A DNA stretch of 64,000 bases from Tsukamurella asaccharolytica (lineage in GTDB: Bacteria > Actinomycetota > Actinomycetes > Mycobacteriales > Mycobacteriaceae). Within the stretch, counting starts at the first letter, position 1. Every line of letters starts with the position of its first letter. A model generated the notes under the pieces. That model searched no databases and was not told where the DNA came from. It saw nothing but the letters and a program-made list of their open reading frames with translations. A program made the translations under genes and the position numbers. Below are positions 1 through 64,000 of the stretch, piece by piece. The stretch is taken from NCBI RefSeq assembly GCF_007858435.1, contig NZ_VIGW01000009.1:1-64000 (forward strand). Reading direction: 5' to 3'.

Positions 1-63
1 GTCGGCGCAACCACACTGCGCACCCGCGGCCGCCCATCCACACCCCGGACTCTAGCGGCTCAG

Positions 64-83
64 GGCCCCACTCAGGTGGGGCC
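64..83. terminator. Hairpin, possible terminator of a gene left of the window
   Basis: A perfect inverted repeat, GGCCCCAC-TCAG-GTGGGGCC, has an 8-bp GC-rich stem and a 4-nt loop. No T-run follows, which is common for actinobacterial terminators. No gene is visible in bases 1-191, so it probably ends a gene lying before the window. It could also be a simple structured spacer. Confidence 0.4.
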
Positions 84-191
84 GAATGAAACCGCCCTAC
101 CGGGGCCAGATCAACTTGACATAGCCACGGGGCCGCACCTGAAGGAGCGGACGGCGGCCATACCGACGAAGAAGACGCGGTCGCTGCTGAA

Positions 192-461
192 TTGAGTACT
201 GAAATTGAGATCGTCGGAGTCGACCCGGAACGCGACGTCACGGATGACGGTGTCATACTCGATGACGTCGATAGCATGATCAAGGCCCTTCCAAATGTCT
301 CCATCATCGATCACGCTGACGTTCCTGCCCGCCTCGGTGCGCCGGCATTCCTCAAGACGACCGTTGAACACGTGCTGCGAGCAACCCCAATAACTATGCA
401 CCGGCGTGCCCGAGTCCTCCACGGCTGGCCCGTCGGCAAGGATCCAGCGGAGAAGAAGTAG
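192..461 (+). CDS. Unrecognised small acidic protein, possibly a remnant
   Basis: This 89-residue reading frame begins with TTG and has no clear ribosome binding site. The reading frame stays open back to base 120 without a better start, so it may be the tail of a degraded gene. The N-terminal half is acidic and the C-terminal half basic. A 136-codon frame lies on the opposite strand (111-521), so the coding strand is not certain. Third-position GC is only moderately raised. I recognise no family. It lies in the low-GC accessory stretch at the window edge, where gene fragments are common. Confidence 0.3.
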   Translation: MSTEIEIVGVDPERDVTDDGVILDDVDSMIKALPNVSIIDHADVPARLGAPAFLKTTVEHVLRATPITMHRRARVLHGWPVGKDPAEKK

Positions 462-584
462 TGCAGAAACTGGACGCATCGAGTGCGTGGTGCCGCGTAT
501 CGTGACAAGGTAGAAGTCCATGTGGATCGCGACCGCTGCTCACGGATCGAACTCGCGAGTACAAACACCCAGGGATTGCCCGTG

Positions 585-590
585 TATAAT
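585..590 (+). promoter_or_regulatory. Consensus -10 element (TATAAT)
   Basis: A perfect TATAAT lies 36 nt upstream of the ATG at 626. The -35 region (about 561-567) is only weakly matched. Such a consensus -10 is unusual in this high-GC genome and fits a constitutive or foreign promoter for the two-gene unit that follows. Confidence 0.5.
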
Positions 591-625
591 AACGTAGATT
601 CATCGTTCGTGCGTTGGGGGTATTG

Positions 626-1495
626 ATGGCACAGCTCGCTCGTTCAGTCAAGGTTCAGTTTTTCTCGCTCGACCGGGCGCCGAACCCCTCTCCGAACGTC
701 GATTGGGCAAAGAAGCTTACGAAGCAAAGCAAGAAGCAGGCCGCGATCTCACACAAGTACAACGGCGGAGAGGTTCACGGTCTCATTGAAAACCTGAGTT
801 CCACTCCGGGGGTCTCCTTTGCTGTGGATCGAGCTACGACTCCTCGTCAGCGGGATACAGCGAGTGGAAAGCGTACGTCGCTCAGGGTATCGCCGAACCA
901 CGAGCCGATCGAGGAGACGTATGTTCGGTTCTTCGATGATAATGTTATCGGCTTGATTCAGACGTCGACCTCGGCGCCGCATCCTGCTGCGATCGCACTT
1001 TGGCTCAATGAAACGTTCCCTGAAAAGAACGATGATAGGTGGTTCATAAACCCTCTGATTGCGAGCGATACCATCCATCGCATTCAGAATGCCAAGGAGA
1101 TTCGCAAGACCGAGTTCACTGTTCCTGTCAGTGACTTGCCCACCACTGGCTTCCTATCAACTCTAGTCGGCGGCGCCCGTGGACTCGATCCACAGGTTAA
1201 GATTTCGCTAACCATTTCCGCCGGGTATGGTCAGAATAGGGCACACGCTCAAGCTGATGCGGCAACCGCGGCAAACGAGATCATAGCGGACCTCGGTCGG
1301 TACTCGGCAGCGAAGGTCGGCGTGGTCGATCCCGGGCAGACAGCATCCGAACTCGTTAATGTCCTGGCGGACAGGCTGTCTTATTCAGCGGCTGTCCCGA
1401 TCAACGGACGAACCCTCAGTAGTACGAGCGCATATGCGGAAATCGAAGCTACATACGATGCCCATAAGAAATCGATTATCGCGGCTGTTCCCTGA
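626..1495 (+). CDS. Soluble protein of unknown function, possible first gene of a two-gene defence-like unit
   Basis: This is a 289-residue protein with no signal peptide or membrane segment. The ATG at 626 is preferred because a GGGGGT ribosome binding site lies just upstream and a TATAAT box sits 36 nt before it; an in-frame TTG at 614 is less likely. The N-terminus reads as a beta strand (KVQFFSL), followed by a lysine-rich stretch (residues 27-40) and a mixed alpha/beta body. I do not recognise a family or catalytic motif. A four-helix membrane protein follows about 65 nt downstream, and a SIR2-HerA pair lies 1.2 kb further on, so a role in phage defence is plausible but is context inference only. 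Local base composition is lower in GC than the housekeeping genes of this window. Confidence 0.7.
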   Translation: MAQLARSVKVQFFSLDRAPNPSPNVDWAKKLTKQSKKQAAISHKYNGGEVHGLIENLSSTPGVSFAVDRATTPRQRDTASGKRTSLRVSPNHEPIEETYVRFFDDNVIGLIQTSTSAPHPAAIALWLNETFPEKNDDRWFINPLIASDTIHRIQNAKEIRKTEFTVPVSDLPTTGFLSTLVGGARGLDPQVKISLTISAGYGQNRAHAQADAATAANEIIADLGRYSAAKVGVVDPGQTASELVNVLADRLSYSAAVPINGRTLSSTSAYAEIEATYDAHKKSIIAAVP

Positions 1496-1561
1496 ACTTG
1501 TCAGTCGGCGGTGCTACTCTAGTTTGTGCTGATTGATTCACGAATGTGAGGGGTGGTGTAC

Positions 1562-2011
1562 GTGTCAACTGCGAAGGTGCCACCAGTCTCCGGCGGGCGC
1601 GTACTGCTCCCTGTACTGGGAACCGGCTGTGTTGGGCCTATCGTACTCGGCGTTGTTCAGTTGAGTGGTGTCGATATTGACGCCTCGAGATCTGTTTCCG
1701 CCCTACTCGCACTCGCTGGAGTGTATGCGACAATTGCTGGCTTTATGATCGCAGGAGTCATTCTGGTTGCCGGTGCATCGGGAAAGGCTATGGCGCGAGT
1801 GAGGAAGAAGGCTGCCGAGCGCAAGATTGACTTCGTTTCACTCCTGATGGTGGCGATCACATTGATGGTGACATCGGCGATCGTACTGCCGTTTAGCTCA
1901 ATGTTTATTGGTGGTCCTGTCGTAAACTATCTGGCCGCAGTGTTCGCCACTTTGCCCATCGGCGGCGTTGCGATAAGTTTGCTGGCGATTGCGGCAGCGC
2001 TGCGGGACTAG
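1562..2011 (+). CDS. Small four-helix integral membrane protein of unknown function
   Basis: This 149-residue protein has four predicted hydrophobic helices, at about residues 14-35, 46-71, 92-112 and 121-146. A short basic loop (RVRKKAAERK, about 79-88) lies between helices 2 and 3 and would be cytoplasmic by the positive-inside rule. GTG at 1562 is chosen because GAGGGG sits 9 nt upstream; GTG codons at 1553 and 1556 are too close to that site. It follows the unknown 289-residue protein by about 65 nt and is probably co-transcribed. A soluble protein plus a small membrane protein is a layout seen in abortive-infection systems where the membrane protein is the effector. That role is inferred, not shown. 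Confidence 0.65.
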   Translation: MSTAKVPPVSGGRVLLPVLGTGCVGPIVLGVVQLSGVDIDASRSVSALLALAGVYATIAGFMIAGVILVAGASGKAMARVRKKAAERKIDFVSLLMVAITLMVTSAIVLPFSSMFIGGPVVNYLAAVFATLPIGGVAISLLAIAAALRD

Positions 2012-2158
2012 CTTGGGACAGGCTGGTGATGGCGGCATGACAATGACTATTTCAGTCGTTAGCGCTGGAGCCCGATCGTGCTGTGGTGGCGTGCGAAGTC
2101 GTCAACCTGTCCGAATCGAAGGGCTTTTCTGTCGAGCACGAGCGACTTCAGATGAGGG

Positions 2159-2503
2159 CTACTTCGCTGCGTTGTAGGCGTCGATGACGTCCTGGCTGAT
2201 ACGGCCGCGCTCACTCACCTGGTGACCGGCACCCTTCGCCCATTCGCGAATCGCCTTGGACTGCTCGCGGTCGATCGTTGCCCGGGAGCGACGCGCAGAT
2301 GCCGGCGTCGACGACTGCTTGCGGCCGCCCGTACGACGAGCGGCTTCCTTGTAGGGCTCAAGCGCCTTGCGGAGCTTGCCGGCGTTCTTGGCGCTGAGGT
2401 CGATTTCGTACTGAACACCATCGAGCGCGAACTGGAGGGTTTCATCGGCGGTGAGGGTGTCGTCGAGATCGTCGGTCAGGGTGACGGTGACTTTGCGTGC
2501 CAT
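2159..2503 (-). CDS. lsr2: Lsr2 family nucleoid-associated protein
   Basis: Lsr2 is a small DNA-bridging protein that coats AT-rich, often foreign, DNA and silences it, much as H-NS does in proteobacteria. The 114-residue product is full length. It starts [12 protein letters not shown], has the N-terminal dimerisation part with [10 protein letters not shown] at about residues 28-37, a basic linker (about 55-75), and the C-terminal DNA-binding domain with [13 protein letters not shown] (77-89) and the RGR motif (99-101) that enters the minor groove. ATG at 2503 is the only start giving the canonical N-terminus. It is divergent from the SIR2-HerA operon. In a lower-GC island it may be a second, island-borne copy rather than the main chromosomal lsr2, but this window alone cannot settle that. 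Confidence 0.93.
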
Positions 2504-2713
2504 GAGGCGAACTGTATCAAGGTTCGCTGGCCATGCATGGGTTCGGCGCGCTTGCCGTCGAGTTGTGAAAGCTGCCTGGCGACTCAGTCGATTCAGAGGG
2601 CTTGGCCGCCTCGGGCGCGCCAGGCTGCCTGGTGTGCACCCGGTTTGCCCCTGTCCACAGCACTTGACACGGTCGCGCGGCTTCGTGCGCGCTGAGCATT
2701 TCCAACCTCTGCG

Positions 2714-3886
2714 ATGAGGGCAGACGTTACTGTACTGCACATGGGGGATGCGAAGACATCGGCACTCAAGGTACTGATTCCTGGGAGCACGAAGTGGCAA
2801 GACGTAACTGATACAGCCGACGATCCAGGGGCAGCCGCAATCGCGTCGTCCAGCCTGGCCGCGTACAGCAGCGAGAACCTGGTTGTTCTCCTGGGGCTGG
2901 GTACGTCGCTGGGACTCGAGGGACAGAACGGGGCTGCGGCGCCGTCGATGTGGGATTTGCTGAAACGGGTTGAAAACCTTGATGGCTTTGATCGCGCTAG
3001 GAGCCTCGTGCCGGCTAACGAGAAGCAGGGCGATGTTGAAGTCCTTCTATCGGTGTGTCAAATGCACTTTGCGCTGACGTCCGACTCAGAGGTCGGGAGC
3101 TTTCTGGTGAACGCAGAGAATGAAGTGCTTGAGGCGTGCCGGTTCATCGACTCGACAACGGATCTTTCGAGCCACGAGGCTCTGCTGCGAAAGATCGGTC
3201 GACGGCCAACGAGACTGTCTCGGGCGCAAATATTTACTACCAACTACGACCTTGCAATAGAGCATGCAGCTAGAAGCACTCGATTCACCCTGATCGATGG
3301 ATTCGGCCCAACCGCCGGCGGGCTTTTCGACGGAGGTAACTTCGATCTCGATATCGTGAGGCGCGACCCTAGTGGCTCGCTTCTGCTTGCTCCAAACGTA
3401 GTTCAACTTTATAAACTGCATGGGTCGGTGGACTGGACGGAGGATGACGATGGAGTTCGTCGTAGTTCGGTACCTTCGACTCCGGTTCTCATATATCCGT
3501 CGAGTATGAAGTACCAACAGTCGTATCGTCTGCCCTATCTCGAATCAATGGCGCGCTTTCAGATGACGCTCCGTCGTCCCGATACCACTCTTATTGTTGC
3601 TGGGTTCGGATTTAATGATGCACACCTGACGGCCCCGATCATGTCGGCGGTACAGTCTAACGTGTCGCTTCGGATGATTGTGGTTGACCCCGTCCTTGTG
3701 GCTGAAGGTGACGATCACGAGACACGCGACAGGCTTAGACGGCTGGTTTCGTCGGGGGACAACAGAATCCTGCTCGTCGCCGGGAAGTTCGGCGACTATG
3801 TGGCGGCGCTTCCCGATGTTAACCCGCCCGATATCGGTGAAGTGCACTCTGAGCGCTATCGCGCCTCGCAGGTTGGAGCAACTTAG
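2714..3886 (+). CDS. SIR2-family NAD-binding defence protein (SIR2-HerA system)
   Basis: This 390-residue SIR2-like protein is the likely NAD-consuming effector of a two-gene anti-phage system. Visible SIR2 features are the nucleotide-binding turn GLGTS (residues 61-65), the TTNYD motif (175-179), the catalytic-type histidine in KLHGS (H236) and a late Rossmann segment AGFGFND (296-302). These are typical of the SIR2 branch found with prokaryotic defence genes. The frame opens with ATG at 2714; a second ATG at 2741 is also possible, and neither has a strong ribosome binding site. The TAG stop overlaps the GTG start of the HerA-type gene (TAGTG at 3884-3888), so the two are translationally coupled. 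Known SIR2-HerA systems have this same order. Assignment is by motif and context. Confidence 0.9.
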
Positions 3887-5571
3887 TGGTTAAGTTGCTG
3901 CACCCGTTTGTGGCCGAGCGCCTTGCTGGAACGGTAATGGGGATCGACGGAGTTGAGGCCACGGTGTCACTGCCGTGGGCAGGATTCGCCCCCACGTCAT
4001 TGTTTGGCCGCCCTGTGTTGCGCGGGGAAATCGGCGAGTTCCTGATCTTTGCGCGCGGGACTACTGGGATCTTTGGCCGAATCACTAGTTTGGAGACGCC
4101 GCGCGCAAAGCGGCCAGAAGCGAATACTGGTCCAGACGCGAGGACAGCAGTGGACGTTGTAGGTACCGTTCAGCTTCTGGGTACCTTAACTCTTGACGGA
4201 ACATTCGTTCGTGGCGTGGCACGACATCCGCGGGTCGGCGACCTCGCATACGCCGCGGATGAAGACGTTGTTCGAGCAGTGCTCGGTGACGGAGTGAGCG
4301 ATGACGCTACGCTTGATCTTGGCGTTCTGAGCGGTGCGCAAGGAATCCCGGTTGGCGTGTCGCTCGGTGCGCTGTTCGGCCGCCATCTCGCGGTAGTCGG
4401 GTCGACTGGTGGAGGCAAGAGCTGGACGCTTGCTGCCCTCATGGAAAGATCGGCCGCGTCCGGTGTGCGTACACTTCTGCTAGACGCAACTGGTGAGTTC
4501 GAGCCTCTTGGTGATCTCGCGCGCCACCTCGTTGTTAGCGCCAGCGAGCCAGCCTATGGAAAGCAAGTTCACCTACCCCATCGGCAGTTAAGTGAATCCG
4601 ACCGAAGGGCTTTGTTGCGGCCATCGGGCGCGAGTCAATTGCCCAAGATGCGCGCGGCGATCCGATCTTTGCGTCTCGTCGAGGTTCTGGGCTCTGGGCA
4701 CTCGATGGTGACAGATGGATTATTGAGGAAGGCGAACAATCCTCGGAAGCCGTACTCAGATGCAGTGTTCCAGCACGCGAGCATTGTTGATGATCCTCGA
4801 GCTGAATTTAACCTCAGAAATCTGGCAGATCAAATTAGGCACGAGTGTGTCTATGAAACATCCCAACAGAATGATAGTCACTTCGGCGGTTGGGCCCCGA
4901 ACGAACTCGGGTACTGCAACACTTTAATTGGTCGAGTGTACGACCTAATTTCAACGCCTGAGATCATGGGCATCTTGGATCCGCAGCCGGGTGGTGCTGT
5001 GTCATCCTCTGTGCTCGACGAGATTGACAAATGGGTTGCCGATGATTCGGCGGAGAGAATTCTTAGGATTTCACTCGCCGATATCACGTTCAGTCATAAT
5101 ATGCGCGAAATTGTCGTGAATACGATTGGTCGTCATCTGCTTTCCGGGGCGCGGAGGTCGCAGTTTCGTGTGCGACCTCTCGTGGTTGCGATCGATGAGG
5201 CCCATCAATTTTTTGGTCAGTCGATTGCGGATGAGCTTGTGGCCGCATCGTTTGATTCTTTCGATCTGATCGCCAAGGAGGGGCGCAAATACGGGCTCGT
5301 TGTATGCATGGCGACACAGCGGCCCGGCGACCTCCCTGCCGCGATCCTGAGCCAGGCTGGTGCTCTCCTCGTACATCGATTGACAGAGCGTCGGGACCGA
5401 GAGCGCGTCGAGCATGCTGCGTCGGAACTAACAGCGAGCGCTACCCGACAGCTTCCGGCCCTGATGCCAGGGGAGGCGCTTCTTGTCGGCAGTGACTTCG
5501 CGATTCCGGTCCCTGTCCACATTGCAGCACCTCAGCGCAAGCCCGACTCGCGGGGGCCGGTTTTCGGCTAA
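3886..5571 (+). CDS. HerA/FtsK-type hexameric ATPase partner of SIR2
   Basis: This 561-residue P-loop ATPase resembles HerA, a hexameric DNA translocase. An N-terminal beta-rich HAS-barrel-like region (about 1-130) precedes the ATPase core. Walker A is GSTGGGKS (172-179), Walker B is VVAIDEAH (433-440), the AKEGRKYG segment (463-470) carries a likely arginine finger, and MATQRPGDLP (475-484) is the conserved sensor region of this family. The GTG start overlaps the SIR2 stop codon. In described SIR2-HerA defence systems the two proteins form a supramolecular complex that depletes NAD or degrades DNA on infection. That activity is family knowledge and has not been shown for this pair. Confidence 0.9.
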   Translation: MVKLLHPFVAERLAGTVMGIDGVEATVSLPWAGFAPTSLFGRPVLRGEIGEFLIFARGTTGIFGRITSLETPRAKRPEANTGPDARTAVDVVGTVQLLGTLTLDGTFVRGVARHPRVGDLAYAADEDVVRAVLGDGVSDDATLDLGVLSGAQGIPVGVSLGALFGRHLAVVGSTGGGKSWTLAALMERSAASGVRTLLLDATGEFEPLGDLARHLVVSASEPAYGKQVHLPHRQLSESDRRALLRPSGASQLPKMRAAIRSLRLVEVLGSGHSMVTDGLLRKANNPRKPYSDAVFQHASIVDDPRAEFNLRNLADQIRHECVYETSQQNDSHFGGWAPNELGYCNTLIGRVYDLISTPEIMGILDPQPGGAVSSSVLDEIDKWVADDSAERILRISLADITFSHNMREIVVNTIGRHLLSGARRSQFRVRPLVVAIDEAHQFFGQSIADELVAASFDSFDLIAKEGRKYGLVVCMATQRPGDLPAAILSQAGALLVHRLTERRDRERVEHAASELTASATRQLPALMPGEALLVGSDFAIPVPVHIAAPQRKPDSRGPVFG

Positions 5572-5605
5572 AGGCCTGGCCGAACGGTGTGCGATTCTGC
5601 GAAGG

Positions 5606-6532
5606 TCACCACCATCGTCGTGACCGCACCTTCACCTCCCGCACCGGGATCTCGTGCGGCTTGAGCGGCCGATCGATCTGCGGGCGTACCCGCTCAGGTG
5701 TGATCCGGCCGTCCTCTTGCCGTTCCGCGAAGGCGCGAGCTTCCCACTCGTTGTGGTGCTTGAGCGCTTCGATCGCTTCAGTGAGCAGCAGGTCGAGCCG
5801 CCGAGCTTCCTCCTCGGCCGCGCGTCGTCGCTCGTCAGCGGAGACGGCACGGAAGCCACACCATTGGCGGAGGAGCTCGTGGCGTGGTCGGATGTCCTTG
5901 AGATACCAGTACCACTCCCACTCGGGGGATGTGGTGTCGGGATCGTCAGGCCTGAGCTTCACGCGGTTCGGCGCACCGTGCTTGCAGGCGTGGCGAGCCT
6001 TGAGCTCCTCCTCGTGGATGTCATCGAGGATCGGTTGGGGGCTACGCCGGCAGATCAGTTCGGCAGCGATCAGGGTGCCCTCTCGCCCGATGATCGGGGG
6101 ATCCGCCTCGAGGTCGACGGGCGCACGCGCAGCCAGCTCATCGAGGGTGCAGCCAAGGAACTCCTCGAAGGCCGGAACGTCGTAGACCGTGGTGACGTTG
6201 TCGTTGGTATCAAAGATGGATGCGATGGACTCCGGTACTTGCCGCTCGAACACGGCTGTGAGTACGCGATCCTCGACCTCGTGGAGTTCGAAGTCGGTGA
6301 GCCAACGCCACTTCGCTTCGTGTGCGAGCAAGGCGTCGAGCTGATCCCAGCGCGTCGGAAGCTTGCCGATGGTGACGGATTCGGTGCGGCCGTCGTCGAG
6401 GTGGCGGATTTCAATCCGTACCTTGCGACCCACCTGAGTGCTGCCGAGGACCTCTACCTCCGACGCTGGGAGGTGGCTGGCTTTGCGATAGGCCCAGTGT
6501 TCGCCGGGCCGCGGGAGATCGTCGGGGGACAT
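5606..6532 (-). CDS. Protein of unknown function with a charged helical C-terminus
   Basis: This 308-residue protein has no signal or membrane segment. The N-terminus (about 1-60) looks like a small beta domain with alternating charged strands. The middle contains several acidic and tryptophan-rich stretches (YWYLKDIRP about 209-217). Residues 225-275 are highly charged and helical (AEEEARRLDLLLTEAIEALKHH) and probably form a coiled coil. I recognise no enzyme motif. It ends about 30 nt from the convergent HerA gene and follows the next minus-strand gene by about 20 nt, so those two are probably an operon. No obvious ribosome binding site precedes its ATG, which suggests translational coupling. 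A mobile-element or defence origin is inferred from location. Confidence 0.7.
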   Translation of the reverse strand: MSPDDLPRPGEHWAYRKASHLPASEVEVLGSTQVGRKVRIEIRHLDDGRTESVTIGKLPTRWDQLDALLAHEAKWRWLTDFELHEVEDRVLTAVFERQVPESIASIFDTNDNVTTVYDVPAFEEFLGCTLDELAARAPVDLEADPPIIGREGTLIAAELICRRSPQPILDDIHEEELKARHACKHGAPNRVKLRPDDPDTTSPEWEWYWYLKDIRPRHELLRQWCGFRAVSADERRRAAEEEARRLDLLLTEAIEALKHHNEWEARAFAERQEDGRITPERVRPQIDRPLKPHEIPVREVKVRSRRWW

Positions 6533-6551
6533 ACGTCAAGTGTTGACGGTG

Positions 6552-7481
6552 CTATGCCCCGTTGTCGAGCTTGGCCTCAAGAGCTGCGATGCGTTGCTCG
6601 AGTGACCGTACCCGTGCGTCAAGTGTTTGCGAATCGACGCCGGGCGACGGCGGAAATAGGAGGTCTTCGGCTGCTTTCAGATTTTTCCGAAGGGTGCTAA
6701 TGCTCAGATTGGGACCCGGGCGGCTGGCCGACCCGCGGCTGGTGAACCCATTCGCTGCTCTTGGCGCGTCGGTGCGGATCGTAGAGTTGCGCCCTCTCCG
6801 AGGGGAGTACCTTGATATCGTCGAGACATAGACGCCGAGGTCATCGGCGAGTTCCTTCTGTGAGATTGAATGTTCCCGATAGGATTTAACGACAGCCTCC
6901 ATTCGTGTGGAGAATGCAAATTCTCGCCTCCTAGCCGGGTGTGGTATCCATGACGCTTGATCGATTAGCAAACGAGCGGGCGGGAGCTTGCGTGCAATTT
7001 CAAAATGTTCGTAGCGTAGATCTGAAATGATATAGGAAGCAAAATTGTATGCTGCGCGCCGGGCGAATTCGTGGGCCTTATCGCCGTTGTGGTCGTAGAT
7101 GACATCGAAGTGCGGCTCGTCTAGTAGCCACTTGAAGGCTTCGTAGAAGGCCATTGTTAATTCGAACTGTTCGGTATCGTCCGCGCTGGAGTGGCTTTCA
7201 AGGGCTGCAACCGCGTCGAATGCAGTTGGTGTCACCTCAAGTGTGTCGTGAAACAACTTGGCCTGTGCTACAGCAAGGCGCATATGCCCCGCCTTCGGAT
7301 CACTGAGCCAACGCGATGTGGGCTTTGACCCTCGTTCTTCTTCGGATCGAAGCTTCGCGATGAAGTCGAGTGGGGCACGTGACGCGGCATCGGGTTTCGA
7401 TGACATTTCGGACGTGTGCTCGCGAAGTTTCGTCAGTATTGAGATGACTTTTGACTGATGGGATGTAGTATGCGAACTCAT
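6552..7481 (-). CDS. Unknown protein with a C-terminal helix-turn-helix and coiled coil
   Basis: This 309-residue protein is the first gene of a two-gene minus-strand operon. The N-terminal and middle region (about 60-195) is helical and of no family I recognise. Residues about 200-225 (EHSISQKELADDLGVYVSTISRY) form a helix-turn-helix, and residues 285-307 form a heptad-like helix ending the protein. This layout suggests a DNA-binding, self-associating regulator or replication/partition accessory. The region upstream of its ATG (7482-7565) is strikingly AT-rich, unlike its surroundings, and would be a natural Lsr2 target. Codon use is also less GC-rich than in the housekeeping genes. The function is unknown. 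Confidence 0.7.
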   Translation of the reverse strand: MSSHTTSHQSKVISILTKLREHTSEMSSKPDAASRAPLDFIAKLRSEEERGSKPTSRWLSDPKAGHMRLAVAQAKLFHDTLEVTPTAFDAVAALESHSSADDTEQFELTMAFYEAFKWLLDEPHFDVIYDHNGDKAHEFARRAAYNFASYIISDLRYEHFEIARKLPPARLLIDQASWIPHPARRREFAFSTRMEAVVKSYREHSISQKELADDLGVYVSTISRYSPRRGRNSTIRTDAPRAANGFTSRGSASRPGPNLSISTLRKNLKAAEDLLFPPSPGVDSQTLDARVRSLEQRIAALEAKLDNGA

Positions 7482-7565
7482 ATGCTATGTGAATATTATA
7501 CGCTGGTTGGCGGGTCATGCATAGGTGCTCAATAGTATATTTTGCGCCGACTGTCATGGCGTTAG
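7482..7565. promoter_or_regulatory. AT-rich intergenic promoter region
   Basis: This 84-base gap between two minus-strand genes is rich in A and T (for example TGAATATTATA and AATAGTATATTTTG), in contrast to the GC-rich genome. It probably carries the promoter of the 6552-7481 operon. Such AT-rich foreign promoters are the typical targets of Lsr2, and an lsr2 gene lies 5 kb away. I could not define exact promoter hexamers. Confidence 0.35.
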
Positions 7566-7994
7566 TTAGCGTGCTCTCCTGCCTCCACGAGGGCGCAGGA
7601 TAACTCCTTGGCGCCGTAGTGCGGCGGCGATGGCGTTGTCGCTGACGCCGAAGCGCTGGCTGATCTCGATGGTGGAGTGACCTGCTTTGTAGAGCTGGAC
7701 GGCGTGGGCGGTGATGGCGGGTGTGACCTTGATCGCTGGGCGGAGCTGGGTGTTGGCTCGGCGGAGGTGTGCCTTGATGGTCTGGACGTGGAGGCCGTGC
7801 TGTTTCGACAGCTCGGCGAGGGTGCTGCCTGTGAGATACGCAGCTGCGATCGCGTCGACCTCGTCCGGCTCGGGCTTGCGGTATTGCCGTGGTGGCCGTG
7901 GCTGATCTGGCGACGGGGTGCGCTCGCTGGCCTGATGGGTCAGGAGTCGTTGCAGGGCGCGTGGTGGGTTTGAACCGACGGCACGCAGGCGCAC
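7566..7994 (-). CDS. Tandem helix-turn-helix protein, possibly a recombinase-derived fragment
   Basis: This 142-residue protein holds two successive helix-turn-helix units of the Hin-recombinase/resolvase C-terminal type. The first is at about residues 45-80 (TLAELSKQHGLHVQTIKAHLRR) and the second at about 95-130 (STIEISQRFGVSDNAIAAALRR). No catalytic resolvase domain precedes them, and the first 40 residues are proline- and arginine-rich and not domain-like. It may therefore be an orphan DNA-binding protein or the remains of a serine recombinase at the island border. The GTG start at 7994 lies only 8 nt after the stop of the protease-nuclease gene and has no clear ribosome binding site, so the true start may be further in. 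Confidence 0.6.
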   Translation of the reverse strand: MRLRAVGSNPPRALQRLLTHQASERTPSPDQPRPPRQYRKPEPDEVDAIAAAYLTGSTLAELSKQHGLHVQTIKAHLRRANTQLRPAIKVTPAITAHAVQLYKAGHSTIEISQRFGVSDNAIAAALRRQGVILRPRGGRRAR

Positions 7995-8002
7995 CAGAAG
8001 TA

Positions 8003-9901
8003 CTACCAGGCGATGTCGCCGAGGCTTGCCAGTGGCTCGTGCGCGGTCAGGCTCTCCGGCGCCGCGTAAGTGTCGCCGCCGTGCAGATCGTCCGGGAAGC
8101 GCAGCCGGGTACGCTCCTCGATCGTCCTGAGGCTCACCTGGTAGGCGCGGTACTCGTCGAGCTCGAGAGCCTCGAGCCGGTCGAGGTTCTGGGTGAGGAG
8201 GAATCCTCGGGCGACGAGCTTCCCGTCGCCCACGAACGCGACGACCTTGAAGAACTCGCGGGGGAGTGCGACGCCGCGGTAGGTGCGGTCGTCGTCGCCG
8301 AAGACGGGGCCGCCGAAGACGCTGACCTTGAGGTTCTCCGCTTCGGCGTCGGTGAGGACGGCGTTCTCGATCAGCCCCCAGATGCCCTGGCGGGCGCTCT
8401 GATTGAAGTCCTCGATCTGCGGGGAGATGTTGGTGTAGTAGAACGAGTCGGTGTTGGCCTGCTCGGCCTCGGATGGGCTGCCCCAGGTGAGGTCGGCGCG
8501 ACGGGCGACGTGCCCACGGTCGATCCGGTTGCTGGAGTACAGCTCGTTCCCGACCTGCGTGTCCGCAGGGAGGCGTGGATCGAGAACGAACTTCGACCCG
8601 GAGCGGTCGACGCTCCTCAGGCTGGTGCCGTCGATGTTCCAGGCCACCCAGCGGGCGAAGCGGCGCGAGCGGCTCTGGGTGAGCGAGAAGTGGGTGTAGT
8701 CGATGACCGGGTCGCCGTCGACCTCGACGGCATCATCGGTCAGGCTCGCATCGACGGCGGGCACCGGCACTGCGGTGCTGAGGAATTCGGGGTCGTAACC
8801 GGCGCCGATGCGCGCCGCCGGGGCGGATTGGGCGGTGGGTGCGCCGTCCGGTGGGGTGAGGGTGATGCCGAGTTTGGTGAACACCGATCGCCCGAGGCAG
8901 GCGAGCGCGTGCTCGTCGGGGCTGCCATCGGACCCCGCGCCGAAGTGCAGGCCGGCGAAGACCCCTGTGGGTCGCCCGTTGCTCGCCTTGAACAGCCAGA
9001 CGGCACCGGAATCGCCGCCCATGCTGATGTCGTTGTCGGGAGCAGGGTTCCGGGGGTCCGGCCCGATCTCGAAGCCGCCGATCTGTTGTTCCCCGACGTC
9101 TCCTCCGTAGTTCATCTTGACGACGACGTCGATTCGACGCACCAGGCCGTGGGTGACGCCGGTGGTGCGCCCACTCTTGACCACCTTGTCGCCCAGTTCG
9201 GGCTCGCCGAGTTCGGTGGGGGCGACGGTCAGCCCGAGCGGCTCGGGGTTGTGGCCGCGGTCCTCGATGGTGGCGACCGCGCAGTCGCCCGCGACCCCCA
9301 GGTGCGAGCGGTACAGCACCCCGAGGCGGTTCTCATCGACCCGGTCGTCGTCGTACGCGCCGGGTTGTACGACCGTGTCGCCGACCTTCCCGTCAGTGCC
9401 GTTGAGGACGTGCCAGTTCGACAGGATCAGCGGCGTGCCGTCGGTACGGTCGTAGACGATCGCGCCGATGGTGCCGGCGGAGACCTTCACGTTGCCGACG
9501 CTGATGCCCGGCCGTATCGGATCGAGGCGGGCCTTGGCCTCGGCCGGTGCCGCCTCGGGTTCAGCGACGATCCGGTACGAGAGTTCGTAGCTGCGCTCGA
9601 CCACGTCCGTGAGGACCTCGACCCCGTCCACCAGGACGGATTCCGGCAGCAACGCGGTGCCCAGGCTCTCGAGAACCTCCGGATCCGCCTTCCGCCGCAC
9701 GGTGAACTGCACCGCGACGGTATCGGTGGGCTTGCCGCCGACGACCTTGTGGCCGATCCCGATCGACGTCACGTTCGGATCGGCGAGGTAGTCGGCCGCG
9801 CGCGCCCGGACGAACCTGCGCAGTGCCTCCGTGGAGGCCGACGGCGCGTCCGTGGCCTGCTCGGTCGACGGTGCTGCGGGCTTCCGTTTCTTTCCGGCCA
9901 T
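8003..9901 (-). CDS. Trypsin-like serine protease fused to a NUC1 DNA/RNA non-specific endonuclease
   Basis: This 632-residue two-domain protein has an N-terminal part with a chymotrypsin-fold protease. It shows SNWHVL (catalytic H164), GDCAVA (D206) and the nucleophile motif GGDSGA (S298). The C-terminal part (about 400-610) is a beta-beta-alpha-metal nuclease of the NUC1/EndoG family, with DRGH (461-464, catalytic H464), RRAD (467-470) and the metal-binding asparagine in YTNISPQ (N491). All key residues of both enzymes are present. ATG at 9901 is chosen over the longer frame (to 10006) because the extra 35 residues are not domain-like. There is no signal peptide, so it probably acts inside the cell. 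Protease-nuclease fusions are candidates for proteolytically released suicidal nucleases. That mechanism is inference. Confidence 0.85.
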   Translation of the reverse strand: MAGKKRKPAAPSTEQATDAPSASTEALRRFVRARAADYLADPNVTSIGIGHKVVGGKPTDTVAVQFTVRRKADPEVLESLGTALLPESVLVDGVEVLTDVVERSYELSYRIVAEPEAAPAEAKARLDPIRPGISVGNVKVSAGTIGAIVYDRTDGTPLILSNWHVLNGTDGKVGDTVVQPGAYDDDRVDENRLGVLYRSHLGVAGDCAVATIEDRGHNPEPLGLTVAPTELGEPELGDKVVKSGRTTGVTHGLVRRIDVVVKMNYGGDVGEQQIGGFEIGPDPRNPAPDNDISMGGDSGAVWLFKASNGRPTGVFAGLHFGAGSDGSPDEHALACLGRSVFTKLGITLTPPDGAPTAQSAPAARIGAGYDPEFLSTAVPVPAVDASLTDDAVEVDGDPVIDYTHFSLTQSRSRRFARWVAWNIDGTSLRSVDRSGSKFVLDPRLPADTQVGNELYSSNRIDRGHVARRADLTWGSPSEAEQANTDSFYYTNISPQIEDFNQSARQGIWGLIENAVLTDAEAENLKVSVFGGPVFGDDDRTYRGVALPREFFKVVAFVGDGKLVARGFLLTQNLDRLEALELDEYRAYQVSLRTIEERTRLRFPDDLHGGDTYAAPESLTAHEPLASLGDIAW

Positions 9902-10058
9902 AGCTTCGACCGTAGGCGAGATCGCCGCGCACGGCTGACTACGGATGCATACCGAGTGATCGGGCCCCGTACCCCCGGCCCGCATCAGCGACCCGCATGC
10001 GATCAACCAGGTGCGGTGCGGCAGCGACGATGGGTGTCCACCCGCGCGAAGCCACGAA

Positions 10059-11093
10059 TTACACCTTCACGAGCATCTTTCCGACGTTGCCCCCGTGAAG
10101 CATGCTCGAGAGAGCAGAGGTAGCTTCGTCAAGTCCTGTGACCACGGTTTCTCGTGCCACAAGGTCGCCGTCCTTCACCCACTGCAGTAGCTCGGGCAGA
10201 ATCTGGGAAACGCGGTCCCAGTAATCTGCCACGAGGAAGCCACGAATGGTGATTCTCTTCGCCACGATTTCGAAGATGTTTCGCACACCTGCGATATCTT
10301 CTGCCGTATCGTAGTCAGCCACGGTGCCGCAGATCGCGAATCGAGCTGAGTTGTTCGCCACCTGAAGTGCCGCCTCCAGGTGATCGAAGCCAACGTTATC
10401 GAAGTACACGTCGATCCCATTCGGCGCCGCTGCCGCCAGGGAATCCGCTATCGGACCACTGCGATAATTGATGGCTTTGTCGAAGCCCAAGTCGTCGACC
10501 AACCACTGGCATTTCGCGTCCGACCCAGCACTGCCGATGACGTGGGCTCCGCACAATCGACCGATCTGACCGGCAATACTGCCGACCGCACCACCTGCGC
10601 CCGAGACGAACAGGGTGTCACCACGGCGGAGGCCCGCGACCTCACGAAGGCCGACGTACGCAGTCACTCCGGAGATCCCCAAGACGCCGAGGTAGTAGCT
10701 CGGGGGCACCGTCTCGGCGTCAATCTTCGTCGCCCGCTTGGCCGGGAGTACTGCATAGTCCCGCCATCCGTAATCGTGCAATACCCAGGAGCCGACGGGA
10801 AAATCAGGGTCTACGCTGTCTGTGACCCGCCCAACAGCAGCCCCGGGCATCGCGGCGCCGATCTGGAACGGAGAGATGTACGACGAGGAGCCGTCCATTC
10901 GACGCCTCATGTACGGATCGACCGAGATGTACTCGTTGCGAACAACCAGAGACCCGGGACCGGACCTCGCCACCGTGCGCTCCACGATCTCGAAATTCGA
11001 TGAGTTGATAGGGCCATCAGGCCTGCTGGCCAGATGTACCTCGCGGGCCACGAACTGACTGCCGTCAACGTCTTCAGTTACTACATCGTTCAT
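10059..11093 (-). CDS. NADP-dependent medium-chain reductase, CurA/prostaglandin-reductase-like
   Basis: This 344-residue zinc-free MDR enzyme belongs to the group that reduces the carbon-carbon double bond of enones with NADPH (curcumin reductase, leukotriene/prostaglandin reductases). It shows VDPYMRRRMDG near residue 53 and the glycine-rich nucleotide loop SGAGGAVGS in the middle, with YFDNVGFDHLEAAL further on. The zinc-binding cysteines of alcohol dehydrogenases are absent. ATG at 11093 is preceded by GAGGAG at 7 nt, so the longer frame to 11261 is rejected. It follows the acyl-CoA dehydrogenase gene on the same strand and probably shares its operon. In context it would reduce an unsaturated ketone intermediate of the catabolic cluster. 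Confidence 0.85.
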   Translation of the reverse strand: MNDVVTEDVDGSQFVAREVHLASRPDGPINSSNFEIVERTVARSGPGSLVVRNEYISVDPYMRRRMDGSSSYISPFQIGAAMPGAAVGRVTDSVDPDFPVGSWVLHDYGWRDYAVLPAKRATKIDAETVPPSYYLGVLGISGVTAYVGLREVAGLRRGDTLFVSGAGGAVGSIAGQIGRLCGAHVIGSAGSDAKCQWLVDDLGFDKAINYRSGPIADSLAAAAPNGIDVYFDNVGFDHLEAALQVANNSARFAICGTVADYDTAEDIAGVRNIFEIVAKRITIRGFLVADYWDRVSQILPELLQWVKDGDLVARETVVTGLDEATSALSSMLHGGNVGKMLVKV

Positions 11094-11208
11094 TACAAAC
11101 TCCTCGAAGGGGACCGTCAAGAACGTAAGCCACATCGGCCCACAGGGACTGAACAAACAGGCCTCGCCGCATGGGCACAGAATGTCGACCAGTCGAGATG
11201 AACCAGAG

Positions 11209-12432
11209 CTATAGGTGCTGAGCGGCATGCAATCCGATACGTTCAACGGTGCCGTCGGCAATCGCCAGCAGCTTGACGTCCCGATAGTAGCGTTCCAACG
11301 GAGAGTCCTTGGTGATTCCGAGTCCGCCGAGCATCTGGACCATCTGCTCCACTACCTGAATCGCCATGACAGAAGCCTGTACTCGCGAGGCGTAGCAATC
11401 CAAGGGGTCCACTCGGCCGACGTCGAGACGTGCCACCACTTGGCGGGAGAGAGCTCGAGCAGCAGAGATCTGACGATACGCGGTGAACATCGCATGTGCG
11501 ACCAACTGCTGTTCTATCAGCAGTTTCCCACCCTGCACCCTGGTCTTGACATGCTCCAAGGCAATATCGTACGACCTTTGCGCGAGCGCAATCGCATGCA
11601 GGCCTACGGCCACGTTCCCCCTCGAAGTCAGGCGCTCCACGAACCGCTGGTATCCGCTGCCCGAGGGCACTGCAAGCGCGGCCGTGGGCAACTTGACCTC
11701 GTCGAAATGAATCGAAGACTGATTCAGCGCTCGGAGTCCGAGCTTGTCCAACGGTTCCCCACGTCTGACGCCAGGAAGATTTCCAGGAACGAGAAACACG
11801 CCGGCCTCCGACATGTCTTTAGCATCGCCGATAGACGCTTGAACGACGAAGAAGTCGGCAAGGTAGCCATTGGACACGTACCGCGATTTTTCTCCTACCA
11901 GTACGTAACCGTCTCCATCCGGATACGCGCGGGTCGAGTAGCACACACCGGGGGTCGAGAATGAGAATATGTCCGATCCGACTGCCGGTTCGGTTGCAGC
12001 CCATGCGCTTCCCCACACCGGCGTTCCGGGGTCGGTGAGGTCATCGATGTAATCCTGAAAATCGGAGTTCTTTTCGTGCGCTTTCGCGGCCACGATGACG
12101 GTGGCGGCAAGAGAGCACGTCATGATGTGGCTGCTCAGACCAGGCGCGCCCTGCCCGAGTTCTTCAACGATCGCCATCTGCGCAGCCGCAGAAAGCCCCG
12201 AACCTCCGAACCTCGACGGTAGCGATGCGGTCGTGAAACCACGCTCGTGCGCCAGGGCGAGAGCCTCGGCCAGCGTCGGCGACGCGTAGGCCTCCCGCGG
12301 ATCGGGGATAGCGTCCAGCCGGGACTCGGCGTCCTCCAGGTAGGAGCGAACGAAGTCGCGAGCCGCGAGCCGCGACTCCGAAACCTCAGCAGACTCCCCA
12401 GCGACACTGGGACGGGAACTGTCGACACCCAC
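11209..12432 (-). CDS. Acyl-CoA dehydrogenase family protein
   Basis: This 407-residue flavoprotein of the acyl-CoA dehydrogenase fold would introduce a double bond into an acyl-CoA. Visible features are ATEPAVGSDIFS in the FAD/substrate region (about 145-156), FDEVKLP (about 242-248), and the C-terminal helices with QMLGGLGITKDSPLERYYRDVK. The usual catalytic glutamate in YEGT is replaced: the sequence reads AIADGTVE, with D393 at that place. Activity on a typical acyl-CoA is therefore not assured; it may use a base elsewhere or have another reaction. GTG at 12432 has a good AGGAGG site 5-6 nt upstream. It diverges from the FMO operon, with shared operator-like repeats between them. Confidence 0.85.
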   Translation of the reverse strand: MGVDSSRPSVAGESAEVSESRLAARDFVRSYLEDAESRLDAIPDPREAYASPTLAEALALAHERGFTTASLPSRFGGSGLSAAAQMAIVEELGQGAPGLSSHIMTCSLAATVIVAAKAHEKNSDFQDYIDDLTDPGTPVWGSAWAATEPAVGSDIFSFSTPGVCYSTRAYPDGDGYVLVGEKSRYVSNGYLADFFVVQASIGDAKDMSEAGVFLVPGNLPGVRRGEPLDKLGLRALNQSSIHFDEVKLPTAALAVPSGSGYQRFVERLTSRGNVAVGLHAIALAQRSYDIALEHVKTRVQGGKLLIEQQLVAHAMFTAYRQISAARALSRQVVARLDVGRVDPLDCYASRVQASVMAIQVVEQMVQMLGGLGITKDSPLERYYRDVKLLAIADGTVERIGLHAAQHL

Positions 12433-12524
12433 GCGATCCTCCTAGAGCACGCCCGGTGCGCGACACCGGACCCGATGGTCAAACTACGACTGCCTCGTTG
12501 AGACGTCCGTCACAGGTTACATCG

Positions 12525-12537
12525 GACGGACTCCGTC
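12525..12537. promoter_or_regulatory. Inverted repeat GACGG-ACT-CCGTC, putative operator
   Basis: A perfect 5-bp arm inverted repeat lies between the divergent acyl-CoA dehydrogenase and FMO genes. A related half (GACGTCCGTC) lies about 20 nt to its left. It is a reasonable operator for the TetR-type regulator encoded at 16514-17149 in the same cluster. Confidence 0.35.
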
Positions 12538-12576
12538 TGTAAAGCATTGCGGACGCTAGTCGTCTGTGTTAGTTTA

Positions 12577-12588
12577 TGACCTGGGTCA
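12577..12588. promoter_or_regulatory. TGACC-TG-GGTCA palindrome, putative operator
   Basis: This perfect inverted repeat lies upstream of the preferred FMO start at 12681. Read on the minus strand it gives TGTGA-N6-TCATA, close to a CRP/GlxR-type site. It overlaps the alternative ATG at 12576, which argues that 12576 is regulatory DNA rather than coding sequence. Confidence 0.4.
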
Positions 12589-12680
12589 CAACATCGAACG
12601 AGCAACTCGGGAGCTCGGATGCGAAGCCGGCGCCTGGTGTCTCGCGCCAAAATTCGAACGAACAGAGGGGATCTCACCTC

Positions 12681-14552
12681 ATGGAAGCTTTGAACGATAA
12701 TGCGGTTGAGCGCACGTCGCGGGAAGGCGTAGCAGAGTCGGTGAGGCGCTGGGCCAATGAACTCGAGCGTGCTCTGCAGAATTCAGATCGGGAGGCTCTT
12801 GCGTCGCTCTTCAGTGACCCGAGCTACTGGCGGGACAACCTTGCGATCACGTGGGACTTCCGGCAGCTGGAGGGTCCGGCCGGCATTGTCGATGTCTTGT
12901 GTGAGAACTATGAAGCGATTCGACCTGCGAACTTCGCGATCAGCGATCGGTGGCCGGCTCCCGAACTGAGCGGCGCGGACTCCGATCAGACGATCGAGGC
13001 CTTCCTTGACTTCCAGACAGCTCAGGGTGACTGCTCGGCATACCTTCTGCTCAAGCGAGACCAGTCCGATCGAAGTGTCGGGAGCGACTCCAGTGGGCTC
13101 GTGTGCACTGCAATCTATTCGAGACTCGACAATCTTCGCGGATTCGAGCCGCCAACCTCCCCGGTTGACGCTCCAGGCGTGCATGGCAAAGGGGGGCCAG
13201 ACAATTGGCTGGATCAAAGGAGCAAGAGGCAGGAGTTCTCCGACAGAGATCCAGAGGTCCTCGTCATCGGTGGCGGGCACGCTGGAATCATGGTCGGACG
13301 GGCGCTCCAACAGCTCGGAATCGACCAGCTCATCATCGACAAGAATCCGCGAGCGGGAGACAGCTGGCGCAATCGCTACTACTCCTTGGCTCTTCACACG
13401 CCATTGAACATCGCCCAGTTTCCGGACTTGCCCTTCCCGGCGGACTTCCCGAAGTATCTTCCCAAGGACAAGCTCGCCAACTGGATGGAGTTCTATGTCG
13501 ACGCTATGGACCTCAACTACTGGAGCTCGACTGAATTCGTCAAGGGGTCGTACGACCCCGACAGTGGGCTGTGGGAGGTTCTGATTCGAACCTCCAGCGG
13601 GGGAGAGCGGGTCATGAGGCCTAAGCATGTCATCATGGCAACGGGTGGCTTAGGTGCGCAGCCCACGGTACCTACCCTCCAGGGCTCGGACTCCTTCAAG
13701 GGGACCATCGTCCACTCCTCTCAGTTCGGCTCCGCGAAGGACTTTGAGAGCGCAAAGGTGCTCGTTGTCGGCGCAGGTTGTAGCGGGCATGATGTCGCAG
13801 CAGACCTTGCGCACCACGGTGTCGACACAACAATGCTCCAGCGCAGTCCTATTCCAGTGCAAAACTTGGAAACCGCGAATCTTGCCTATGCGCTGCATAG
13901 CGATGCCACAGTTCCGACGGAAGTCGCCGATTACAAGTCGGGTCTCGGCTTGATCTACCCGATCCTGAAATCCGGACTCCAGGAGCTTGCGCGTCAGAGT
14001 AAGATCCTCGATGCCGAGTTGCACCGGGACCTCACCAAATCCGGAATGCGGATAGACACTGAGGGTGAGGATGGAATGGGGTGGCTCGGCAATGGACTGA
14101 AGTACGCAGGAAAGTATTACTTGAACGTCGGTGCTTCAGACTTGATCATCGACGGCAGTATCAAAGTGATTCAGTCTGACGACACCGAATCTCTGGTCGC
14201 TACCGGCATGCGAATGAAGGACGGATCGACCTTGGAGTTCGATCATATCGTGCTGGCTACCGGCTACAAGAATCAGCGCACCGAGGTCGAACGATACTTT
14301 GGAAAGGAAGTCGCCGATCTGGTCGGCGATGTCGGTGGTCTCGACGATGACGGCGAGGCAAGGGGCGGCTTCAGGCCAACCGCGCATCCCGCGCTGTGGC
14401 TGATGACGTTCTCGTTTCAATACGCAAGGATGTATTCGAACGCTGTCGCCATGCAGATCAAGGCTCGATTGGAAGGGATTCTCCCAGAGGGACTGCCTCG
14501 GATCGAGGATCGCTATGCCGGTCTGGCCGGCGCCCTGAACGCCGAGACCTAG
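12681..14552 (+). CDS. FMO-type flavin monooxygenase with N-terminal SnoaL/NTF2-like domain
   Basis: This 623-residue protein would use FAD and NADPH to oxygenate an organic substrate. The N-terminal domain (about 10-150) resembles SnoaL/NTF2-like folds. The monooxygenase part has the FAD-binding loop GGGHAG (197-202), the FMO signature FKGTIVHSSQF (339-349) and the NADPH-binding loop GAGCSG (364-369), ending with a LATGYKN segment. The signature ends in F rather than WP, so it is closer to FMO/YUCCA-type enzymes than to classical Baeyer-Villiger enzymes. ATG at 12681 is preferred for the upstream AGAGGGG; an ATG at 12576 would add 35 low-complexity residues and lacks a site. It heads a plus-strand cluster with an ADC-like protein and an esterase. 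Confidence 0.85.
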   Translation: MEALNDNAVERTSREGVAESVRRWANELERALQNSDREALASLFSDPSYWRDNLAITWDFRQLEGPAGIVDVLCENYEAIRPANFAISDRWPAPELSGADSDQTIEAFLDFQTAQGDCSAYLLLKRDQSDRSVGSDSSGLVCTAIYSRLDNLRGFEPPTSPVDAPGVHGKGGPDNWLDQRSKRQEFSDRDPEVLVIGGGHAGIMVGRALQQLGIDQLIIDKNPRAGDSWRNRYYSLALHTPLNIAQFPDLPFPADFPKYLPKDKLANWMEFYVDAMDLNYWSSTEFVKGSYDPDSGLWEVLIRTSSGGERVMRPKHVIMATGGLGAQPTVPTLQGSDSFKGTIVHSSQFGSAKDFESAKVLVVGAGCSGHDVAADLAHHGVDTTMLQRSPIPVQNLETANLAYALHSDATVPTEVADYKSGLGLIYPILKSGLQELARQSKILDAELHRDLTKSGMRIDTEGEDGMGWLGNGLKYAGKYYLNVGASDLIIDGSIKVIQSDDTESLVATGMRMKDGSTLEFDHIVLATGYKNQRTEVERYFGKEVADLVGDVGGLDDDGEARGGFRPTAHPALWLMTFSFQYARMYSNAVAMQIKARLEGILPEGLPRIEDRYAGLAGALNAET

Positions 14553-14613
14553 CGGCGATCCGGCGACAAACACTGACGCGCACGCAATCGAAAAGAACAG
14601 GAAGTATTGACCA

Positions 14614-15294
14614 ATGGCAATTGACATCGGATACCAACCGTACCCGTGGCATTATCCGAATGCGACACTGATTTCTGTGCCCATCACTTGCGATCCGGAT
14701 GCTCTGCAGCGCAGCGTAGCCGATGGATACACGGTAGATCGTTCGGGTCGCGCCACTGCGTGGATATTCAGTTGTGACTCGATCGCAGGAGTCGGCCGTT
14801 ATTCCGAGTTTCTTGTGCACGTGCCGGCGACATCTCGCGGCGAGCAAGTATTCACCACCCCTTACATTTACGTCAACAACGATGCTGCCGTGGCCAGTGG
14901 CAGAGAGGTCCTCGGTGTGCCTAAGAAGTACGCCGCAATCGACTTCAGCTCGCATGGCGACCAAATTGTCGCTACTGTTTCGCGATCCGGCATCACCTTC
15001 GTAGACCTGTCTATCACCCTGGACGAGGAGTTGCCGTCGGACAAGTACGCCGGCATAGGCGAAGGCCTTTCTGCAGCCTCGTCCAATCCGTCGATCGACG
15101 GATCCCGACTGATAACAGGGGGCATGACCTCCGAGGTCAATCGCGCAGTTCGAGGACGCGCCGCCATCAATACGCGCCCGTCTGCCGCGGACCCGCTGTA
15201 CCTGGCGGAGCCGAAGGCGTCGAAGAGCATGTACATCAGGGGCGACTTCACCCTGCAAAAGACGACCTCAGTGCCGCTGAACGAAGGCGAGTGA
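14614..15294 (+). CDS. Acetoacetate decarboxylase family protein
   Basis: This 226-residue protein has the acetoacetate decarboxylase fold. The segment GREVLGVPKKYA (96-107) contains the adjacent lysines K104 and K105, one of which would form the Schiff base with a keto substrate. The family also includes aldolase-dehydratases and decarboxylases of other beta-keto acids, so the substrate is not fixed by sequence. It lies about 60 nt after the FMO gene and ends directly against the start of the serine hydrolase gene (TGA then ATG). A keto intermediate of the FMO pathway is the most likely substrate by context. Confidence 0.8.
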   Translation: MAIDIGYQPYPWHYPNATLISVPITCDPDALQRSVADGYTVDRSGRATAWIFSCDSIAGVGRYSEFLVHVPATSRGEQVFTTPYIYVNNDAAVASGREVLGVPKKYAAIDFSSHGDQIVATVSRSGITFVDLSITLDEELPSDKYAGIGEGLSAASSNPSIDGSRLITGGMTSEVNRAVRGRAAINTRPSAADPLYLAEPKASKSMYIRGDFTLQKTTSVPLNEGE

Positions 15295-16440
15295 ATGATG
15301 ACTCATCGAAAGCAAGTCGAGCTCGAAGGTGAAGTCGACTCACGGTTCAGTGAGGTTGCCGGAGTCGCCGAGAACTACCTTTCTGACGGCGCCGAGCTAG
15401 GAATTTCGCTGTACGTGGACCTGAACGGCGAGACACTGATCGACGCGTGGGGCGGGCACGCCGACCGTGACAAGACGATTCCTTGGCGTTCCGATACGAT
15501 CACGAACCTGTGGTCTTCGACCAAGGTGGTCACCGCGATCGCAGTCCTCGCCGCCGCGACGCAAGGAAAGCTTGAACTCGACACGCCGGTCTCTCAGTAT
15601 TGGCCGGAATTTTCGGAGCGTGGTGTCCTGGTTCGTCACGTCCTGGGGCACACAGCTGGGCTGCCGGCGTGGCAGGCGCCCTTCAGTCTTGACCAGATGT
15701 ACGATACTCAGTACGCAACAGCGCGGCTGGCGGAGCAGGCGTGCTGGTGGCCTCCAGGGACGGCCGGCGGATATCACGGAACTACGTTCGGAATGTTGCT
15801 GGGGGAAATCATCCGGCGGACTTCAGGGGCGACCCTTTCGGAGTACATCGATTCCGAACTCGCGCAGCCGCTCGGAGCGGATTTCCAACTCGGTGTGAGA
15901 GAGGGCGATCTTGATCGTGTAGCGGGCGTTCTCCTAGGGTATCTTCCCGAGAGTTACGACAGTTTGCCGGAGGACAGTCTCACCAGGCGTGCACTCACTG
16001 CTCCGAAACTCGATGTCGATGCTGCTAATACTCGCGCCTGGCAGGGTACACCGAATGGCGCTCTCAATGGTCATAGTAACGCACGGGGCGTGGCAAAGAT
16101 CGCACGCGTCGTATCACTCGGAGGCAAAATCGAGGGTCGAGAGTATGTCTCGTCTGATATTCTCGAGAGAATTTTCGAAGTACAGGCTGAAGGTCCCGAT
16201 CTGATCCTGGGAGTGCCTTTCACACGGGGGATCGGGTTTGCTTTGCCTGACAAGAGCGAGCGCCCTTGGATTCCCGACGGGCGAGTTTGCTTCTGGGGCG
16301 GATGGGGCGGGTCCATCGTGATCATGGATCTCGATAGGGGGCTCACCATCTCGTATCAAATGAACAAGATGAATCCAGGAAGTGTAGTCGGTTCCGAGCT
16401 CACCGAAAGGTATGTCTCGGCGATCTACAGTGCGCTGTGA
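15295..16440 (+). CDS. Serine hydrolase of the beta-lactamase/EstB class
   Basis: This 381-residue protein has the class C beta-lactamase/penicillin-binding fold, which in bacteria is often an esterase. The catalytic SxxK motif is SSTK (S74, K77). A tyrosine motif YHGTTFG (about 159-165) is in the place of YxN, and a glycine-rich FWGGWGGS near residue 340 corresponds to the third motif region. There is no signal peptide, so it acts in the cytoplasm and is unlikely to give antibiotic resistance. The ATG lies immediately after the stop of the ADC-like gene, showing translational coupling. It could cleave an ester or lactone made by the FMO. Confidence 0.82.
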   Translation: MMTHRKQVELEGEVDSRFSEVAGVAENYLSDGAELGISLYVDLNGETLIDAWGGHADRDKTIPWRSDTITNLWSSTKVVTAIAVLAAATQGKLELDTPVSQYWPEFSERGVLVRHVLGHTAGLPAWQAPFSLDQMYDTQYATARLAEQACWWPPGTAGGYHGTTFGMLLGEIIRRTSGATLSEYIDSELAQPLGADFQLGVREGDLDRVAGVLLGYLPESYDSLPEDSLTRRALTAPKLDVDAANTRAWQGTPNGALNGHSNARGVAKIARVVSLGGKIEGREYVSSDILERIFEVQAEGPDLILGVPFTRGIGFALPDKSERPWIPDGRVCFWGGWGGSIVIMDLDRGLTISYQMNKMNPGSVVGSELTERYVSAIYSAL

Positions 16441-16467
16441 GCGGCTGGCTGAATCGAAAAGTTGGTG

Positions 16468-16479
16468 CGAGCTAGCTCG
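16468..16479. promoter_or_regulatory. Perfect palindrome CGAGCTAGCTCG upstream of the TetR gene
   Basis: This 12-bp perfect palindrome lies 35 nt before the GTG of the TetR regulator. It is a candidate autoregulatory operator, though it differs from the repeats at 12525-12537. Confidence 0.3.
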
Positions 16480-16513
16480 TGATCGGTCCTCGGAAAACGC
16501 TAGGGTGTTCGCT

Positions 16514-17149
16514 GTGAGTATGCAGAATCCTCCATCGCCGGAGTACATCGTCTATCGCAAATCGCGCAACACTGGTAGGCCGAAGGATCCTGGTCTCGAG
16601 AGCCGTGTGTATGCCTGCGTGCTGGACCACTATGCAAAGAACGGTCTCAACGCCCTTTCGTTTAGTTCTGTGGCCCGAGATGCGTCTGTTGGTAAGGCGG
16701 CCCTGTACGCACGCTGGGCCAGCGTCGAGGACTTGTTGATCGACGCGCTCGAGAGCGTAACGGAGCTCCCGGAGCAGGTCATGACTGGATCGGCGCGCGA
16801 TGAGATGCTGTCCGTCGCCATCAGTCTGTGGCGCCACTACGCCAGTACGCTCGGTATGATTTCTGTTCGCATCAACCTCGATGCGGGCAGTTCGCCTCGT
16901 CTTCGCCAACCATATCGAAAGTTCGTGAGCGGTTACCGCTCGGTGCTCATCGCGGTCGTTCGGCGCGGACAGGAGGCCGGCCAGATCGACCGCGCTGTCG
17001 ACCCGATCGTCGCCATCGACATGATCGTCGGGGCGGTGATGCTCCACGCGATGTTCACGCCGTCGAGGCCTGGGATCTCGGCGGAAGACGCCGATTCGCT
17101 TGTGGCGAATATTGTCGATACGGCCTTTGGCGGTTTGGCGAACAGCTGA
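16514..17149 (+). CDS. TetR/AcrR family transcriptional regulator
   Basis: This 211-residue regulator has an N-terminal helix-turn-helix (about 20-65) with NALSFSSVARDASVGKAALYARW, typical of TetR repressors, followed by a helical ligand-binding domain (LWRHYASTLGMISV onward). GTG at 16514 is chosen for the AGGG 8 nt upstream; ATG at 16520 is also possible. The longer frame to 16412 overlaps the esterase gene. It sits inside the catabolic cluster and is the likely local repressor. Candidate operators are the palindrome at 16468-16479 and the repeats at 12525-12537. The ligand may be a CoA ester or ketone intermediate, which is inference. Confidence 0.85.
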   Translation: MSMQNPPSPEYIVYRKSRNTGRPKDPGLESRVYACVLDHYAKNGLNALSFSSVARDASVGKAALYARWASVEDLLIDALESVTELPEQVMTGSARDEMLSVAISLWRHYASTLGMISVRINLDAGSSPRLRQPYRKFVSGYRSVLIAVVRRGQEAGQIDRAVDPIVAIDMIVGAVMLHAMFTPSRPGISAEDADSLVANIVDTAFGGLANS

Positions 17150-17229
17150 TGCGTGTCGAGGCATGTGGGGGTCCTCGTCGAAAGTTCCTCAACGATGTCG
17201 AATACTGCAAAAAGGAAGTGGCGGTCACA

Positions 17230-18810
17230 ATGGATGCTCGCGATAATGTCGACCAATGGCGCGAGCCTCTCGTGCAGAATTTTCTCGCGAAACACTCACG
17301 TGAGCGGCCCGACGCGTTGGCTGTCGTGGGCGCTGATCGGAGGTTGACGTGGCGAGAACTCGCGCTGCGCTCTGATGAAATTGCGCTTCGACTCCTGTCT
17401 CTAGGAGTCTCTCCGGGCGACAGAGTGGCGCTGCTGATGCGCAATCGGGTTGAGTTCATTGAGGCGGTCTTCGGTGCTCTGAAGATTGGTGCCGTCGTGG
17501 TGCCGCTCAACTTCCGACTCGTGTCGGACGAGTTGGACTTCGTGGTTCGCGATGCCGAGCCCCGTGTGCTGATCAGTGACCGTGAGGGGCGAGGGCGGCT
17601 GGCAGCCCTACCGCAGGGTGTGATTCACCTGGCCTGCGAGCTGGACGAGGGCTTGAGTTCCTTGTACACCGGCGAGTACGCCGGCGGGGAGACCGCTCAG
17701 GACTGGCCGGAGATCGACCCCCATGACCTGGCCTTCATCTTGTACACGTCGGGCACGACCGGACGGCCCAAGGGCGCAATGTTGACTCACTTTTCGGTGT
17801 GGACGCATGCAATCGCCTGGTTGGCCGAGGGTCGACTACGTGATGATGACGTGTGGCTGTGCGCCGCGCCGATGTTCCATGCCGGCGGCGTAGGCGCAAT
17901 GGTGCCGATGATTGTCGGTGGCATCACTCAGGTGATCAGCCCGTCGACCTCGTTCGACGCTCGCGCTGCGATCGACCTTCTAGCCAGAGAAAAGGTGACC
18001 GTGGCAGCATTTGTTCCTACTCAGTGGCAGGAGATGTGTGCTGTCGATAATGTCCGGTCACGCCTTCCTTTGCTTCGGTGTATTTTCTGGGGTGGTGCCC
18101 CGGCGCCGATGGTTGTGTTGGAAGCGCTATCTTCGACATTCCCTGACGCGGATATCATTAGTTCATACGGCCAGACTGAGATGGGTCCGACGAGTTGTTG
18201 GCTGCACGCAAAGGATGCGGTTCGGAAGATGGGGTCGGTCGGTAAGCCCGTCGGTGTCGTCGAACTGGAGATCCTCGACGATGATTGTGTTCCTGTTGCC
18301 GATGGCAGCGTGGGTGAGGTCGCTTATCGGGGCCCAACTGTGTTCGCCGGGTACTGGCGCAATGATGCCGCATCTGCCGAGGCGTTTCGCGGTGGGTGGT
18401 TCCACAGCGGTGATCTGGCCCGGCGGGACGAGGAGGGATTCCTGTACCTGGTTGACCGAAAGAGCGACATGATCGTGTCCGGGGGAGAGAACATCTATCC
18501 AAAGGAACTGGAGGAGGTGATTCGGCGAGTCCACGGTGTCATCGATGTCGCTGTTGTCAAGGGGCCCCATGAGCGCTGGCATGAGACTCCTGTCGCGTAC
18601 GTGGTTGCTGACGATCATCTGCGCTCGCTAGGTGCGAAGGTTGTACTGGACGCGTGTGTAGCGAACCTCGCTTCGTACAAGAAGCCGAGTGCGGTGGTTT
18701 TCGTCGATTCTTTGCCGCGCAATGCTTCCGGGAAGGTTCTCAAACGCGAGCTGCGGATTCGGGCGGCGCAGGATGTGTCAGGGACGGACTCGCAACGGTC
18801 GAGTCAGTAG
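17230..18810 (+). CDS. AMP-dependent acyl-CoA synthetase (long-chain/aryl type)
   Basis: This 526-residue enzyme of the ANL family activates a carboxylic acid with ATP and CoA. It shows the P-loop YTSGTTGRPKGAM (about 173-185), the A5 motif YGQTEMG, the hinge GWFHSGDLARRDEEGFL, the core DRKSDMIVSGGENIYP, and the catalytic lysine motif near the C-terminus (PRNASGKVLKREL). The ATG at 17230 gives the usual N-terminus; GTG at 17218 is an alternative closer to an AAAGGA site. It lies between the TetR and SDR genes on the same strand. It would feed the acid product of the FMO/esterase steps to the acyl-CoA dehydrogenase. Confidence 0.9.
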   Translation: MDARDNVDQWREPLVQNFLAKHSRERPDALAVVGADRRLTWRELALRSDEIALRLLSLGVSPGDRVALLMRNRVEFIEAVFGALKIGAVVVPLNFRLVSDELDFVVRDAEPRVLISDREGRGRLAALPQGVIHLACELDEGLSSLYTGEYAGGETAQDWPEIDPHDLAFILYTSGTTGRPKGAMLTHFSVWTHAIAWLAEGRLRDDDVWLCAAPMFHAGGVGAMVPMIVGGITQVISPSTSFDARAAIDLLAREKVTVAAFVPTQWQEMCAVDNVRSRLPLLRCIFWGGAPAPMVVLEALSSTFPDADIISSYGQTEMGPTSCWLHAKDAVRKMGSVGKPVGVVELEILDDDCVPVADGSVGEVAYRGPTVFAGYWRNDAASAEAFRGGWFHSGDLARRDEEGFLYLVDRKSDMIVSGGENIYPKELEEVIRRVHGVIDVAVVKGPHERWHETPVAYVVADDHLRSLGAKVVLDACVANLASYKKPSAVVFVDSLPRNASGKVLKRELRIRAAQDVSGTDSQRSSQ

Positions 18811-18847
18811 GCCAGTTCTACGAATACACTCACAGAGAGAGACAAGA

Positions 18848-19708
18848 ATGGAAACGAATATCGCTACACCCGCCTCGCTCGCAGGCCGCGTGGCTGTCAT
18901 CACAGGTGCTGCTCGTGGACAGGGCCGCTCCCATGCGATCGCCCTCGCGGAACGGGGCGCTGATGTCGTGCTCGTCGATGCCGTGCAGCCTATCGATAAC
19001 GTGGAATACGCGATGGCGCAGTCGAGCGACCTGTCAGACGCCGCAGCACTCGTCGAGGCTACGGGTCGCCGTGCTCGGATCATCGAGGCTGACGTCAGAG
19101 ACGAATCCTTCAACGAGAAACTTGGTGCCGCGGTCGCGGAACTGGGACGCCTCGATATCGTGGTGGCTAATGCAGGCGTATGCGGGCCTAGTAGACCCTT
19201 CTGGGAGATTAGCCGCGACGAGTGGAATACCGTTCTGGACGTGAACCTCACCGGGGTCTGGCAGACGATCAAGTTCTCCATACCTCACTTGATCGCCGCC
19301 GGGAACGGAGGTTCGATCATCGCAACCAGCTCCATAGCCGGACTCACAGGCGTTCCGAACCTCGCACATTACACAGCATCGAAGCACGGTCTCGTCGGGC
19401 TGATCCGCGTAGTTGCCAACGAAGTCGCAGAATACGGGATCCGCGCTAACACAGTGCATCCGACCAGTGTCCCGACGCCAATGATCGATAACCCGCAGAT
19501 GACGCGGATGTTCCGGCCCGATCTGGAAGATCCGTCCCTCGAAGATGGAATCGACGTTCTCAAGCGAGTGAATCTCCTCCCGGTCCCATGGGTAGAAAGT
19601 TCGGATATCTCGGCCGCTGTGTGTTGGCTTGCCTCCGATGACTCACGGTACGTCACAGGAGCTGCGATCCCTGTGGACGCGGGGATGCTTGCCAAGTATT
19701 CAGGGTAG
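18848..19708 (+). CDS. Mycofactocin-coupled SDR family oxidoreductase
   Basis: This 286-residue short-chain dehydrogenase is of the mycofactocin-associated type, in which NAD stays bound and electrons leave through mycofactocin. It has TGAARGQGRSHA (about 18-29), the family-typical long insertion DAVQPIDNVEYAMAQSSDL (about 45-63) after the second strand, NAG (about 107-109), and the catalytic YTASK (Y and K near 177 and 181). ATG at 18848 has AGAGAGA upstream. It is the last gene of the catabolic cluster and lies directly next to the mycofactocin locus. It would oxidise an alcohol to a ketone or aldehyde, probably the entry step of the pathway. Confidence 0.9.
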   Translation: METNIATPASLAGRVAVITGAARGQGRSHAIALAERGADVVLVDAVQPIDNVEYAMAQSSDLSDAAALVEATGRRARIIEADVRDESFNEKLGAAVAELGRLDIVVANAGVCGPSRPFWEISRDEWNTVLDVNLTGVWQTIKFSIPHLIAAGNGGSIIATSSIAGLTGVPNLAHYTASKHGLVGLIRVVANEVAEYGIRANTVHPTSVPTPMIDNPQMTRMFRPDLEDPSLEDGIDVLKRVNLLPVPWVESSDISAAVCWLASDDSRYVTGAAIPVDAGMLAKYSG

Positions 19709-19735
19709 AACGAAGACAGCCCGCACATCTTACCT

Positions 19736-19781
19736 GGGACTGCTGCACAGATCGGATGTCACCTATCCGTGCAGCAGTCCC
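19736..19781. terminator. Bidirectional terminator between the SDR gene and mftR
   Basis: A perfect 13-bp inverted repeat (GGGACTGCTGCAC and GTGCAGCAGTCCC) encloses an inner GGAT/ATCC pair. It sits between the convergent SDR and mftR genes and overlaps the last codons of mftR. It is the strongest hairpin in this part of the window and separates the catabolic cluster from the mycofactocin locus. Confidence 0.75.
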
Positions 19782-20376
19782 GGTCGGTGACGCACATGAG
19801 TAGCGCGCAACTCTGACGTAGGAGACGATCCAAATCTTCTTCAGGGTGTTTCAGCCATTCGTGGTAGGCGGCGAGGGTGGCGCCGAGTGCCATCCACGCG
19901 ATCGCCTGTGGGAACTGATCTTGCGGAGAGAGTCCGCGGCGGTGTGCGACGTGCTCCGCGATCACTTGGCGCCAATCTGCGTACATGATCATCGAATGGG
20001 CCTGGAGTGCCGGCACGTTCTGGAGCAGGTGCATCCGTCTCCGGTGGTGCTCTCGTTCCGATTCCGGGACCGCGTTGAAGGCGACGATGGCGTCGCGCAA
20101 CTCTGTGCCGAGCGTTCCCGATCCGCTCGACTCGTCGAGGAGTCGGCGTAGACCCTGCAGGTGGTCGTCGAACTCGCCCCATGCGAGAGAGCTCTTCGAT
20201 GGGTAGTAGCGGAACAGTGTTCGCCGGGCGATACCCGCTGCGGTAGCGATATCGTCGACGCTCGTCTCCTCGAAGCCGTTCTCGATGAACAGGTCGATCG
20301 CTACGGCGCTCAGGTGGCCCCGGGTGGTTGCGGAGGGGCGCCCGCCCAACGGTCCGCTGCGTCCGCGAGGGGTCAT
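19759..20376 (-). CDS. mftR: Mycofactocin system TetR-family regulator MftR
   Basis: This 205-residue TetR regulator is divergent from mftA. The helix-turn-helix covers about residues 15-60 ([24 protein letters not shown]). The body carries [18 protein letters not shown] and [15 protein letters not shown], as in MftR proteins. MftR of mycobacteria represses the mft genes and responds to long-chain acyl-CoA, which is family knowledge. The start at 20376 ([14 protein letters not shown]) matches the usual short N-terminus; the frame is open further to 20469. Its position between the SDR cluster and mftA supports the assignment. Confidence 0.9.
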
Positions 20377-20527
20377 CGCCACTGCCTGCTTTCTGCGTGT
20401 TCTCGCCGGTCGGGGCCGTCCGCGATCGTACGTCAGGATCGATCTCGCGGAATGCCTGCGATTATGCACTGGGTGCCATTACGCTGTGATGGGAAACACA
20501 CAAGCACCACTGAGGAGGTTGGATCAC

Positions 20528-20620
20528 ATGTCGGACAACGAGACGGAGACGCAGGGCGAGCTCGTGACGGAATCGTTGGTGGAGGAAGTATCCATCGACG
20601 GGATGTGCGGCGTGTACTGA
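20528..20620 (+). CDS. mftA: Mycofactocin precursor peptide MftA
   Basis: This 30-residue ribosomal precursor ends in IDGMCGVY. The final Val-Tyr pair is the substrate that MftC decarboxylates and cross-links, and MftE releases the resulting core. The N-terminal leader is acidic ([18 protein letters not shown]) and is bound by MftB. ATG at 20528 has a strong GAGGAGGTT site 7-8 nt upstream. The stop overlaps the mftB start (ATGA). It is the first gene of the mft operon, behind a 150-nt divergent promoter region shared with mftR. Confidence 0.97.
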
Positions 20621-20967
20621 TGACGACCGCGCACGCGCCGGCTCCCGGCGGCTCCGTGGCCGCCGGGGCCGACGCTCCCACCACGTCCTTCGACCCCGAC
20701 ATCGCCTGGGCGATCAACCCCCGGGTCGCGGTTCGCCCCGAACCCTTCGGTGCTCTGCTGTATCACTTCGGCACCCGGAAGCTCTCCTTCCTGAAGAACC
20801 TCGTCATCGTCGAGGTGGTGCGGTCCCTGCATGAGCATCCGAGCGCGAACGCCGCGATCGACACCGCGGGCATCAATGCAGACAGTCGCGCCCAGTACCT
20901 CAGTGCGCTGGACGCGCTCGCCCGATCCGAGATGATCGTCCCGGCCGCCACGAGGAGCGCGACATGA
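20620..20967 (+). CDS. mftB: Mycofactocin peptide chaperone MftB
   Basis: This 115-residue protein has the RiPP recognition element fold that binds the MftA leader and delivers it to MftC. The core (about 28-105) includes INPRVAVRPEPFGALLYHF and the family segment RKLSFLKNL. The first 25 residues are alanine- and proline-rich and disordered. It starts within the mftA stop codon and ends overlapping mftC by 4 nt (ATGA at 20964-20967), so the three genes are translationally coupled. Confidence 0.95.
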   Translation: MTTAHAPAPGGSVAAGADAPTTSFDPDIAWAINPRVAVRPEPFGALLYHFGTRKLSFLKNLVIVEVVRSLHEHPSANAAIDTAGINADSRAQYLSALDALARSEMIVPAATRSAT

Positions 20968-22259
20968 CCACCCTCGAAAGCCCCCAGTCCGCCCGCGTCG
21001 GGCGACTCGTCGACCAGTTCGAACGCGGCCTGGACGCTCCGATCTGCCTGACCTGGGAGCTGACCTATGCGTGCAACCTCGCGTGCGTGCACTGCCTCTC
21101 CAGCTCTGGAAGACGCGACCCCCGCGAGCTTGCGACCGAGCAGTGCAAGGCGATTATCGATGACCTGCAGCGCATGCAGGTCTTCTACGTCAACATCGGC
21201 GGCGGCGAGCCCACCGTGCGTCCCGACTTCTGGGAGCTCGTCGACTACGCCACCGCGCATCAGGTGGGGGTGAAGTTCTCCACCAACGGTCTGCGCATCA
21301 ATGCGGAGGTCGCCCAGCGCCTCGCAGCCTCCGACTACGTCGACGTGCAGATCTCGCTCGACGGCGCCACCGCCGAGGTCAACGACGCGGTGCGCGGCCC
21401 CGGTTCCTTCACGATGGCGATCAAGGCCCTCGAGAACCTGGCCACCGCGGGATTCCGCGATGCCAAGATCAGCGTCGTCATGACCCGGCAGAACGTCTCG
21501 CAGCTCGACGATTTCAAAGCCCTCGCCGACCGTTACGGCGCCACTCTGCGCATCACGCGTCTGCGCCCGTCGGGCCGCGGCGCCGACGTGTGGGACGACC
21601 TGCACCCCCTGCCCGAGCAGCAGCGCGAGCTCTACGACTGGCTCTTCGCCCATGGTGACGGCGTGCTCACCGGAGACTCATTCTTCCACCTCTCCGCGTT
21701 CGGCGGGAACGACGGTGCCGGTGCCCTGCCCGGGCTCAATCTCTGCGGCGCGGGACGTGTCGTCTGCCTCATCGACCCGGTCGGCGACGTCTACGCCTGC
21801 CCCTTCGCGATCCATGAGAACTTCTTGGCGGGCAACGTCACCGCCGACGGCGGCTTCCAGGAGGTATGGCAGGGCTCCGAGCTGTTCCGCTCCCTCCGCG
21901 AGCCGCAGAGCGCGGGCGCGTGCACGCAGTGCAGCTTCTTCGACTCCTGCCGCGGCGGCTGCATGGCCGCCAAGTTCTTCACGGGCCTGCCGATGGATGG
22001 GCCTGATCCGGAGTGCGTGCAGGGGCATGCCGGACCGCTGCTCGCCGGCCAACGAAGTAAACCCACCGCGAACAAGGACCACTCCCGCGGCGTACCGCTC
22101 ACGCTCATGACCCGCCCCCCGTCGCGCAACTGCGACGAGAACCCGCTCACCGGGTTCGTCCCGCAGAACTCTCCGCGACGCTCGTCGTCGAGTGCCGTGT
22201 CTGGCGCGCCCCGAGCCGCCTCGTCCACCACCGGCCGTGCAGCATCCGGCTGCTCCTGA
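20964..22259 (+). CDS. mftC: Mycofactocin radical SAM maturase MftC
   Basis: This 431-residue radical SAM/SPASM enzyme decarboxylates the C-terminal tyrosine of MftA and forms the Val-Tyr link. The radical SAM cluster motif CNLACVHC gives C37, C41 and C44. The C-terminal SPASM cysteines are visible in LNLCGAGRVVCLIDPVGDVYAC and in CTQCSFFDSCRGGC. After the last cysteine (ECVQGH) there is an unusually long tail of about 70 residues rich in proline, serine and arginine, which is probably disordered. It starts inside the mftB stop codon. Confidence 0.96.
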   Translation: MTTLESPQSARVGRLVDQFERGLDAPICLTWELTYACNLACVHCLSSSGRRDPRELATEQCKAIIDDLQRMQVFYVNIGGGEPTVRPDFWELVDYATAHQVGVKFSTNGLRINAEVAQRLAASDYVDVQISLDGATAEVNDAVRGPGSFTMAIKALENLATAGFRDAKISVVMTRQNVSQLDDFKALADRYGATLRITRLRPSGRGADVWDDLHPLPEQQRELYDWLFAHGDGVLTGDSFFHLSAFGGNDGAGALPGLNLCGAGRVVCLIDPVGDVYACPFAIHENFLAGNVTADGGFQEVWQGSELFRSLREPQSAGACTQCSFFDSCRGGCMAAKFFTGLPMDGPDPECVQGHAGPLLAGQRSKPTANKDHSRGVPLTLMTRPPSRNCDENPLTGFVPQNSPRRSSSSAVSGAPRAASSTTGRAASGCS

Positions 22260-22277
22260 GATCCGAGGACCATCACC

Positions 22278-23495
22278 ATGTCCCGACTGTCCGCGCTCTC
22301 CGAGCGGAATCCCTGGCGGCGCAACCCCTGGTTCGAGTCCGTGCACGAGGCGCAGATTCGGGCACGGAAACGCCTGCCACCGACCGTCTACTCGTCGCTG
22401 ATCTCCGGTACGCAGGGCGGCGTTACCCTCGAGGACAACACCCGCGCCTTCACTGAGCTCGGCTTCGCGCCGCACGTGGTCGGCGCCAAACCCGAGCGCA
22501 AGCTCACCACGCGGGTCATGGGCCAGGAGCTCTCCTTCCCGGTGATGATATCCCCGACGGGCGTGCAGGCCGTGGACCCCGACGGCGAGGTCGCCGTCGC
22601 CCGTGCGGCCGCCGCCCGCGGCACTGCGATGGGCCTGTCCAGCTTCGCCAGCAAGCCCGTGGAGGAAGTGACCGCCGCGGGCGGCGCGGTGTTCTTCCAG
22701 ATCTACTGGCTCGGCAGTCGCGAGGAGATACTCGCCCGCATACAGCGCGCCAAGGATGCCGGCTGCACGGGCCTCATCGTGACCACCGACTGGGTCTTCA
22801 ACGTCGGCCGCGACTGGGGCAGCCCCGAGATCCCGGAGAAGGTGGACCTCAAGGCCCTTGCGCGCCTCGCCCCGGAGATCGCCCGAAGGCCGCGGTACGC
22901 GCTCGACTGGATCCGCGACGGCCGAATCATCGTTCCCGATCTCACCACGCCCAACCTCGTGGAGCGCGGCGCCACGGGGCCCACGTTCTTCGGCGCATAC
23001 GGACAGTGGATGAACACGCCGCCGCCCACCTGGGAGGACCTGCGGTGGTTGCGCGAGCAGTGGGGCGGCGAGTTCATGGTCAAGGGCATCACCCGGCTCG
23101 ACGACGCGCGCCGCGCCGTCGAGATCGGCGCTACCGCAATCTCCGTGTCGAATCACGGCGGCAACAACCTCGACGGCACGCCCGCGTCGATCCGCGCGCT
23201 CGGTCCGATCGCCGATGCGGTGGGCTCCGACCTCGACGTCCTGCTCGACGGCGGTATCCGCCGCGGCAGCGACGTGGTCAAGGCCCTCGCGCTCGGCGCC
23301 AAGGCCGTCATGATCGGCCGCGCCTACCTCTGGGGCCTCGCCGCCAACGGGCAAGCGGGCGTCGAGAACGTCCTGGACCTGCTGCGCATGGGCGTCGACT
23401 CGACCCTCATGGGCCTGGGACGCGGCGACGTCGCTGAGCTCAGCCGAGACGACCTGATCATCCCCGAGGGCTTCGAGCGCGTTCTCGGCGCGTGA
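22278..23495 (+). CDS. mftD: Mycofactocin FMN dehydrogenase MftD
   Basis: This 405-residue protein of the FMN-dependent alpha-hydroxy-acid dehydrogenase family oxidatively deaminates the AHDP intermediate to premycofactocin. Family features are SPTGVQAVDPDGE (about 92-104), SVSNHGGNNLDGTPA (about 291-305) with the catalytic-type histidine, and the phosphate-binding LDGGIRRGSDVVKALALGAKAVMIGR near 320-345. The ATG has a GAGGA site 8 nt upstream. It follows mftC by 18 nt and precedes mftE by 1 nt. Confidence 0.95.
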   Translation: MSRLSALSERNPWRRNPWFESVHEAQIRARKRLPPTVYSSLISGTQGGVTLEDNTRAFTELGFAPHVVGAKPERKLTTRVMGQELSFPVMISPTGVQAVDPDGEVAVARAAAARGTAMGLSSFASKPVEEVTAAGGAVFFQIYWLGSREEILARIQRAKDAGCTGLIVTTDWVFNVGRDWGSPEIPEKVDLKALARLAPEIARRPRYALDWIRDGRIIVPDLTTPNLVERGATGPTFFGAYGQWMNTPPPTWEDLRWLREQWGGEFMVKGITRLDDARRAVEIGATAISVSNHGGNNLDGTPASIRALGPIADAVGSDLDVLLDGGIRRGSDVVKALALGAKAVMIGRAYLWGLAANGQAGVENVLDLLRMGVDSTLMGLGRGDVAELSRDDLIIPEGFERVLGA

Positions 23496-23496
23496 G

Positions 23497-24216
23497 ATGA
23501 CCGAGCTCGCCGCGCTGACGTGGCCGGATGTGCCGCCGAACGGCGCTGTGCTGGTCGTGCCCGTCGGCTCCGTTGAACAGCACGGCCCGCACCTGCCGCT
23601 CGACACCGACACCCGTGTCGCCGCCGTGGTCGCGCGTCTCGCGGTCGAGCGGCTCGTTGCGGAGACCGATGCCGACGACTATGCCGTCGTGCTCGGCCCT
23701 GCGCTGCCCTACGGTGCCTCGGGCGAGCACGAGGGGTTCCCGGGGACTGTATCGATCGGCACCACCGCACTCGAGCTCGTCGTGGTGGAGTTGGTACGCA
23801 GCGCCTCCCGGTGGGCGTCGCGCATCGCTCTGATCAACGGGCACGGCGGCAATCTCGACGCTCTGCGCGCGGCAGTGGCGCGGCTCCGTTCCGAGGGGCG
23901 CGACGCCGTCTGGTTCCCGTGCGTCTTTCCCGGGGGTGACGCCCACGCGGGCGAGACTGAGACCTCCGTACTCATCGCGGCGGACCCCGGGACGGTGCGC
24001 GCCGACCGGCTCGCGCCAGGGGAGACGGCACCGATCGGCGCGCTCATCGACCGACTGCGCGCGGAGGGGGTCGCCGCGGTGGCACCGAACGGTGTCCTGG
24101 GCGATCCGACGACGGCCACCGCCGGCAACGGCGCGCACCTGCTCGAGGCCGCTGTCGGTCACCTCGCCATCGCCCTGCGCCGGTGGACCGTCGGCGCCGA
24201 CGGGCGGCTGCAGTGA
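23497..24216 (+). CDS. mftE: Mycofactocin precursor peptide peptidase MftE
   Basis: This 239-residue creatininase-family metallopeptidase cleaves modified MftA to free the Val-Tyr-derived core. Metal ligands typical of the family are visible in GSVEQHGPHLPLDTD (E and H near 26-28 and D near 37) and in INGHGGN (about 113-119), followed by HAGETETS (about 150-157). The start is one base after the mftD stop, and the TGA stop overlaps the GTG of mftF. Confidence 0.95.
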   Translation: MTELAALTWPDVPPNGAVLVVPVGSVEQHGPHLPLDTDTRVAAVVARLAVERLVAETDADDYAVVLGPALPYGASGEHEGFPGTVSIGTTALELVVVELVRSASRWASRIALINGHGGNLDALRAAVARLRSEGRDAVWFPCVFPGGDAHAGETETSVLIAADPGTVRADRLAPGETAPIGALIDRLRAEGVAAVAPNGVLGDPTTATAGNGAHLLEAAVGHLAIALRRWTVGADGRLQ

Positions 24217-25625
24217 CCGGACCCGCATCCGCCACCTTGCCGGACGGCTTCGCCGTCCGGCTCGATCCGGCCTGCCTGCGTCTCGGCCCCCGGCATCTGC
24301 TCGGCGGCTCCCCGACGCGGCTGCTGACTCTCTCGAGTGCCGCCGTCGGGCTGATCGACGGAACGGGCACCGTCACCGTCAGCGACGCGGCGAGCGCGGG
24401 TCTCGCGCGGCGACTGCTCGACTCCGGAGTCGCGAACCCGGTCCCTGTGGCGCATGGCAGCACCGGGGAGATCACCGTCGTGGTTCCTGTCCGCGACCAC
24501 CAGGCCGGGATCGACCGCCTGCTCGGGGTGCTGCGCGGCGTTCCCGTCGTGGTCGTCGACGATGGTTCAACGGTCCCGATCCGCGTGCCCGACGATCCCG
24601 CCGTCAGGCTCGTGCGACTGGCGCAGAACCGCGGCCCCGCCCACGCCCGCAACCGGGGCGCCGCGCTGGTGGACACCGAACTCGTCGCCTTTCTCGATGC
24701 CGACACCGTGCCCCGACCCGGCTGGGCAGCTCTGCTCAGCGGACGGTTCGCCGATCCGGCGGTGGCCGTCGCCGCGCCACGCATCGTCGGCCTCGCGAAT
24801 GCGCCGTGGACGCGGCCCGTCGCACGGTACGCGGGACTGCATTCGAGTCTGGATCTAGGGCCGTGCGCCCGCGATGCGCGGCCGGGGAGCCCCATCGCCT
24901 ATGTCCCGTCGGCGGCGATGCTATGCCGGCGCAGAGCCTTCGAGGCGGTAGGCGGCTTCGATCCGAATCTGCGGGTAGCCGAGGACGTGGATCTGTGCTG
25001 GCGTCTCGTCGGTGCCGGGTGGACCGTGCGCTACGACCCCGCGGCACGCGTGGCGCACGACCACCGGACCACGGTGCGCGCCCTCCTGAATCGCCGCCGC
25101 TACTACGGCACCGGTGCCGCCGAACTCGCGCGGCGGCACGGAACGCACGCTGCCCCGGTGGTCACCGCGATCCCGTCAGCGCTCGCCGCCATCTGCGTCC
25201 TCTCCGGCACGCGGACGGGTGCCGCCGGTGCCGCGGTGACCTACGCCTGGATGTTCGCGCGGCTGCGCTCCCGCCTCGACGGCGTGCCCCACGCCGGCGC
25301 GGCCGCCGGCCGACTCGTCGGCCGCGCCGCGTGGTTCGGAGTGCATCAGGGATTCGCGGCGATGCTGCGGCACTATTGGCCGGCGGCCGCAGCTGCTGCA
25401 CTTCTCTCGCGCCGCTTCCGCCGCCGGTTGCTGATCGCCGCAGTGGTGGAGCCGGTTCTGTCATGGGTGTCCGCGGTCCGCCGGGAGCCGGATGCGCCCC
25501 ACCCCGACCCGGTCACGTGGGCGGTGCTGCACCGCCTCGACGACCTCGCGTACGGCTTCGGCGTCTGGCAGGGCGCCGTGAGGTGCCGCGAGTTCGGCGC
25601 TCTGCGGCCAGCGATCACGCGGTGA
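24213..25625 (+). CDS. mftF: Mycofactocin glycosyltransferase MftF
   Basis: This 470-residue family 2 glycosyltransferase adds beta-1,4-linked glucose units to premycofactocin. The GT-A core shows VVVPVRDHQAGIDRLL (about 90-105), VVVDDGST (about 113-120), AFLDADTVPRPGW with the DxD-type metal site, and VAEDVDLCWRL near 255. A hydrophobic C-terminal part contains likely membrane-associated helices. The GTG start at 24213 overlaps the mftE stop; an upstream GTG/ATG at 24183 would add only an arginine-rich stretch. mftG follows with a 4-nt gap. Confidence 0.94.
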   Translation: MTGPASATLPDGFAVRLDPACLRLGPRHLLGGSPTRLLTLSSAAVGLIDGTGTVTVSDAASAGLARRLLDSGVANPVPVAHGSTGEITVVVPVRDHQAGIDRLLGVLRGVPVVVVDDGSTVPIRVPDDPAVRLVRLAQNRGPAHARNRGAALVDTELVAFLDADTVPRPGWAALLSGRFADPAVAVAAPRIVGLANAPWTRPVARYAGLHSSLDLGPCARDARPGSPIAYVPSAAMLCRRRAFEAVGGFDPNLRVAEDVDLCWRLVGAGWTVRYDPAARVAHDHRTTVRALLNRRRYYGTGAAELARRHGTHAAPVVTAIPSALAAICVLSGTRTGAAGAAVTYAWMFARLRSRLDGVPHAGAAAGRLVGRAAWFGVHQGFAAMLRHYWPAAAAAALLSRRFRRRLLIAAVVEPVLSWVSAVRREPDAPHPDPVTWAVLHRLDDLAYGFGVWQGAVRCREFGALRPAITR

Positions 25626-25629
25626 CACG

Positions 25630-26896
25630 GTGGGCGAGGCGCAGCGCACCGCGGACGCGGTCGTGGTGGGGGCGGGCAGCGCCGGTCTCGCGGTTGCACA
25701 TGCTCTCGGCCGCGACCGGAAGGTCGTGCTCGTCGAAGAGGGGCCAGTAACCGCGCCGTCCGCCGCGACTCGGCGCCTCACTCGCCTCCCCCTGGAGGGC
25801 GACCGAGCCCGCCGGTACGCCGAGTCCCGGCGTCGTGACGTGGTGCGGGGCAGGGGGCTGGGGGGGTTCGGCAGCGGTCAACGGGGGCTACTTTCTCCGC
25901 GGGCATCGGGATGACTACGCCACCTGGCCGTGGTCGCAGGAGCGAATCGCGGCGACGTTCGATCGTCTGGACGGCGGCGCGGCCGGTGGCGGGCTTCTCC
26001 GCGTCTCCGCGTTCGCCGATGCGGAGTTGGGGCCAGTCGCGAACACGTTCGAGTCATACTGGCGCTCGGGAGGTCTCGCCTTCTCTGAGGCCACTCCGTG
26101 GGCGGGCACAGGACTCAATCGCGTCCGGTCCAATCGGCACGCGGGTGCGCGTTGGACGGCGGCCGACGCTCTTCCGCTCCCCGTCGACACCACCCTCGTC
26201 CGCGCGACTGCGACCGCTCTGATTGGAGCCCACGGCACGATCGTGGGAGTGCGCACCACGGCGGGAAGGATCTACGCCCCCGAGATCGTCCTCGCCGCCG
26301 GGACCCTGGGGTCGGGCGCGTTGCTTCTGCCGTGGACCGGACCGCTGACCACGCTGGAGCATCCGGAACGCATCGTCCGGTTCGCGTCGCGCACCGGGCT
26401 GACGCCGGTCCCGCTTCTGCAAACTGTCCTGCACACGGACGACGGCCTGGAGGTGCGCTGCTACGGTGACGACTTCGCCGCATACATCCCGGGCGTGCCA
26501 CGGCGCGGAGTCCCGATCGGGGTCGCCGATATGAGTCGCCCGACGCGCGGCGTCCTCGCGATGAACGGGTCGTTGGACCTCGGTGACCCGGACGAGGATT
26601 CCCGAGCCCGCCTGGAGCGCGGAGTCGACGACGTCGTGGCCATGCTCGTCTCGCCCGCGTTCGCCGATCTCGTGGAGCCCGGGTCGATCGTGGTTGAACC
26701 GGTCATCGGCATGTCGTCGCACGCGTGGGGCACGCTTCCCCTTGGAGAGCGCACCGATGCCGCCGGCAGACTCGATGGACTCGCGGGCGTGCGGGTCGTC
26801 GACGGCTCGGTGCTCACAGCGCTCCTGCGGGGCGGCCCACACGCGAGTGTCCTCGCCGCGGCGGCACTGATCGCCGAGACGATGCGCGCCGAGTAA
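25630..26896 (+). pseudogene. mftG: Mycofactocin GMC oxidoreductase MftG, frameshifted
   Basis: MftG transfers electrons from mycofactinol to the respiratory chain. The N-terminal FAD loop VVGAGSAGLAVAHALG is in the first frame. The conserved block RGRGLGG continues as SAAVNGGYFLRG only after a shift to the next frame, which runs to 26896 and ends with the GMC C-terminal motif (SHAWGTLP, GPHASVLAAA). The shift point is a run of seven G at 25860-25866. Removing one G restores a single frame of about 421 residues. This is either a real frameshift, a phase-variable tract or a sequencing error. The first frame stops at 25912-25914. Confidence 0.9.
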
Positions 26897-26924
26897 GGCC
26901 CCGCGGAGGAGCGCTACCGTCGGA

Positions 26925-28241
26925 TCAGTATTTGCCGAAGGCGAGGGCCACGTCGTGCCCGCCGAAACCGAACGAGTTGTTCAGCGCGTACTTGTAGTCG
27001 CCCTTGCGCGCCTCGCCGTGCACCACGTCGAGCTCGATCTCCGGGTCCTGGTTCTCCAGGTTCAGGGTCGGCGGGATGACACCGTCGCGCAGCGAGAGCA
27101 CTGTCAGGGCCGCCTCCAGGGCGCCGACAGCGCCGATCGAGTGGCCCAGCGCGCCCTTGGGGGCGTAGATCGCCGCGTCCGTGCCGACGACGGCGTTGAT
27201 GGCCTTGGCCTCGGCGAGGTCGCCGATGGGGGTCGCGGTGGCGTGCGCGTTGATGTAGTCGATGTCCGCGCGACCCAGGCCGGCGGTCTCCATAGCGCGC
27301 TTCATGGCGCGGGCGGCGCCGCCGCCCTCCACGTCGGGGGAGACCATGTGGTAGCCGTCGGAGGTGATGCCGGCGCCGAGCAGCCGCGCGATGGGCTTCG
27401 CGCCGCGGGCGAGGGCGTGCTCCTCGGTCTCGATGATCATCAGCGTCTGCGCCTCGCCGAAGACGAAGCCGTCGCGGTCCTTGTCGAACGGGCGCGAGGC
27501 GGCGAGCGGATCGTCGTTGCGGGTGGAGAGGGCGCGCATCATGGCGAACGGGGCGATGACGGGGCTGTCGATCCGGCCCTCGATGCCGCCGCAGACGGCG
27601 ATGTCCGCGTCGCCGAGGACGATCTGGCGCCAGGCGTGGGCGATGGCCTCGTTGCCGGTCGAGCAAGCGGAGACAGGGGCGATGGCGCCGGCGCGGGCAC
27701 CGATCTCCAGCGCGGAGACGGCGCACGCGCCGTTCGGCATGGCCATCTGCACGGTGAAGGGCGAGACCTTGCGGACGCCGTGATCGCGCAGCGCGTCGAC
27801 GGCCTCGACCATCGACTCGCCGCCGCCGAGGCCGGTACCCACTACCGCGGCGAGGCGGTTGGGGTCGACGTCGGGTCGGCCCGCGTTGTCCCAGAGGCGC
27901 TTGGTGATGACGTGTGCCGCCTGCTCCACGTAGGACATGCGACGCTTGCTCACGTGCTGCTTGCTGATGTCGCCCGCGTACTTGCGGTCGGGCCGCTCGG
28001 GCACCTCGGAGGTGGGGTCCTCGAGCAGCTGGCCGCCGAAGCGGACCGGGAGGTCGGCGATGTCCACGCCGATGAAATCGCCCTTGAGCTCGCGAACGCC
28101 GCTCTTGCCGGCCAGAAGGCCCGCCCAGGTGGACTCGGTGTCGGTGCCGATCGAGGTGGTCATCTCGATCGCGGTGACCACGACGTTGGGGAACTGTCCG
28201 CCGAGCGTGCTGAAACTCCGGATGTCTGCCATGCCTTCCAT
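26925..28241 (-). CDS. Beta-ketoacyl-ACP synthase II, KasA/KasB type
   Basis: This 438-residue condensing enzyme of fatty acid or mycolic acid elongation extends acyl-ACP with malonyl-ACP. The Cys-His-His triad is complete: VSACSTG (C193), [11 protein letters not shown] (H333) and [11 protein letters not shown] (H367), with K362 also present. Overall layout and segments such as [10 protein letters not shown]-like [18 protein letters not shown] at the end match mycobacterial KasA/KasB. It stands alone, without fabD, acpM or accD neighbours, so it may be a specialised or second copy. The first ATG is at 28241; an internal ATG at 28232 is also possible. Confidence 0.93.
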
Positions 28242-28603
28242 GAAACAGGACCGGATCGCCCTTCCGGCTGTTCTCAGGTGAGAACTTCACCTTCGTGTCT
28301 TGTGGGATCGTCACGAACCGTTCGGTTCATCCCCGTCCGCGCGCGTGTGACGACTGTCACGACCTCGATTCCGATCGCGAAGCCCCGCTTCGCTCTTTGA
28401 CGCGTAGTGCTCCAGATCACATCAGCAAGACCTGCCGTTGAAGCAAGCGTCACCATCGAGTCCGACGACTACCTCGCCCGACGCCCCCTCCGGTCGGGAT
28501 CCGCCGGCTGGGTGCGAAGGTGCCGGTTCGGGGCGCCGACGGTGTCCCGCTGGGCTTCGTTGCGGATACCGTCTACTAAAGGCCGCTCTCGAACGGAGGA
28601 ACC
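28242..28603. promoter_or_regulatory. 362-nt divergent promoter region, KAS and eutB
   Basis: No gene is supported here. Three symmetric sequences are visible: GAACCG-TT-CGGTTC at 28315-28328, GTGAC-GACT-GTCAC at 28347-28360, and a CRP/GlxR-like AGTGC-N6-TCACA at 28406-28421. The first lies about 75 nt upstream of the KAS gene and could be an operator for a fatty-acid regulator. A short frame ending at 28579 (VPVRGADGVPLGFVAD) has no start codon and may be a gene remnant. I saw no cobalamin riboswitch, though ethanolamine ammonia-lyase uses adenosylcobalamin. Confidence 0.4.
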
Positions 28604-30019
28604 GTGATCCGCAGCCAATCCGTCCGCGGGAAGTCCTTCACCTTCATGTCGATGGCAGACCTGCTGGCCAAGGCCACGCCGCTGCGCTCGGGCGACCAAC
28701 TCGCTGGGTGCGCGGCCGCCTCGGATGCCGAGCGCGCGGCGGCCAAGTGGGCACTCGCCGAGGTTCCGCTCACCGCGCTGCTCGAGGAACTCGTGGTGCC
28801 CTACGAGTCGGACGAGGTCACCCGCCTCATCATCGACGGCCATGACCGCGCGGCGTTCGCGCCGATGGCGCACCTCACGGTCGGGGACCTCCGGGACCTC
28901 CTCCTGCGGATCGCGGTGTCCGACGACGCCGGTGCCCGGCTCGCGGCGCTCGGCCCGGCCCTCACTCCTGAGATGGTGGCGGCCGTCAGCAAGCTGATGC
29001 GCAATCAGGACCTCATCGCGGTCGCGCGGGCGGTCCGGGTCACCTCCGGATTCCGCACGACCGTAGGCCTGCCCGGCACGCTCGCCACGCGCCTGCAGCC
29101 GAACCACCCCACGGACGATCTGCGCGGCATCGCCGCCGCCACCCTCGACGGCCTCCTGCTGGGCTGCGGCGACGCGGTGATCGGCATCAACCCCGCCACC
29201 GATTCGCCGCACGCGACGTCCGACCTGCTGCACTTGCTCGATGAGGTGCGCACGCGCTTCGACATCCCCACCCAGTCCTGCGTGCTCAGCCACGTCACCA
29301 CCACTCTCGGGCTCATCGAGCAGGGCGCACCCGTCGACCTGGTGTTCCAGTCGATCGCCGGTACCGAGGGCGCGAACTCCGCTTTCGGTGTATCGATCTC
29401 GTTGCTGGACGAGGCCAACGCTGCGGCCCGCGAGCTGGAACGCGGCACCGTCGGAGACAACGTCATGTACCTGGAGACCGGACAGGGCTCCGCACTGTCC
29501 TCCGGTACACACTTCGGCACCGACGGAGCGCCCGTCGACCAGCAGACGCTCGAGACCCGCGCCTATGCGGTGGCGCGACACCTCGATCCGCTGCTGGTGA
29601 ACACCGTCGTCGGCTTCATCGGCCCCGAGTACCTCTACGACGGCAAGCAGATCACGCGCGCCGGCCTTGAGGACCACTTCTGCGGCAAGCTCTTGGGTCT
29701 GCCGATGGGCGTCGACGTTTGCTACACCAACCACGCGGAAGCCGACCAGGACGACATGGACCACCTGCTCACGCTACTCGCGGTCGCGGGTGTCTCGTTC
29801 GTGATCACGGTGCCCGGCGCTGACGACGTCATGCTCGGCTACCAGTCGCTCGCTTTTCACGACGCGCTCTACGTGCGTCGGGCCCTGGGCCTGCGGCCCG
29901 CGCCGGAGTTCGACGCCTGGCTCGCCCGGCAGGGGATGATCGACGAGTTCGGTGGTCTCCGCGACGTGGCCGTCGAAGCGTCCCCCCTGCGTGAGCTTGC
30001 GGTGGGATCTCCGCGGTGA
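28604..30019 (+). CDS. eutB: Ethanolamine ammonia-lyase large subunit
   Basis: This 471-residue alpha subunit of the adenosylcobalamin-dependent lyase splits ethanolamine into acetaldehyde and ammonia. Family segments include NPATDSP (about 198-204), the FQSIAGTEGANSAFGVS region (about 248-264), YLETGQGSALSSGTH (about 288-302) and VDVCYTNHAEADQDD (about 370-384). The GTG start has GGAGGAAC directly upstream. It overlaps eutC by 4 nt. No eutA reactivase, permease or microcompartment genes are nearby, so this is the minimal EutBC type of many actinobacteria, for using ethanolamine as nitrogen and carbon source. Confidence 0.96.
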   Translation: MIRSQSVRGKSFTFMSMADLLAKATPLRSGDQLAGCAAASDAERAAAKWALAEVPLTALLEELVVPYESDEVTRLIIDGHDRAAFAPMAHLTVGDLRDLLLRIAVSDDAGARLAALGPALTPEMVAAVSKLMRNQDLIAVARAVRVTSGFRTTVGLPGTLATRLQPNHPTDDLRGIAAATLDGLLLGCGDAVIGINPATDSPHATSDLLHLLDEVRTRFDIPTQSCVLSHVTTTLGLIEQGAPVDLVFQSIAGTEGANSAFGVSISLLDEANAAARELERGTVGDNVMYLETGQGSALSSGTHFGTDGAPVDQQTLETRAYAVARHLDPLLVNTVVGFIGPEYLYDGKQITRAGLEDHFCGKLLGLPMGVDVCYTNHAEADQDDMDHLLTLLAVAGVSFVITVPGADDVMLGYQSLAFHDALYVRRALGLRPAPEFDAWLARQGMIDEFGGLRDVAVEASPLRELAVGSPR

Positions 30020-30789
30020 GTGCGCCCGAGCGGTCCGATGACTCGTTCTGGGACGCCCTGCGCACCACCACCCAGTCGCGGATCGGACTGGGGCGCACCG
30101 GCGATGCTCTGCCCACACGGCGCGTCCTTGAGTTCGCGGCGGCGCACGCCGCAGCGCGCGACGCGGTCCATCAGCCGCTCGACGCCGATGAGCTCGTCGC
30201 CCGCGCCCGTGACCTGGGCCTCGGTGAACCCGTCGTCGTCACCAGTCGCGCCGCCGACCGGGGCGAGTACCTACGCCGCCCGGACCTGGGTCGGGTGCCG
30301 GCAGATCTGTCTGACCTCGAGGCCACGTCCGACGGTGCCGCCGACGTCGCCCTCGTGCTCGCCGACGGTCTCTCGCCGCGGGCGCTCACCGATCACGGCG
30401 TCGCGTTGGCTGCGGCGGTCCTCGCCGCGCTCCCGCCTGACGTGATCGTCGCCCCGCCGGTGATCGCCACACAGACCCGCGTGGCGCTGGGGGATCACGT
30501 CGCCCGCGCACTCGGCGTCCGAACCCTGCTCGTCCTCATCGGAGAACGGCCGGGCCTGTCCGTGGCCGACAGCCTCGGCATTTACCTCACCCACCGTGCG
30601 GACCCGGAGGACTTCGGCGCCGGCATCACCGACGCGCACCGCAACTGCATCTCCAACATTCACCCGCCAGAAGGCCTCGGCTACGCCGACGCGGCTCGCA
30701 TCGCCGCAGCTCTCGTCGTCGGCGCCCGGCGGCTCGGGCGCTCAGGTGTCGACCTCAAGGACACCTCCCGTGCAGAGCTGGAGGACTGA
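30016..30789 (+). CDS. eutC: Ethanolamine ammonia-lyase small subunit
   Basis: This 257-residue beta subunit contributes to the cobalamin site. It has TRRVLEFAAAHAAARDAV near residue 35, TSRAADRGEYLRRPDLGR (about 76-93), and the C-terminal RNCISNIHPPEGLGYADAA (about 213-231) that is diagnostic for EutC. The GTG start overlaps the eutB stop (GTGA), giving coupled translation. Its stop abuts that of the convergent AraC-type gene with no gap. Confidence 0.95.
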   Translation: MSAPERSDDSFWDALRTTTQSRIGLGRTGDALPTRRVLEFAAAHAAARDAVHQPLDADELVARARDLGLGEPVVVTSRAADRGEYLRRPDLGRVPADLSDLEATSDGAADVALVLADGLSPRALTDHGVALAAAVLAALPPDVIVAPPVIATQTRVALGDHVARALGVRTLLVLIGERPGLSVADSLGIYLTHRADPEDFGAGITDAHRNCISNIHPPEGLGYADAARIAAALVVGARRLGRSGVDLKDTSRAELED

Positions 30790-31554
30790 TCACTGCGTCG
30801 TCCGGCGGTAACCGCCGGGCGTGAAGCCGAGGACCTTGCGGAAGTCCCGCACGAGGTGCGACTGGTCGGCGTACCCGAGGTCGGTGGCGATCTGTGCGAC
30901 AGAGGTGTCGGGTTCCGTACTGAGCAGGTGCGCCGCGAGCTGCAGCCTGCGGCGGTGAATGAGCGCCAACGGTGTGAGCCCCACGAAGCGCCGGGTGAGG
31001 CGCTGCGCCGTCCGCGCAGAGACTCCGATCGCCGCGGCCGCGTCCTCGACCGTGATGATCGCGTCGTCCTCCTCGATCGCCACGACCAATAGATTGGCGA
31101 GCGCGGCTTCGTCGGACACCGTCGGGACCCTTGCGGTGAGCCAGGATTCGACGGCGAGGCAGGCGGTGGCGAGGTCCCCGCGGCCCATCGCGGCGGCGAC
31201 GGACGCGTGCAGCTCCGGGGCGTCCACGGCGGGGTAGGCGTTGAGAATCTCACGGGCGTTCCCGGTGACCGCGGGCGTCGCCGCGGGCCGCAGGAGCGCG
31301 CCGACGGCCCAGCCGGTGCCGACCAGGTCGCGGTGCGAGCGCTCCGTCGTCGCGCCCGCGAGACCCACCAGGTTCGGCTCGACGACGAGGTTCAGGGCCG
31401 GGAACGCCAGCACGTCCTGCCGCGACGTGCAGCCCGGCGCGATGGTCCACTGCGAGATCCAGAACCAGCGGACGAGCGGGCGCGCGGAGGGGGAGGCGGC
31501 CCGGCGCTCGAAAGTGGGGAGCTGCTGGGGATAGAGGATGCCGCGGGGATTCAC
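30790..31554 (-). CDS. AraC family transcriptional regulator
   Basis: This protein of about 254 residues has a C-terminal AraC double helix-turn-helix domain. The first helix pair is around ITVEDAAAAIGVSARTAQRLTRRFVG and the second around TSVAQIATDLGYADQSHLVRDFRKVLGFTPGGY, both well conserved. The N-terminal half is a possible effector domain. GTG at 31554 is preferred to the TTG at 31593. It is convergent with eutC and divergent from the VOC gene by about 75 nt, which makes the VOC gene its most likely target; control of eutBC is also possible. Confidence 0.85.
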   Translation of the reverse strand: MNPRGILYPQQLPTFERRAASPSARPLVRWFWISQWTIAPGCTSRQDVLAFPALNLVVEPNLVGLAGATTERSHRDLVGTGWAVGALLRPAATPAVTGNAREILNAYPAVDAPELHASVAAAMGRGDLATACLAVESWLTARVPTVSDEAALANLLVVAIEEDDAIITVEDAAAAIGVSARTAQRLTRRFVGLTPLALIHRRRLQLAAHLLSTEPDTSVAQIATDLGYADQSHLVRDFRKVLGFTPGGYRRTTQ

Positions 31555-31628
31555 GGATCGATCGTAGGCGCGGTATCTGTCGCGAATGTTCAATCGAGGG
31601 TGACCGGTGCGCTCGTAGCGTTGCTCGC

Positions 31629-32126
31629 ATGACAGAGAACCTCACCGCCGCGAGCGGCGCACACACCACCGACGGGGTCCCGCACTCGTTCTCGTCGCTG
31701 ACGCCCTTCCTCGCCCTCCCGAACGCGAAGGCGGCCATCGACTTCTACGTGTCCGTGTTCGGCGCCCGATCGCTGGGCGTGACCGAGATGGGCGGTGTCG
31801 TCGTGCACGCCGAACTCGACTTCGGGCACGGCCGCCTCCAGCTCGGGGAGCCTAACGAGCAGTTCGGCCTCATCGCGCCGCCCGGGGGTGATGCCGACTG
31901 CTATTCGCTGGGCCTGTACTGCAGCAGCGTCGACGACGTGGTCGTGCGCGCCGAGGCCGCGGGCGCGACGATCCGCGAGCCGGTGGCGAACTTCGTCTCC
32001 GGCGACCGGTTCGCCAGCATCCGCGACCCGTTCGGCGTGCGCTGGTCGATCATGACCCGCATCGAGGACCTCAGCGACGACGAGAGCGCCGCCCGCGTCC
32101 GGGAGTGGGCGGCGGCACAGGCCTGA
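31629..32126 (+). CDS. VOC family protein (glyoxalase/PhnB-like)
   Basis: This 165-residue protein has the paired beta-alpha-beta-beta-beta units of the vicinal oxygen chelate fold. It carries LTPFLALPNAKAAIDFYVSVFGA (about 24-46) and the closing RFASIRDPFGVRWSIM (about 126-141), characteristic of the PhnB/YkcA subgroup. Metal-ligand residues of true glyoxalases are not all evident, so it may be a binding or resistance protein. It is divergent from the AraC regulator. Confidence 0.85.
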   Translation: MTENLTAASGAHTTDGVPHSFSSLTPFLALPNAKAAIDFYVSVFGARSLGVTEMGGVVVHAELDFGHGRLQLGEPNEQFGLIAPPGGDADCYSLGLYCSSVDDVVVRAEAAGATIREPVANFVSGDRFASIRDPFGVRWSIMTRIEDLSDDESAARVREWAAAQA

Positions 32127-32166
32127 ACCCCGGCGGGCGCCGCCGCCGGTCACTAACGTGGACGGC

Positions 32167-33162
32167 ATGAGCGAGGAACAGGGCAGCTACGTCACCGCGG
32201 ACCGACCGTACGAGCGCGACACCCGGTACATCGAAACCCGCATCACCCGCGACGGCCGGGACGGCTACCCGGTCGAGCCCGGCCGGTACCGGCTGGTCGC
32301 CTCGTACGCCTGCCCGTGGGCCACCCGCACGATCATCGTGCGGCGACTGCTGGGCCTCGAGAACGCCATCTCCCTCGGCATCGCCGGTCCGACGCATGAC
32401 AAGCGGTCATGGACCTTCGACCTCGACCCGGACGGTCTCGACCCCGTGCTCAAGATTCCCCGCTTGCAGGACGCCTACTTCAAGCGGGTCCCGGACTACC
32501 CGAAGGGCATCACGGTGCCCGCCATCGTCGACGTGCCCACCGGCGCGGTGGTCACGAACGACTTCCCCCAGATCACCCTCGACTTCGCACTCGAGTGGAC
32601 CGACTACCACCGTCCCGGCGCCCCGCAGCTCTACCCCGAGGATCTGCGCGGCGAGATCGACGAGGTGAACAAGCTGGTCTATCGCGACGTGAACAACGGC
32701 GTGTACCGCTGTGGCTTCGCCGGCTCCCAGGAGTCCTACGACGCCGCGTACGATCAGCTCTTCTCCCGGCTCGACTGGCTCACCGAGCGCCTCGCCACTC
32801 AGCGGTACCTGGTAGGCGACACCATCACCGAGGCCGACGTGCGACTGTTCACCACCCTCGCCCGATTCGATCCGGTGTACCACGGCCATTTCAAGTGCAA
32901 CCGCGAGAAGTTGAGCGAGATGCCCGTGCTCTGGGCCTATGCGCGCGACCTGTTCCAGACGCCGGGCTTTGGCGATGCGACCCACTTCGAGCACATCAAG
33001 CAGCACTACTACGAGGTGCACCGGGACATCAATCCGTCGGGCATCGTGCCGAAGGGACCGGACCTGAAGAACTGGTTCTCCGAGCACGGCCGGGAGAAGC
33101 TGGGCGGCAGCCCCTTCGGTGCAGGCACCGCACCCGCGCCGCTACCCGTCCCCGCTGGCTGA
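32167..33162 (+). CDS. Glutathionyl-hydroquinone-reductase-like GST family protein
   Basis: This 331-residue protein has the omega-type GST / Xi-class architecture of YqjG and ECM4. The redox-active cysteine lies in SYACPWATR (C near residue 49), and the C-terminal helical domain contains RYLVGDTITEADVRLFTTLARFD and VYHGHFKCN, all typical of the family. Actinobacteria of this group use mycothiol rather than glutathione, so the natural thiol is uncertain. ATG at 32167 is preferred to GTG at 32158. It lies just after the VOC gene on the same strand and may be co-regulated as a stress or quinone detoxification gene. Confidence 0.88.
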   Translation: MSEEQGSYVTADRPYERDTRYIETRITRDGRDGYPVEPGRYRLVASYACPWATRTIIVRRLLGLENAISLGIAGPTHDKRSWTFDLDPDGLDPVLKIPRLQDAYFKRVPDYPKGITVPAIVDVPTGAVVTNDFPQITLDFALEWTDYHRPGAPQLYPEDLRGEIDEVNKLVYRDVNNGVYRCGFAGSQESYDAAYDQLFSRLDWLTERLATQRYLVGDTITEADVRLFTTLARFDPVYHGHFKCNREKLSEMPVLWAYARDLFQTPGFGDATHFEHIKQHYYEVHRDINPSGIVPKGPDLKNWFSEHGREKLGGSPFGAGTAPAPLPVPAG

Positions 33163-33173
33163 CAGCGCCGCGC

Positions 33174-33189
33174 TCGACCGAAAGGTCGA
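33174..33189. terminator. TCGACC-GAAA-GGTCGA hairpin between convergent genes
   Basis: A perfect 6-bp stem with a GNRA-type GAAA tetraloop lies between the GST-like gene and the convergent HNH gene. It is short, but the location fits a shared terminator. Confidence 0.45.
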
Positions 33190-33225
33190 CACCGCGAGCG
33201 GTGCGTACGTCCGGTCGGATTCAGG

Positions 33226-34458
33226 CTAGGCGGCCTGGTCCGGTGCGGTGGATCGGTGGTGGTGTCCGCTCGGTGTTCGGGTGTCGACGGTGTGCCGTCC
33301 GGTCGGGTCGTCGATGACTGCGCTGTGCCAGCCGGTGGCTTCCTTGGCGTAGTTGCAGGCCGCGCACAGGCCCTGCCCGTTGCTGAAGCTGGTTTCTCCA
33401 CCTTTCGCGTGTGGGACGACGTGGTCGGTGTGCGCGATGGGTGCGTCGCAGTAGGGGGTGCGGCAGTACCGGTCGCGGGCTCGGATCATCTCCGCGAGCC
33501 CGTCGGGGAAGCACCGCTGCCGGGAGTCCATCCCGACGACCGCACCCGATTCCGGTGCGAGGTAGAGGCGTCGGATCCAGGCGACGCCCGCGGCGGTGGC
33601 TTTGCCGATGAGGTTGCGGGCGATCTCCGCCGGGACCGTCCCGCCGCCGTCCAGGTGCGCGGTGCCGGGCTGATCGCCGAGGAGGACTGTCGCGGGCATT
33701 GTCAGGTTCACCAGCACCGGCTGGCCTTGGGCGGCGTCGCGGCCGGTGAGGCGGGCGAACGCGGTGTCGGCCATGACCTGCCCTCGGGTGCGCAGGTCCC
33801 CGGCGACCCCGATCAGGGTGTCCGCGTGCCTGCGTAACGCCGCGTAGACGCCGACGCCCTGCGCCACCGGCAGCAGCAGCGACACCCGCGCCATGCCCTC
33901 GGGCAGCGGGCGGATGGTCACCGTCCGGTCCTTCTCCGCGCACGCGTCCCGATCGACCGTGGCCCGCCCGTCCAACGCGTACCCCACCTGCTTCACCCGC
34001 GCGGCGAGCTGCGTGAGGCCCATGCCCGCGAGCGTTCCCGGGTCGGCGCACAACTGCTCATCCGCGCGGTGTCGGTCCGTGACCTCCAGGTGCGACAGCC
34101 CCGACACGATCACCGGAACAGCCTCCGGCGACAGATCACCCTCGCGCAGCCGGGCAAGGGTGTGCGGCAGGTTCTTCTCCAACTCCACCGCACGCGCCAG
34201 GAACTTCGCGCCCGTGTGCGGCGACAGGTGCAACGCTAACCCGATCTCCGCGGCGACGCCCTGCTGCCAGCGGTCCTGCGGCAACCCGGCCGCGATCCGC
34301 TCGCAGACCCGCTCCCGCAGCAACTCGACCGCCGACCGGTATTGCTCGAACACCGTCCGGCAGCGCCGCCGTTCCATCGAACGCAACCGCTCGGCCGCGC
34401 CGTCGGCGGATCCCGGTTCGGGTGGTTGATCGTCGTCTACACCTGTGTCTTCGTCCAT
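33226..34458 (-). CDS. HNH endonuclease signature protein with DUF222 (13E12 repeat family)
   Basis: This 410-residue protein is of the 13E12-repeat type found in many copies in mycolate actinobacteria. The DUF222 region covers about residues 30-310, and the HNH nuclease motif follows near 345-395 with CRTPYCDAP, HTDHVVPHAKGGETSFSNG and LCAACNYAKE, including the zinc-binding cysteines. The role is unknown; the family behaves as a repeated element and is often proposed to be mobile. The start at 34458 gives an acidic N-terminus. Confidence 0.9.
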   Translation of the reverse strand: MDEDTGVDDDQPPEPGSADGAAERLRSMERRRCRTVFEQYRSAVELLRERVCERIAAGLPQDRWQQGVAAEIGLALHLSPHTGAKFLARAVELEKNLPHTLARLREGDLSPEAVPVIVSGLSHLEVTDRHRADEQLCADPGTLAGMGLTQLAARVKQVGYALDGRATVDRDACAEKDRTVTIRPLPEGMARVSLLLPVAQGVGVYAALRRHADTLIGVAGDLRTRGQVMADTAFARLTGRDAAQGQPVLVNLTMPATVLLGDQPGTAHLDGGGTVPAEIARNLIGKATAAGVAWIRRLYLAPESGAVVGMDSRQRCFPDGLAEMIRARDRYCRTPYCDAPIAHTDHVVPHAKGGETSFSNGQGLCAACNYAKEATGWHSAVIDDPTGRHTVDTRTPSGHHHRSTAPDQAA

Positions 34459-34520
34459 ACCCTGACGCTACGCCGGCCCACCGACAAGTTTTCGAACTAC
34501 GTGGTACGAATCGAATTTCA

Positions 34521-35345
34521 TCACGATGCTCCCCGCGTCAGATGATGTGCCGCGAGGTCCGCGACGGCGAAATCCCGTTCCCGACCGTCGGTGTCGCCGT
34601 CCTCGTCGAACCACGCGGCGGAGAGCCCCGCGAAGGCGATCACCCACTGCAGCAGGCGATCGCGGGGCACGCCGGACGCGGCGACGATCACGTCGAGCTG
34701 ACGCGCGAACCGGGCCGGATCCGCCGCGGACGGTAGGTCGGGGTTCGTCAGCAGGTTGGCGTAGTCGTAGCCGCGCTCGCCGACCACGCACTTCGGATCG
34801 ATCGCCAGCCAGCCCCGCACGCCGAAGTCGAGGACGTTGGCGTGATGCACGTCGCCGTGCAGGACCACCTTGTCGCGCGGCTCTGCGAGCAATGCCTCCG
34901 CCGCCGCCCACGACCGCCGGTACCGCTCATCCGCGCCGCGGGCCGCCGCGAGGGAGCCGAACCATTCGCGCAGGGGGACGAGGCGGACAGCGGGGGAGTC
35001 AGGACGGGGCCTGTGCAGGTGTTCGACGGTGCCGCACAGGATCCGGGTCGCCTCGTCGTCGCGGCCGCCCAGTGCCATCGCCATGAGGTCGCTCGAGCCC
35101 GTCGCCCGCTCCATCAGCACCGTGTCGCCCTCGTGCGCGAACACCTCGGCGGCGCCGTCGCCGCCCCACCACCGCAGCACCGCGGCGCCCGCCCGCTCCT
35201 CGGCGGAATTCGCCCGCTTGAGCATCGCGGCGCGGCCGCGCCACCGCACGGGCAGCAGATCGCTGCCGGGCGTGGCGATCGGCGCACCGTCGGGGGAGGC
35301 GGCCCAGCGTGCGAGGACCTCCCGCCAGGGATCGAGTGGATGCAC
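34521..35345 (-). CDS. APH(6)-like aminoglycoside/hydroxyurea phosphotransferase family protein
   Basis: This protein of about 274 residues has the phosphotransferase kinase fold. It shows the Brenner-type motif VVLHGDVHHANVLD (catalytic D) and LAIDPKCVVGERGYDYANLL (metal-binding D), as in streptomycin 6-kinase-like proteins. The true substrate cannot be read from sequence; many chromosomal members do not give resistance. GTG at 35345 gives the family-typical N-terminus HPLDPWREVLARW; ATG at 35369 adds eight residues and is also possible. It is divergent from the DUF385 gene. Confidence 0.85.
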   Translation of the reverse strand: MHPLDPWREVLARWAASPDGAPIATPGSDLLPVRWRGRAAMLKRANSAEERAGAAVLRWWGGDGAAEVFAHEGDTVLMERATGSSDLMAMALGGRDDEATRILCGTVEHLHRPRPDSPAVRLVPLREWFGSLAAARGADERYRRSWAAAEALLAEPRDKVVLHGDVHHANVLDFGVRGWLAIDPKCVVGERGYDYANLLTNPDLPSAADPARFARQLDVIVAASGVPRDRLLQWVIAFAGLSAAWFDEDGDTDGRERDFAVADLAAHHLTRGAS

Positions 35346-35378
35346 AGCAGTCGATCCTAGGGGGCGCATGATGGTCGG

Positions 35379-35864
35379 ATGAGTGACGACGAGGGTGAAC
35401 CTTCAGTGGCGATGGCGCGGGTGCGGGCGCATGATGACAACGTGAGCGACTTCAATCAGGGCATCATCGACGAGTTCCGCGCCAACGGCGGCACCGTGAC
35501 CGCCATGGGCTTCGGGCGGGCACTCGTGCTCGTCCACAGCACCGGCGCTAAATCCGGAGCCCCGCGGGTGAATCCGCTGGCCGCGATACGCGACGACGAG
35601 GGCTGGCTGCTCCCCGCCTCCGCCGGCGGATCGCCGAAGAACCCCGCCTGGTACCACAATCTGCGAGCGCACCCGGATATCGAGATCGAGTACCCGAACG
35701 ACGAGGGTGGGATCTCGACCGCACAGGTCTCGGCCCACGAGCTGACCGGCGCTGCCCGCGACGAGGCGTGGGCGCGGTTCGTCGCGCGGTCGAGCAGCTT
35801 CGCCGAGTACGAGAAGACGGCGCAGGGGCGCGTGATCCCTGTCTTCCGGTTGACCCCGCGCTGA
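35379..35864 (+). CDS. Deazaflavin (F420)-dependent nitroreductase-like DUF385 protein
   Basis: This protein of up to 161 residues belongs to the Ddn/DUF385 split-barrel family, whose members bind coenzyme F420. Diagnostic segments are LVLVHSTGAKSGAPRVNPLAA, SAGGSPKNPAWYHNLRAHPDIEIEYP and EYEKTAQGRVIPVFRLTPR. The first frame start is ATG 35379, but GTG at 35442 gives the more usual N-terminus (SDFNQGIIDEFRANGG), about 140 residues. The substrate is unknown; relatives reduce quinones and nitroimidazoles. Confidence 0.88.
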   Translation: MSDDEGEPSVAMARVRAHDDNVSDFNQGIIDEFRANGGTVTAMGFGRALVLVHSTGAKSGAPRVNPLAAIRDDEGWLLPASAGGSPKNPAWYHNLRAHPDIEIEYPNDEGGISTAQVSAHELTGAARDEAWARFVARSSSFAEYEKTAQGRVIPVFRLTPR

Positions 35865-35877
35865 TCTCCGCGCCGAC

Positions 35878-37356
35878 TCAGACCCGCGCCGGATCCGGTG
35901 CTGGTTTCCGGTCGCGCATCACGACGAACGCCGCGATCGCGGTGACCACCAAGACCGCGCTGGACACGCCGACCGTCGTGGTGACGGCGTCGACCCACGC
36001 CGACCGGGCGGCGTCGGCCAGCGCTGCGCCGTCGGGCCCGGCGATCCCCTCCGCCAGCGACAGGGTGTCGCCGAGCGTGCGCGCCATCCCGTCGTGCCGG
36101 GTGAAGACCGCCGTGGCCACGGAGCCGAGCACCGCGAGCCCCAGAGCCGTGCCGAGCTCGAAGCTCATCTCCGACATCGCGGAGGCCTGGCCCGCCCGCT
36201 CGCGCGGGGCGGTATCGAGGGCGACCGCCGAGACGAACGTGAACAGCGTGCCGTAGCCGACGCCGGCGAGGACGGTACCGAGCACGTACAGCCAGGCGGG
36301 GCCGACGGTGCCGAGCCCGACGAGCAGCAGCTGGCCCGCGGCGGAGAACAGCAGGGCGGCGACGAACGTGCTGCGCCGGCCGAGGTATCGCTCGATCCAC
36401 GGCGCACGCATCGAGAAGTAGGCGACGACGGCGGCGGCGGGCAGGCCCAGAAGCGCCGCGGCGAGCACGTCGAAGCCGACCACCGACTGCAGGTAGATGC
36501 CCGTGAGGTACGACATCGAGCTCAGCGTCGACACTGCAAGGATCGTGCCGGCGATGGCCATCGCGAAGTAGCGGTTGCGGAACAGGTCGAAAGGGATCAG
36601 GGGGTGCTCCGCGCGACGTTGCTGCACGATGAACGCGATCAGCGCGATCGCGCCGACGGCACTGGCCGCCAGGGTAGTGCCGTCGACGCCGTGCCCCGCC
36701 GCCGATTTCACCGCGTAGACCAGGGGGAAGATGGCGGCCATCGAGAGTGCGACGCCCGCCAGATCGAACGGTGTCGTCGTACCGCTGCGGAACTCCGGGA
36801 TCAGCAGGGGGCCGGCGATCAGGAAGGCCAGGAAGACCGGAGCGTTGATCAGGAACACCGAGCCCCACCAGAAGTGGTGCAGCAGCACTCCGCCGATGAC
36901 CGGGCCGACCGCCATGCCGAACGAGAACGCCGCGGTCCACACGCCGACTGCGATGCCTCGGGCCTTCGGGTCGTGGAACATGTTGGCGATGAGCGCCAGG
37001 CTGGCCGGCAGGAGGGTCGCGCCACCGACGCCCATGAGGGCGCGCGCGGCGATGAGCAGTTCCGGCGACGGCGCGAAGGCGGCGATCACCGAGGCGACGC
37101 CGAAAAGAGCGGCTCCCCAGGTCATGAGGCGGCGGCGCCCCCAGCGGTCGCCGAGGTTGCCCATCGTGATGAGCAGGCCGGCCAGCATGAACGGGTAGAT
37201 GTCGAGGATCCACAGCTGCTCGGCCGAGGTCGGATGCAGCGCGGCCGTGAGGTGGGGCATCGCCAGGTACAGCACCGACGCGTCCATCGAGACCAGGAAC
37301 ACCGGCAGCAGCAGCGCGGCGAGTCCGGCCCAGGCGCGGCGCGGGGTGGTCGACAC
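35878..37356 (-). CDS. DHA2-type MFS multidrug exporter (14 TM helices)
   Basis: This 492-residue integral membrane protein of the major facilitator superfamily is a likely proton-driven drug efflux pump of the EmrB/QacA/LfrA kind. Motif A is visible after helix 2 (GNLGDRWGRRRL), and the helix-1 motif D1-like segment VSMDASVLYLAMPHL is conserved, as is the motif C-like GMAVGPVIGGVL in helix 5. GTG at 37356 has GAGGAG 6 nt upstream, so the longer frame to 37404 is rejected. It lies just downstream of the MerR-HEAT gene on the same strand, which suggests that this regulator may respond to or control it. Confidence 0.92.
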   Translation of the reverse strand: MSTTPRRAWAGLAALLLPVFLVSMDASVLYLAMPHLTAALHPTSAEQLWILDIYPFMLAGLLITMGNLGDRWGRRRLMTWGAALFGVASVIAAFAPSPELLIAARALMGVGGATLLPASLALIANMFHDPKARGIAVGVWTAAFSFGMAVGPVIGGVLLHHFWWGSVFLINAPVFLAFLIAGPLLIPEFRSGTTTPFDLAGVALSMAAIFPLVYAVKSAAGHGVDGTTLAASAVGAIALIAFIVQQRRAEHPLIPFDLFRNRYFAMAIAGTILAVSTLSSMSYLTGIYLQSVVGFDVLAAALLGLPAAAVVAYFSMRAPWIERYLGRRSTFVAALLFSAAGQLLLVGLGTVGPAWLYVLGTVLAGVGYGTLFTFVSAVALDTAPRERAGQASAMSEMSFELGTALGLAVLGSVATAVFTRHDGMARTLGDTLSLAEGIAGPDGAALADAARSAWVDAVTTTVGVSSAVLVVTAIAAFVVMRDRKPAPDPARV

Positions 37357-37432
37357 GACGAACTCCTCTACAGCGATCTCGACAGGCATCGACGGCGTGC
37401 GCACGCCGGCTGGCTACAGGGTACGCAGCAGC

Positions 37433-38404
37433 TCAGCGTCGCAGGATGAACGCTGCGGTGCCGGCGATCCGCGGGTCGGCGTCGTCGGCGAGTCCGCGCA
37501 GCGCCGCCTCCGCGCCGGTGGTGGGGATCTCGGCGAGGGCCTGCACCGCCCGCTGGCGGACCGCGTAGTCGTCCGCATCCCGCGCCATCGTCGCCAGCTC
37601 GGCGGCGAGGTCGTCTGCATCGGGGTCCGTCGCCGCGATCGTCCCGAGCGCCTCCGCGGCGTCGACGTCCTTCTCGCCGTCCCGCACCATGCGCAGCAGC
37701 TGCGGAGCGGCCGCGCTGTCGCCTCGGCGCCCCAGCGCGACGGCCGCGATCACCCGCACGGCGTCGTCGTCGTGCCCCAGCGCCGCCCGCAGCGCCTCGT
37801 CCTGACCGGGCGCTGCGGCGAGGGCCAGGGCGGCGCGACGGCGGACGGCGGGATCGGGAGAGCCCAGCGCGGCGACGAGCGGCGCGAAGTCCGGCCCATC
37901 GGACTGGGTGAGGGCCCAGCGCAGCGCCCCCGCGACATTGGTGCTCTCCTCTTTGAGGAGCGCCTCGGCGAGCGCGTCGGCGGGAGCCCGCCCCGTGAGC
38001 GCGGCGCGCTGTCGCGCCCCGGGCGTGGCGCTGGTCAGGCGCGAGAGCAGTCCCACCACGTCGAGGACTTGCTCCCACCCGTCCGGACCGGCGGCGGAGA
38101 CCCGCTCCAGCCGCTCCACGAGCTCCGTCTCCAGCCGGACCCGTTCGCGGGCGCGGGCGATCATGTCCGCGACGATCCGATCGGGCGCGAACGAGGGGTC
38201 GTCGAGCGCCCGCCCGATCTCCTTGAGGGACAACCCGAGCGAGCGGAGGCTCTCCACGTGAAAGATGCGGCGGATGTCCTCCTCGGAGTACTCGCGGTAG
38301 CCGGACGACGACCGCTGGGACGGACACACCAGCCCTAGCGAGTCGTAATGCCGCAGCATCCGCGCACTCACCCCCGAGCGTCGCGCCACTTCGCCGATCT
38401 GCAT
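37433..38404 (-). CDS. MerR-family regulator fused to HEAT repeats
   Basis: This 323-residue protein has a MerR helix-turn-helix (about 1-75; MQIGEVARRSGVSARMLRHYDSLGLV) and a linking helix (about 80-105), followed by an array of alpha-helical HEAT-like repeats (about 170-320; for example PDPAVRRRAALALAA and DDYAVRQRAVQALAEIP). The repeats take the place of the usual ligand domain, so the signal may be a protein partner. It follows the HEAT protein gene by 19 nt and precedes the DHA2 exporter, all on the minus strand. Confidence 0.9.
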   Translation of the reverse strand: MQIGEVARRSGVSARMLRHYDSLGLVCPSQRSSSGYREYSEEDIRRIFHVESLRSLGLSLKEIGRALDDPSFAPDRIVADMIARARERVRLETELVERLERVSAAGPDGWEQVLDVVGLLSRLTSATPGARQRAALTGRAPADALAEALLKEESTNVAGALRWALTQSDGPDFAPLVAALGSPDPAVRRRAALALAAAPGQDEALRAALGHDDDAVRVIAAVALGRRGDSAAAPQLLRMVRDGEKDVDAAEALGTIAATDPDADDLAAELATMARDADDYAVRQRAVQALAEIPTTGAEAALRGLADDADPRIAGTAAFILRR

Positions 38405-38423
38405 CGTTCTGCGGTCCCCTCGA

Positions 38424-39053
38424 TCAATTCGCGCGCCCGAGTGCCGCGACCCGTCGGGCCTCGTGCACGGCGCTCGCCCATCCGGAGTCGGGATCCTCGA
38501 GCAGGCGCTCGGTCTCCGCGACGTGCTCGCGGGCGGCGTCGGTAGCCGGTGCGCCGACCAGGGCGGAGGCGCCCTCGTCGCCGAGCGCCAGGATCGCGCG
38601 GCTCAGGCTGCGGCGCGTCTCCGCGTCGCCGCGCCCCAGCTGCGCGACGAACGCACGGGCGGCGGACCGTCGGGCAGCGGCGTCCGGCGCGAGCGACCCG
38701 GACGCGCGCCACGCGGCCTTCGCGACCTCGTCGTCGGCGTCGCCCGTGAGCGCGAGGATCTCGCCGAAGGCAGCCGCGGCCTCGGCGCCGCCGATCTTCG
38801 ACAGCGAGTGCAAGGCCTGACTCCGGGCCTGCGGCACGGGCGAACCGAGCTCCGCGCGGAGCAGCGGCACGCTCTCGGCCGCCGGCAAGCGCGTGAGGGC
38901 CCACGTGAGCATGTCGCGGACGAAGAAGTCGGGTTCGACCGCACTGCGCGCGACCAGAGCCGCCGCAGGGACGGTTCCGGGCGCGGTGCCCGCATCGAGG
39001 GCCGCGCGCAGGCGGATCGAGGCGTTCTGATGGTCGAGCGGGGTCCGGGCCAT
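38424..39053 (-). CDS. HEAT-repeat protein
   Basis: This 209-residue protein is built of HEAT-like helical repeats (for example EPDFFVRDMLTWALTRLP, SPVPQARSQALHSLSKIG and DADDEVAKAAWRASGSL). It has no enzyme motif. ATG at 39053 lies 8 nt after an AGGAGG site. It is the first gene of an operon with the MerR-HEAT regulator. Similar repeats in both proteins suggest that they contact each other or the same partner. Confidence 0.85.
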   Translation of the reverse strand: MARTPLDHQNASIRLRAALDAGTAPGTVPAAALVARSAVEPDFFVRDMLTWALTRLPAAESVPLLRAELGSPVPQARSQALHSLSKIGGAEAAAAFGEILALTGDADDEVAKAAWRASGSLAPDAAARRSAARAFVAQLGRGDAETRRSLSRAILALGDEGASALVGAPATDAAREHVAETERLLEDPDSGWASAVHEARRVAALGRAN

Positions 39054-39135
39054 GGCGGCCACCTCCTGTGGGTCGTCGGTGGCTCGATGGAAGACCCTGC
39101 CACTGTGTCAAGGTCAAGCGCTGCAGGTCAGCGAC

Positions 39136-39321
39136 TCACTCCTTGTCGACGTCGACCACCTTCGCGCCGTCAGCGGCACGGACGACCGCGGCCGCTCCGT
39201 CGTGCGCGCCCTTGCGCGAGGCGTAGGCCTGGCCCGAGGCCACGACCTCACCGTTGCCGGCCTTGAGCCGGAAGCGGAACTTGCCTGCGTTGTCCTCGTA
39301 CACCTCGAACTTGCCTGCCAT
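39136..39321 (-). CDS. YegP family small protein (DUF1508)
   Basis: This 61-residue protein consists of one DUF1508 unit: KFEVYEDNAGKFRFRLKAGNGEVVASGQAY followed by KGAHDGAAAVVRAA and VVDVD. E. coli YegP has two such units, while single-unit forms are common in actinobacteria. The function is unknown. It is upstream of the HEAT operon, and the spacing suggests its own promoter. Confidence 0.9.
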   Translation of the reverse strand: MAGKFEVYEDNAGKFRFRLKAGNGEVVASGQAYASRKGAHDGAAAVVRAADGAKVVDVDKE

Positions 39322-39526
39322 GGGGAGTGCCTTTCTCGTGGTGATCCCCGTCGTCGGGGCCGGATGCAGCGTATGACGTCACCCACAAGAATGTGAGGTG
39401 AAGACCCCGACACGCCGGGCCCGGATCGGTGCGATCGGAACCATCGTCAGCGTGCGCTCGGCTGCTCTCCGGGCGCGTGGCTATCGTGGGGCGAAGACGG
39501 CAACGACGACAGGGGTGGCAACGCAG

Positions 39527-40645
39527 ATGGGGATCATGGACAGGGTCCGGGGCGAGCTCGTCGACATCATCGAGTGGCTCGAGGATGACCGATCGACGAT
39601 GGCGTGGCGGTTCCCGCGCTACAACAACGAGATCAAGAACGGCGCGGAGCTCATCGTGCGCGAGGGGCAGGAGGCGCTCTTCGTCTACCGGGGGCAGCTC
39701 GCGGACCGGTACGGCCCGGGCAACTACCGGCTGGTCTCCGAGAACATGCCGGTCATGTCCACGCTGCAGGGATGGCCGCACGGCTTCAAGAGCCCGTTCC
39801 GCAGCGAGGTCTACTTCATCAACACCCGTCCCATCACCGACCTGCGCTGGGGCACGGCGAACCCGATCACCATCCGGGACCAGGACTTCGGCATGGTCCA
39901 GGTGCGCGCCAACGGGCTGTGCATCGTCCGGGTGGTGGACTCGCCGACCTTCCTGCGCCAGGTGATCGGCACCGACTCCAACGTGGACTCCGACGAGATC
40001 GCCGAGCTGCTGCGACGCACCATCACCACCGCCTTCTCCGAGATGCTCATCGAGACCGGCGTGGGCGCGATCGACCTGCAGGCCCGGCAGCGTGAACTCG
40101 CCGCGAAGCTGCAGGAGTACGTGCAGTCGAAGATCAACCAGCCGTACGGGCTCGCGTGTGAGGCCATCGAACTCAACATCTCCCTACCCGACGAGATCAC
40201 GCAGGCCATGACGCGCGGCGTCGCGCGCGGCGTGGAGGCGAAGGGTTACTACGGGAACATCGGCGATATGAACCGCTTCCAGCAGGGCCGCGCCGCCGAC
40301 GCCATGCTCGGCGCCGCCACGAACGAGGGCGGCGGCGGGGCCGGCGACTTCCTCGGCGCGGGAATGGGCATGGCCATGGGGCAGCAGTTCGCGCAGAACT
40401 TCCAGAACCAGGCCACCCCGCAGCAGCAGGCGCCGCCGCCCCTGCCGAACGCGCAGGCCTTCCACGTCGAGCAGAACGGCCAGTCGGCCGGCCCGTTCCC
40501 CATCGAGCAGCTGCGCACCATGAACCTCACCCCGCAGACGTTGGTGTGGTCACCCACGCTCAGCGGCTGGACGCCGGCCGGGCAGGTGCCCGCCCTGTCG
40601 TCGTTGTTCGGGCAGACGCCGCCCCCGTTGCCGCCACGGTCGTAG
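39527..40645 (+). CDS. SPFH-domain (virion-core-like) protein with C-terminal GYF_2 domain
   Basis: This 372-residue protein has an SPFH/band-7-like domain (about 15-240) of the type seen in Bacillus YdjI and poxvirus 'virion core' homologues (for example WRFPRYNNEIKNGAELIVREGQEALFVYRG), followed by a glycine- and glutamine-rich linker. The C-terminal GYF_2 domain (about 310-360) contains the diagnostic QNGQSAGPFPIEQLR. ATG at 39527 is preferred after AGGGGTGG. It is followed by the zinc-ribbon membrane protein with a 2-nt gap. The set resembles the YdjFGHI membrane-stress system of Bacillus; a PspA-like partner is not adjacent. Confidence 0.88.
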   Translation: MGIMDRVRGELVDIIEWLEDDRSTMAWRFPRYNNEIKNGAELIVREGQEALFVYRGQLADRYGPGNYRLVSENMPVMSTLQGWPHGFKSPFRSEVYFINTRPITDLRWGTANPITIRDQDFGMVQVRANGLCIVRVVDSPTFLRQVIGTDSNVDSDEIAELLRRTITTAFSEMLIETGVGAIDLQARQRELAAKLQEYVQSKINQPYGLACEAIELNISLPDEITQAMTRGVARGVEAKGYYGNIGDMNRFQQGRAADAMLGAATNEGGGGAGDFLGAGMGMAMGQQFAQNFQNQATPQQQAPPPLPNAQAFHVEQNGQSAGPFPIEQLRTMNLTPQTLVWSPTLSGWTPAGQVPALSSLFGQTPPPLPPRS

Positions 40646-40647
40646 CG

Positions 40648-41883
40648 ATGACGACGCCGCCTCCGCTGCCCGGTGGTCCCGGGCGGCCACCCGAGCAGCC
40701 GCGCCCGCCGCAGCCACCCCGCCCACCTGCCCCCGCGCGCCCTTCCCCGCTGCTGCCCGGCGTCCCATCGGCGAACGACCGCGAGATGCTGCAGATCACC
40801 GAACAGACCCGCACCTACCCGTGCGGGAACTGCGGCGATGCCCTGGTCTACGACCCGGCGATCGGGAAGCTGCGCTCGCCCAGCTGCGGCAGCACCTACC
40901 CGGTGCTGCTCGACAGCGCCAAGGCGCTGGTCCCGCACCCACTGGGACCCACCATGAACGCGCTGTACGCCCACGCCGCGTCGGCGGAACAGGTGCGAGT
41001 CGTCGACCACGAGGTGGTGTGCCAGAACTGCGGCGGGCACACGTTGTTCAGCGGCACGCTCACCGCCGTGCGCTGCCCGTACTGCAACACTCCGATCCAG
41101 CGGACCGACGTCCAGGTGGCGCCGGCCCGGCTTCCCATCGACGGGATCCTGCCGCTGCGGGTCGACGAGGACCAGGCCCGGCGGAACATCGAGTCCTGGG
41201 TCAACAGCCGCTGGTTCGCGCCGCGCGAGTTCAAGAAGTACCGCGTACTCGGCTCGTTCACCAGCGTCTACCTCTCGTACTACAGCTACGACGCCGAGGT
41301 GACCACCGACTACTCGGGGGCACGCGGCGTGCGCCGGACCCGGCGCGACCGCGACGGCAATATCGAGACCTACACCGACTGGTATCCGGCGAGCGGCAGG
41401 GTGCACGACAGCATCCGGCAGCTGGCCGAATCGGCCAACACGGGCCTCGACTCCGACCGGGTCCGGGCACTGGAGCCCTGGCCCACCGAGCAGTCGGTCT
41501 CGTACACGCCGGAGTTCGTCGCGGGCCACCTGGCCCGGACCTACGACGGGGACGCCGCGCAGGTCTTCGAGGCGCAGGCGCGGCCGCGGATCGAGGGCAT
41601 CATCGAGCACTCGGTGCGCCGCGACATCGGCGGCGATGAGCAGCGGATCAGCCGGATGAACCCGGTCTACCAGTCGATCGACTTCCTCTACTTGCTGATG
41701 CCCGTGTGGCTGCTCACCGTCACCTTCGCGAACAAGCCGTTCCAGGTCTTCGTCAACGGGGTGACCGGCGAAGTCCAAGGTCAGCGGCCGTGGAGCGCGA
41801 TCAAGATCGCCTTCGCCATCGCCCTGGGGTTGCTGCTCGTCGGGCTGGCGGTGTACCTCTACATGCAGGTCCGCGGCGGGTAG
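40648..41883 (+). CDS. Zinc-ribbon membrane protein, YdjG-like
   Basis: This 411-residue protein has a proline-rich N-terminus (3-40) and two zinc-ribbon pairs, CGNCGD with SPSCGS and CQNCGG with CPYCNTP (about 60-160). A mixed beta domain follows. The C-terminus has two hydrophobic segments, FLYLLMPVWLLTVTF (about 350-365) and IAFAIALGLLLVGLAVYLYM, that anchor it in the membrane. Bacillus YdjG, which recruits a PspA homologue with YdjH and YdjI, has a comparable layout. The partner SPFH protein is upstream with only 2 nt between the genes. Confidence 0.85.
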   Translation: MTTPPPLPGGPGRPPEQPRPPQPPRPPAPARPSPLLPGVPSANDREMLQITEQTRTYPCGNCGDALVYDPAIGKLRSPSCGSTYPVLLDSAKALVPHPLGPTMNALYAHAASAEQVRVVDHEVVCQNCGGHTLFSGTLTAVRCPYCNTPIQRTDVQVAPARLPIDGILPLRVDEDQARRNIESWVNSRWFAPREFKKYRVLGSFTSVYLSYYSYDAEVTTDYSGARGVRRTRRDRDGNIETYTDWYPASGRVHDSIRQLAESANTGLDSDRVRALEPWPTEQSVSYTPEFVAGHLARTYDGDAAQVFEAQARPRIEGIIEHSVRRDIGGDEQRISRMNPVYQSIDFLYLLMPVWLLTVTFANKPFQVFVNGVTGEVQGQRPWSAIKIAFAIALGLLLVGLAVYLYMQVRGG

Positions 41884-41909
41884 CCGCCGCGGCGACGAGG
41901 AGGTACGTC

Positions 41910-42344
41910 ATGTCGTGGATCTTCATGGTGATTCTCGCGGTCGTGGTGCTGGCCGTGCTCGCAGCGACCGGCTTCGCGATCGCGCTGGTACGCAACAGTC
42001 GCCGGCAGCAGCAGGCCGAGGCGGCGATGCCCTTCCCGTCCCGGGCCCCGTTGTCCTGGTCGGGCTCGCACGTCCCCGAGGCGCGTCTGCACCGCCGCAT
42101 CCGCACGGCGCTGCGCGCCTTCGAGCAGCCCGCGGGGGTCCTCTCGGCCGCGCAGCTCGACGCCCAGGTGACGCTCACCATCACCGCGCAGGAGATCGAC
42201 GACCGGCTCGTCGCCATCGCAGCCCTGCCGGAGACGGAGAAGGAGCCCGCTCTCGAGGCGGCCACCGCGGACGTCACCGAGCTGGAACGACGTATCGCCG
42301 ATACGGTGGTCGTGCGGCCCCAGCTCCCGCCCACGACGAGCTGA
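41910..42344 (+). CDS. Small membrane-anchored coiled-coil protein
   Basis: This 144-residue protein has one N-terminal membrane helix (about 3-25; IFMVILAVVVLAVLAATGFAIAL), a short basic stretch (RNSRRQQQ), and an alpha-helical soluble part with likely coiled coil (about 60-135). ATG at 41910 has GAGGAGGT upstream. It is 26 nt after the zinc-ribbon protein and probably completes a three-gene operon comparable to ydjG-ydjH-ydjI. Confidence 0.8.
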   Translation: MSWIFMVILAVVVLAVLAATGFAIALVRNSRRQQQAEAAMPFPSRAPLSWSGSHVPEARLHRRIRTALRAFEQPAGVLSAAQLDAQVTLTITAQEIDDRLVAIAALPETEKEPALEAATADVTELERRIADTVVVRPQLPPTTS

Positions 42345-42379
42345 CGAAAGCTGTCGGGGGCGATCACTAGACTGCCGGT

Positions 42380-45088
42380 GTGACTTCAGCGAACTCCTCG
42401 ACCAAGCCCACGATGCTGCTGATCGACGGGCACTCGATGGCGTTCCGCGCCTTCTTCGCGCTCCCGCTCGACGGTGGCCGTTTCCGCACCAAGTCGGGGC
42501 AGCCGACCAACGCGGTGTACGGCTTCACGTCGATGCTGATCAAGCTCCTCAAGGAGGAGGCGCCCGGCTACGTCGCCGCGGCCTTCGACGTCTCCCGCCA
42601 GACCTTCCGCGCCGAGATGTACCCCGAGTACAAGGCGCAGCGCAGCTCCGCCCCGGACGACTTCCGCGGTCAGGTCGACGTGGTCAAGGACGTGCTCGGC
42701 GCCATGGGCATCCCCACCATGGCGCAGGAGGGCTACGAGGCGGACGACATCATCGCCACCATGACCGCGCAGGCCGTGGAGCAGGGCTTCCGGGTCCTCA
42801 TCGTCACCGGCGACCGGGACGCGCTGCAGCTCGTCAACGACGACGTGACGGTGCTCTATCCCCGCAAGGGCGTTTCGGATCTCACCCGGTTCACGCCGGA
42901 GGAGGTGGAGGCGAAGTACGGCCTCACCCCGTCGCAGTATCCGGACTACGCGGCGCTGCGCGGCGATCCCTCCGACAACCTGCCGGGCATCCCCGGCGTC
43001 GGCGAGAAGACGGCCGCCAAATGGATCCGGGAGTACGGAAACCTCGAGGGCCTGGTCACCAATGTCGACAAGGTCAAGGGCAAGGTGGGCGATTCGCTAC
43101 GCGAGAACCTCGCGACGGTGCAGCTCAATCGTCAGATCACCGAGATGGTGCGCGATATGGCGCTGCCCTACGCTCCGGAGGACCTGGCTCTGCAGCCGTG
43201 GAACCGCGAGGCCATCCACCAGCTCTTCGACGACCTCGAGTTCCGGGTGCTGCGCGAGCGCATCTTCACCGAGCTCGCCAGCGCCGAGCCGGAGGCCGAC
43301 GAGGGCTTCGAGATCTCCGGCGGGATCGTCGCGCCGGGCACCGTCGCCGAGTGGCTCGCCGAGCACGGCGCCTCGGGCGCGCGGTCCGGGCTCGGCGTGA
43401 TCGGCCCTGAGGTCGTGGTCGACGGCGACGCGGAGGCCGTCGTCATCGCCGCCCCCGACGGCGAGGGTGGGTACGTAGAGCTCTCGTCGCTGACCCCGCA
43501 CGACGAGGCGGCGCTCGGCGCCTGGCTGGCGGACGAGGCGCAGCCCAAGGCCGCGCACGAGGCGAAGTGGGCGATGCACGCCCTCGGCAGCCGCGGCTGG
43601 ACGCTGGGTGGCCTCACCTCGGACACCGCCATCGCGGCGTACCTGGTACGCCCGGGGCAGCGCACCTTCAACCTGGACGACCTCTCGGTGCGGTACCTGC
43701 ACCGCGAGCTGCGTGTCGAGGCCGCGGGTGACGATGCGCAGCTCTCGCTGCTCGACGACCCGGATGATTCGGCGGGCGAGAAGGCGCAGCAGGCCATCCT
43801 GCGGGCGCGTGCCGTCGCCGACCTGGCGGACGCGCTCGACGGCGAGTTGGACAACATCGAGTCGCGGCCACTGCTCGCGGCGATGGAGCTGCCGCTACTT
43901 CGCGTGCTCGACGTCATGGAGGCCACCGGCATCGCGGTCGACACGGAGCACCTCGAGTCGCTGCACAGCGAATTCAGCGAGCGGATCCGCGCCGCCGAGG
44001 CTGCGGCGTTCGCGGAGATCGGGGAGCAGATCAATCTCGGCTCGCCCAAGCAGTTGCAGGTGATTCTGTTCGAGAAGCTGGGCCTGCCGAAGACGAAGAA
44101 GACGAAGACGGGGTACACCACCGACGCGGCGGCGCTCGAGGCACTCTACGAGAAGGAGCCGCACCCCTTCCTGCAGCACCTCTTGGAGCACCGCGACGCG
44201 ACGCGGCTCAAGGTCACGGTCGAGGGGCTCCTGAAGACCGTCGCCTCCGACGGGCGGATCCATTCGACGTTCAACCAGACGGTGGCGGCCACCGGCCGGC
44301 TTTCGTCGACCGACCCCAACCTGCAGAACATCCCGGTGCGCACCGAGGCGGGCCGGCAGATCCGGCAGGCCTTCGTCGCGGGCGAGGGCTACGAGACGCT
44401 GATGACGGCGGACTACAGCCAGATCGAGATGCGGATCATGGCCCACCTCTCCGGCGACGAGGGGCTCATCGAGGCATTCAACACCGGCGAGGACCTGCAT
44501 AACTTCGTCGGTTCCAAGGCCTTCGGCGTCCCGATCGACGAGGTCACGCCCGATATGCGGCGCCGAGTGAAGGCCATGTCCTACGGCCTCGCTTACGGAC
44601 TTTCGGCCTTCGGCCTCGCAGCGCAGCTGAAGATTTCGCGCGACGATGCGAAGGACCAGATGGAGGCGTACTTCTCTCGTTTCGGCGGGGTGCGGGACTA
44701 CCTGCAGGACGTGGTCACCGAGGCCACCCGCAATGAGTACACGGAAACGATCTACGGCCGTCGCCGGTACCTGCCGGACCTCACGTCCACGAACCGGATG
44801 CGCCGCGAGGCCGCCGAGCGGATGGCGCTCAACGCGCCCATCCAGGGCAGCGCCGCCGACATCATCAAGGTCGCGATGATCCGGCTGCAGGAGCAGATCG
44901 CCGCCGCCGGCCTGCGCTCGCGGATGCTCCTCCAGGTGCACGACGAGCTCGTCCTTGAGGTAGCCGCGGGGGAGCGGGAGCAGCTCGAAGCGCTGGTCCG
45001 CGACACGATGGGCGGCGCCGCGGAACTGTCCGTCCCGCTGGAGGTCTCCGTCGGCTACGGCCGCAGCTGGGACGACGCGGCGCACTAG
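42380..45088 (+). CDS. polA: DNA polymerase I
   Basis: This 902-residue replication and repair polymerase has an N-terminal 5'-3' flap exonuclease domain (about 10-290; VTGDRDALQLVND, GDPSDNLPGIPGVGEKTA), a degenerate 3'-5' exonuclease-like domain (about 310-490), and the polymerase domain. The palm has motif A YSQIEMR with D678, the O-helix region RRRVKAMSYGLAYGLS, and motif C HDE at 854-856. As in most actinobacteria the proofreading residues are not conserved. GTG start at 42380. It is followed by a 200-nt structured region and the reverse transcriptase gene. Confidence 0.98.
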   Translation: MTSANSSTKPTMLLIDGHSMAFRAFFALPLDGGRFRTKSGQPTNAVYGFTSMLIKLLKEEAPGYVAAAFDVSRQTFRAEMYPEYKAQRSSAPDDFRGQVDVVKDVLGAMGIPTMAQEGYEADDIIATMTAQAVEQGFRVLIVTGDRDALQLVNDDVTVLYPRKGVSDLTRFTPEEVEAKYGLTPSQYPDYAALRGDPSDNLPGIPGVGEKTAAKWIREYGNLEGLVTNVDKVKGKVGDSLRENLATVQLNRQITEMVRDMALPYAPEDLALQPWNREAIHQLFDDLEFRVLRERIFTELASAEPEADEGFEISGGIVAPGTVAEWLAEHGASGARSGLGVIGPEVVVDGDAEAVVIAAPDGEGGYVELSSLTPHDEAALGAWLADEAQPKAAHEAKWAMHALGSRGWTLGGLTSDTAIAAYLVRPGQRTFNLDDLSVRYLHRELRVEAAGDDAQLSLLDDPDDSAGEKAQQAILRARAVADLADALDGELDNIESRPLLAAMELPLLRVLDVMEATGIAVDTEHLESLHSEFSERIRAAEAAAFAEIGEQINLGSPKQLQVILFEKLGLPKTKKTKTGYTTDAAALEALYEKEPHPFLQHLLEHRDATRLKVTVEGLLKTVASDGRIHSTFNQTVAATGRLSSTDPNLQNIPVRTEAGRQIRQAFVAGEGYETLMTADYSQIEMRIMAHLSGDEGLIEAFNTGEDLHNFVGSKAFGVPIDEVTPDMRRRVKAMSYGLAYGLSAFGLAAQLKISRDDAKDQMEAYFSRFGGVRDYLQDVVTEATRNEYTETIYGRRRYLPDLTSTNRMRREAAERMALNAPIQGSAADIIKVAMIRLQEQIAAAGLRSRMLLQVHDELVLEVAAGEREQLEALVRDTMGGAAELSVPLEVSVGYGRSWDDAAH

Positions 45089-45123
45089 TCCGCGGTGAGG
45101 TGTGGCAGTCTGAATTCATGCGA

Positions 45124-45273
45124 CGTCGCTCGGGTGAGGTAGGATCTGTGAGATCCGTCCCAGCGGTAACCGCTGGGGGCACCGCACAGTCACACCCTGC
45201 GTCCCACGCCGGCGCGTGCGCTGCGCGCACCACACGGCGCTCCGGGACTCTGTTCCAGGTCACCCGAGCGGCG
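45124..45273 (+). ncRNA. Retron-like structured RNA (putative msr-msd) upstream of the reverse transcriptase
   Basis: This roughly 150-nt region between polA and the RT gene has the layout of a retron non-coding RNA. Two outer segments, CGCTCGGGTGA (45127-45137) and TCACCCGAGCG (45260-45270), are perfect inverted repeats and extend through a G-U pair to 14 bp; they would be the a1/a2 repeats. Inside lie two tight hairpins, GGATCT-GTG-AGATCC (45142-45156) and CCCAGCGG-TAA-CCGCTGGG (45159-45177), in the place of msr stems. A longer interrupted hairpin (45207-45239) sits in the place of msd. The RT start codon lies 15 nt after the region. RNA production and the exact ends are inferred. Confidence 0.55.
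45142..45177 (+). repeat. Two adjacent perfect hairpins (msr-like)
   Basis: GGATCT-GTG-AGATCC has a 6-bp stem and CCCAGCGG-TAA-CCGCTGGG an 8-bp stem; they are separated by 2 nt. They could alternatively terminate polA transcription, but they lie inside the longer inverted repeat 45127-45270. Confidence 0.6.
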
Positions 45274-45287
45274 CTCGCATCCCACGC

Positions 45288-46565
45288 ATGACGTCCGTCG
45301 AGATCGTCCGGCGTCTACCGCGGGCACAGCGGTACGCGATCGCCGATCGGGTCCACCTCCTTGCCGAGGACCTGTGGACCGCGGAGATGATCACGTCGCT
45401 GATCCGAGGCACGGTGCCCGAACACCTGCTGGAGCCCGTCGTCCTGGCGCTTCTGGACGGGCACCCGGAGCCGCCGGTGCGTTTCGTTGACGGCCGACTT
45501 CTGCAGTCGGGTCCGGAGCCGATCGCGGCCGCGCTCGACACCGTCCGCCTCCGCGACACCGTGGCCGCCGGAGACCGCGGCGACGTGCCCGGCCTCGCCC
45601 TGCCCGATGTTGCGGCCGTCGCCAGAATGCTCGACCTCACGATGCCTGAGCTCGAGTGGTTCGCCGATCACGGTCAGTGGCTTCGACATTCGGCTCCGCC
45701 TCTGCGGCACTACCGCGTCCGGCGGATACCGAAGCCGACCGGGGGAGTGCGTGTCATCGAGGCGCCGAAGCCGCGACTAGCCGAGGCGCAGCGGCGGATC
45801 CTGCGGCGCGTCCTCGACCCCGCTGGGGCACATCCTGCGGCCCGGGGATTCCGCCCGGGCGGATCGGTGCTCGCCTACGCCTCGCCCCATGTCGGCAGTC
45901 GTTCGGTGGTCCGGCTCGACCTCCGTGACTGCTTCTCGACGGTCGCGGTGCCCCGCGTCCGGAACCTCTTCCGGCGGTTGGGGTATTAGGCCCCGGTAGC
46001 GACGGTCCTGGCGGATCTGTGCACCGTCGCGACGCCTGCCGACGAGCTCCGCGGCCTCGATGCGTGGCGGGCCGCCACGCTGCGGGCGCGGCACCTGCCG
46101 CAGGGCGCGCCGTCGTCGCCCGCGCTGGTGAATCTGGCGCTGCACCGACTGGATGCGCGGCTCACCGGGCTCGCCCGCGCGCAGGACGCACGTTACACCC
46201 GCTACGGCGACGACCTCGCCATCTCGGGGGCGCGCGATCCGGCGCTGATCGCGGGGGTGGTGCCCACGATCGTGGCGGCGGAGGGGCTATCGGTGAACCC
46301 GCGCAAGACGCGGATCATGCGGGCCGGCGCACGGCAGGAACTCGCGGGCATCGTGGTCAACGCCCGTGCTCAGGTCCCCCGGGCCGAGTACGACGACCTG
46401 CGCGCCCTGCTGCACAACGCGGCCCGTTTCGGCGCCGAGAGCCAGAACCGCGATGGGCACGACGACTTCCGCGCCTTCGTCTACGGCCGGATCGCCTGGG
46501 TCGCCCAGGGCAACGAGCAGCGACGAGCGCGCCTGCTCACCATGGTCGCACGCGTGCGGTGGTGA
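45288..46565 (+). pseudogene. Retron-type reverse transcriptase interrupted by an in-frame TAG
   Basis: The frame from ATG 45288 encodes the first 233 residues of an RNA-directed DNA polymerase, then a TAG at 45987-45989, then 191 more codons in the same frame to 46565. RT motifs are spread over both parts: VRVIEAPKPRLAEAQRRIL and LDLRDCF (210-216) before the stop, QGAPSSP (272-278) and the catalytic YGDD (306-309) after it. The AYASPH segment (196-201) resembles the retron NAxxH motif, and LAGIVVN later resembles the retron VTG region. The part after TAG has no good start codon, so a working enzyme needs readthrough, suppression or a sequencing correction. The N-terminal 130 residues are a helical extension of unknown role. 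Confidence 0.85.
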
Positions 46566-46580
46566 GCAGGCGCAGCGGGA

Positions 46581-46976
46581 CTACTTGGCCTTCGCGGTCG
46601 CGCAGGTGCTGTAGGCGTCCGCCACGGCGCGCTGCACGTTCGCCTGCTCGCCGGCCAGGCTCATGACGCTGCCGGTACCACGGAAGGCGAGGGCGGCCAC
46701 GCGGACCTGGCGGACCAGCCCGTCGGAGGCCGCGATGTCCGCGAACTCCTGCGGTCCGCCGGCAGCCTCCTCGAGACGCTTGGACAGGCCCGGCGACGAG
46801 CGGTCGATCGCGGCCCGCAGCTGACCGACGGTGCACGACGTTCCGGGGACGGCACGCGCGGACTGGGCGTCGGGCTTGGGCGGCGCGGGGGTCGGAGCGG
46901 CGGCGGCGAGGGGCGCGCCGGCGAGGGCGATCGCGCCCAGGACAGCGGCGGTGGCGGCGGTGCGGCGGAAGGTCAT
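46581..46976 (-). CDS. Secreted hemophore-like protein 1
   Basis: This 131-residue exported protein has a Sec signal peptide (1 to about 27, ending in PLAAAAP). The mature part carries the family pattern PGTSCTVGQLRAAI early and a closing ADAYSTC, so one disulfide is likely. Its type is the small helical heme-binding hemophore family of mycobacteria (Rv0203-like). It is convergent with the RT gene. It is the last of three related minus-strand genes; the other two share PGT-C-VGQ motifs. Confidence 0.82.
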   Translation of the reverse strand: MTFRRTAATAAVLGAIALAGAPLAAAAPTPAPPKPDAQSARAVPGTSCTVGQLRAAIDRSSPGLSKRLEEAAGGPQEFADIAASDGLVRQVRVAALAFRGTGSVMSLAGEQANVQRAVADAYSTCATAKAK

Positions 46977-47002
46977 GCGGGAGTGCCTTTCGGTGAGGAT
47001 GG

Positions 47003-47356
47003 TCAGTACTTGTCGCAGGTCGCGATGACCTTCGCGATCTTCGCGTCGATGTCGGCGCGGTTGGCCTTGTAGTAGTCGGCCGCCGCCGGATTGTCCTTGG
47101 TCAGCCGATCGATGATCGACTGGCGATCCTCGGGCTTCGCGGTGAGGAGTTCGGTCGCCTGGTCTCGGCCGCCGGGGGTGGCGTCCATGACCGCGATCGC
47201 CTCGGGGGCGACGACCTGGGTGGCACGCTCAACCTGCCCGACGGTGCACTTGGTGCCGGGCACCTTGTCGGTCGGCGCGGCGGACGCGACGGCGGGGGCG
47301 AAGGCGAGGGCGCCCGCGAGGGCTGCGACCGCGGCGGCGATGCGGATCCGGCTCAT
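47003..47356 (-). CDS. Secreted hemophore-like protein 2
   Basis: This 117-residue protein has a signal peptide (1 to about 27, ending ASAAP), the motif PGTKCTVGQVERATQVVAPEA after it, and a C-terminal KVIATCDKY, so two conserved cysteines frame a helical domain. ATG at 47356 is chosen for the signal peptide that begins there (MSRIRIAAAVAALAG); the longer frame to 47431 is rejected. It lies between its two paralogues and is probably a product of tandem duplication. Confidence 0.82.
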   Translation of the reverse strand: MSRIRIAAAVAALAGALAFAPAVASAAPTDKVPGTKCTVGQVERATQVVAPEAIAVMDATPGGRDQATELLTAKPEDRQSIIDRLTKDNPAAADYYKANRADIDAKIAKVIATCDKY

Positions 47357-47473
47357 GACTGTCTCCTGTTCGGGCGGTGACCACTGCCTCGCGAGAGTAC
47401 CGGGTCGGCACGCGCGACGAAAGGACGGCACCGGGAAAGAACAACCCGCTGCCGTCCGATCGAAACCCGAGTA

Positions 47474-47914
47474 CTAGCTGGTGGTGCAGCTCGCCTTGAC
47501 CGCCGCGATCTTCTGCTCCACCTGGGGCTTCGTGGGCTTCGTCTTGCCGTCGTGCGGCTTCGGACGCGCGGCTTTCGTCTGCCCGGGGTGCGCCTTCTGC
47601 CATTCTGCCCGGCGGGCATCGCGGGCCTTCTTCGCGGCGTCCCGGGCCGCCGCCCGCTGCTCGGGGGTCTTGACGAGCATCTGCTCGAACCGGTCCTTCG
47701 CCTTCGCGTTGGTGCTGATGTGCTGCCAGAACTCCGGCGCGACTTTCGCGGTGGCGCGCTCGACCTGGCCGACGTTGCACTGGGTGCCGGGGACCGGCGC
47801 CGTCGGAGAGACGGGCGCAGCGTTCGCGGCCGCGGGGACGAGGAGTGCGGCGCCGGACAGCGTTGCCGCGGCTGCGGTCGCCGCCGCCAGCCGAGTGCGG
47901 GTGAATCGGTTCAT
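47474..47914 (-). CDS. Secreted hemophore-like protein 3 with basic C-terminal extension
   Basis: This 146-residue protein has a signal peptide (1 to about 32, ending ANAAP) and the shared PGTQCNVGQVERATAKVAPEF motif. Unlike its two paralogues, it has a lysine-, arginine- and proline-rich stretch (about 88-128; DAAKKARDARRAEWQKAHPG) before the last KASCTTS. The stretch may bind the cell surface or nucleic acid. ATG at 47914 has AAGGAGA upstream. I see no IdeR box in the 134-nt gap before it, so iron control is not supported by sequence. Confidence 0.8.
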   Translation of the reverse strand: MNRFTRTRLAAATAAAATLSGAALLVPAAANAAPVSPTAPVPGTQCNVGQVERATAKVAPEFWQHISTNAKAKDRFEQMLVKTPEQRAAARDAAKKARDARRAEWQKAHPGQTKAARPKPHDGKTKPTKPQVEQKIAAVKASCTTS

Positions 47915-48048
47915 CGAATGGGTCTCCTTGTGCAGCTGTGCGGTCACCGAACGGACCGCTCGCCCACGAGTGGACCCGCTCTCCTTGAACGCGAGACCAC
48001 GATCAGCTGTGAATCCGCTGGAGTCCGGACACCGCGGTACGGACCCGG

Positions 48049-48858
48049 CTAAACCGGCTTTTCGCAGACGAAGATGGCCGTCCCCGGAAGGATCGCGCCG
48101 CGCAGCGGGCTCCACTGTCCCCACTCCTGGGTGAAGCCCTCGGGCCACTCCGGCTCGATCACGTCGACCAACCGCAGGCCGGCGCCGACGATCTCGCGGA
48201 CGCGGTCGCCCATCGTCCGATGGTGCTCGACGTACGTCGGGACTCCGTCGTCGTCGGTCTCCACGTACGGCGAGCGATCGAAGTACGACAGCGTCGCGAC
48301 CAGGCCGTCCGGCCCCGGATCGTCGAGGAAGATCCAGCGCATCGGATGGGTGACCGCGAAGACGAATCGGCCGCCCGGACGCAGGACGCGGTGCGCCTCC
48401 GTCATCACCCGCGCGGAATCGGCGACGAACGGGATCGCGCCGAAGGCGGAACAGACGATGTCGGCGCACCCGTCCGCGATGGGCAGGTTCTCGCCCCCGG
48501 CCTGGGCGAGGAGCGGATTGCCTTCGCGGACGTGGGAGAGGCCGCGGCGCAGCATGCCGGCGGAGATGTCGATCCCGACCACGGTGGCGCCGCGCGCCGC
48601 GAGCCAGCGTGCGCACGGGGCGCTGCCGCACCCGATCTCGACCGCGACGGTTCCCGGCCCGACGGGGCCGAGCAACTCGGCATCGGCCTCGTCCAGGCCC
48701 TCCGGGCACCACACGAACCCGCCGTCGGCGGCGTCGACGCCCAGGAACTCGGCGTGCTCGGCGTGGTAGGCCTCGACGTCGGAGTCCCACCAGGACCGGT
48801 TCGCGGCCTCGGAGCCGGCGCTGTCGCTGCGCATGTCCGGTGTGGGGCGGTGGGACAC
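48049..48858 (-). CDS. Class I SAM-dependent methyltransferase
   Basis: This 269-residue protein has a Rossmann-type methyltransferase fold. It shows motif I VEIGCGSAPCARWLAARGATVVGIDIS (about 72-98), the acidic NLPIADGCADIVCSAFG (about 125-141) and RVLRPGGRFVFAVTHPM (about 155-171). The family is like those annotated in actinobacteria as UbiE/COQ5-type; the substrate is unknown. GTG at 48858 has GAGAGG 9 nt upstream. It is divergent from rpsA. Confidence 0.85.
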   Translation of the reverse strand: MSHRPTPDMRSDSAGSEAANRSWWDSDVEAYHAEHAEFLGVDAADGGFVWCPEGLDEADAELLGPVGPGTVAVEIGCGSAPCARWLAARGATVVGIDISAGMLRRGLSHVREGNPLLAQAGGENLPIADGCADIVCSAFGAIPFVADSARVMTEAHRVLRPGGRFVFAVTHPMRWIFLDDPGPDGLVATLSYFDRSPYVETDDDGVPTYVEHHRTMGDRVREIVGAGLRLVDVIEPEWPEGFTQEWGQWSPLRGAILPGTAIFVCEKPV

Positions 48859-48999
48859 GGGAGTGAACCTCTCGGTTGCGGGTGCGGAGAGGGCGGTTTG
48901 CCCAGGTTGCACACGGTGGAGTAGCCTGAGCCACGCGTGTGCCCATGCGTGCGCGATCTAGACCTCACTACTAGCACCCTGTCCGGAGCAACTTACCCA

Positions 49000-50487
49000 A
49001 TGCCCACCACCACCGTCACGTCCCCGCAGGTCGCCGTCAACGACATCGGCTCCGCGGAGGACTTCCTCGCCGCGATCGACGCTACGATCAAGTACTTCAA
49101 CGATGGCGACATCGTCGAGGGAACCATCGTCAAGGTCGACCGTGACGAGGTCCTGCTCGACATCGGTTACAAGACCGAGGGCGTCATCCCCTCCCGTGAG
49201 CTGAGCATCAAGCACGACGTCGACCCGTCCGAGGTCGTCAACGTCGGCGATGCCGTCGAGGCCCTCGTCCTCACCAAGGAGGACAAGGAAGGCCGTCTGA
49301 TCCTGTCCAAGAAGCGCGCGCAGTACGAGCGCGCCTGGGGCACGATCGAAGAGCTCAAGGAGAAGGACGAGGCCGTCAAGGGCACCGTCATCGAGGTGGT
49401 CAAGGGTGGTCTGATCCTGGACATCGGCCTCCGCGGCTTCCTCCCGGCCTCGCTGGTCGAGATGCGTCGTGTGCGCGACCTCCAGCCGTACATCGGCAAG
49501 GAGATCGAGGCGAAGATCATCGAGCTCGACAAGAACCGCAACAACGTGGTCCTGTCGCGCCGCGCGTGGCTCGAGCAGACCCAGTCCGAGGTCCGCAGCG
49601 AGTTCCTGCACCAGCTGCAGAAGGGCCAGGTCCGCAAGGGCGTCGTGTCCTCGATCGTCAACTTCGGTGCCTTCGTGGACCTGGGCGGCGTCGACGGCCT
49701 CGTGCACGTCTCGGAGCTGTCCTGGAAGCACATCGATCACCCGTCCGAGGTGGTCACCGTGGGCGACGAGGTCACCGTCGAGGTCCTCGACGTCGACCTG
49801 GACCGCGAGCGCGTCTCGCTGTCGCTCAAGGCGACCCAGGAGGATCCGTGGCGCCAGTTCGCCCGGACCCACGCCATCGGCCAGATCGTGCCCGGCAAGG
49901 TCACCAAGCTCGTCCCGTTCGGCGCCTTCGTCCGCGTCGAGGAGGGCATCGAGGGTCTCGTCCACATCTCGGAGCTGGCCGAGCGCCACGTCGAGGTCCC
50001 GGATCAGGTCGTCTCGGTCGGCGACGACGCCATGGTGCGCGTCATCGACATCGACCTCGAGCGTCGTCGCATCTCGCTGAGCCTCAAGCAGGCGAACGAG
50101 GACTACACCGAGGAGTTCGACCCGTCGAAGTACGGCATGGCCGACAGCTACGACGAGAACGGCGAGTACATCTTCCCCGAGGGCTTCGATCCCGAGACCA
50201 ACGAGTGGCTCGAGGGCTTCGAGAAGCAGCGCGAGGAGTGGGAGGGTCGCTACGCCGAGGCGGAGCGTCGCCACAAGATGCACACCGCGCAGATGGAGAA
50301 GTTCGCGGCCGACGAGGCCGCCGAGGCCGCTGCCGGCGGTCCGGCTGCGGGTGGCGCGAACTACTCGAGCGAGTCGGCCACCGCCGACCGCAGTGGTGCC
50401 AGCGAGGCGCCGCAGAGCACCGGCGGTTCGCTGGCCAGCGACGCACAGCTCGCCGCGCTCCGCGAGAAGCTCTCGGGCAACGCCTGA
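49000..50487 (+). CDS. rpsA: 30S ribosomal protein S1
   Basis: This 495-residue protein helps mRNA binding to the small ribosomal subunit. It has four S1 domains at about residues 35-105, 122-188, 209-277 and 294-363, followed by an acidic and alanine-rich tail. This four-domain form is typical of actinobacteria, which lack the six domains of E. coli S1. ATG at 49000 gives the canonical N-terminus MPTTTVTSPQVAVNDIGS; the longer frame to 48937 is not supported. The gene ends at a strong terminator. Confidence 0.98.
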   Translation: MPTTTVTSPQVAVNDIGSAEDFLAAIDATIKYFNDGDIVEGTIVKVDRDEVLLDIGYKTEGVIPSRELSIKHDVDPSEVVNVGDAVEALVLTKEDKEGRLILSKKRAQYERAWGTIEELKEKDEAVKGTVIEVVKGGLILDIGLRGFLPASLVEMRRVRDLQPYIGKEIEAKIIELDKNRNNVVLSRRAWLEQTQSEVRSEFLHQLQKGQVRKGVVSSIVNFGAFVDLGGVDGLVHVSELSWKHIDHPSEVVTVGDEVTVEVLDVDLDRERVSLSLKATQEDPWRQFARTHAIGQIVPGKVTKLVPFGAFVRVEEGIEGLVHISELAERHVEVPDQVVSVGDDAMVRVIDIDLERRRISLSLKQANEDYTEEFDPSKYGMADSYDENGEYIFPEGFDPETNEWLEGFEKQREEWEGRYAEAERRHKMHTAQMEKFAADEAAEAAAGGPAAGGANYSSESATADRSGASEAPQSTGGSLASDAQLAALREKLSGNA

Positions 50488-50509
50488 TCCGCTTCGCGCA
50501 ACGACGCCG

Positions 50510-50543
50510 AACGCCCCGCATCCTGCACAGGATGCGGGGCGTT
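50510..50543 (+). terminator. rpsA intrinsic terminator
   Basis: AACGCCCCGCATCCTG-CA-CAGGATGCGGGGCGTT is a perfect 16-bp inverted repeat with a 2-nt spacer, 22 nt after the rpsA stop. It is the best-formed terminator hairpin in the window. Confidence 0.9.
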
Positions 50544-50607
50544 CCCGCATCAAGGCCGGCGTCCGCCCGGTGGCGCCGGCACCGATTCCGCACACGGGGG
50601 AGCCGCC

Positions 50608-52092
50608 ATGAGCGCACCGATCGACCTGAACCCGGCCGCGTTACCCGCGATCACCGAGGCGTCCGTGCCGGCCTACGACCGCGCCGCAGTCCGGCCCGGC
50701 ATCGTCCACTTCGGCGTCGGCGGCTTCCATCGGGCGCACCAGGCCGTCTACGTGGACCGGCTGCTCGCGGCCGGCGCGGACGCGGCAGGCTGGGGCATCT
50801 GCGGCGTCGGACTGCGGCCCGCCGATGAGGCGATGCGTGACGCCCTCCTGCCCCAGGGCGGGCTGTACACGCTGACTCTCAAGCATCCCGACGGGGCCGT
50901 CGAGACCTCCGTCGTCGGGTCGATCGTCGATTACCTGTACGCCCCCGACGACGCGAGGGCCGTCCTCGAGCGGCTCGCGGCACCCGAGACCCGCATCGTC
51001 TCCCTCACGATCACCGAGGGCGGCTACAACTTCTCCGCCGTCACCGGCGAATTCGACGCCGAGACCGCGGACGTCCGTCATGATCTGGAGTCGGGCGCTT
51101 CGCCCCGCACCGTCTTCGGGTACGTCACCGAGGCCCTACGCCGGCGGCGTGACCGCGGCGTGCCCGCGTTCACGGTCATGTCCTGCGACAACATCGAGGG
51201 CAACGGGCACGTCGCGCGGCGCACTCTCACCGCCTTCGCCCGCCTGGCCGATCCCGCCCTCGCGGACTGGATCACCGAGCACGTCCGCTTCCCCAACTCG
51301 ATGGTCGACCGGATCACGCCGGCGACGCCGCCGGGGTTGCGGGAAGAAGTCGCGACACGGACGGGGGTCGAGGACCGCTGGCCCGTGGTCGCCGAGCCCT
51401 ACACCCAGTGGATGCTCGAGGACGCCTTCGGTGCGGGCCGCCCGCGGTTCGAGGACGTCGGCGTGCAGGTGGTCGACGACGTCGAGCCCTACGAGCTCAT
51501 GAAGCTGCGCCTGCTCAACGCCGGGCACCAGGGGCTGGGGCACTTCGCCCGCCTGCTGGGCTACGAGTACGTCCACGACGCCGCGGCCGACCTGGATGTG
51601 CGGGAACTGCTCCGCCGGTACATGCAGGAGGAGGCGCGGCCCACGCTGCGCCCCGTCCCCGGCATCGATCTCGACGACTACATCCAGACCCTGCTCGACC
51701 GCTTCTCCAACCCCGCCATCGCGGACACCGTCGCGCGGCTGTGCCAGGACGCCTCCGACCGCATCCCGAAATGGCTGGTGCCCGTGATCGTCGCGCGCCT
51801 GGACGAGGGCGCCGCCGCGCCCCTCGCCGCCGCTGTCGTCGCGGCGTGGACGCACGGCTGTGAGGGCCTCGACGACGCCGGCGCGGCGATCGTCCTGAAC
51901 GACCGCGCGGCGGACGACCTGACGCGGCGCGCTCTCCGCTCGCGCACCGATCCACTGGCCTTCGTCGCGGTGCCGGATCTCTTCGGCGACCTCGCCGACC
52001 GCCCCGGGTTCACCGAGCCCTACCTGGCGACGCTGGCCGCGTTGCGCGAGACGGGCGCGCGCGCCGTGCTGCGGGACCTGCTCGCGCGGTAG
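50608..52092 (+). CDS. Mannitol dehydrogenase family protein
   Basis: This 494-residue protein is a polyol-specific long-chain dehydrogenase that oxidises mannitol, arabinitol or a related polyol with NAD. It has the N-terminal FGVGGFHRAHQAVYVDRLL (about 34-52), the middle CDNIEGNG (about 193-200), FPNSMVDRITP (about 229-239) and the catalytic-helix region ELMKLRLLNAGHQGLGHF with its lysine. The neighbour is a xylulokinase, suggesting D-arabinitol to D-xylulose conversion, although mannitol to fructose is equally typical. The two genes are convergent. Confidence 0.9.
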   Translation: MSAPIDLNPAALPAITEASVPAYDRAAVRPGIVHFGVGGFHRAHQAVYVDRLLAAGADAAGWGICGVGLRPADEAMRDALLPQGGLYTLTLKHPDGAVETSVVGSIVDYLYAPDDARAVLERLAAPETRIVSLTITEGGYNFSAVTGEFDAETADVRHDLESGASPRTVFGYVTEALRRRRDRGVPAFTVMSCDNIEGNGHVARRTLTAFARLADPALADWITEHVRFPNSMVDRITPATPPGLREEVATRTGVEDRWPVVAEPYTQWMLEDAFGAGRPRFEDVGVQVVDDVEPYELMKLRLLNAGHQGLGHFARLLGYEYVHDAAADLDVRELLRRYMQEEARPTLRPVPGIDLDDYIQTLLDRFSNPAIADTVARLCQDASDRIPKWLVPVIVARLDEGAAAPLAAAVVAAWTHGCEGLDDAGAAIVLNDRAADDLTRRALRSRTDPLAFVAVPDLFGDLADRPGFTEPYLATLAALRETGARAVLRDLLAR

Positions 52093-52104
52093 GCCGGTCG
52101 TGGC

Positions 52105-53520
52105 TCAGGGGCGGTCGAGCACCAGCTCGGCCGCCTCGCGGTAGCGCGCGTAAACCTCCGGCGTGGCGGTGGCCGTTCGGGTTTCGGCGACGGCACGCGG
52201 CCACTCGGGTGCCGCGGAGGTGCCCGCGACGGCCCACGCGGCCTGCCGCGCGGCCCCGCGGGCGACGTACTCGCCGTCCGCAGGGAAGTCGACGGCACGA
52301 CCGAAGACCGCGGGCGCGATGTCTCGGACCGCGCCGGACCGTCCGCCCCCGCCCACCACCAGGATCCGCTCGACCGCCGTGCCCTGTTCGGCGATCGCGT
52401 CGAGGCAGAACTGCAGGGAGCAGAGCAGGCCCTCGACGGCGGCCCGGGCGATGTTCTCCCGGGTCAGATTCGTGCCGGTCACGCCCTGCAGGGAGCCGGT
52501 GGCGTTCGGGCGGTTGGGTGAGCGCTCGCCGGCGAAGAAGGGCACGAGGACCAGCCCGTCCGCGCCTGCCGGTGCGGCCAGCGCGAGCCGGGCGAACTCC
52601 TCGAGGTCGACGCCCAGCATCCGCGCGGTCGCCGCCAGGATCGGGGCGCCGTTCAGGGTGCAGACCAGGGGCAGGTGGTGCCCCGTCGCATCGGCGAACC
52701 CCGCGACGATGCCCGACGGATCCCGCGGCGCCGTCGCCGTGACCGCGCTCACCACGCCCGACGTCCCGAGGGAGACGATGCAATCCCCGGGCCGGGCGTC
52801 GAGCCCGAGGGCGGCACCGGCGTTGTCGCCCGCACCGGCGCCGACGAGGGCGCCGGGGCGCAGCGGACCGTCGGCCGTGGTGACCGGGACGGACTCGGCC
52901 GGGCCGAGGACGCGGGGGAGCGCGGGCCGACGGCCGCGCAGGGCGAGTTCGAGGAGGTCCGTGCGGTACTCGCCGGTCGCGGCGCTGAAGTAGCCGGTGC
53001 CGGACGCGTCCGAGCGGTCCGTCACGAGGGCCTCGAGCCCGCCCCCGCCGAGCCGCCACGTCAGCCAGTCGTGCGGGAGGCAGACGGCCGCCGTCGCGTC
53101 CGCGTGCTCGGGTTCGGCATCGGCGAGCCAGCGCAGCTTCGCGGCGGTCACCGCTGCGACCGGGACGACGCCCACCGCGTCGGCCCACCGGTCCGGACCG
53201 CCGAGGTCAGCGACGAGCTGCTCCGCCGCCGCGGCGGATCGGGTGTCGTTCCACAGCAGGGCGTCCCGGACGACGGCGCCGTCCCGGTCCAGGCACACCA
53301 TGCCGTGCTGCTGCGCCCCCACGGAGGCGGCCGTGACGTCCTCGAGGCCGCCCGCCGCCCGTGCCGCCACACCGAACGACTCCAGCCACGCGGCAGGGGC
53401 GACCGCGGTCCCCGGCGGGTGCGGAGCGGAGCCGGAGCGCACGACCTCGCCCGAATCAGCGTCGCACACCACGACCTTGCACGACTGGGTGGACGAGTCG
53501 ATACCGGCGACGAGAGGCAT
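52105..53520 (-). CDS. xylB: Xylulokinase
   Basis: This 471-residue FGGY-family kinase phosphorylates D-xylulose to feed the pentose phosphate pathway. It has the N-terminal ATPase loop VAGIDSSTQSCKVVV, the substrate residue region GAQQHGM (typical of XylB), VSLGTSG, FFAGERSPNRPNATG and the C-terminal VVGGGGRSGAVRDIAP. ATG at 53520 gives the canonical N-terminus. It is convergent with the mannitol dehydrogenase family gene, leaving only 12 nt between stops, and divergent from the Zur-controlled aztD-like gene. Confidence 0.93.
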   Translation of the reverse strand: MPLVAGIDSSTQSCKVVVCDADSGEVVRSGSAPHPPGTAVAPAAWLESFGVAARAAGGLEDVTAASVGAQQHGMVCLDRDGAVVRDALLWNDTRSAAAAEQLVADLGGPDRWADAVGVVPVAAVTAAKLRWLADAEPEHADATAAVCLPHDWLTWRLGGGGLEALVTDRSDASGTGYFSAATGEYRTDLLELALRGRRPALPRVLGPAESVPVTTADGPLRPGALVGAGAGDNAGAALGLDARPGDCIVSLGTSGVVSAVTATAPRDPSGIVAGFADATGHHLPLVCTLNGAPILAATARMLGVDLEEFARLALAAPAGADGLVLVPFFAGERSPNRPNATGSLQGVTGTNLTRENIARAAVEGLLCSLQFCLDAIAEQGTAVERILVVGGGGRSGAVRDIAPAVFGRAVDFPADGEYVARGAARQAAWAVAGTSAAPEWPRAVAETRTATATPEVYARYREAAELVLDRP

Positions 53521-53577
53521 GCCCGCGATCCTCGCAGACCGATCGGCCGCGCATGCACGTATCGCCATGGTGAGCTT

Positions 53578-53592
53578 TGACAATGATTTTCA
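53578..53592. promoter_or_regulatory. Zur box (TGANAATNATTNTCA)
   Basis: TGACAATGATTTTCA matches the actinobacterial zinc-uptake regulator consensus at every defined position. It lies 21 nt before the ATG of the AztD-like gene and 57 nt upstream of xylB. It would repress the lipoprotein gene when zinc is plentiful. Confidence 0.85.
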
Positions 53593-53613
53593 TCAACGAT
53601 TACACCTATCGTC

Positions 53614-54864
53614 ATGTCCAAGCACTTGCACCTCGCCGCGCCCCTGCTCACCGCCGCCCTGCTGGCCGCCGGATGCGGCTCCGCCCAGCCGGATCCGGCA
53701 CCGTCGTCCACCGCCGCTTCCGAGTCCGCCCCCGGCGCGACTGAACAGCGCCGCGCGGTGCCGCGCCTCGCCGTGACTTACGAGGGCGGCGTGCTGATCC
53801 TCGACGCCAGCACGCTCGAGCGGGTCGCGGACCTCCCGGGCGAGGGCTACCTCAGGGTGAACCCCGCGGGCGATGGCCGGCACGCCTTCCTGTCCGAGGG
53901 CGACGGCTTCCGGCTCCTGGACCTCGGCTCCTGGTCCGCGCCGCACGGCGACCACCAGCACTTCTACACCGCGGCGCCGCGGCGCACCGACGTCACGATC
54001 CAGGCGCCCGAGCCCGGCCACGTGGTCCGCCACGACGGCCGCACGGTGCTCTTCTCCGACGGCACCGGCGCCGTCACGTCGATCGCCTCGGACAAGGTCG
54101 GCGATCCGAACGCGCCCCGCGCGACCTACACCGCACCGAAGCCGCACCACGGCGTCGCCGTCGAGCGGGCGGACGGGTCGATGCTCATCACCCTCGGCGA
54201 CGAGAAGACCCGCACTGGCGTCGCGATCCTCGACAAGGACCGGAAGGAGATCGCCCGCAACGAGCAGTGCCCGGGCGTGCACGGCGAGGGTGCCGCCGAG
54301 GTCGGCGCGGTGCTCTTCGGCTGCGAGGACGGTGTGCTCATCGTGCGCGGCAACGACATCGTCAAGACCGCGGCCCCCACTCCCGGCTACGCGCGCACCG
54401 GCAACGTCGCCGCCACCGAGGCGCACGCCGTCGTCCTCGGCGACTACAAGGTGGACAAGGCCGCGAAGCCCGAGCGGCCCACCCGGGTCAGCCTCATCGA
54501 CACCCGCACCGGCGCGGTCAAGCTCGTCGACCTGCCCGCCTCCTACAGCTTCCGCTCGCTGGCGCGGGGGCAGTTCGGTGAGGCGCTGGTGCTCGGCACC
54601 GACGGCGTGCTCCGCGTCCTCGACCCGAACACCGGCACCACGATCCGCGAGGTGAAGGTCACGGCGCCGTGGACCGAGGACGCGAACTGGCAGGAGCCGC
54701 GCCCCGCGGTGTTCACGATGGGATCCACCGCCTACGTCACCGATCCCACGGCCAAGTCCATCGTCGCGATCGATGTCCCCACGGGCGAGGAACTGCGGCG
54801 CGGGGCGCTCGAGCACACCCCCGACGAGGTGTCGGGGGTTCCCGGTGTGACCGCCTCTGCGTAG
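53614..54864 (+). CDS. aztD: AztD-like zinc metallochaperone lipoprotein
   Basis: This 416-residue exported protein has a lipobox LLAAGC (C21) and then a WD/YVTN-type beta-propeller. Histidine-rich segments HGDHQHFYTA (about 112-121) and GHVVRHDGRTVLFSDGTGAV (about 134-153) match AztD, which passes zinc to the AztABC importer. The Zur box directly upstream supports a role in zinc starvation. No aztABC genes are adjacent, so the importer would be encoded elsewhere. It is the only clearly zinc-related gene in the window. Confidence 0.85.
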   Translation: MSKHLHLAAPLLTAALLAAGCGSAQPDPAPSSTAASESAPGATEQRRAVPRLAVTYEGGVLILDASTLERVADLPGEGYLRVNPAGDGRHAFLSEGDGFRLLDLGSWSAPHGDHQHFYTAAPRRTDVTIQAPEPGHVVRHDGRTVLFSDGTGAVTSIASDKVGDPNAPRATYTAPKPHHGVAVERADGSMLITLGDEKTRTGVAILDKDRKEIARNEQCPGVHGEGAAEVGAVLFGCEDGVLIVRGNDIVKTAAPTPGYARTGNVAATEAHAVVLGDYKVDKAAKPERPTRVSLIDTRTGAVKLVDLPASYSFRSLARGQFGEALVLGTDGVLRVLDPNTGTTIREVKVTAPWTEDANWQEPRPAVFTMGSTAYVTDPTAKSIVAIDVPTGEELRRGALEHTPDEVSGVPGVTASA

Positions 54865-54937
54865 CGCGTCGCGGTCCGATACTCGTCGGGCGGTGAGAAC
54901 CCCTGCCCTGCGGCGTTCCGCTCGGTAAGTTCGGGGC

Positions 54938-56413
54938 GTGGACTACTTGCTCGGCATCGATATCGGCACGGGAAGCACGAAGGGGGTGCTCGTCACTCCC
55001 GACGGTACGGTCGTGGACTCGCGAGCGGTGCCGCACCAGATGTCGTTGCCGCAGCCCGGGTGGGCGGAGGTGGACGCCGAAGCCACCTGGTGGGCCGAGA
55101 TCTGCTCCATCAGCCGTGCGCTGGTCGCCGTCGCCGCGCAGCGGGAGGGCAGGATCGCAGGAGTCTGTGTCAGCGGGGTCGGGCCCTGCTTGGTGCTCTG
55201 CGACTCCGAGCTCAACCCCCTGCGCCCTGCCATCCTGTACGGAATCGATTCGCGGGCGGCGAGGGAGATCGATGACCTCACAGCCGAGTTCGGCGAGGAA
55301 GCGATCGTGGATCGGGCCGGCGCCCGGCTCAGCAGTCAGGCGGTGGGGCCGAAGATCGAGTGGGTACGTCGCAACGAACCGGACGTCTTCGGTCGGGCGC
55401 GTCGGTGGTACGGCTCGAACTCGTACGTCGCGGCCAAGCTGACGGGCGAGTACGTGCTGGATCATCACACCGCCAGCCAATGCGATCCGTTGTATTCGAC
55501 CCGGGAGTTCGGCTGGAACGACGACTGGGCCGGGCGGATCTGTGGTCACCTCGAGTTGCCGCGGCTGGTGTGGCCCTCGGAGATCGTGGGACGGGTCCAC
55601 GCCGCCGCGGCCGCGGCGACGGGGATCCCCGTGGGTACCCCGGTGGTCGCCGGCACGGTCGACGCGTACGCGGAGGCGTTCTCGGTCGGCGTGCGCCACC
55701 CCGGCGACCTGATGATCATGTACGGGTCGACGATGTTCCTGGTGCAGGTGATGTCCGAATTCCACAGCGACCCGGCCCTCTGGACCACGGCGGGGGTGGA
55801 GGAGGGGACGTTGGCCCTCGCCGCGGGAACCTCGACCGCGGGCAGCCTCACGCAGTGGCTGCAGTCGGTGACGGGGGGCGCCTCCTTCGAGGAGCTCATG
55901 GCGGAGGCGTCGACGGTGCCGCCCGGAAGCGACGGGCTCGTGGTGCTGCCCTACCTCGCCGGCGAACGAACCCCCGTATTCGACGCGGATGCGCGGGGCG
56001 TGGTCGTGGGCCTGACCCTGCGTCATACTCGCGGTCACCTGTTCCGAGCGGCGTACGAGGGCATCGCCTTTGGTATACGGCAGATCTTGGAACGATTCGA
56101 CCACGTCGCTCCGGCTCGCCGGGTGGTCGCGGTCGGCGGAGGGCTTCGCAGCCCGATCTGGGCGCAGACGGTGTCGGACGTGACTGGCCGGCAGCAGGCG
56201 ATCCCCACGCAGGCGATCGGCGCCAGCTACGGAGGCGCGCTACTCGCGGGGATCGGGGTCGGTCTGCTCCCGCCCGAGACGGATTGGGCCACGATAGACC
56301 GCGTGCTCGAACCGAGTCCGGCCAATCGAGAACTCTACGACGAGATCTACCCCGTGTGGTCGTCGTTGTACCCGGCCACGCGCGAGCAGGTCCATCGACT
56401 CGGCGGGATCTGA
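54938..56413 (+). CDS. FGGY-family carbohydrate kinase
   Basis: This 491-residue sugar kinase has the N-terminal GIDIGTGSTKGVLV, the MIMYGSTMFL segment, the signature LPYLAGERTPVFDADARG and the closing VVAVGGGLRSPIWAQTVSDVTG with the adenosine-binding region. The sugar is not fixed by sequence. Neighbouring SDR, zinc MDR, SorC regulator and ABC importer genes suggest a ketose formed by polyol oxidation, for example an erythrulose or xylulose type. GTG start at 54938. It converges on the SDR gene at 56425. Confidence 0.9.
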   Translation: MDYLLGIDIGTGSTKGVLVTPDGTVVDSRAVPHQMSLPQPGWAEVDAEATWWAEICSISRALVAVAAQREGRIAGVCVSGVGPCLVLCDSELNPLRPAILYGIDSRAAREIDDLTAEFGEEAIVDRAGARLSSQAVGPKIEWVRRNEPDVFGRARRWYGSNSYVAAKLTGEYVLDHHTASQCDPLYSTREFGWNDDWAGRICGHLELPRLVWPSEIVGRVHAAAAAATGIPVGTPVVAGTVDAYAEAFSVGVRHPGDLMIMYGSTMFLVQVMSEFHSDPALWTTAGVEEGTLALAAGTSTAGSLTQWLQSVTGGASFEELMAEASTVPPGSDGLVVLPYLAGERTPVFDADARGVVVGLTLRHTRGHLFRAAYEGIAFGIRQILERFDHVAPARRVVAVGGGLRSPIWAQTVSDVTGRQQAIPTQAIGASYGGALLAGIGVGLLPPETDWATIDRVLEPSPANRELYDEIYPVWSSLYPATREQVHRLGGI

Positions 56414-56424
56414 CCGGTGCAGCC

Positions 56425-57189
56425 TCACCCCATGGTGTAGCCGCCGTCGACGGGGAGATCGATGCCGGTGATCATGCTGGAGGCGTCGGACGCGAGCCAG
56501 ACGACCGCCTCGGATACCTCCCGCGGTTCCGCGAAGCGGCCCAACGGGATCCGGGCGAGCATCGGTGCGCTCTTGGCCTCCTCGCCCCACACGCGCTGCC
56601 CCATCTCAGTCAGGACGACGGTGGGGCACACGGAGTTCGCGCGGATGCCGTGTGGCCCCAGCTCCTGGGCGAGGACCTTCGTCGCCATGACCATGCCGGC
56701 CTTGGTCGCGCAGTACGCGTAGTGCTCGGGCAGCGGCGCGAGCGCCGCGGCGGACGCGATCGTGATGAGCGAGCCGCCGGTGCCCTGTGCCACCATCGCC
56801 CGGCCGATCTCGGCCGCCAGGAGTGCCGGCGCCTGGAGGTTGATCGTGATCGTGGCGCCCAGCAGCTCCGGGGTGATCGAGACCACCGCCTCGGGATGGG
56901 AGATGCCCGCATTGTTCACCAGGACGTCGAGCCCGTCGAAAGCGGAGAGCGCTGCGGCGGCCAGTTCGGACGGTGCGTCGGGCAACGCGAGATCGCACGG
57001 TACGACGGCAACGCGGACCCCGAATCGGCCGGCGAGTTCGTGCCGTGCGGTCTCAAGGTCCTCGACGCCACGGGCGCTGAGCACGAGATCGGCGCCGGCG
57101 GCGGCGAAGGCGATGGCGATGTCCGCACCGATTCCTTTGGTAGCACCGGTGATCAGGGCGCGGCGGCCCTTGAGTACCTGCTCGGTCAT
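56425..57189 (-). CDS. SDR family oxidoreductase
   Basis: This 254-residue classical short-chain dehydrogenase has the nucleotide loop TGATKGIGADIA (about 15-26), NNAG (about 91-94), an active-site tyrosine in YAYCATKAG (Y and K near 157 and 161) and the closing ITGIDLPVDGGYTMG. The start overlaps the stop of the SorC regulator gene (ATGA at 57186-57189). It would oxidise a polyol or reduce a ketose in the polyol pathway. Confidence 0.9.
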   Translation of the reverse strand: MTEQVLKGRRALITGATKGIGADIAIAFAAAGADLVLSARGVEDLETARHELAGRFGVRVAVVPCDLALPDAPSELAAAALSAFDGLDVLVNNAGISHPEAVVSITPELLGATITINLQAPALLAAEIGRAMVAQGTGGSLITIASAAALAPLPEHYAYCATKAGMVMATKVLAQELGPHGIRANSVCPTVVLTEMGQRVWGEEAKSAPMLARIPLGRFAEPREVSEAVVWLASDASSMITGIDLPVDGGYTMG

Positions 57190-58208
57190 GGTGTGCCCTC
57201 CTCCGCCCGCGGGGCGACGCGGGAGAGGATCTCCGCAGCCGTGCCCGGGTCGGTCACGAGGCGGTTGAAGTACCCGCCTCGCGCGCCGGCGATCACCGAC
57301 TCCACCTTGTCCGCGCCGACGGCGACCGCGATCGACACGGGGATGCGGCGCAGTGCCTCGAGTGACACTGCCATCAGCCGGTCGTCTCCCTCGAAATGGA
57401 CGGGCTCGCCCTCCCGGTCGAAGAAGCGCGAGCACACGTCTCCGACGGCGCGGCGCAGGTCGGTCGATTCCATCGGGACGAATCGGGGGATGTCGGAGCG
57501 GGTGAGGGGCGGGGCTCCGACGCCCATGAGGGCGCATCGAGCGTGTGGCCACAGGTGGATGACCCGTTGGATCGAGGGATCCTCGACCAGGGAGGCGTGG
57601 AGATCGGGTCCGGGGAGTGCTGGAGCGAACAGGTAGTTCGCCCGGCCCTCGACGCGTTCGGCGACGAGCCTGGTGATCTCGTTCGTCTGGTACCACCCCT
57701 CAGGCTGATCGCTACCGCCGACCGTGGGAGTGACCAGAACACCCGGGAGCGGAGTGAGGGTGTTGCGGGCGACCTCGTACACCGTTCGCCCTGAGCTGAC
57801 GAGCAGGACGTCGCCACTGAGCAGACCGGCGGCCGCGAGTGCGCGCGAGACGGTGGGCGCGAGGATCGGCCCCATGGCAGTGAGAACGTCGATTCGCGGA
57901 TCACCGTGGGGGATCGGGGAACTGAGATACACCGTGTTGAGTCCTAGTGCCCGGGCGAGGTGCGTGGCGAGGCCCTCGGTGGACTGTCCTGACGGAGAAA
58001 CGACCTCGATCCGGACGATCCCGCGACGCTTCGCCTCGGCCAGGAGCCGGCTCACCGTCGGCCGGCTCACCCCGAGGAGCGCGGCGACCTCGGCTTGGGT
58101 CGCATCGTTCTCGTAGTACTCCCGCGCGGCTCGCACCAGGATCGCGTCGCTGAATCGCGCACCGTCGTCGACGCCGGGCGCTCCGGTAGTCGGTCCCGTT
58201 CTCACCAT
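57186..58208 (-). CDS. SorC/DeoR-type sugar-binding transcriptional regulator
   Basis: This 340-residue regulator has an N-terminal helix-turn-helix (about 38-62; QAEVAALLGVSRPTVSRLLAEAKRRG) and a SorC phosphosugar-binding domain (about 85-335), with PTVGGSDQP and VAVGADKVESVIAGARGGYFNRLVTD. ATG at 58208 is chosen because the longer frame to 58376 overlaps the divergent MDR gene. It probably senses a phosphorylated sugar from the FGGY kinase and acts on the repeats at 58235-58273. Confidence 0.9.
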   Translation of the reverse strand: MVRTGPTTGAPGVDDGARFSDAILVRAAREYYENDATQAEVAALLGVSRPTVSRLLAEAKRRGIVRIEVVSPSGQSTEGLATHLARALGLNTVYLSSPIPHGDPRIDVLTAMGPILAPTVSRALAAAGLLSGDVLLVSSGRTVYEVARNTLTPLPGVLVTPTVGGSDQPEGWYQTNEITRLVAERVEGRANYLFAPALPGPDLHASLVEDPSIQRVIHLWPHARCALMGVGAPPLTRSDIPRFVPMESTDLRRAVGDVCSRFFDREGEPVHFEGDDRLMAVSLEALRRIPVSIAVAVGADKVESVIAGARGGYFNRLVTDPGTAAEILSRVAPRAEEGTP

Positions 58209-58234
58209 TGCTCGAGTATGCACCGTGAATCCGC

Positions 58235-58273
58235 GGCTGAACAGTTGTTCCGGGCGAACGCGACGGCTGAACA
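58235..58273. promoter_or_regulatory. SorC-type operator repeats
   Basis: GAACA-GT-TGTTC (58239-58250) is a perfect inverted repeat. The sequence GGCTGAACA occurs at 58235-58243 and again at 58265-58273, a 30-bp spacing, or about three helical turns. The region is between the divergent sorC-type gene and the MDR gene and fits cooperative binding by the tetrameric SorC-type regulator. Confidence 0.6.
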
Positions 58274-58350
58274 AAATCTCTGGACAAATGTGCGCACCGT
58301 CGATAATGTGACGCCCGACACGTAGCTCAAAGCGCGAAGGAGAACTCGCG

Positions 58351-59439
58351 ATGGTGGACCGGATACCCGAGACCATGCCGGCCGTGGTGTGCCACGGCCC
58401 CGAGGACTATCGACTGGAGCAGGTGCCGGTGCCGGTTCCGGGCCGAGGTGAGGCGCTCGTCCGGGTCGAGGCTGTGGGCATCTGCGCGAGCGACCTGAAG
58501 TGCTACCACGGCGCAGCCAAGTTCTGGGGCGACGAGAACCGCCCGGCCTGGGCGGAGACGGAAGTGATCCCCGGACACGAATTCGTCGGCCGAGTGGTGA
58601 GTCTGGACGACGAAGCCGCGGCCCGGTGGAACATCGCGGTCGGAGATCGCGTGGTGTCCGAGCAGATCGTCCCGTGCTGGGAATGCCGGTACTGCAGGCG
58701 AGGGCAGTACCACATGTGTCAGCCCCACGACCTCTACGGATTCAAGCGACGGACCCCCGGCGCGATGGCGAGCTACATGGTGTACCCGGCCGAGGCCCTG
58801 GTGCACAAGGTCTCCAGCGAGATCCCCGCACACCACGCGGCGTATGCGGAGCCGCTCTCCTGCGCGCTGCACGCGGTCGAGCGGGGCCAGATCCTGTTCG
58901 AGGACGTGGTCGTGGTCGCCGGGTGCGGGCCCATCGGACTGGGAATGATCGCCGGAGCGAGGGCCAAGGGGCCGGCGCACGTGATCGCACTCGACATGTC
59001 CGACTGGAAGCTCGAGCTCGCCGCGAAGTGTGGCGCCGACATCACGATCAACATCGCGCAACAGGATCCCGTCGCGGTGGTCAAGGAGCTCACCGGCGGC
59101 TACGGCGCGGACGTCTACCTCGAGGGCACCGGTCATCCGTCCGCGGTTCCGCAGGGACTCGGCCTGCTTCGCAAGTGCGGACGGTTCGTCGAGTACAGCG
59201 TCTTCGGAAGTGATGTGACCGTGGACTGGTCGATCATCAGTGATGATAAGGAGCTCGACGTGCTCGGAGCGCATCTGGGCCCGCACTGCTGGCCGGCCGC
59301 CATCGCGATGATCGAGTCCGGCGTCCTTCCCATGGACGAGATCTGTTCGCACCAGTACTCGTTGGCTCAGTTCCAGGAGGGCCTGGACATGGTCTCCCGC
59401 GGTGACGAGTCGATCAAGGTCTCGCTCCTTCCGGAGTGA
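58351..59439 (+). CDS. Zinc-dependent medium-chain alcohol/polyol dehydrogenase
   Basis: This 362-residue MDR enzyme has catalytic zinc ligands C (VGICASDLK, about residue 44) and GHE (about 75-77), the structural zinc cluster CWECRYCRRGQYHMC (about 109-123), and the NAD loop AGCGPIGLG (about 190-198). It belongs to the sorbitol/threonine dehydrogenase branch and would oxidise a secondary alcohol of a polyol. It is the first gene of the right-hand operon, and the solute-binding protein follows 19 nt later. Confidence 0.9.
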   Translation: MVDRIPETMPAVVCHGPEDYRLEQVPVPVPGRGEALVRVEAVGICASDLKCYHGAAKFWGDENRPAWAETEVIPGHEFVGRVVSLDDEAAARWNIAVGDRVVSEQIVPCWECRYCRRGQYHMCQPHDLYGFKRRTPGAMASYMVYPAEALVHKVSSEIPAHHAAYAEPLSCALHAVERGQILFEDVVVVAGCGPIGLGMIAGARAKGPAHVIALDMSDWKLELAAKCGADITINIAQQDPVAVVKELTGGYGADVYLEGTGHPSAVPQGLGLLRKCGRFVEYSVFGSDVTVDWSIISDDKELDVLGAHLGPHCWPAAIAMIESGVLPMDEICSHQYSLAQFQEGLDMVSRGDESIKVSLLPE

Positions 59440-59458
59440 GCGGGCCAGGAGGATCAGT

Positions 59459-60880
59459 ATGACCGCAGACTTTCCGTCATCAAGGATGTCGCGACGAGAG
59501 ATGTTGAGGCTGTTCGGCATCGGCGCCGCCGGCCTGGCCGGTGCATCGGCGCTGTCCGCGTGCGGCATCGGTGGTGGTGCGCCGGCCCCGAACGGAGCGT
59601 CGGAGGTGTCGGGTGGTTTCGATTGGCGGAAGGCCGCCGGAACCACGATCCGCGTCCTGCAGACCCCGCACCCCTATCAGCTCGCGTATCAGCCGCTGCT
59701 CAAGGAGTTCACAGAACTTTCGGGCGTCGAGGTGATCGTCGACCTCGTGCCCGAGGCCGACTACTTCACCAAGCTCAACACGGAGCTGGCCGGAGGAACC
59801 GCGCGGCACGACGCGTTCATGATCGGGGCCTATTTCATCTGGCAGTACGGTCCCCCCAACTGGCTCGAGGACCTGAATCCGTGGCTGAACAACACAGCTG
59901 CGACCTCCGCGGAGTACGACTTCGAGGACATCTTCGAGGGACTTCGGACCTCCACGCGGTGGGATTTCCAGACGGGGAGCCCGCTCGGAACCGGAGGGCA
60001 GTGGGCATTGCCCTGGGGGTTCGAGAACAACGTGGTCTGCTACAACAAGACCTACTTCGACCAGCGCGGAATCACCCGGCTCCCCGAGACCTTCGACGAC
60101 TTCATTCAGCTGGCAGTAGACCTCACGGACCGTTCCGAGAACAGGTACGGCATCGCGACCCGAGGCTCGAAGTCCTGGGCGACCATCCACCCCGGCTTCA
60201 TGACGCAGTTCACCCGCGAGGGGGCCGTGGACTACCGGGTCGAGGGCGGAGAGCTCGTGGCCGCCATGGACTCGGACGCGGCGATCGACTTCACGACCAA
60301 GTGGATCGACATGCAGCATCGCGCCGGCCCCACCTCGTGGACCTCATACGAATATCCGCAGGCGACGGGCGACCTCGGCGACGGCACCGCGATGATGGTC
60401 TTCGACGCCGACTGCGCGACGTACACGAAGAACAAGCCGGGCGCCAGCAAGACCGCGGGCCAACTGGCGTGGTACCCGGGTCCCGCCGGGCCTCAGGGCA
60501 ACTACGACACCAACCTGTGGACTTGGTGCTGGGCGATGAGCTCGCGGTCGAAGAACAAGCACGCCACGTGGCTGTTCCTGCAGTGGGTGACCGGCAAGAC
60601 CGCGATGAACAAGGCGGTCGCGGGCGGTACCTACGCCGATCCTGTTCGCTCATCAGTGTTCAACTCCACGTTCAAGCAGGTGGCCGCCGATCAGGTGGGC
60701 TATCTCGAGACCTTCGAGAAGGTGATCCCCACCTCGAAGATCCAGTTCACCCCGCAGAAGGCGTTCTTCGACACCACCATGAACTGGGCTGTCGCGCTGC
60801 AAGACATCTACGGCGGTGCGGATACCGGGTCCCGGCTGCGGAGTGTGGCGAAGACGAACACGTCCAAGGTCAATCTCTAG
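59459..60880 (+). CDS. ABC transporter extracellular solute-binding lipoprotein, Tat-type
   Basis: This 473-residue periplasmic-type sugar-binding protein has a twin-arginine signal (SRREMLRLFG, R12 and R13) and a lipobox ALSAC (C35). The mature part has EFTELSGVEVIVDLVPEADYFTKLNTELAGGTARHD, as in carbohydrate-binding family 1. ATG at 59459 has CAGGAGGA 7 nt upstream. It belongs to the importer encoded by the next four genes. Polyol or glycerol-like substrates are likely by context. Confidence 0.9.
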   Translation: MTADFPSSRMSRREMLRLFGIGAAGLAGASALSACGIGGGAPAPNGASEVSGGFDWRKAAGTTIRVLQTPHPYQLAYQPLLKEFTELSGVEVIVDLVPEADYFTKLNTELAGGTARHDAFMIGAYFIWQYGPPNWLEDLNPWLNNTAATSAEYDFEDIFEGLRTSTRWDFQTGSPLGTGGQWALPWGFENNVVCYNKTYFDQRGITRLPETFDDFIQLAVDLTDRSENRYGIATRGSKSWATIHPGFMTQFTREGAVDYRVEGGELVAAMDSDAAIDFTTKWIDMQHRAGPTSWTSYEYPQATGDLGDGTAMMVFDADCATYTKNKPGASKTAGQLAWYPGPAGPQGNYDTNLWTWCWAMSSRSKNKHATWLFLQWVTGKTAMNKAVAGGTYADPVRSSVFNSTFKQVAADQVGYLETFEKVIPTSKIQFTPQKAFFDTTMNWAVALQDIYGGADTGSRLRSVAKTNTSKVNL

Positions 60881-60893
60881 GAGCGTGGAAGCT

Positions 60894-61808
60894 GTGACCC
60901 GAACTCCGACTGCGGCCGAGGTGCCCACGGTTTCCCCGTGGCGCCGCAGGCTCCGTCCCTACCTCCTCTCCGTCCCCGCTGTGGTCGTGGTGGTGGGGAT
61001 CCTCTACCCGTTCGTGGTGGGCGCCTATTACTCCCTTCTGAACTACGCGGCGGTGAATCCGAATCCGCACTTCGTCGGCCTGCAGAACTTCGCCTCCGTC
61101 CTAGGGGACGAGGTGTTCTGGTCCTCGGTCGGCACGACGGGCGTGTTCGCGGTCGTGGCCACCGTGGTCGAGACCGTCCTCGGAGTGGGGCTGGCGCTGC
61201 TCCTCAACCGTGCGTCGACCGTGGGACGACTGTTCGAGAAGGTGCTGATCCTTCCGCTCATGATCGCTCCGGTCATCGCCGGCGTGATCTGGAAGCTCAT
61301 GTTCAACCCTCAGTTCGGCGTGCTCAATCATATACTCGGGCTGGGAAACACGTTCGACTGGCTGTCGCAGTCCAACGCGCTGTGGTCGGTGATCCTGGTG
61401 GACACCTGGATCTACACCCCCTTCGTCGCGATCCTCGTGCTCGCAGGGATCCGGTCGCTCCCGCGCGAGCCGTTCGAGGCCTCGGAAGTGGACGGAGCCT
61501 CGTGGTTCTTCATGTTCCGCAAGCTGATGCTCCCGATGATCTGGCCGTACATCCTGGTGGCGGTGATCTTCCGGTTCATGGACAACCTCAAGGTCTTCGA
61601 TCACATCTATGTGCTCACAGCCGGCGGGCCCGGTGTCGCGACGCGGTCGCTGCAGATCGGCGCCTTCGAAGATTCGATCATCAACCTGAACTACTCCCGT
61701 GGCAGCACCTACATGCTGCTGCTGTGGATCGTCGTGTTCATCACCGCGCGCATCCTCGTGGGAGTGCTCGGCAAAGCGCAGCGTCGAGCTGCAGGAGCGG
61801 AGTCCTGA
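60894..61808 (+). CDS. ABC sugar transporter permease 1
   Basis: This 304-residue MalF-type permease has about six membrane helices, from SVPAVVVVVGILYPFVVG to LLLWIVVFITARILVGVLG. The EAA loop that contacts the ATPase is EASEVDGASWFFMFRKLMLPMIWP. GTG at 60894 has TAGGAG 10 nt upstream; the GTG at 60885 is too close to that site. It precedes the second permease by 1 nt. Confidence 0.92.
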   Translation: MTRTPTAAEVPTVSPWRRRLRPYLLSVPAVVVVVGILYPFVVGAYYSLLNYAAVNPNPHFVGLQNFASVLGDEVFWSSVGTTGVFAVVATVVETVLGVGLALLLNRASTVGRLFEKVLILPLMIAPVIAGVIWKLMFNPQFGVLNHILGLGNTFDWLSQSNALWSVILVDTWIYTPFVAILVLAGIRSLPREPFEASEVDGASWFFMFRKLMLPMIWPYILVAVIFRFMDNLKVFDHIYVLTAGGPGVATRSLQIGAFEDSIINLNYSRGSTYMLLLWIVVFITARILVGVLGKAQRRAAGAES

Positions 61809-61809
61809 C

Positions 61810-62700
61810 ATGCCCGGAATCAAGAACCCCCTCGCGCGGTCGGAACTGATGCCGGGACGAAAGCGCCTGACCCTCGGGTCCGTTGCGGGGGACGTGACGC
61901 TGATCGCGTGGTTCGTCTTCTCCTTGTTCCCGATCGTGTGGATGGTGTTGCTGGCGCTGAAGAACAGTTCCCAGCAGACCACCACCTACTTCGCCTTCTC
62001 GCCCACGTGGTCCAACTTCGCGACGGTGCTCTCATCGAAAGGCACCGCGATGACCAGCGTCGACTTCAAGGCGTCGCTGTTCACGAGCCTGATCAATTGC
62101 GCCGGCGCGGTGATCGTCTCGTTGGTGGTGGGGATACCGGCGGCGTACGCCGCGGGACGCTGGAAGTTCCGGGGGAGCGAGGACCTGATGTTCAACATGC
62201 TCTCGTTCCGCTTCGCTCCGGAGCTGATGGTGATCGTGCCGCTGTTCGTGATCTACAACCAGATCGGCCTGTTCGACACCACCGTGGGCATGATCTGGGT
62301 GCTGCAGCTCGTGACGATGCCACTGGTCGTATGGATTCTCCGGTCGTACTTCCAAGACCTCCCCGAGGATCTGGAGCAGGCGGCCTTGCTCGACGGGTAC
62401 TCGCGCACCCGGGCCTTCGTGATGGTGGCCCTGCCGATCGTCCGCCCCGGTATCGCCGCCGCAGCACTCCTTGCGTTCATCTTCGCCTGGAACAGCTACA
62501 TCTTCCCGTTGATCCTCGCCGACTCCAAGGCGAGCACGGTGACCGTCGCGATCACCAAGTTCCTCGGGGGCGGCGGGCAGGCGTACTACAACCTGACCGC
62601 CGCGGCGGCGGTGATCGCCGCGCTCCCACCGTTGATCCTTGCGCTGACGATCCAGCGGTACCTGGTGCGCGGCCTGTCGTTCGGGGCGGTGAAGGCCTAA
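61810..62700 (+). CDS. ABC sugar transporter permease 2
   Basis: This 296-residue MalG-type permease has about six membrane helices and the EAA loop EQAALLDGYSRTRAFVMVALPIVRPG. The TAA stop overlaps the ATG of the ATPase gene (TAATG). It forms the membrane channel with permease 1. Confidence 0.92.
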   Translation: MPGIKNPLARSELMPGRKRLTLGSVAGDVTLIAWFVFSLFPIVWMVLLALKNSSQQTTTYFAFSPTWSNFATVLSSKGTAMTSVDFKASLFTSLINCAGAVIVSLVVGIPAAYAAGRWKFRGSEDLMFNMLSFRFAPELMVIVPLFVIYNQIGLFDTTVGMIWVLQLVTMPLVVWILRSYFQDLPEDLEQAALLDGYSRTRAFVMVALPIVRPGIAAAALLAFIFAWNSYIFPLILADSKASTVTVAITKFLGGGGQAYYNLTAAAAVIAALPPLILALTIQRYLVRGLSFGAVKA

Positions 62701-63812
62701 TGGCTACGTTGGTCCTGAATGAGGTGAGCAAGCGCTTCGGCGCGACCACAGCGGTCGAGGACGTATCGGTCCAGATCGGGAACGGTGAGTTCTTCGTGAT
62801 CCTCGGTCCGAGCGGCGCGGGGAAGACCACGACGCTCAAGTCCATCGCCGGACTGGTCGACATCGATGGGGGTAGCGTGCACATCGGCGGCGTGGACATG
62901 ACGCTCGTCGAGCCGTACCACCGGAACGTGGCGATGGCCTTCGAGAGCTACGCCCTGTACCCGCAGAAGACGGTGAGTGAGAACCTTGCATCCCCTCTGA
63001 AATCCGGTCGCACGCGGAAGTATTCGCCATCCGAGCAGAAGGAGCGGATCGACCAGGTGACCCGCACCCTGGGGATCAACCATCTCCTGCAGCGCTTTCC
63101 GCGGGAGCTGTCCAACGGGCAACGGCAGCGCGTCGCACTGGGCCGGGTCCTGGTGCGGCCAGCGGACGTCTACCTGCTCGACGAGCCCCTCAGCCATCTC
63201 GATGCCAAGCTGCGAGCGGAGATGCGAGCGGAGCTGCGGCAGTTGGGTTCCGTCTCGGACACGACCGCCGTGTACGTGACGCACGACTACCAGGAGGCCC
63301 TCTCCCTCGGCGACCGGATCGCGGTGATGCGGGACGGGCGATTCGTCCAGGTGGGCACCCCGCGGGAGGTATGGCATCGCCCCGCGGATACGTTCGTCGC
63401 CCGCGCGCTGGGGCAACCCGAGATGAACGTGGTGGACGCCGTGGTGCGCGGGGATCGGATCGTTTTCGGCGAGTCCGCCAGCGTCCCCGCGCCTCCAGGG
63501 CTGGATGCGGACGACGGGCAGGCGGTGCGGGTGGGCCTCCGCCCCTGTGACCTGCGCGTCGAGACAGGGCCGACGCGCGACCACATGACCGGGAGAATCA
63601 CCGGCATCGAGCGCCTCGGCCGGGACGCGGAACTGGCTGTGGACATGAACGGTGCGGAGCTGATCGTGCTGGCCTCCGCGCGACGAGGCCTGGCGGAGGG
63701 CGATGTGGTGGGCGTGTCGGTGCCGGCATCCGATGTCCATGTCTTCGCCGCCGGTGAGGGTGACACCGGTCGGCTGCACCAGGCCGACCCGATCGCGGAG
63801 GTGCAGCTGTGA
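62700..63812 (+). CDS. ABC sugar transporter ATP-binding protein 1
   Basis: This 370-residue ATPase is of the MalK/UgpC group. Walker A is GPSGAGKTT (36-44), the signature is [10 protein letters not shown] rather than LSGGQ, and Walker B is [12 protein letters not shown], followed by a C-terminal TOBE-like regulatory domain (about 240-370). It overlaps the preceding permease stop and the next ATPase start (GTGA). Two ATPase genes in one operon resemble glycerol-type ABC importers such as GlpST. Confidence 0.9.
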
Positions 63813-64000
63813 CGACATCGACGGCGCAGGGATTGACCCTGACCGATCTCGTGAAGACCTACTCGGCCCGTGGTCGCGAGTCGTTTCAGGCGGTCAGGGG
63901 GATCAACCTGGCCATCGCGCCCGGCGAGCTCGTGGCCCTCCTCGGGCCGTCCGGCTGCGGCAAGACCACCACGCTGCGCATGATCGCCGGGCTCGAGAGC
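63809..64000 (+). CDS. ABC sugar transporter ATP-binding protein 2 (partial)
   Basis: This is the first 64 codons of a second ABC ATPase, cut by the window end. It begins with GTG overlapping the stop of ATPase 1 and already shows Walker [10 protein letters not shown] (about residues 50-58). It is distinct from ATPase 1 in its N-terminus and probably forms a heterodimer with it. Confidence 0.88.

Follow-up and report, generated by a model that had tools for sequence, protein, structure and literature searches.

The window, a 64,000-nucleotide stretch of Tsukamurella asaccharolytica DNA, contains a structured RNA followed by a reverse transcriptase (RT) frame that carries one in-frame TAG (Table 1). 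The RNA/RT pair is placed between polA and a hemophore-related gene, the name of which is taken from a related record. In Tsukamurella congeners, the pair sits between polA and the genes for a HAD hydrolase and an XRE regulator, and in five congeners the same site has neither RT nor RNA but does have HAD and XRE. HAD and XRE are both absent from the window copy of the site; there, only 15 nt lie between the RT stop and the end of the gene that follows (46565–46581), at the place where congeners have HAD and XRE. One of the congener loci (NZ_LR134447.1, 48476–65048; L031) lies on a 249,745-base record of Tsukamurella tyrosinosolvens named 'plasmid 5', which has polA and rpsA in chromosomal order and is probably a piece of the chromosome.

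Table 1. Features of the RNA/RT locus and its neighbours, in coordinates of the window.
Feature	Position	Strand	Basis
polA	42380..45088		
Putative extended −10 promoter element, TGGCAGTCT	45103..45111	+	7 nt before ATG 45118; conserved pattern
Template-like RNA (msr-msd-like)	45118..45280	+	Covariation, 32 relatives; covariance model match
a1 arm, first codon ATG as predicted leaderless start	45118..45137	+	Consensus fold; start codon pairing
Leader frame, 57 codons, ATG 45118 to TGA 45289–45291	45118..45291	+	Stop overlaps RT ATG (ATGA)
Candidate priming G directly after a1	45138	+	Conserved A-G columns
Hairpin SL1	45142..45156	+	Consensus fold, covariation
Hairpin SL2, CAGCGGTAACCGCTG type	45158..45178	+	Consensus fold, covariation; variant upstream of most RTs (pattern search)
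Long interrupted hairpin, presumed msd template	45203..45246	+	Consensus fold, covariation; copying inferred
a2 arm	45260..45280	+	Consensus fold, covariation
RT frame, TAG-interrupted	45288..46565	+	PADLOC RT_other/RT_outgroup best for both halves; Pfam RVT_1
In-frame TAG, private to window genome	45987..45989	+	Frame reading, congener and relative comparison
YGDD catalytic motif, behind TAG	46203..46214	+	Translation
L-A-G at place of retron VTG triplet	46341..46349	+	Motif comparison
Hemophore-related gene	46581..46976		Name from related record

The original prediction had described this locus as retron-like, with an inverted repeat that encloses two short hairpins and one longer interrupted hairpin directly before an RT gene. 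The repeat, formed by CGCTCGGGTGA (45127–45137) and TCACCCGAGCG (45260–45270), is present exactly as claimed, and all three hairpins are found inside it in the Tsukamurella consensus fold. The adjacency to the RT gene also holds, with a spacing from 45270 to the RT ATG at 45288 of 17 nt rather than the 15 nt given. In the consensus fold, the a1/a2 helix extends outward beyond the repeat, so that 45118–45137 pairs with 45260–45280.

The region 45120–45290 folds better than each of 200 dinucleotide shuffles, with a z score of −4.41. In addition, an alignment of 32 Mycobacteriales RNAs contains 34 pairs with 97.2% of cells paired, and two-sided changes occur at 18 of these pairs (101 cells). None of 500 shuffles, which leave the relatedness among the 32 RNAs in place, matches any of five covariation measures, and sliding the 3′ partners by 1–3 columns as a control lowers pairing to 34–47%. 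Relatives were thus found not to lack the repeat and hairpins; because compensatory changes preserve the 34 pairs across the 32 relatives, the aligned sequences place the RNA structure beyond chance. Across 11 Tsukamurella, the RNA region has a mean column identity of 90%, and the RTs of the same set range down to 56% identity to that of the window.

Directly after a1, an A and a G are each present in 67 of the 71 aligned RNAs, and the next base is mostly A or G, with C in 8. The accepted priming-G contexts that PMC6868368 gives for validated retrons are TAGC, CAGA, CAGC, GAGC and ACGC. A search of Rfam 15 with the RNA returned no match at the gathering score and none up to E 5. A first pattern built on the Tsukamurella motif had no match in 19 other loci, because the sequence differs there; a looser pattern and the covariance model did find the RNA. 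A more divergent RNA, marked by a GGGGyTACCCC hairpin, precedes the RT of relatives in Pseudomonadota, Planctomycetota, Myxococcota and Acidobacteriota (L091, L093, L096, L097, L100, L101 and L108), and only part of these non-actinobacterial forms reach the covariance model.

The covariance model was built from 31 of the 32 aligned Mycobacteriales RNAs and run over 66 sources, namely 61 RT loci and five RT-less Tsukamurella loci. At E 0.01 or below, it has a match ahead of the RT in 44 of the 61 RT loci, against 0 of the 5 RT-less loci; at least five of the 44 matched loci are in the model (themselves, as a copy or as a near-copy), and others are close kin. The window, itself among the sequences of the model, is matched at 45128–45272 (E 1.3e-26), and we regard a minus-strand match there (E 0.085) as fortuitous. 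Across 301 genomes of the family, the RNA is found in 95 (E at most 0.001) and the RT in 97 (E at most 1e-40), and all 95 lie within the 97. The two RT genomes without an RNA match (G026 and G259) have partial RT matches only, of 128 and 229 positions, and in G286 the RNA match covers just 86 nt and lies more than 10 kb away from the RT match. The RT frame is stopped or split in five of the 97, namely the window genome (G000, TAG), G194 (TGA), and G063, G251 and G268 (two pieces each). The RT of G277 is spread over two contigs, and several further RT matches come without the N-terminal part.

The RT and RNA on a contig titled Kitasatospora arboriphila (L071) are near-identical to those of Williamsia muralis, and this assembly is probably mislabelled. 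A Dietzia plasmid with merA (L032, 2849–4298) has the RNA together with an RT that, in the alignment, is missing one conserved stretch of its C-terminal part.

The reading of the locus as a retron-like RNA with its RT is supported by these data: RNA and RT occur together in one genus after another, and the first PDB match of the RT profile is the RT of retron Ec86 (3.6e-55). Ec67 and further retron RTs come next, ahead of group II, with Drt2 at 6.3e-8. The PADLOC retron models RT_other (PDLC02949) and RT_outgroup (PDLC03740) are the best matches for both halves of the window RT and span most of its N-terminal extension. Both models are also best for the tabulated congener, ahead of RT_XIII, and both are matched by all 14 RTs scanned. 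The motifs reported for the frame (LDLRDCF, QGAPSSP, YGDD and AYASPH) are all confirmed, and a placement of the RT in a non-retron group was looked for in PADLOC and PDB, where retron RTs proved nearest. NCBIfam matches of three RTs fall under the cut-offs.

The RT group departs from most retrons at two motifs. Among 84 RTs, the commonest patterns of region X are mostly [Y/F]AxPH, with Y or F replacing N (AYASPH in the window), and those of region Y are mostly L[A/T]G (LAG in the window), in place of the NAxxH and VTG typical of retron RTs. According to PMC6868368, NAxxH in region X and VTG in region Y are each present in 14 of 16 validated retrons, with two retrons deviating at the N of NAxxH and two from VTG at one residue. 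Since two validated retrons also deviate at the N, NAxxH is typical of retrons rather than defining.

In a tree of the 84 RTs, the eight Tsukamurella rows group together (100/100), and the tree largely follows genera, which suggests that inheritance of the RT is mostly vertical; two Rhodococcus loci bear a wrong phylum label in the tree output. A phage origin was considered and set aside: the 41 relatives in IMG/VR are all at or below 39% identity and none matches before query residue 97, and the 17 matches in a phage collection are partial and do not exceed 43%. The N-terminal 120 residues of the RT (45288–45647) evolve much faster than the RT domain. The dN/dS of this extension is 0.33–0.88 in seven of eight pairs and 0.19 in the closest pair, and that of the RT domain before the TAG is 0.08–0.18.

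The original prediction had seen no adjacent toxin-like effector gene and had proposed that the N-terminal extension could serve this role. The first point is borne out, as up to 5 kb of flank at 80 loci, called with our own simple gene caller, contain no constant effector gene beyond genus synteny. The second is not supported, since nothing tested speaks for an effector role: Pfam gives only RVT_1 in both halves of the window RT, a PDB search with the first 108 residues of one relative gave no match up to E 10, and the fast evolution of the extension is no evidence for a toxin. HAD and XRE were rejected as partners because the five RT-less congeners keep them at the site and the window has neither; in each of the ten congeners with an RT, HAD adjoins the RT side. 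The genes between RT and HAD in Tsukamurella were likewise rejected, as they are not constant among genomes. By eye, five genomes have a small predicted membrane protein in this interval, two others (L020 and L021) a patatin-like frame and one an HNH-like frame, and both the patatin-like frame and the small membrane protein are absent at RT-less Tsukamurella sites.

The gene 3′ of the RT, as found by our gene caller, varies among genera. A protein of 1053–1133 residues, named DnaE2-like by eye, is found in the flank of 16 loci (including L039, L045, L086, L089 and L104), mostly from Williamsia and also from Kibdelosporangium and Actinokineospora; in L039 this gene ends just before the RNA. DNA polymerase genes thus adjoin the element in two groups, as polA in Tsukamurella and as the DnaE2-like gene in the 16 loci, perhaps by chance.

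A pair of RT and RNA without a constant effector in its flanks could also be a two-component system like DRT9 or DRT10, where the defence would consist of the RT and the DNA that it makes, and classical 2′–5′ priming would play no part. Published RT and RNA systems without a separate effector exist in the literature consulted, and the missing NAxxH and VTG would fit such a system. However, the RT is nearest to retron RTs, as indicated by the PDB values for Ec86 and for Drt2, the DRT protein that entered the comparison. Like retron RNAs, moreover, this RNA is flanked by a1/a2 arms, with an A-G immediately following a1. We therefore regard a DRT9/DRT10-like system as improbable. Because msDNA is a prediction here, and because NAxxH and VTG are not found, we place the locus in an untyped, effector-less retron group and not in a typed defence system.

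The TAG separates the catalytic YGDD from the upstream part of the RT, as the original prediction had stated. The RT frames of the ten RT-bearing congeners are open over 460–610 codons and free of this TAG in 10 of 10, and the corresponding column is a sense codon in all seven relatives compared. The dN/dS behind the TAG is 0.087–0.156 for the window versus three relatives, which fits the suggestion of a recent inactivation and resembles that of five stop-free pairs (0.117–0.207). The RNA, the promoter element and the leader frame of the window are intact. The preserved frame and selection on either side of the TAG could also reflect readthrough, with the RT being made in this strain. We consider this very unlikely: polA next door itself ends in TAG (45086–45088), which argues that TAG is a normal stop here, and the RT frames of the ten congeners are unbroken. 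A search for suppressor tRNAs that covered the 64-kb window found no tRNA there. From the comparison of frames, the TAG is probably a recent loss of the RT or an assembly error of the draft, recent inactivation being the simplest reading.

Retrons are usually described as an untranslated template RNA, an RT and an effector. In this group, a putative extended −10 element of the pattern TGN[CT]ANNNT precedes the model start by 18–50 nt in 45 of 69 loci, with 41 of these at 25–27 nt, against a mean of 2.26 and a maximum of 6 in 200 mononucleotide shuffles. As judged from sequence only, this spacing would make an ATG or GTG the beginning of the transcript, a codon that in most loci precedes the model start by 10 nt. 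From this codon (RTG), a leader frame that the original prediction did not mention runs through the RNA; in the window, it begins at ATG 45118.

The position of the leader stop was counted in 64 Mycobacteriales-type loci, with an exact overlap defined as NTGA or TGATG and with seven loci of other phyla left out. The stop exactly overlaps the RT-frame start in 43 loci and lies within 8 nt of it in 10, and the leader is in frame with the RT in 2; in the remaining nine, leader and RT share a frame but are separated by a stop (2), there is no overlap (6) or the start is missing (1). Other frames in the same count give exact overlaps in 13 of 67 and near ones in 5, and a separate count gives 6 of 69 exact. 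The leader frame stays open beyond the end of the RNA in 60 of 63 loci, compared with 32 of 69 for other frames. Five of the seven left-out loci have no ATG or GTG there, or only a short frame from another position. We fetched 40 further loci from the family genomes, of which 13 had already been seen and 27 were new; the latter comprise 15 exact, 7 near, 1 in frame, 2 with none and 2 without such a frame, and other frames are exact in 6 of 28. The contrast is smaller here (15/25 versus 6/28, p 0.006), and the p value overstates it, since many of the loci are close kin.

The leader is unlike a gene in composition. Variable columns number 17, 16 and 15 at the first, second and third codon positions, which have GC fractions of 0.67, 0.72 and 0.68; such absence of codon periodicity is allowed for a coupling frame and is expected also for an accidental one. 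Lineages differ in the frame that crosses one and the same hairpin (49, 8 and 2 loci, with 2 not assigned), and the start/stop context is kept in 42, 7, 2 and 2 loci of these groups, or 53 of 61. The start/stop context alone is common, being found at 61 of 128 stops of other frames, and context together with openness is found at 18 of 128. Only 3 of 61 loci have an SD-like motif ahead of the leader stop. PMC6728339 regards overlaps of the ATGA and TGATG type as sites where coupling may occur. Because the peptide is not conserved and frames differ between lineages, selection seems to act on a coupled open frame and not on a peptide.

Two alternatives bear on this frame. Firstly, the locus may be an ordinary retron with an untranslated RNA, where frame and overlaps are by-products of high G+C, ancestry and conservation of the RNA. 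The absence of periodicity and of gene-like GC by codon position is in keeping with this, as are the openness and exact overlaps that other frames reach in both sets of loci. Nevertheless, both measures are higher for the leader frame in the main count, the promoter element at a fixed distance would put the first base on RTG, the overlap is kept despite lineage-specific frames and varying leader length, and in two loci the leader is fused in frame to the RT. We thus view an untranslated RNA as rather unlikely. Secondly, the RNA-encoded peptide could be the product itself, an effector or a regulator, given that the frame is open in nearly all loci and no other effector was seen. The peptide sequence and even its frame change between lineages, however, and variable columns are spread evenly over codon positions; a functional leader peptide was dropped as the main reading, and we give it very little weight.

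The start codon of the leader falls within the a1 arm. In single-sequence folds, its first base is paired with a U of the 3′ part of the RNA in 30 of 38 ATG loci and unpaired in 8, and among 25 GTG loci it is paired with C in 17 and with U in 6 and unpaired in 2. This pairing of the first base to the 3′ part, in folds of 63 loci, suggests that the folded RNA hides its own start codon.

Taken as a whole, the locus is retron-like in architecture and in RT kinship, as far as its sequence goes. We favour, as the probable explanation, an effector-less retron of mycolic-acid actinobacteria, the template RNA of which would also be a leaderless leader cistron. One transcript would carry both the template RNA and the RT, would start with AUG or GUG and would be read as a leaderless message. 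The ribosome would traverse the RNA, halt at AUGA and re-initiate on the RT, mostly without a recognisable ribosome-binding motif. With its start codon sequestered in the a1/a2 helix, the folded RNA would block its own translation, and the template RNA and RT synthesis would limit each other. The RT would bind the folded RNA, prime from the G after a1 and copy the long hairpin into a short msDNA, its length limited to about 80 nt by the spacing between SL2 and a2.

A further step, which we put forward only tentatively, is that the transcript acts as a fold-or-translate switch, being either translated from its first base to yield the RT or folded to serve as the msDNA template. With no effector gene, a disturbed balance, such as when a phage takes over translation or cuts RNA, could then be the signal or the output itself. 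What is new here is the leader frame running through the template RNA; the titles and opening abstract lines listed in our literature search, a set that does not extend to Mestre 2020 and Khan 2024, contain no description of a translated or leaderless retron RNA. If the effector-less retron with a leader cistron is true, a large actinobacterial group without a constant effector would change the view of how retron expression is set, and translation and msDNA would be joined by a testable link. Engineering inserts that break the leader frame should, in that case, lower RT production.

We know of no effector gene for the myxobacterial retrons Mxa1 (Mx162), Mxa2 (Mx65) and Sau1. As described in PMC6868368, these retrons share with the present group an N-terminal RT extension and vertical inheritance; the Mx162 transcript is given there as 241 nt, compared with about 163 nt for the RNA here, and the likeness is drawn from their published descriptions. 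The typed retrons I–XIII (for example Eco1/Ec86) resemble the group in the RT core and in an RNA with a1/a2 arms before the RT. The group differs from them in having no effector in a constant neighbourhood, L[A/T]G for VTG and a leader frame through the RNA. The PADLOC models RT_other and RT_outgroup are protein-only, and the RNA family, its linkage to the RT and the leader frame come from the present analysis.

The leader itself is closest to the small ORFs that Shell 2015 (PMC4633059) describes in mycobacteria, which are leaderless and coupled; leaderless messages are reported for mycobacteria. As in the examples described there, an RTG stands at the transcript start (here predicted), the small ORF is coupled to the next gene, and the linkage is kept while the peptide is not. 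By sequence, the leader shows the same marks, with a putative promoter for a start at RTG and a stop/start overlap mostly without an SD motif. Unlike the mycobacterial small ORFs, however, the small ORF here coincides with a conserved structured template RNA whose predicted fold pairs the start codon.
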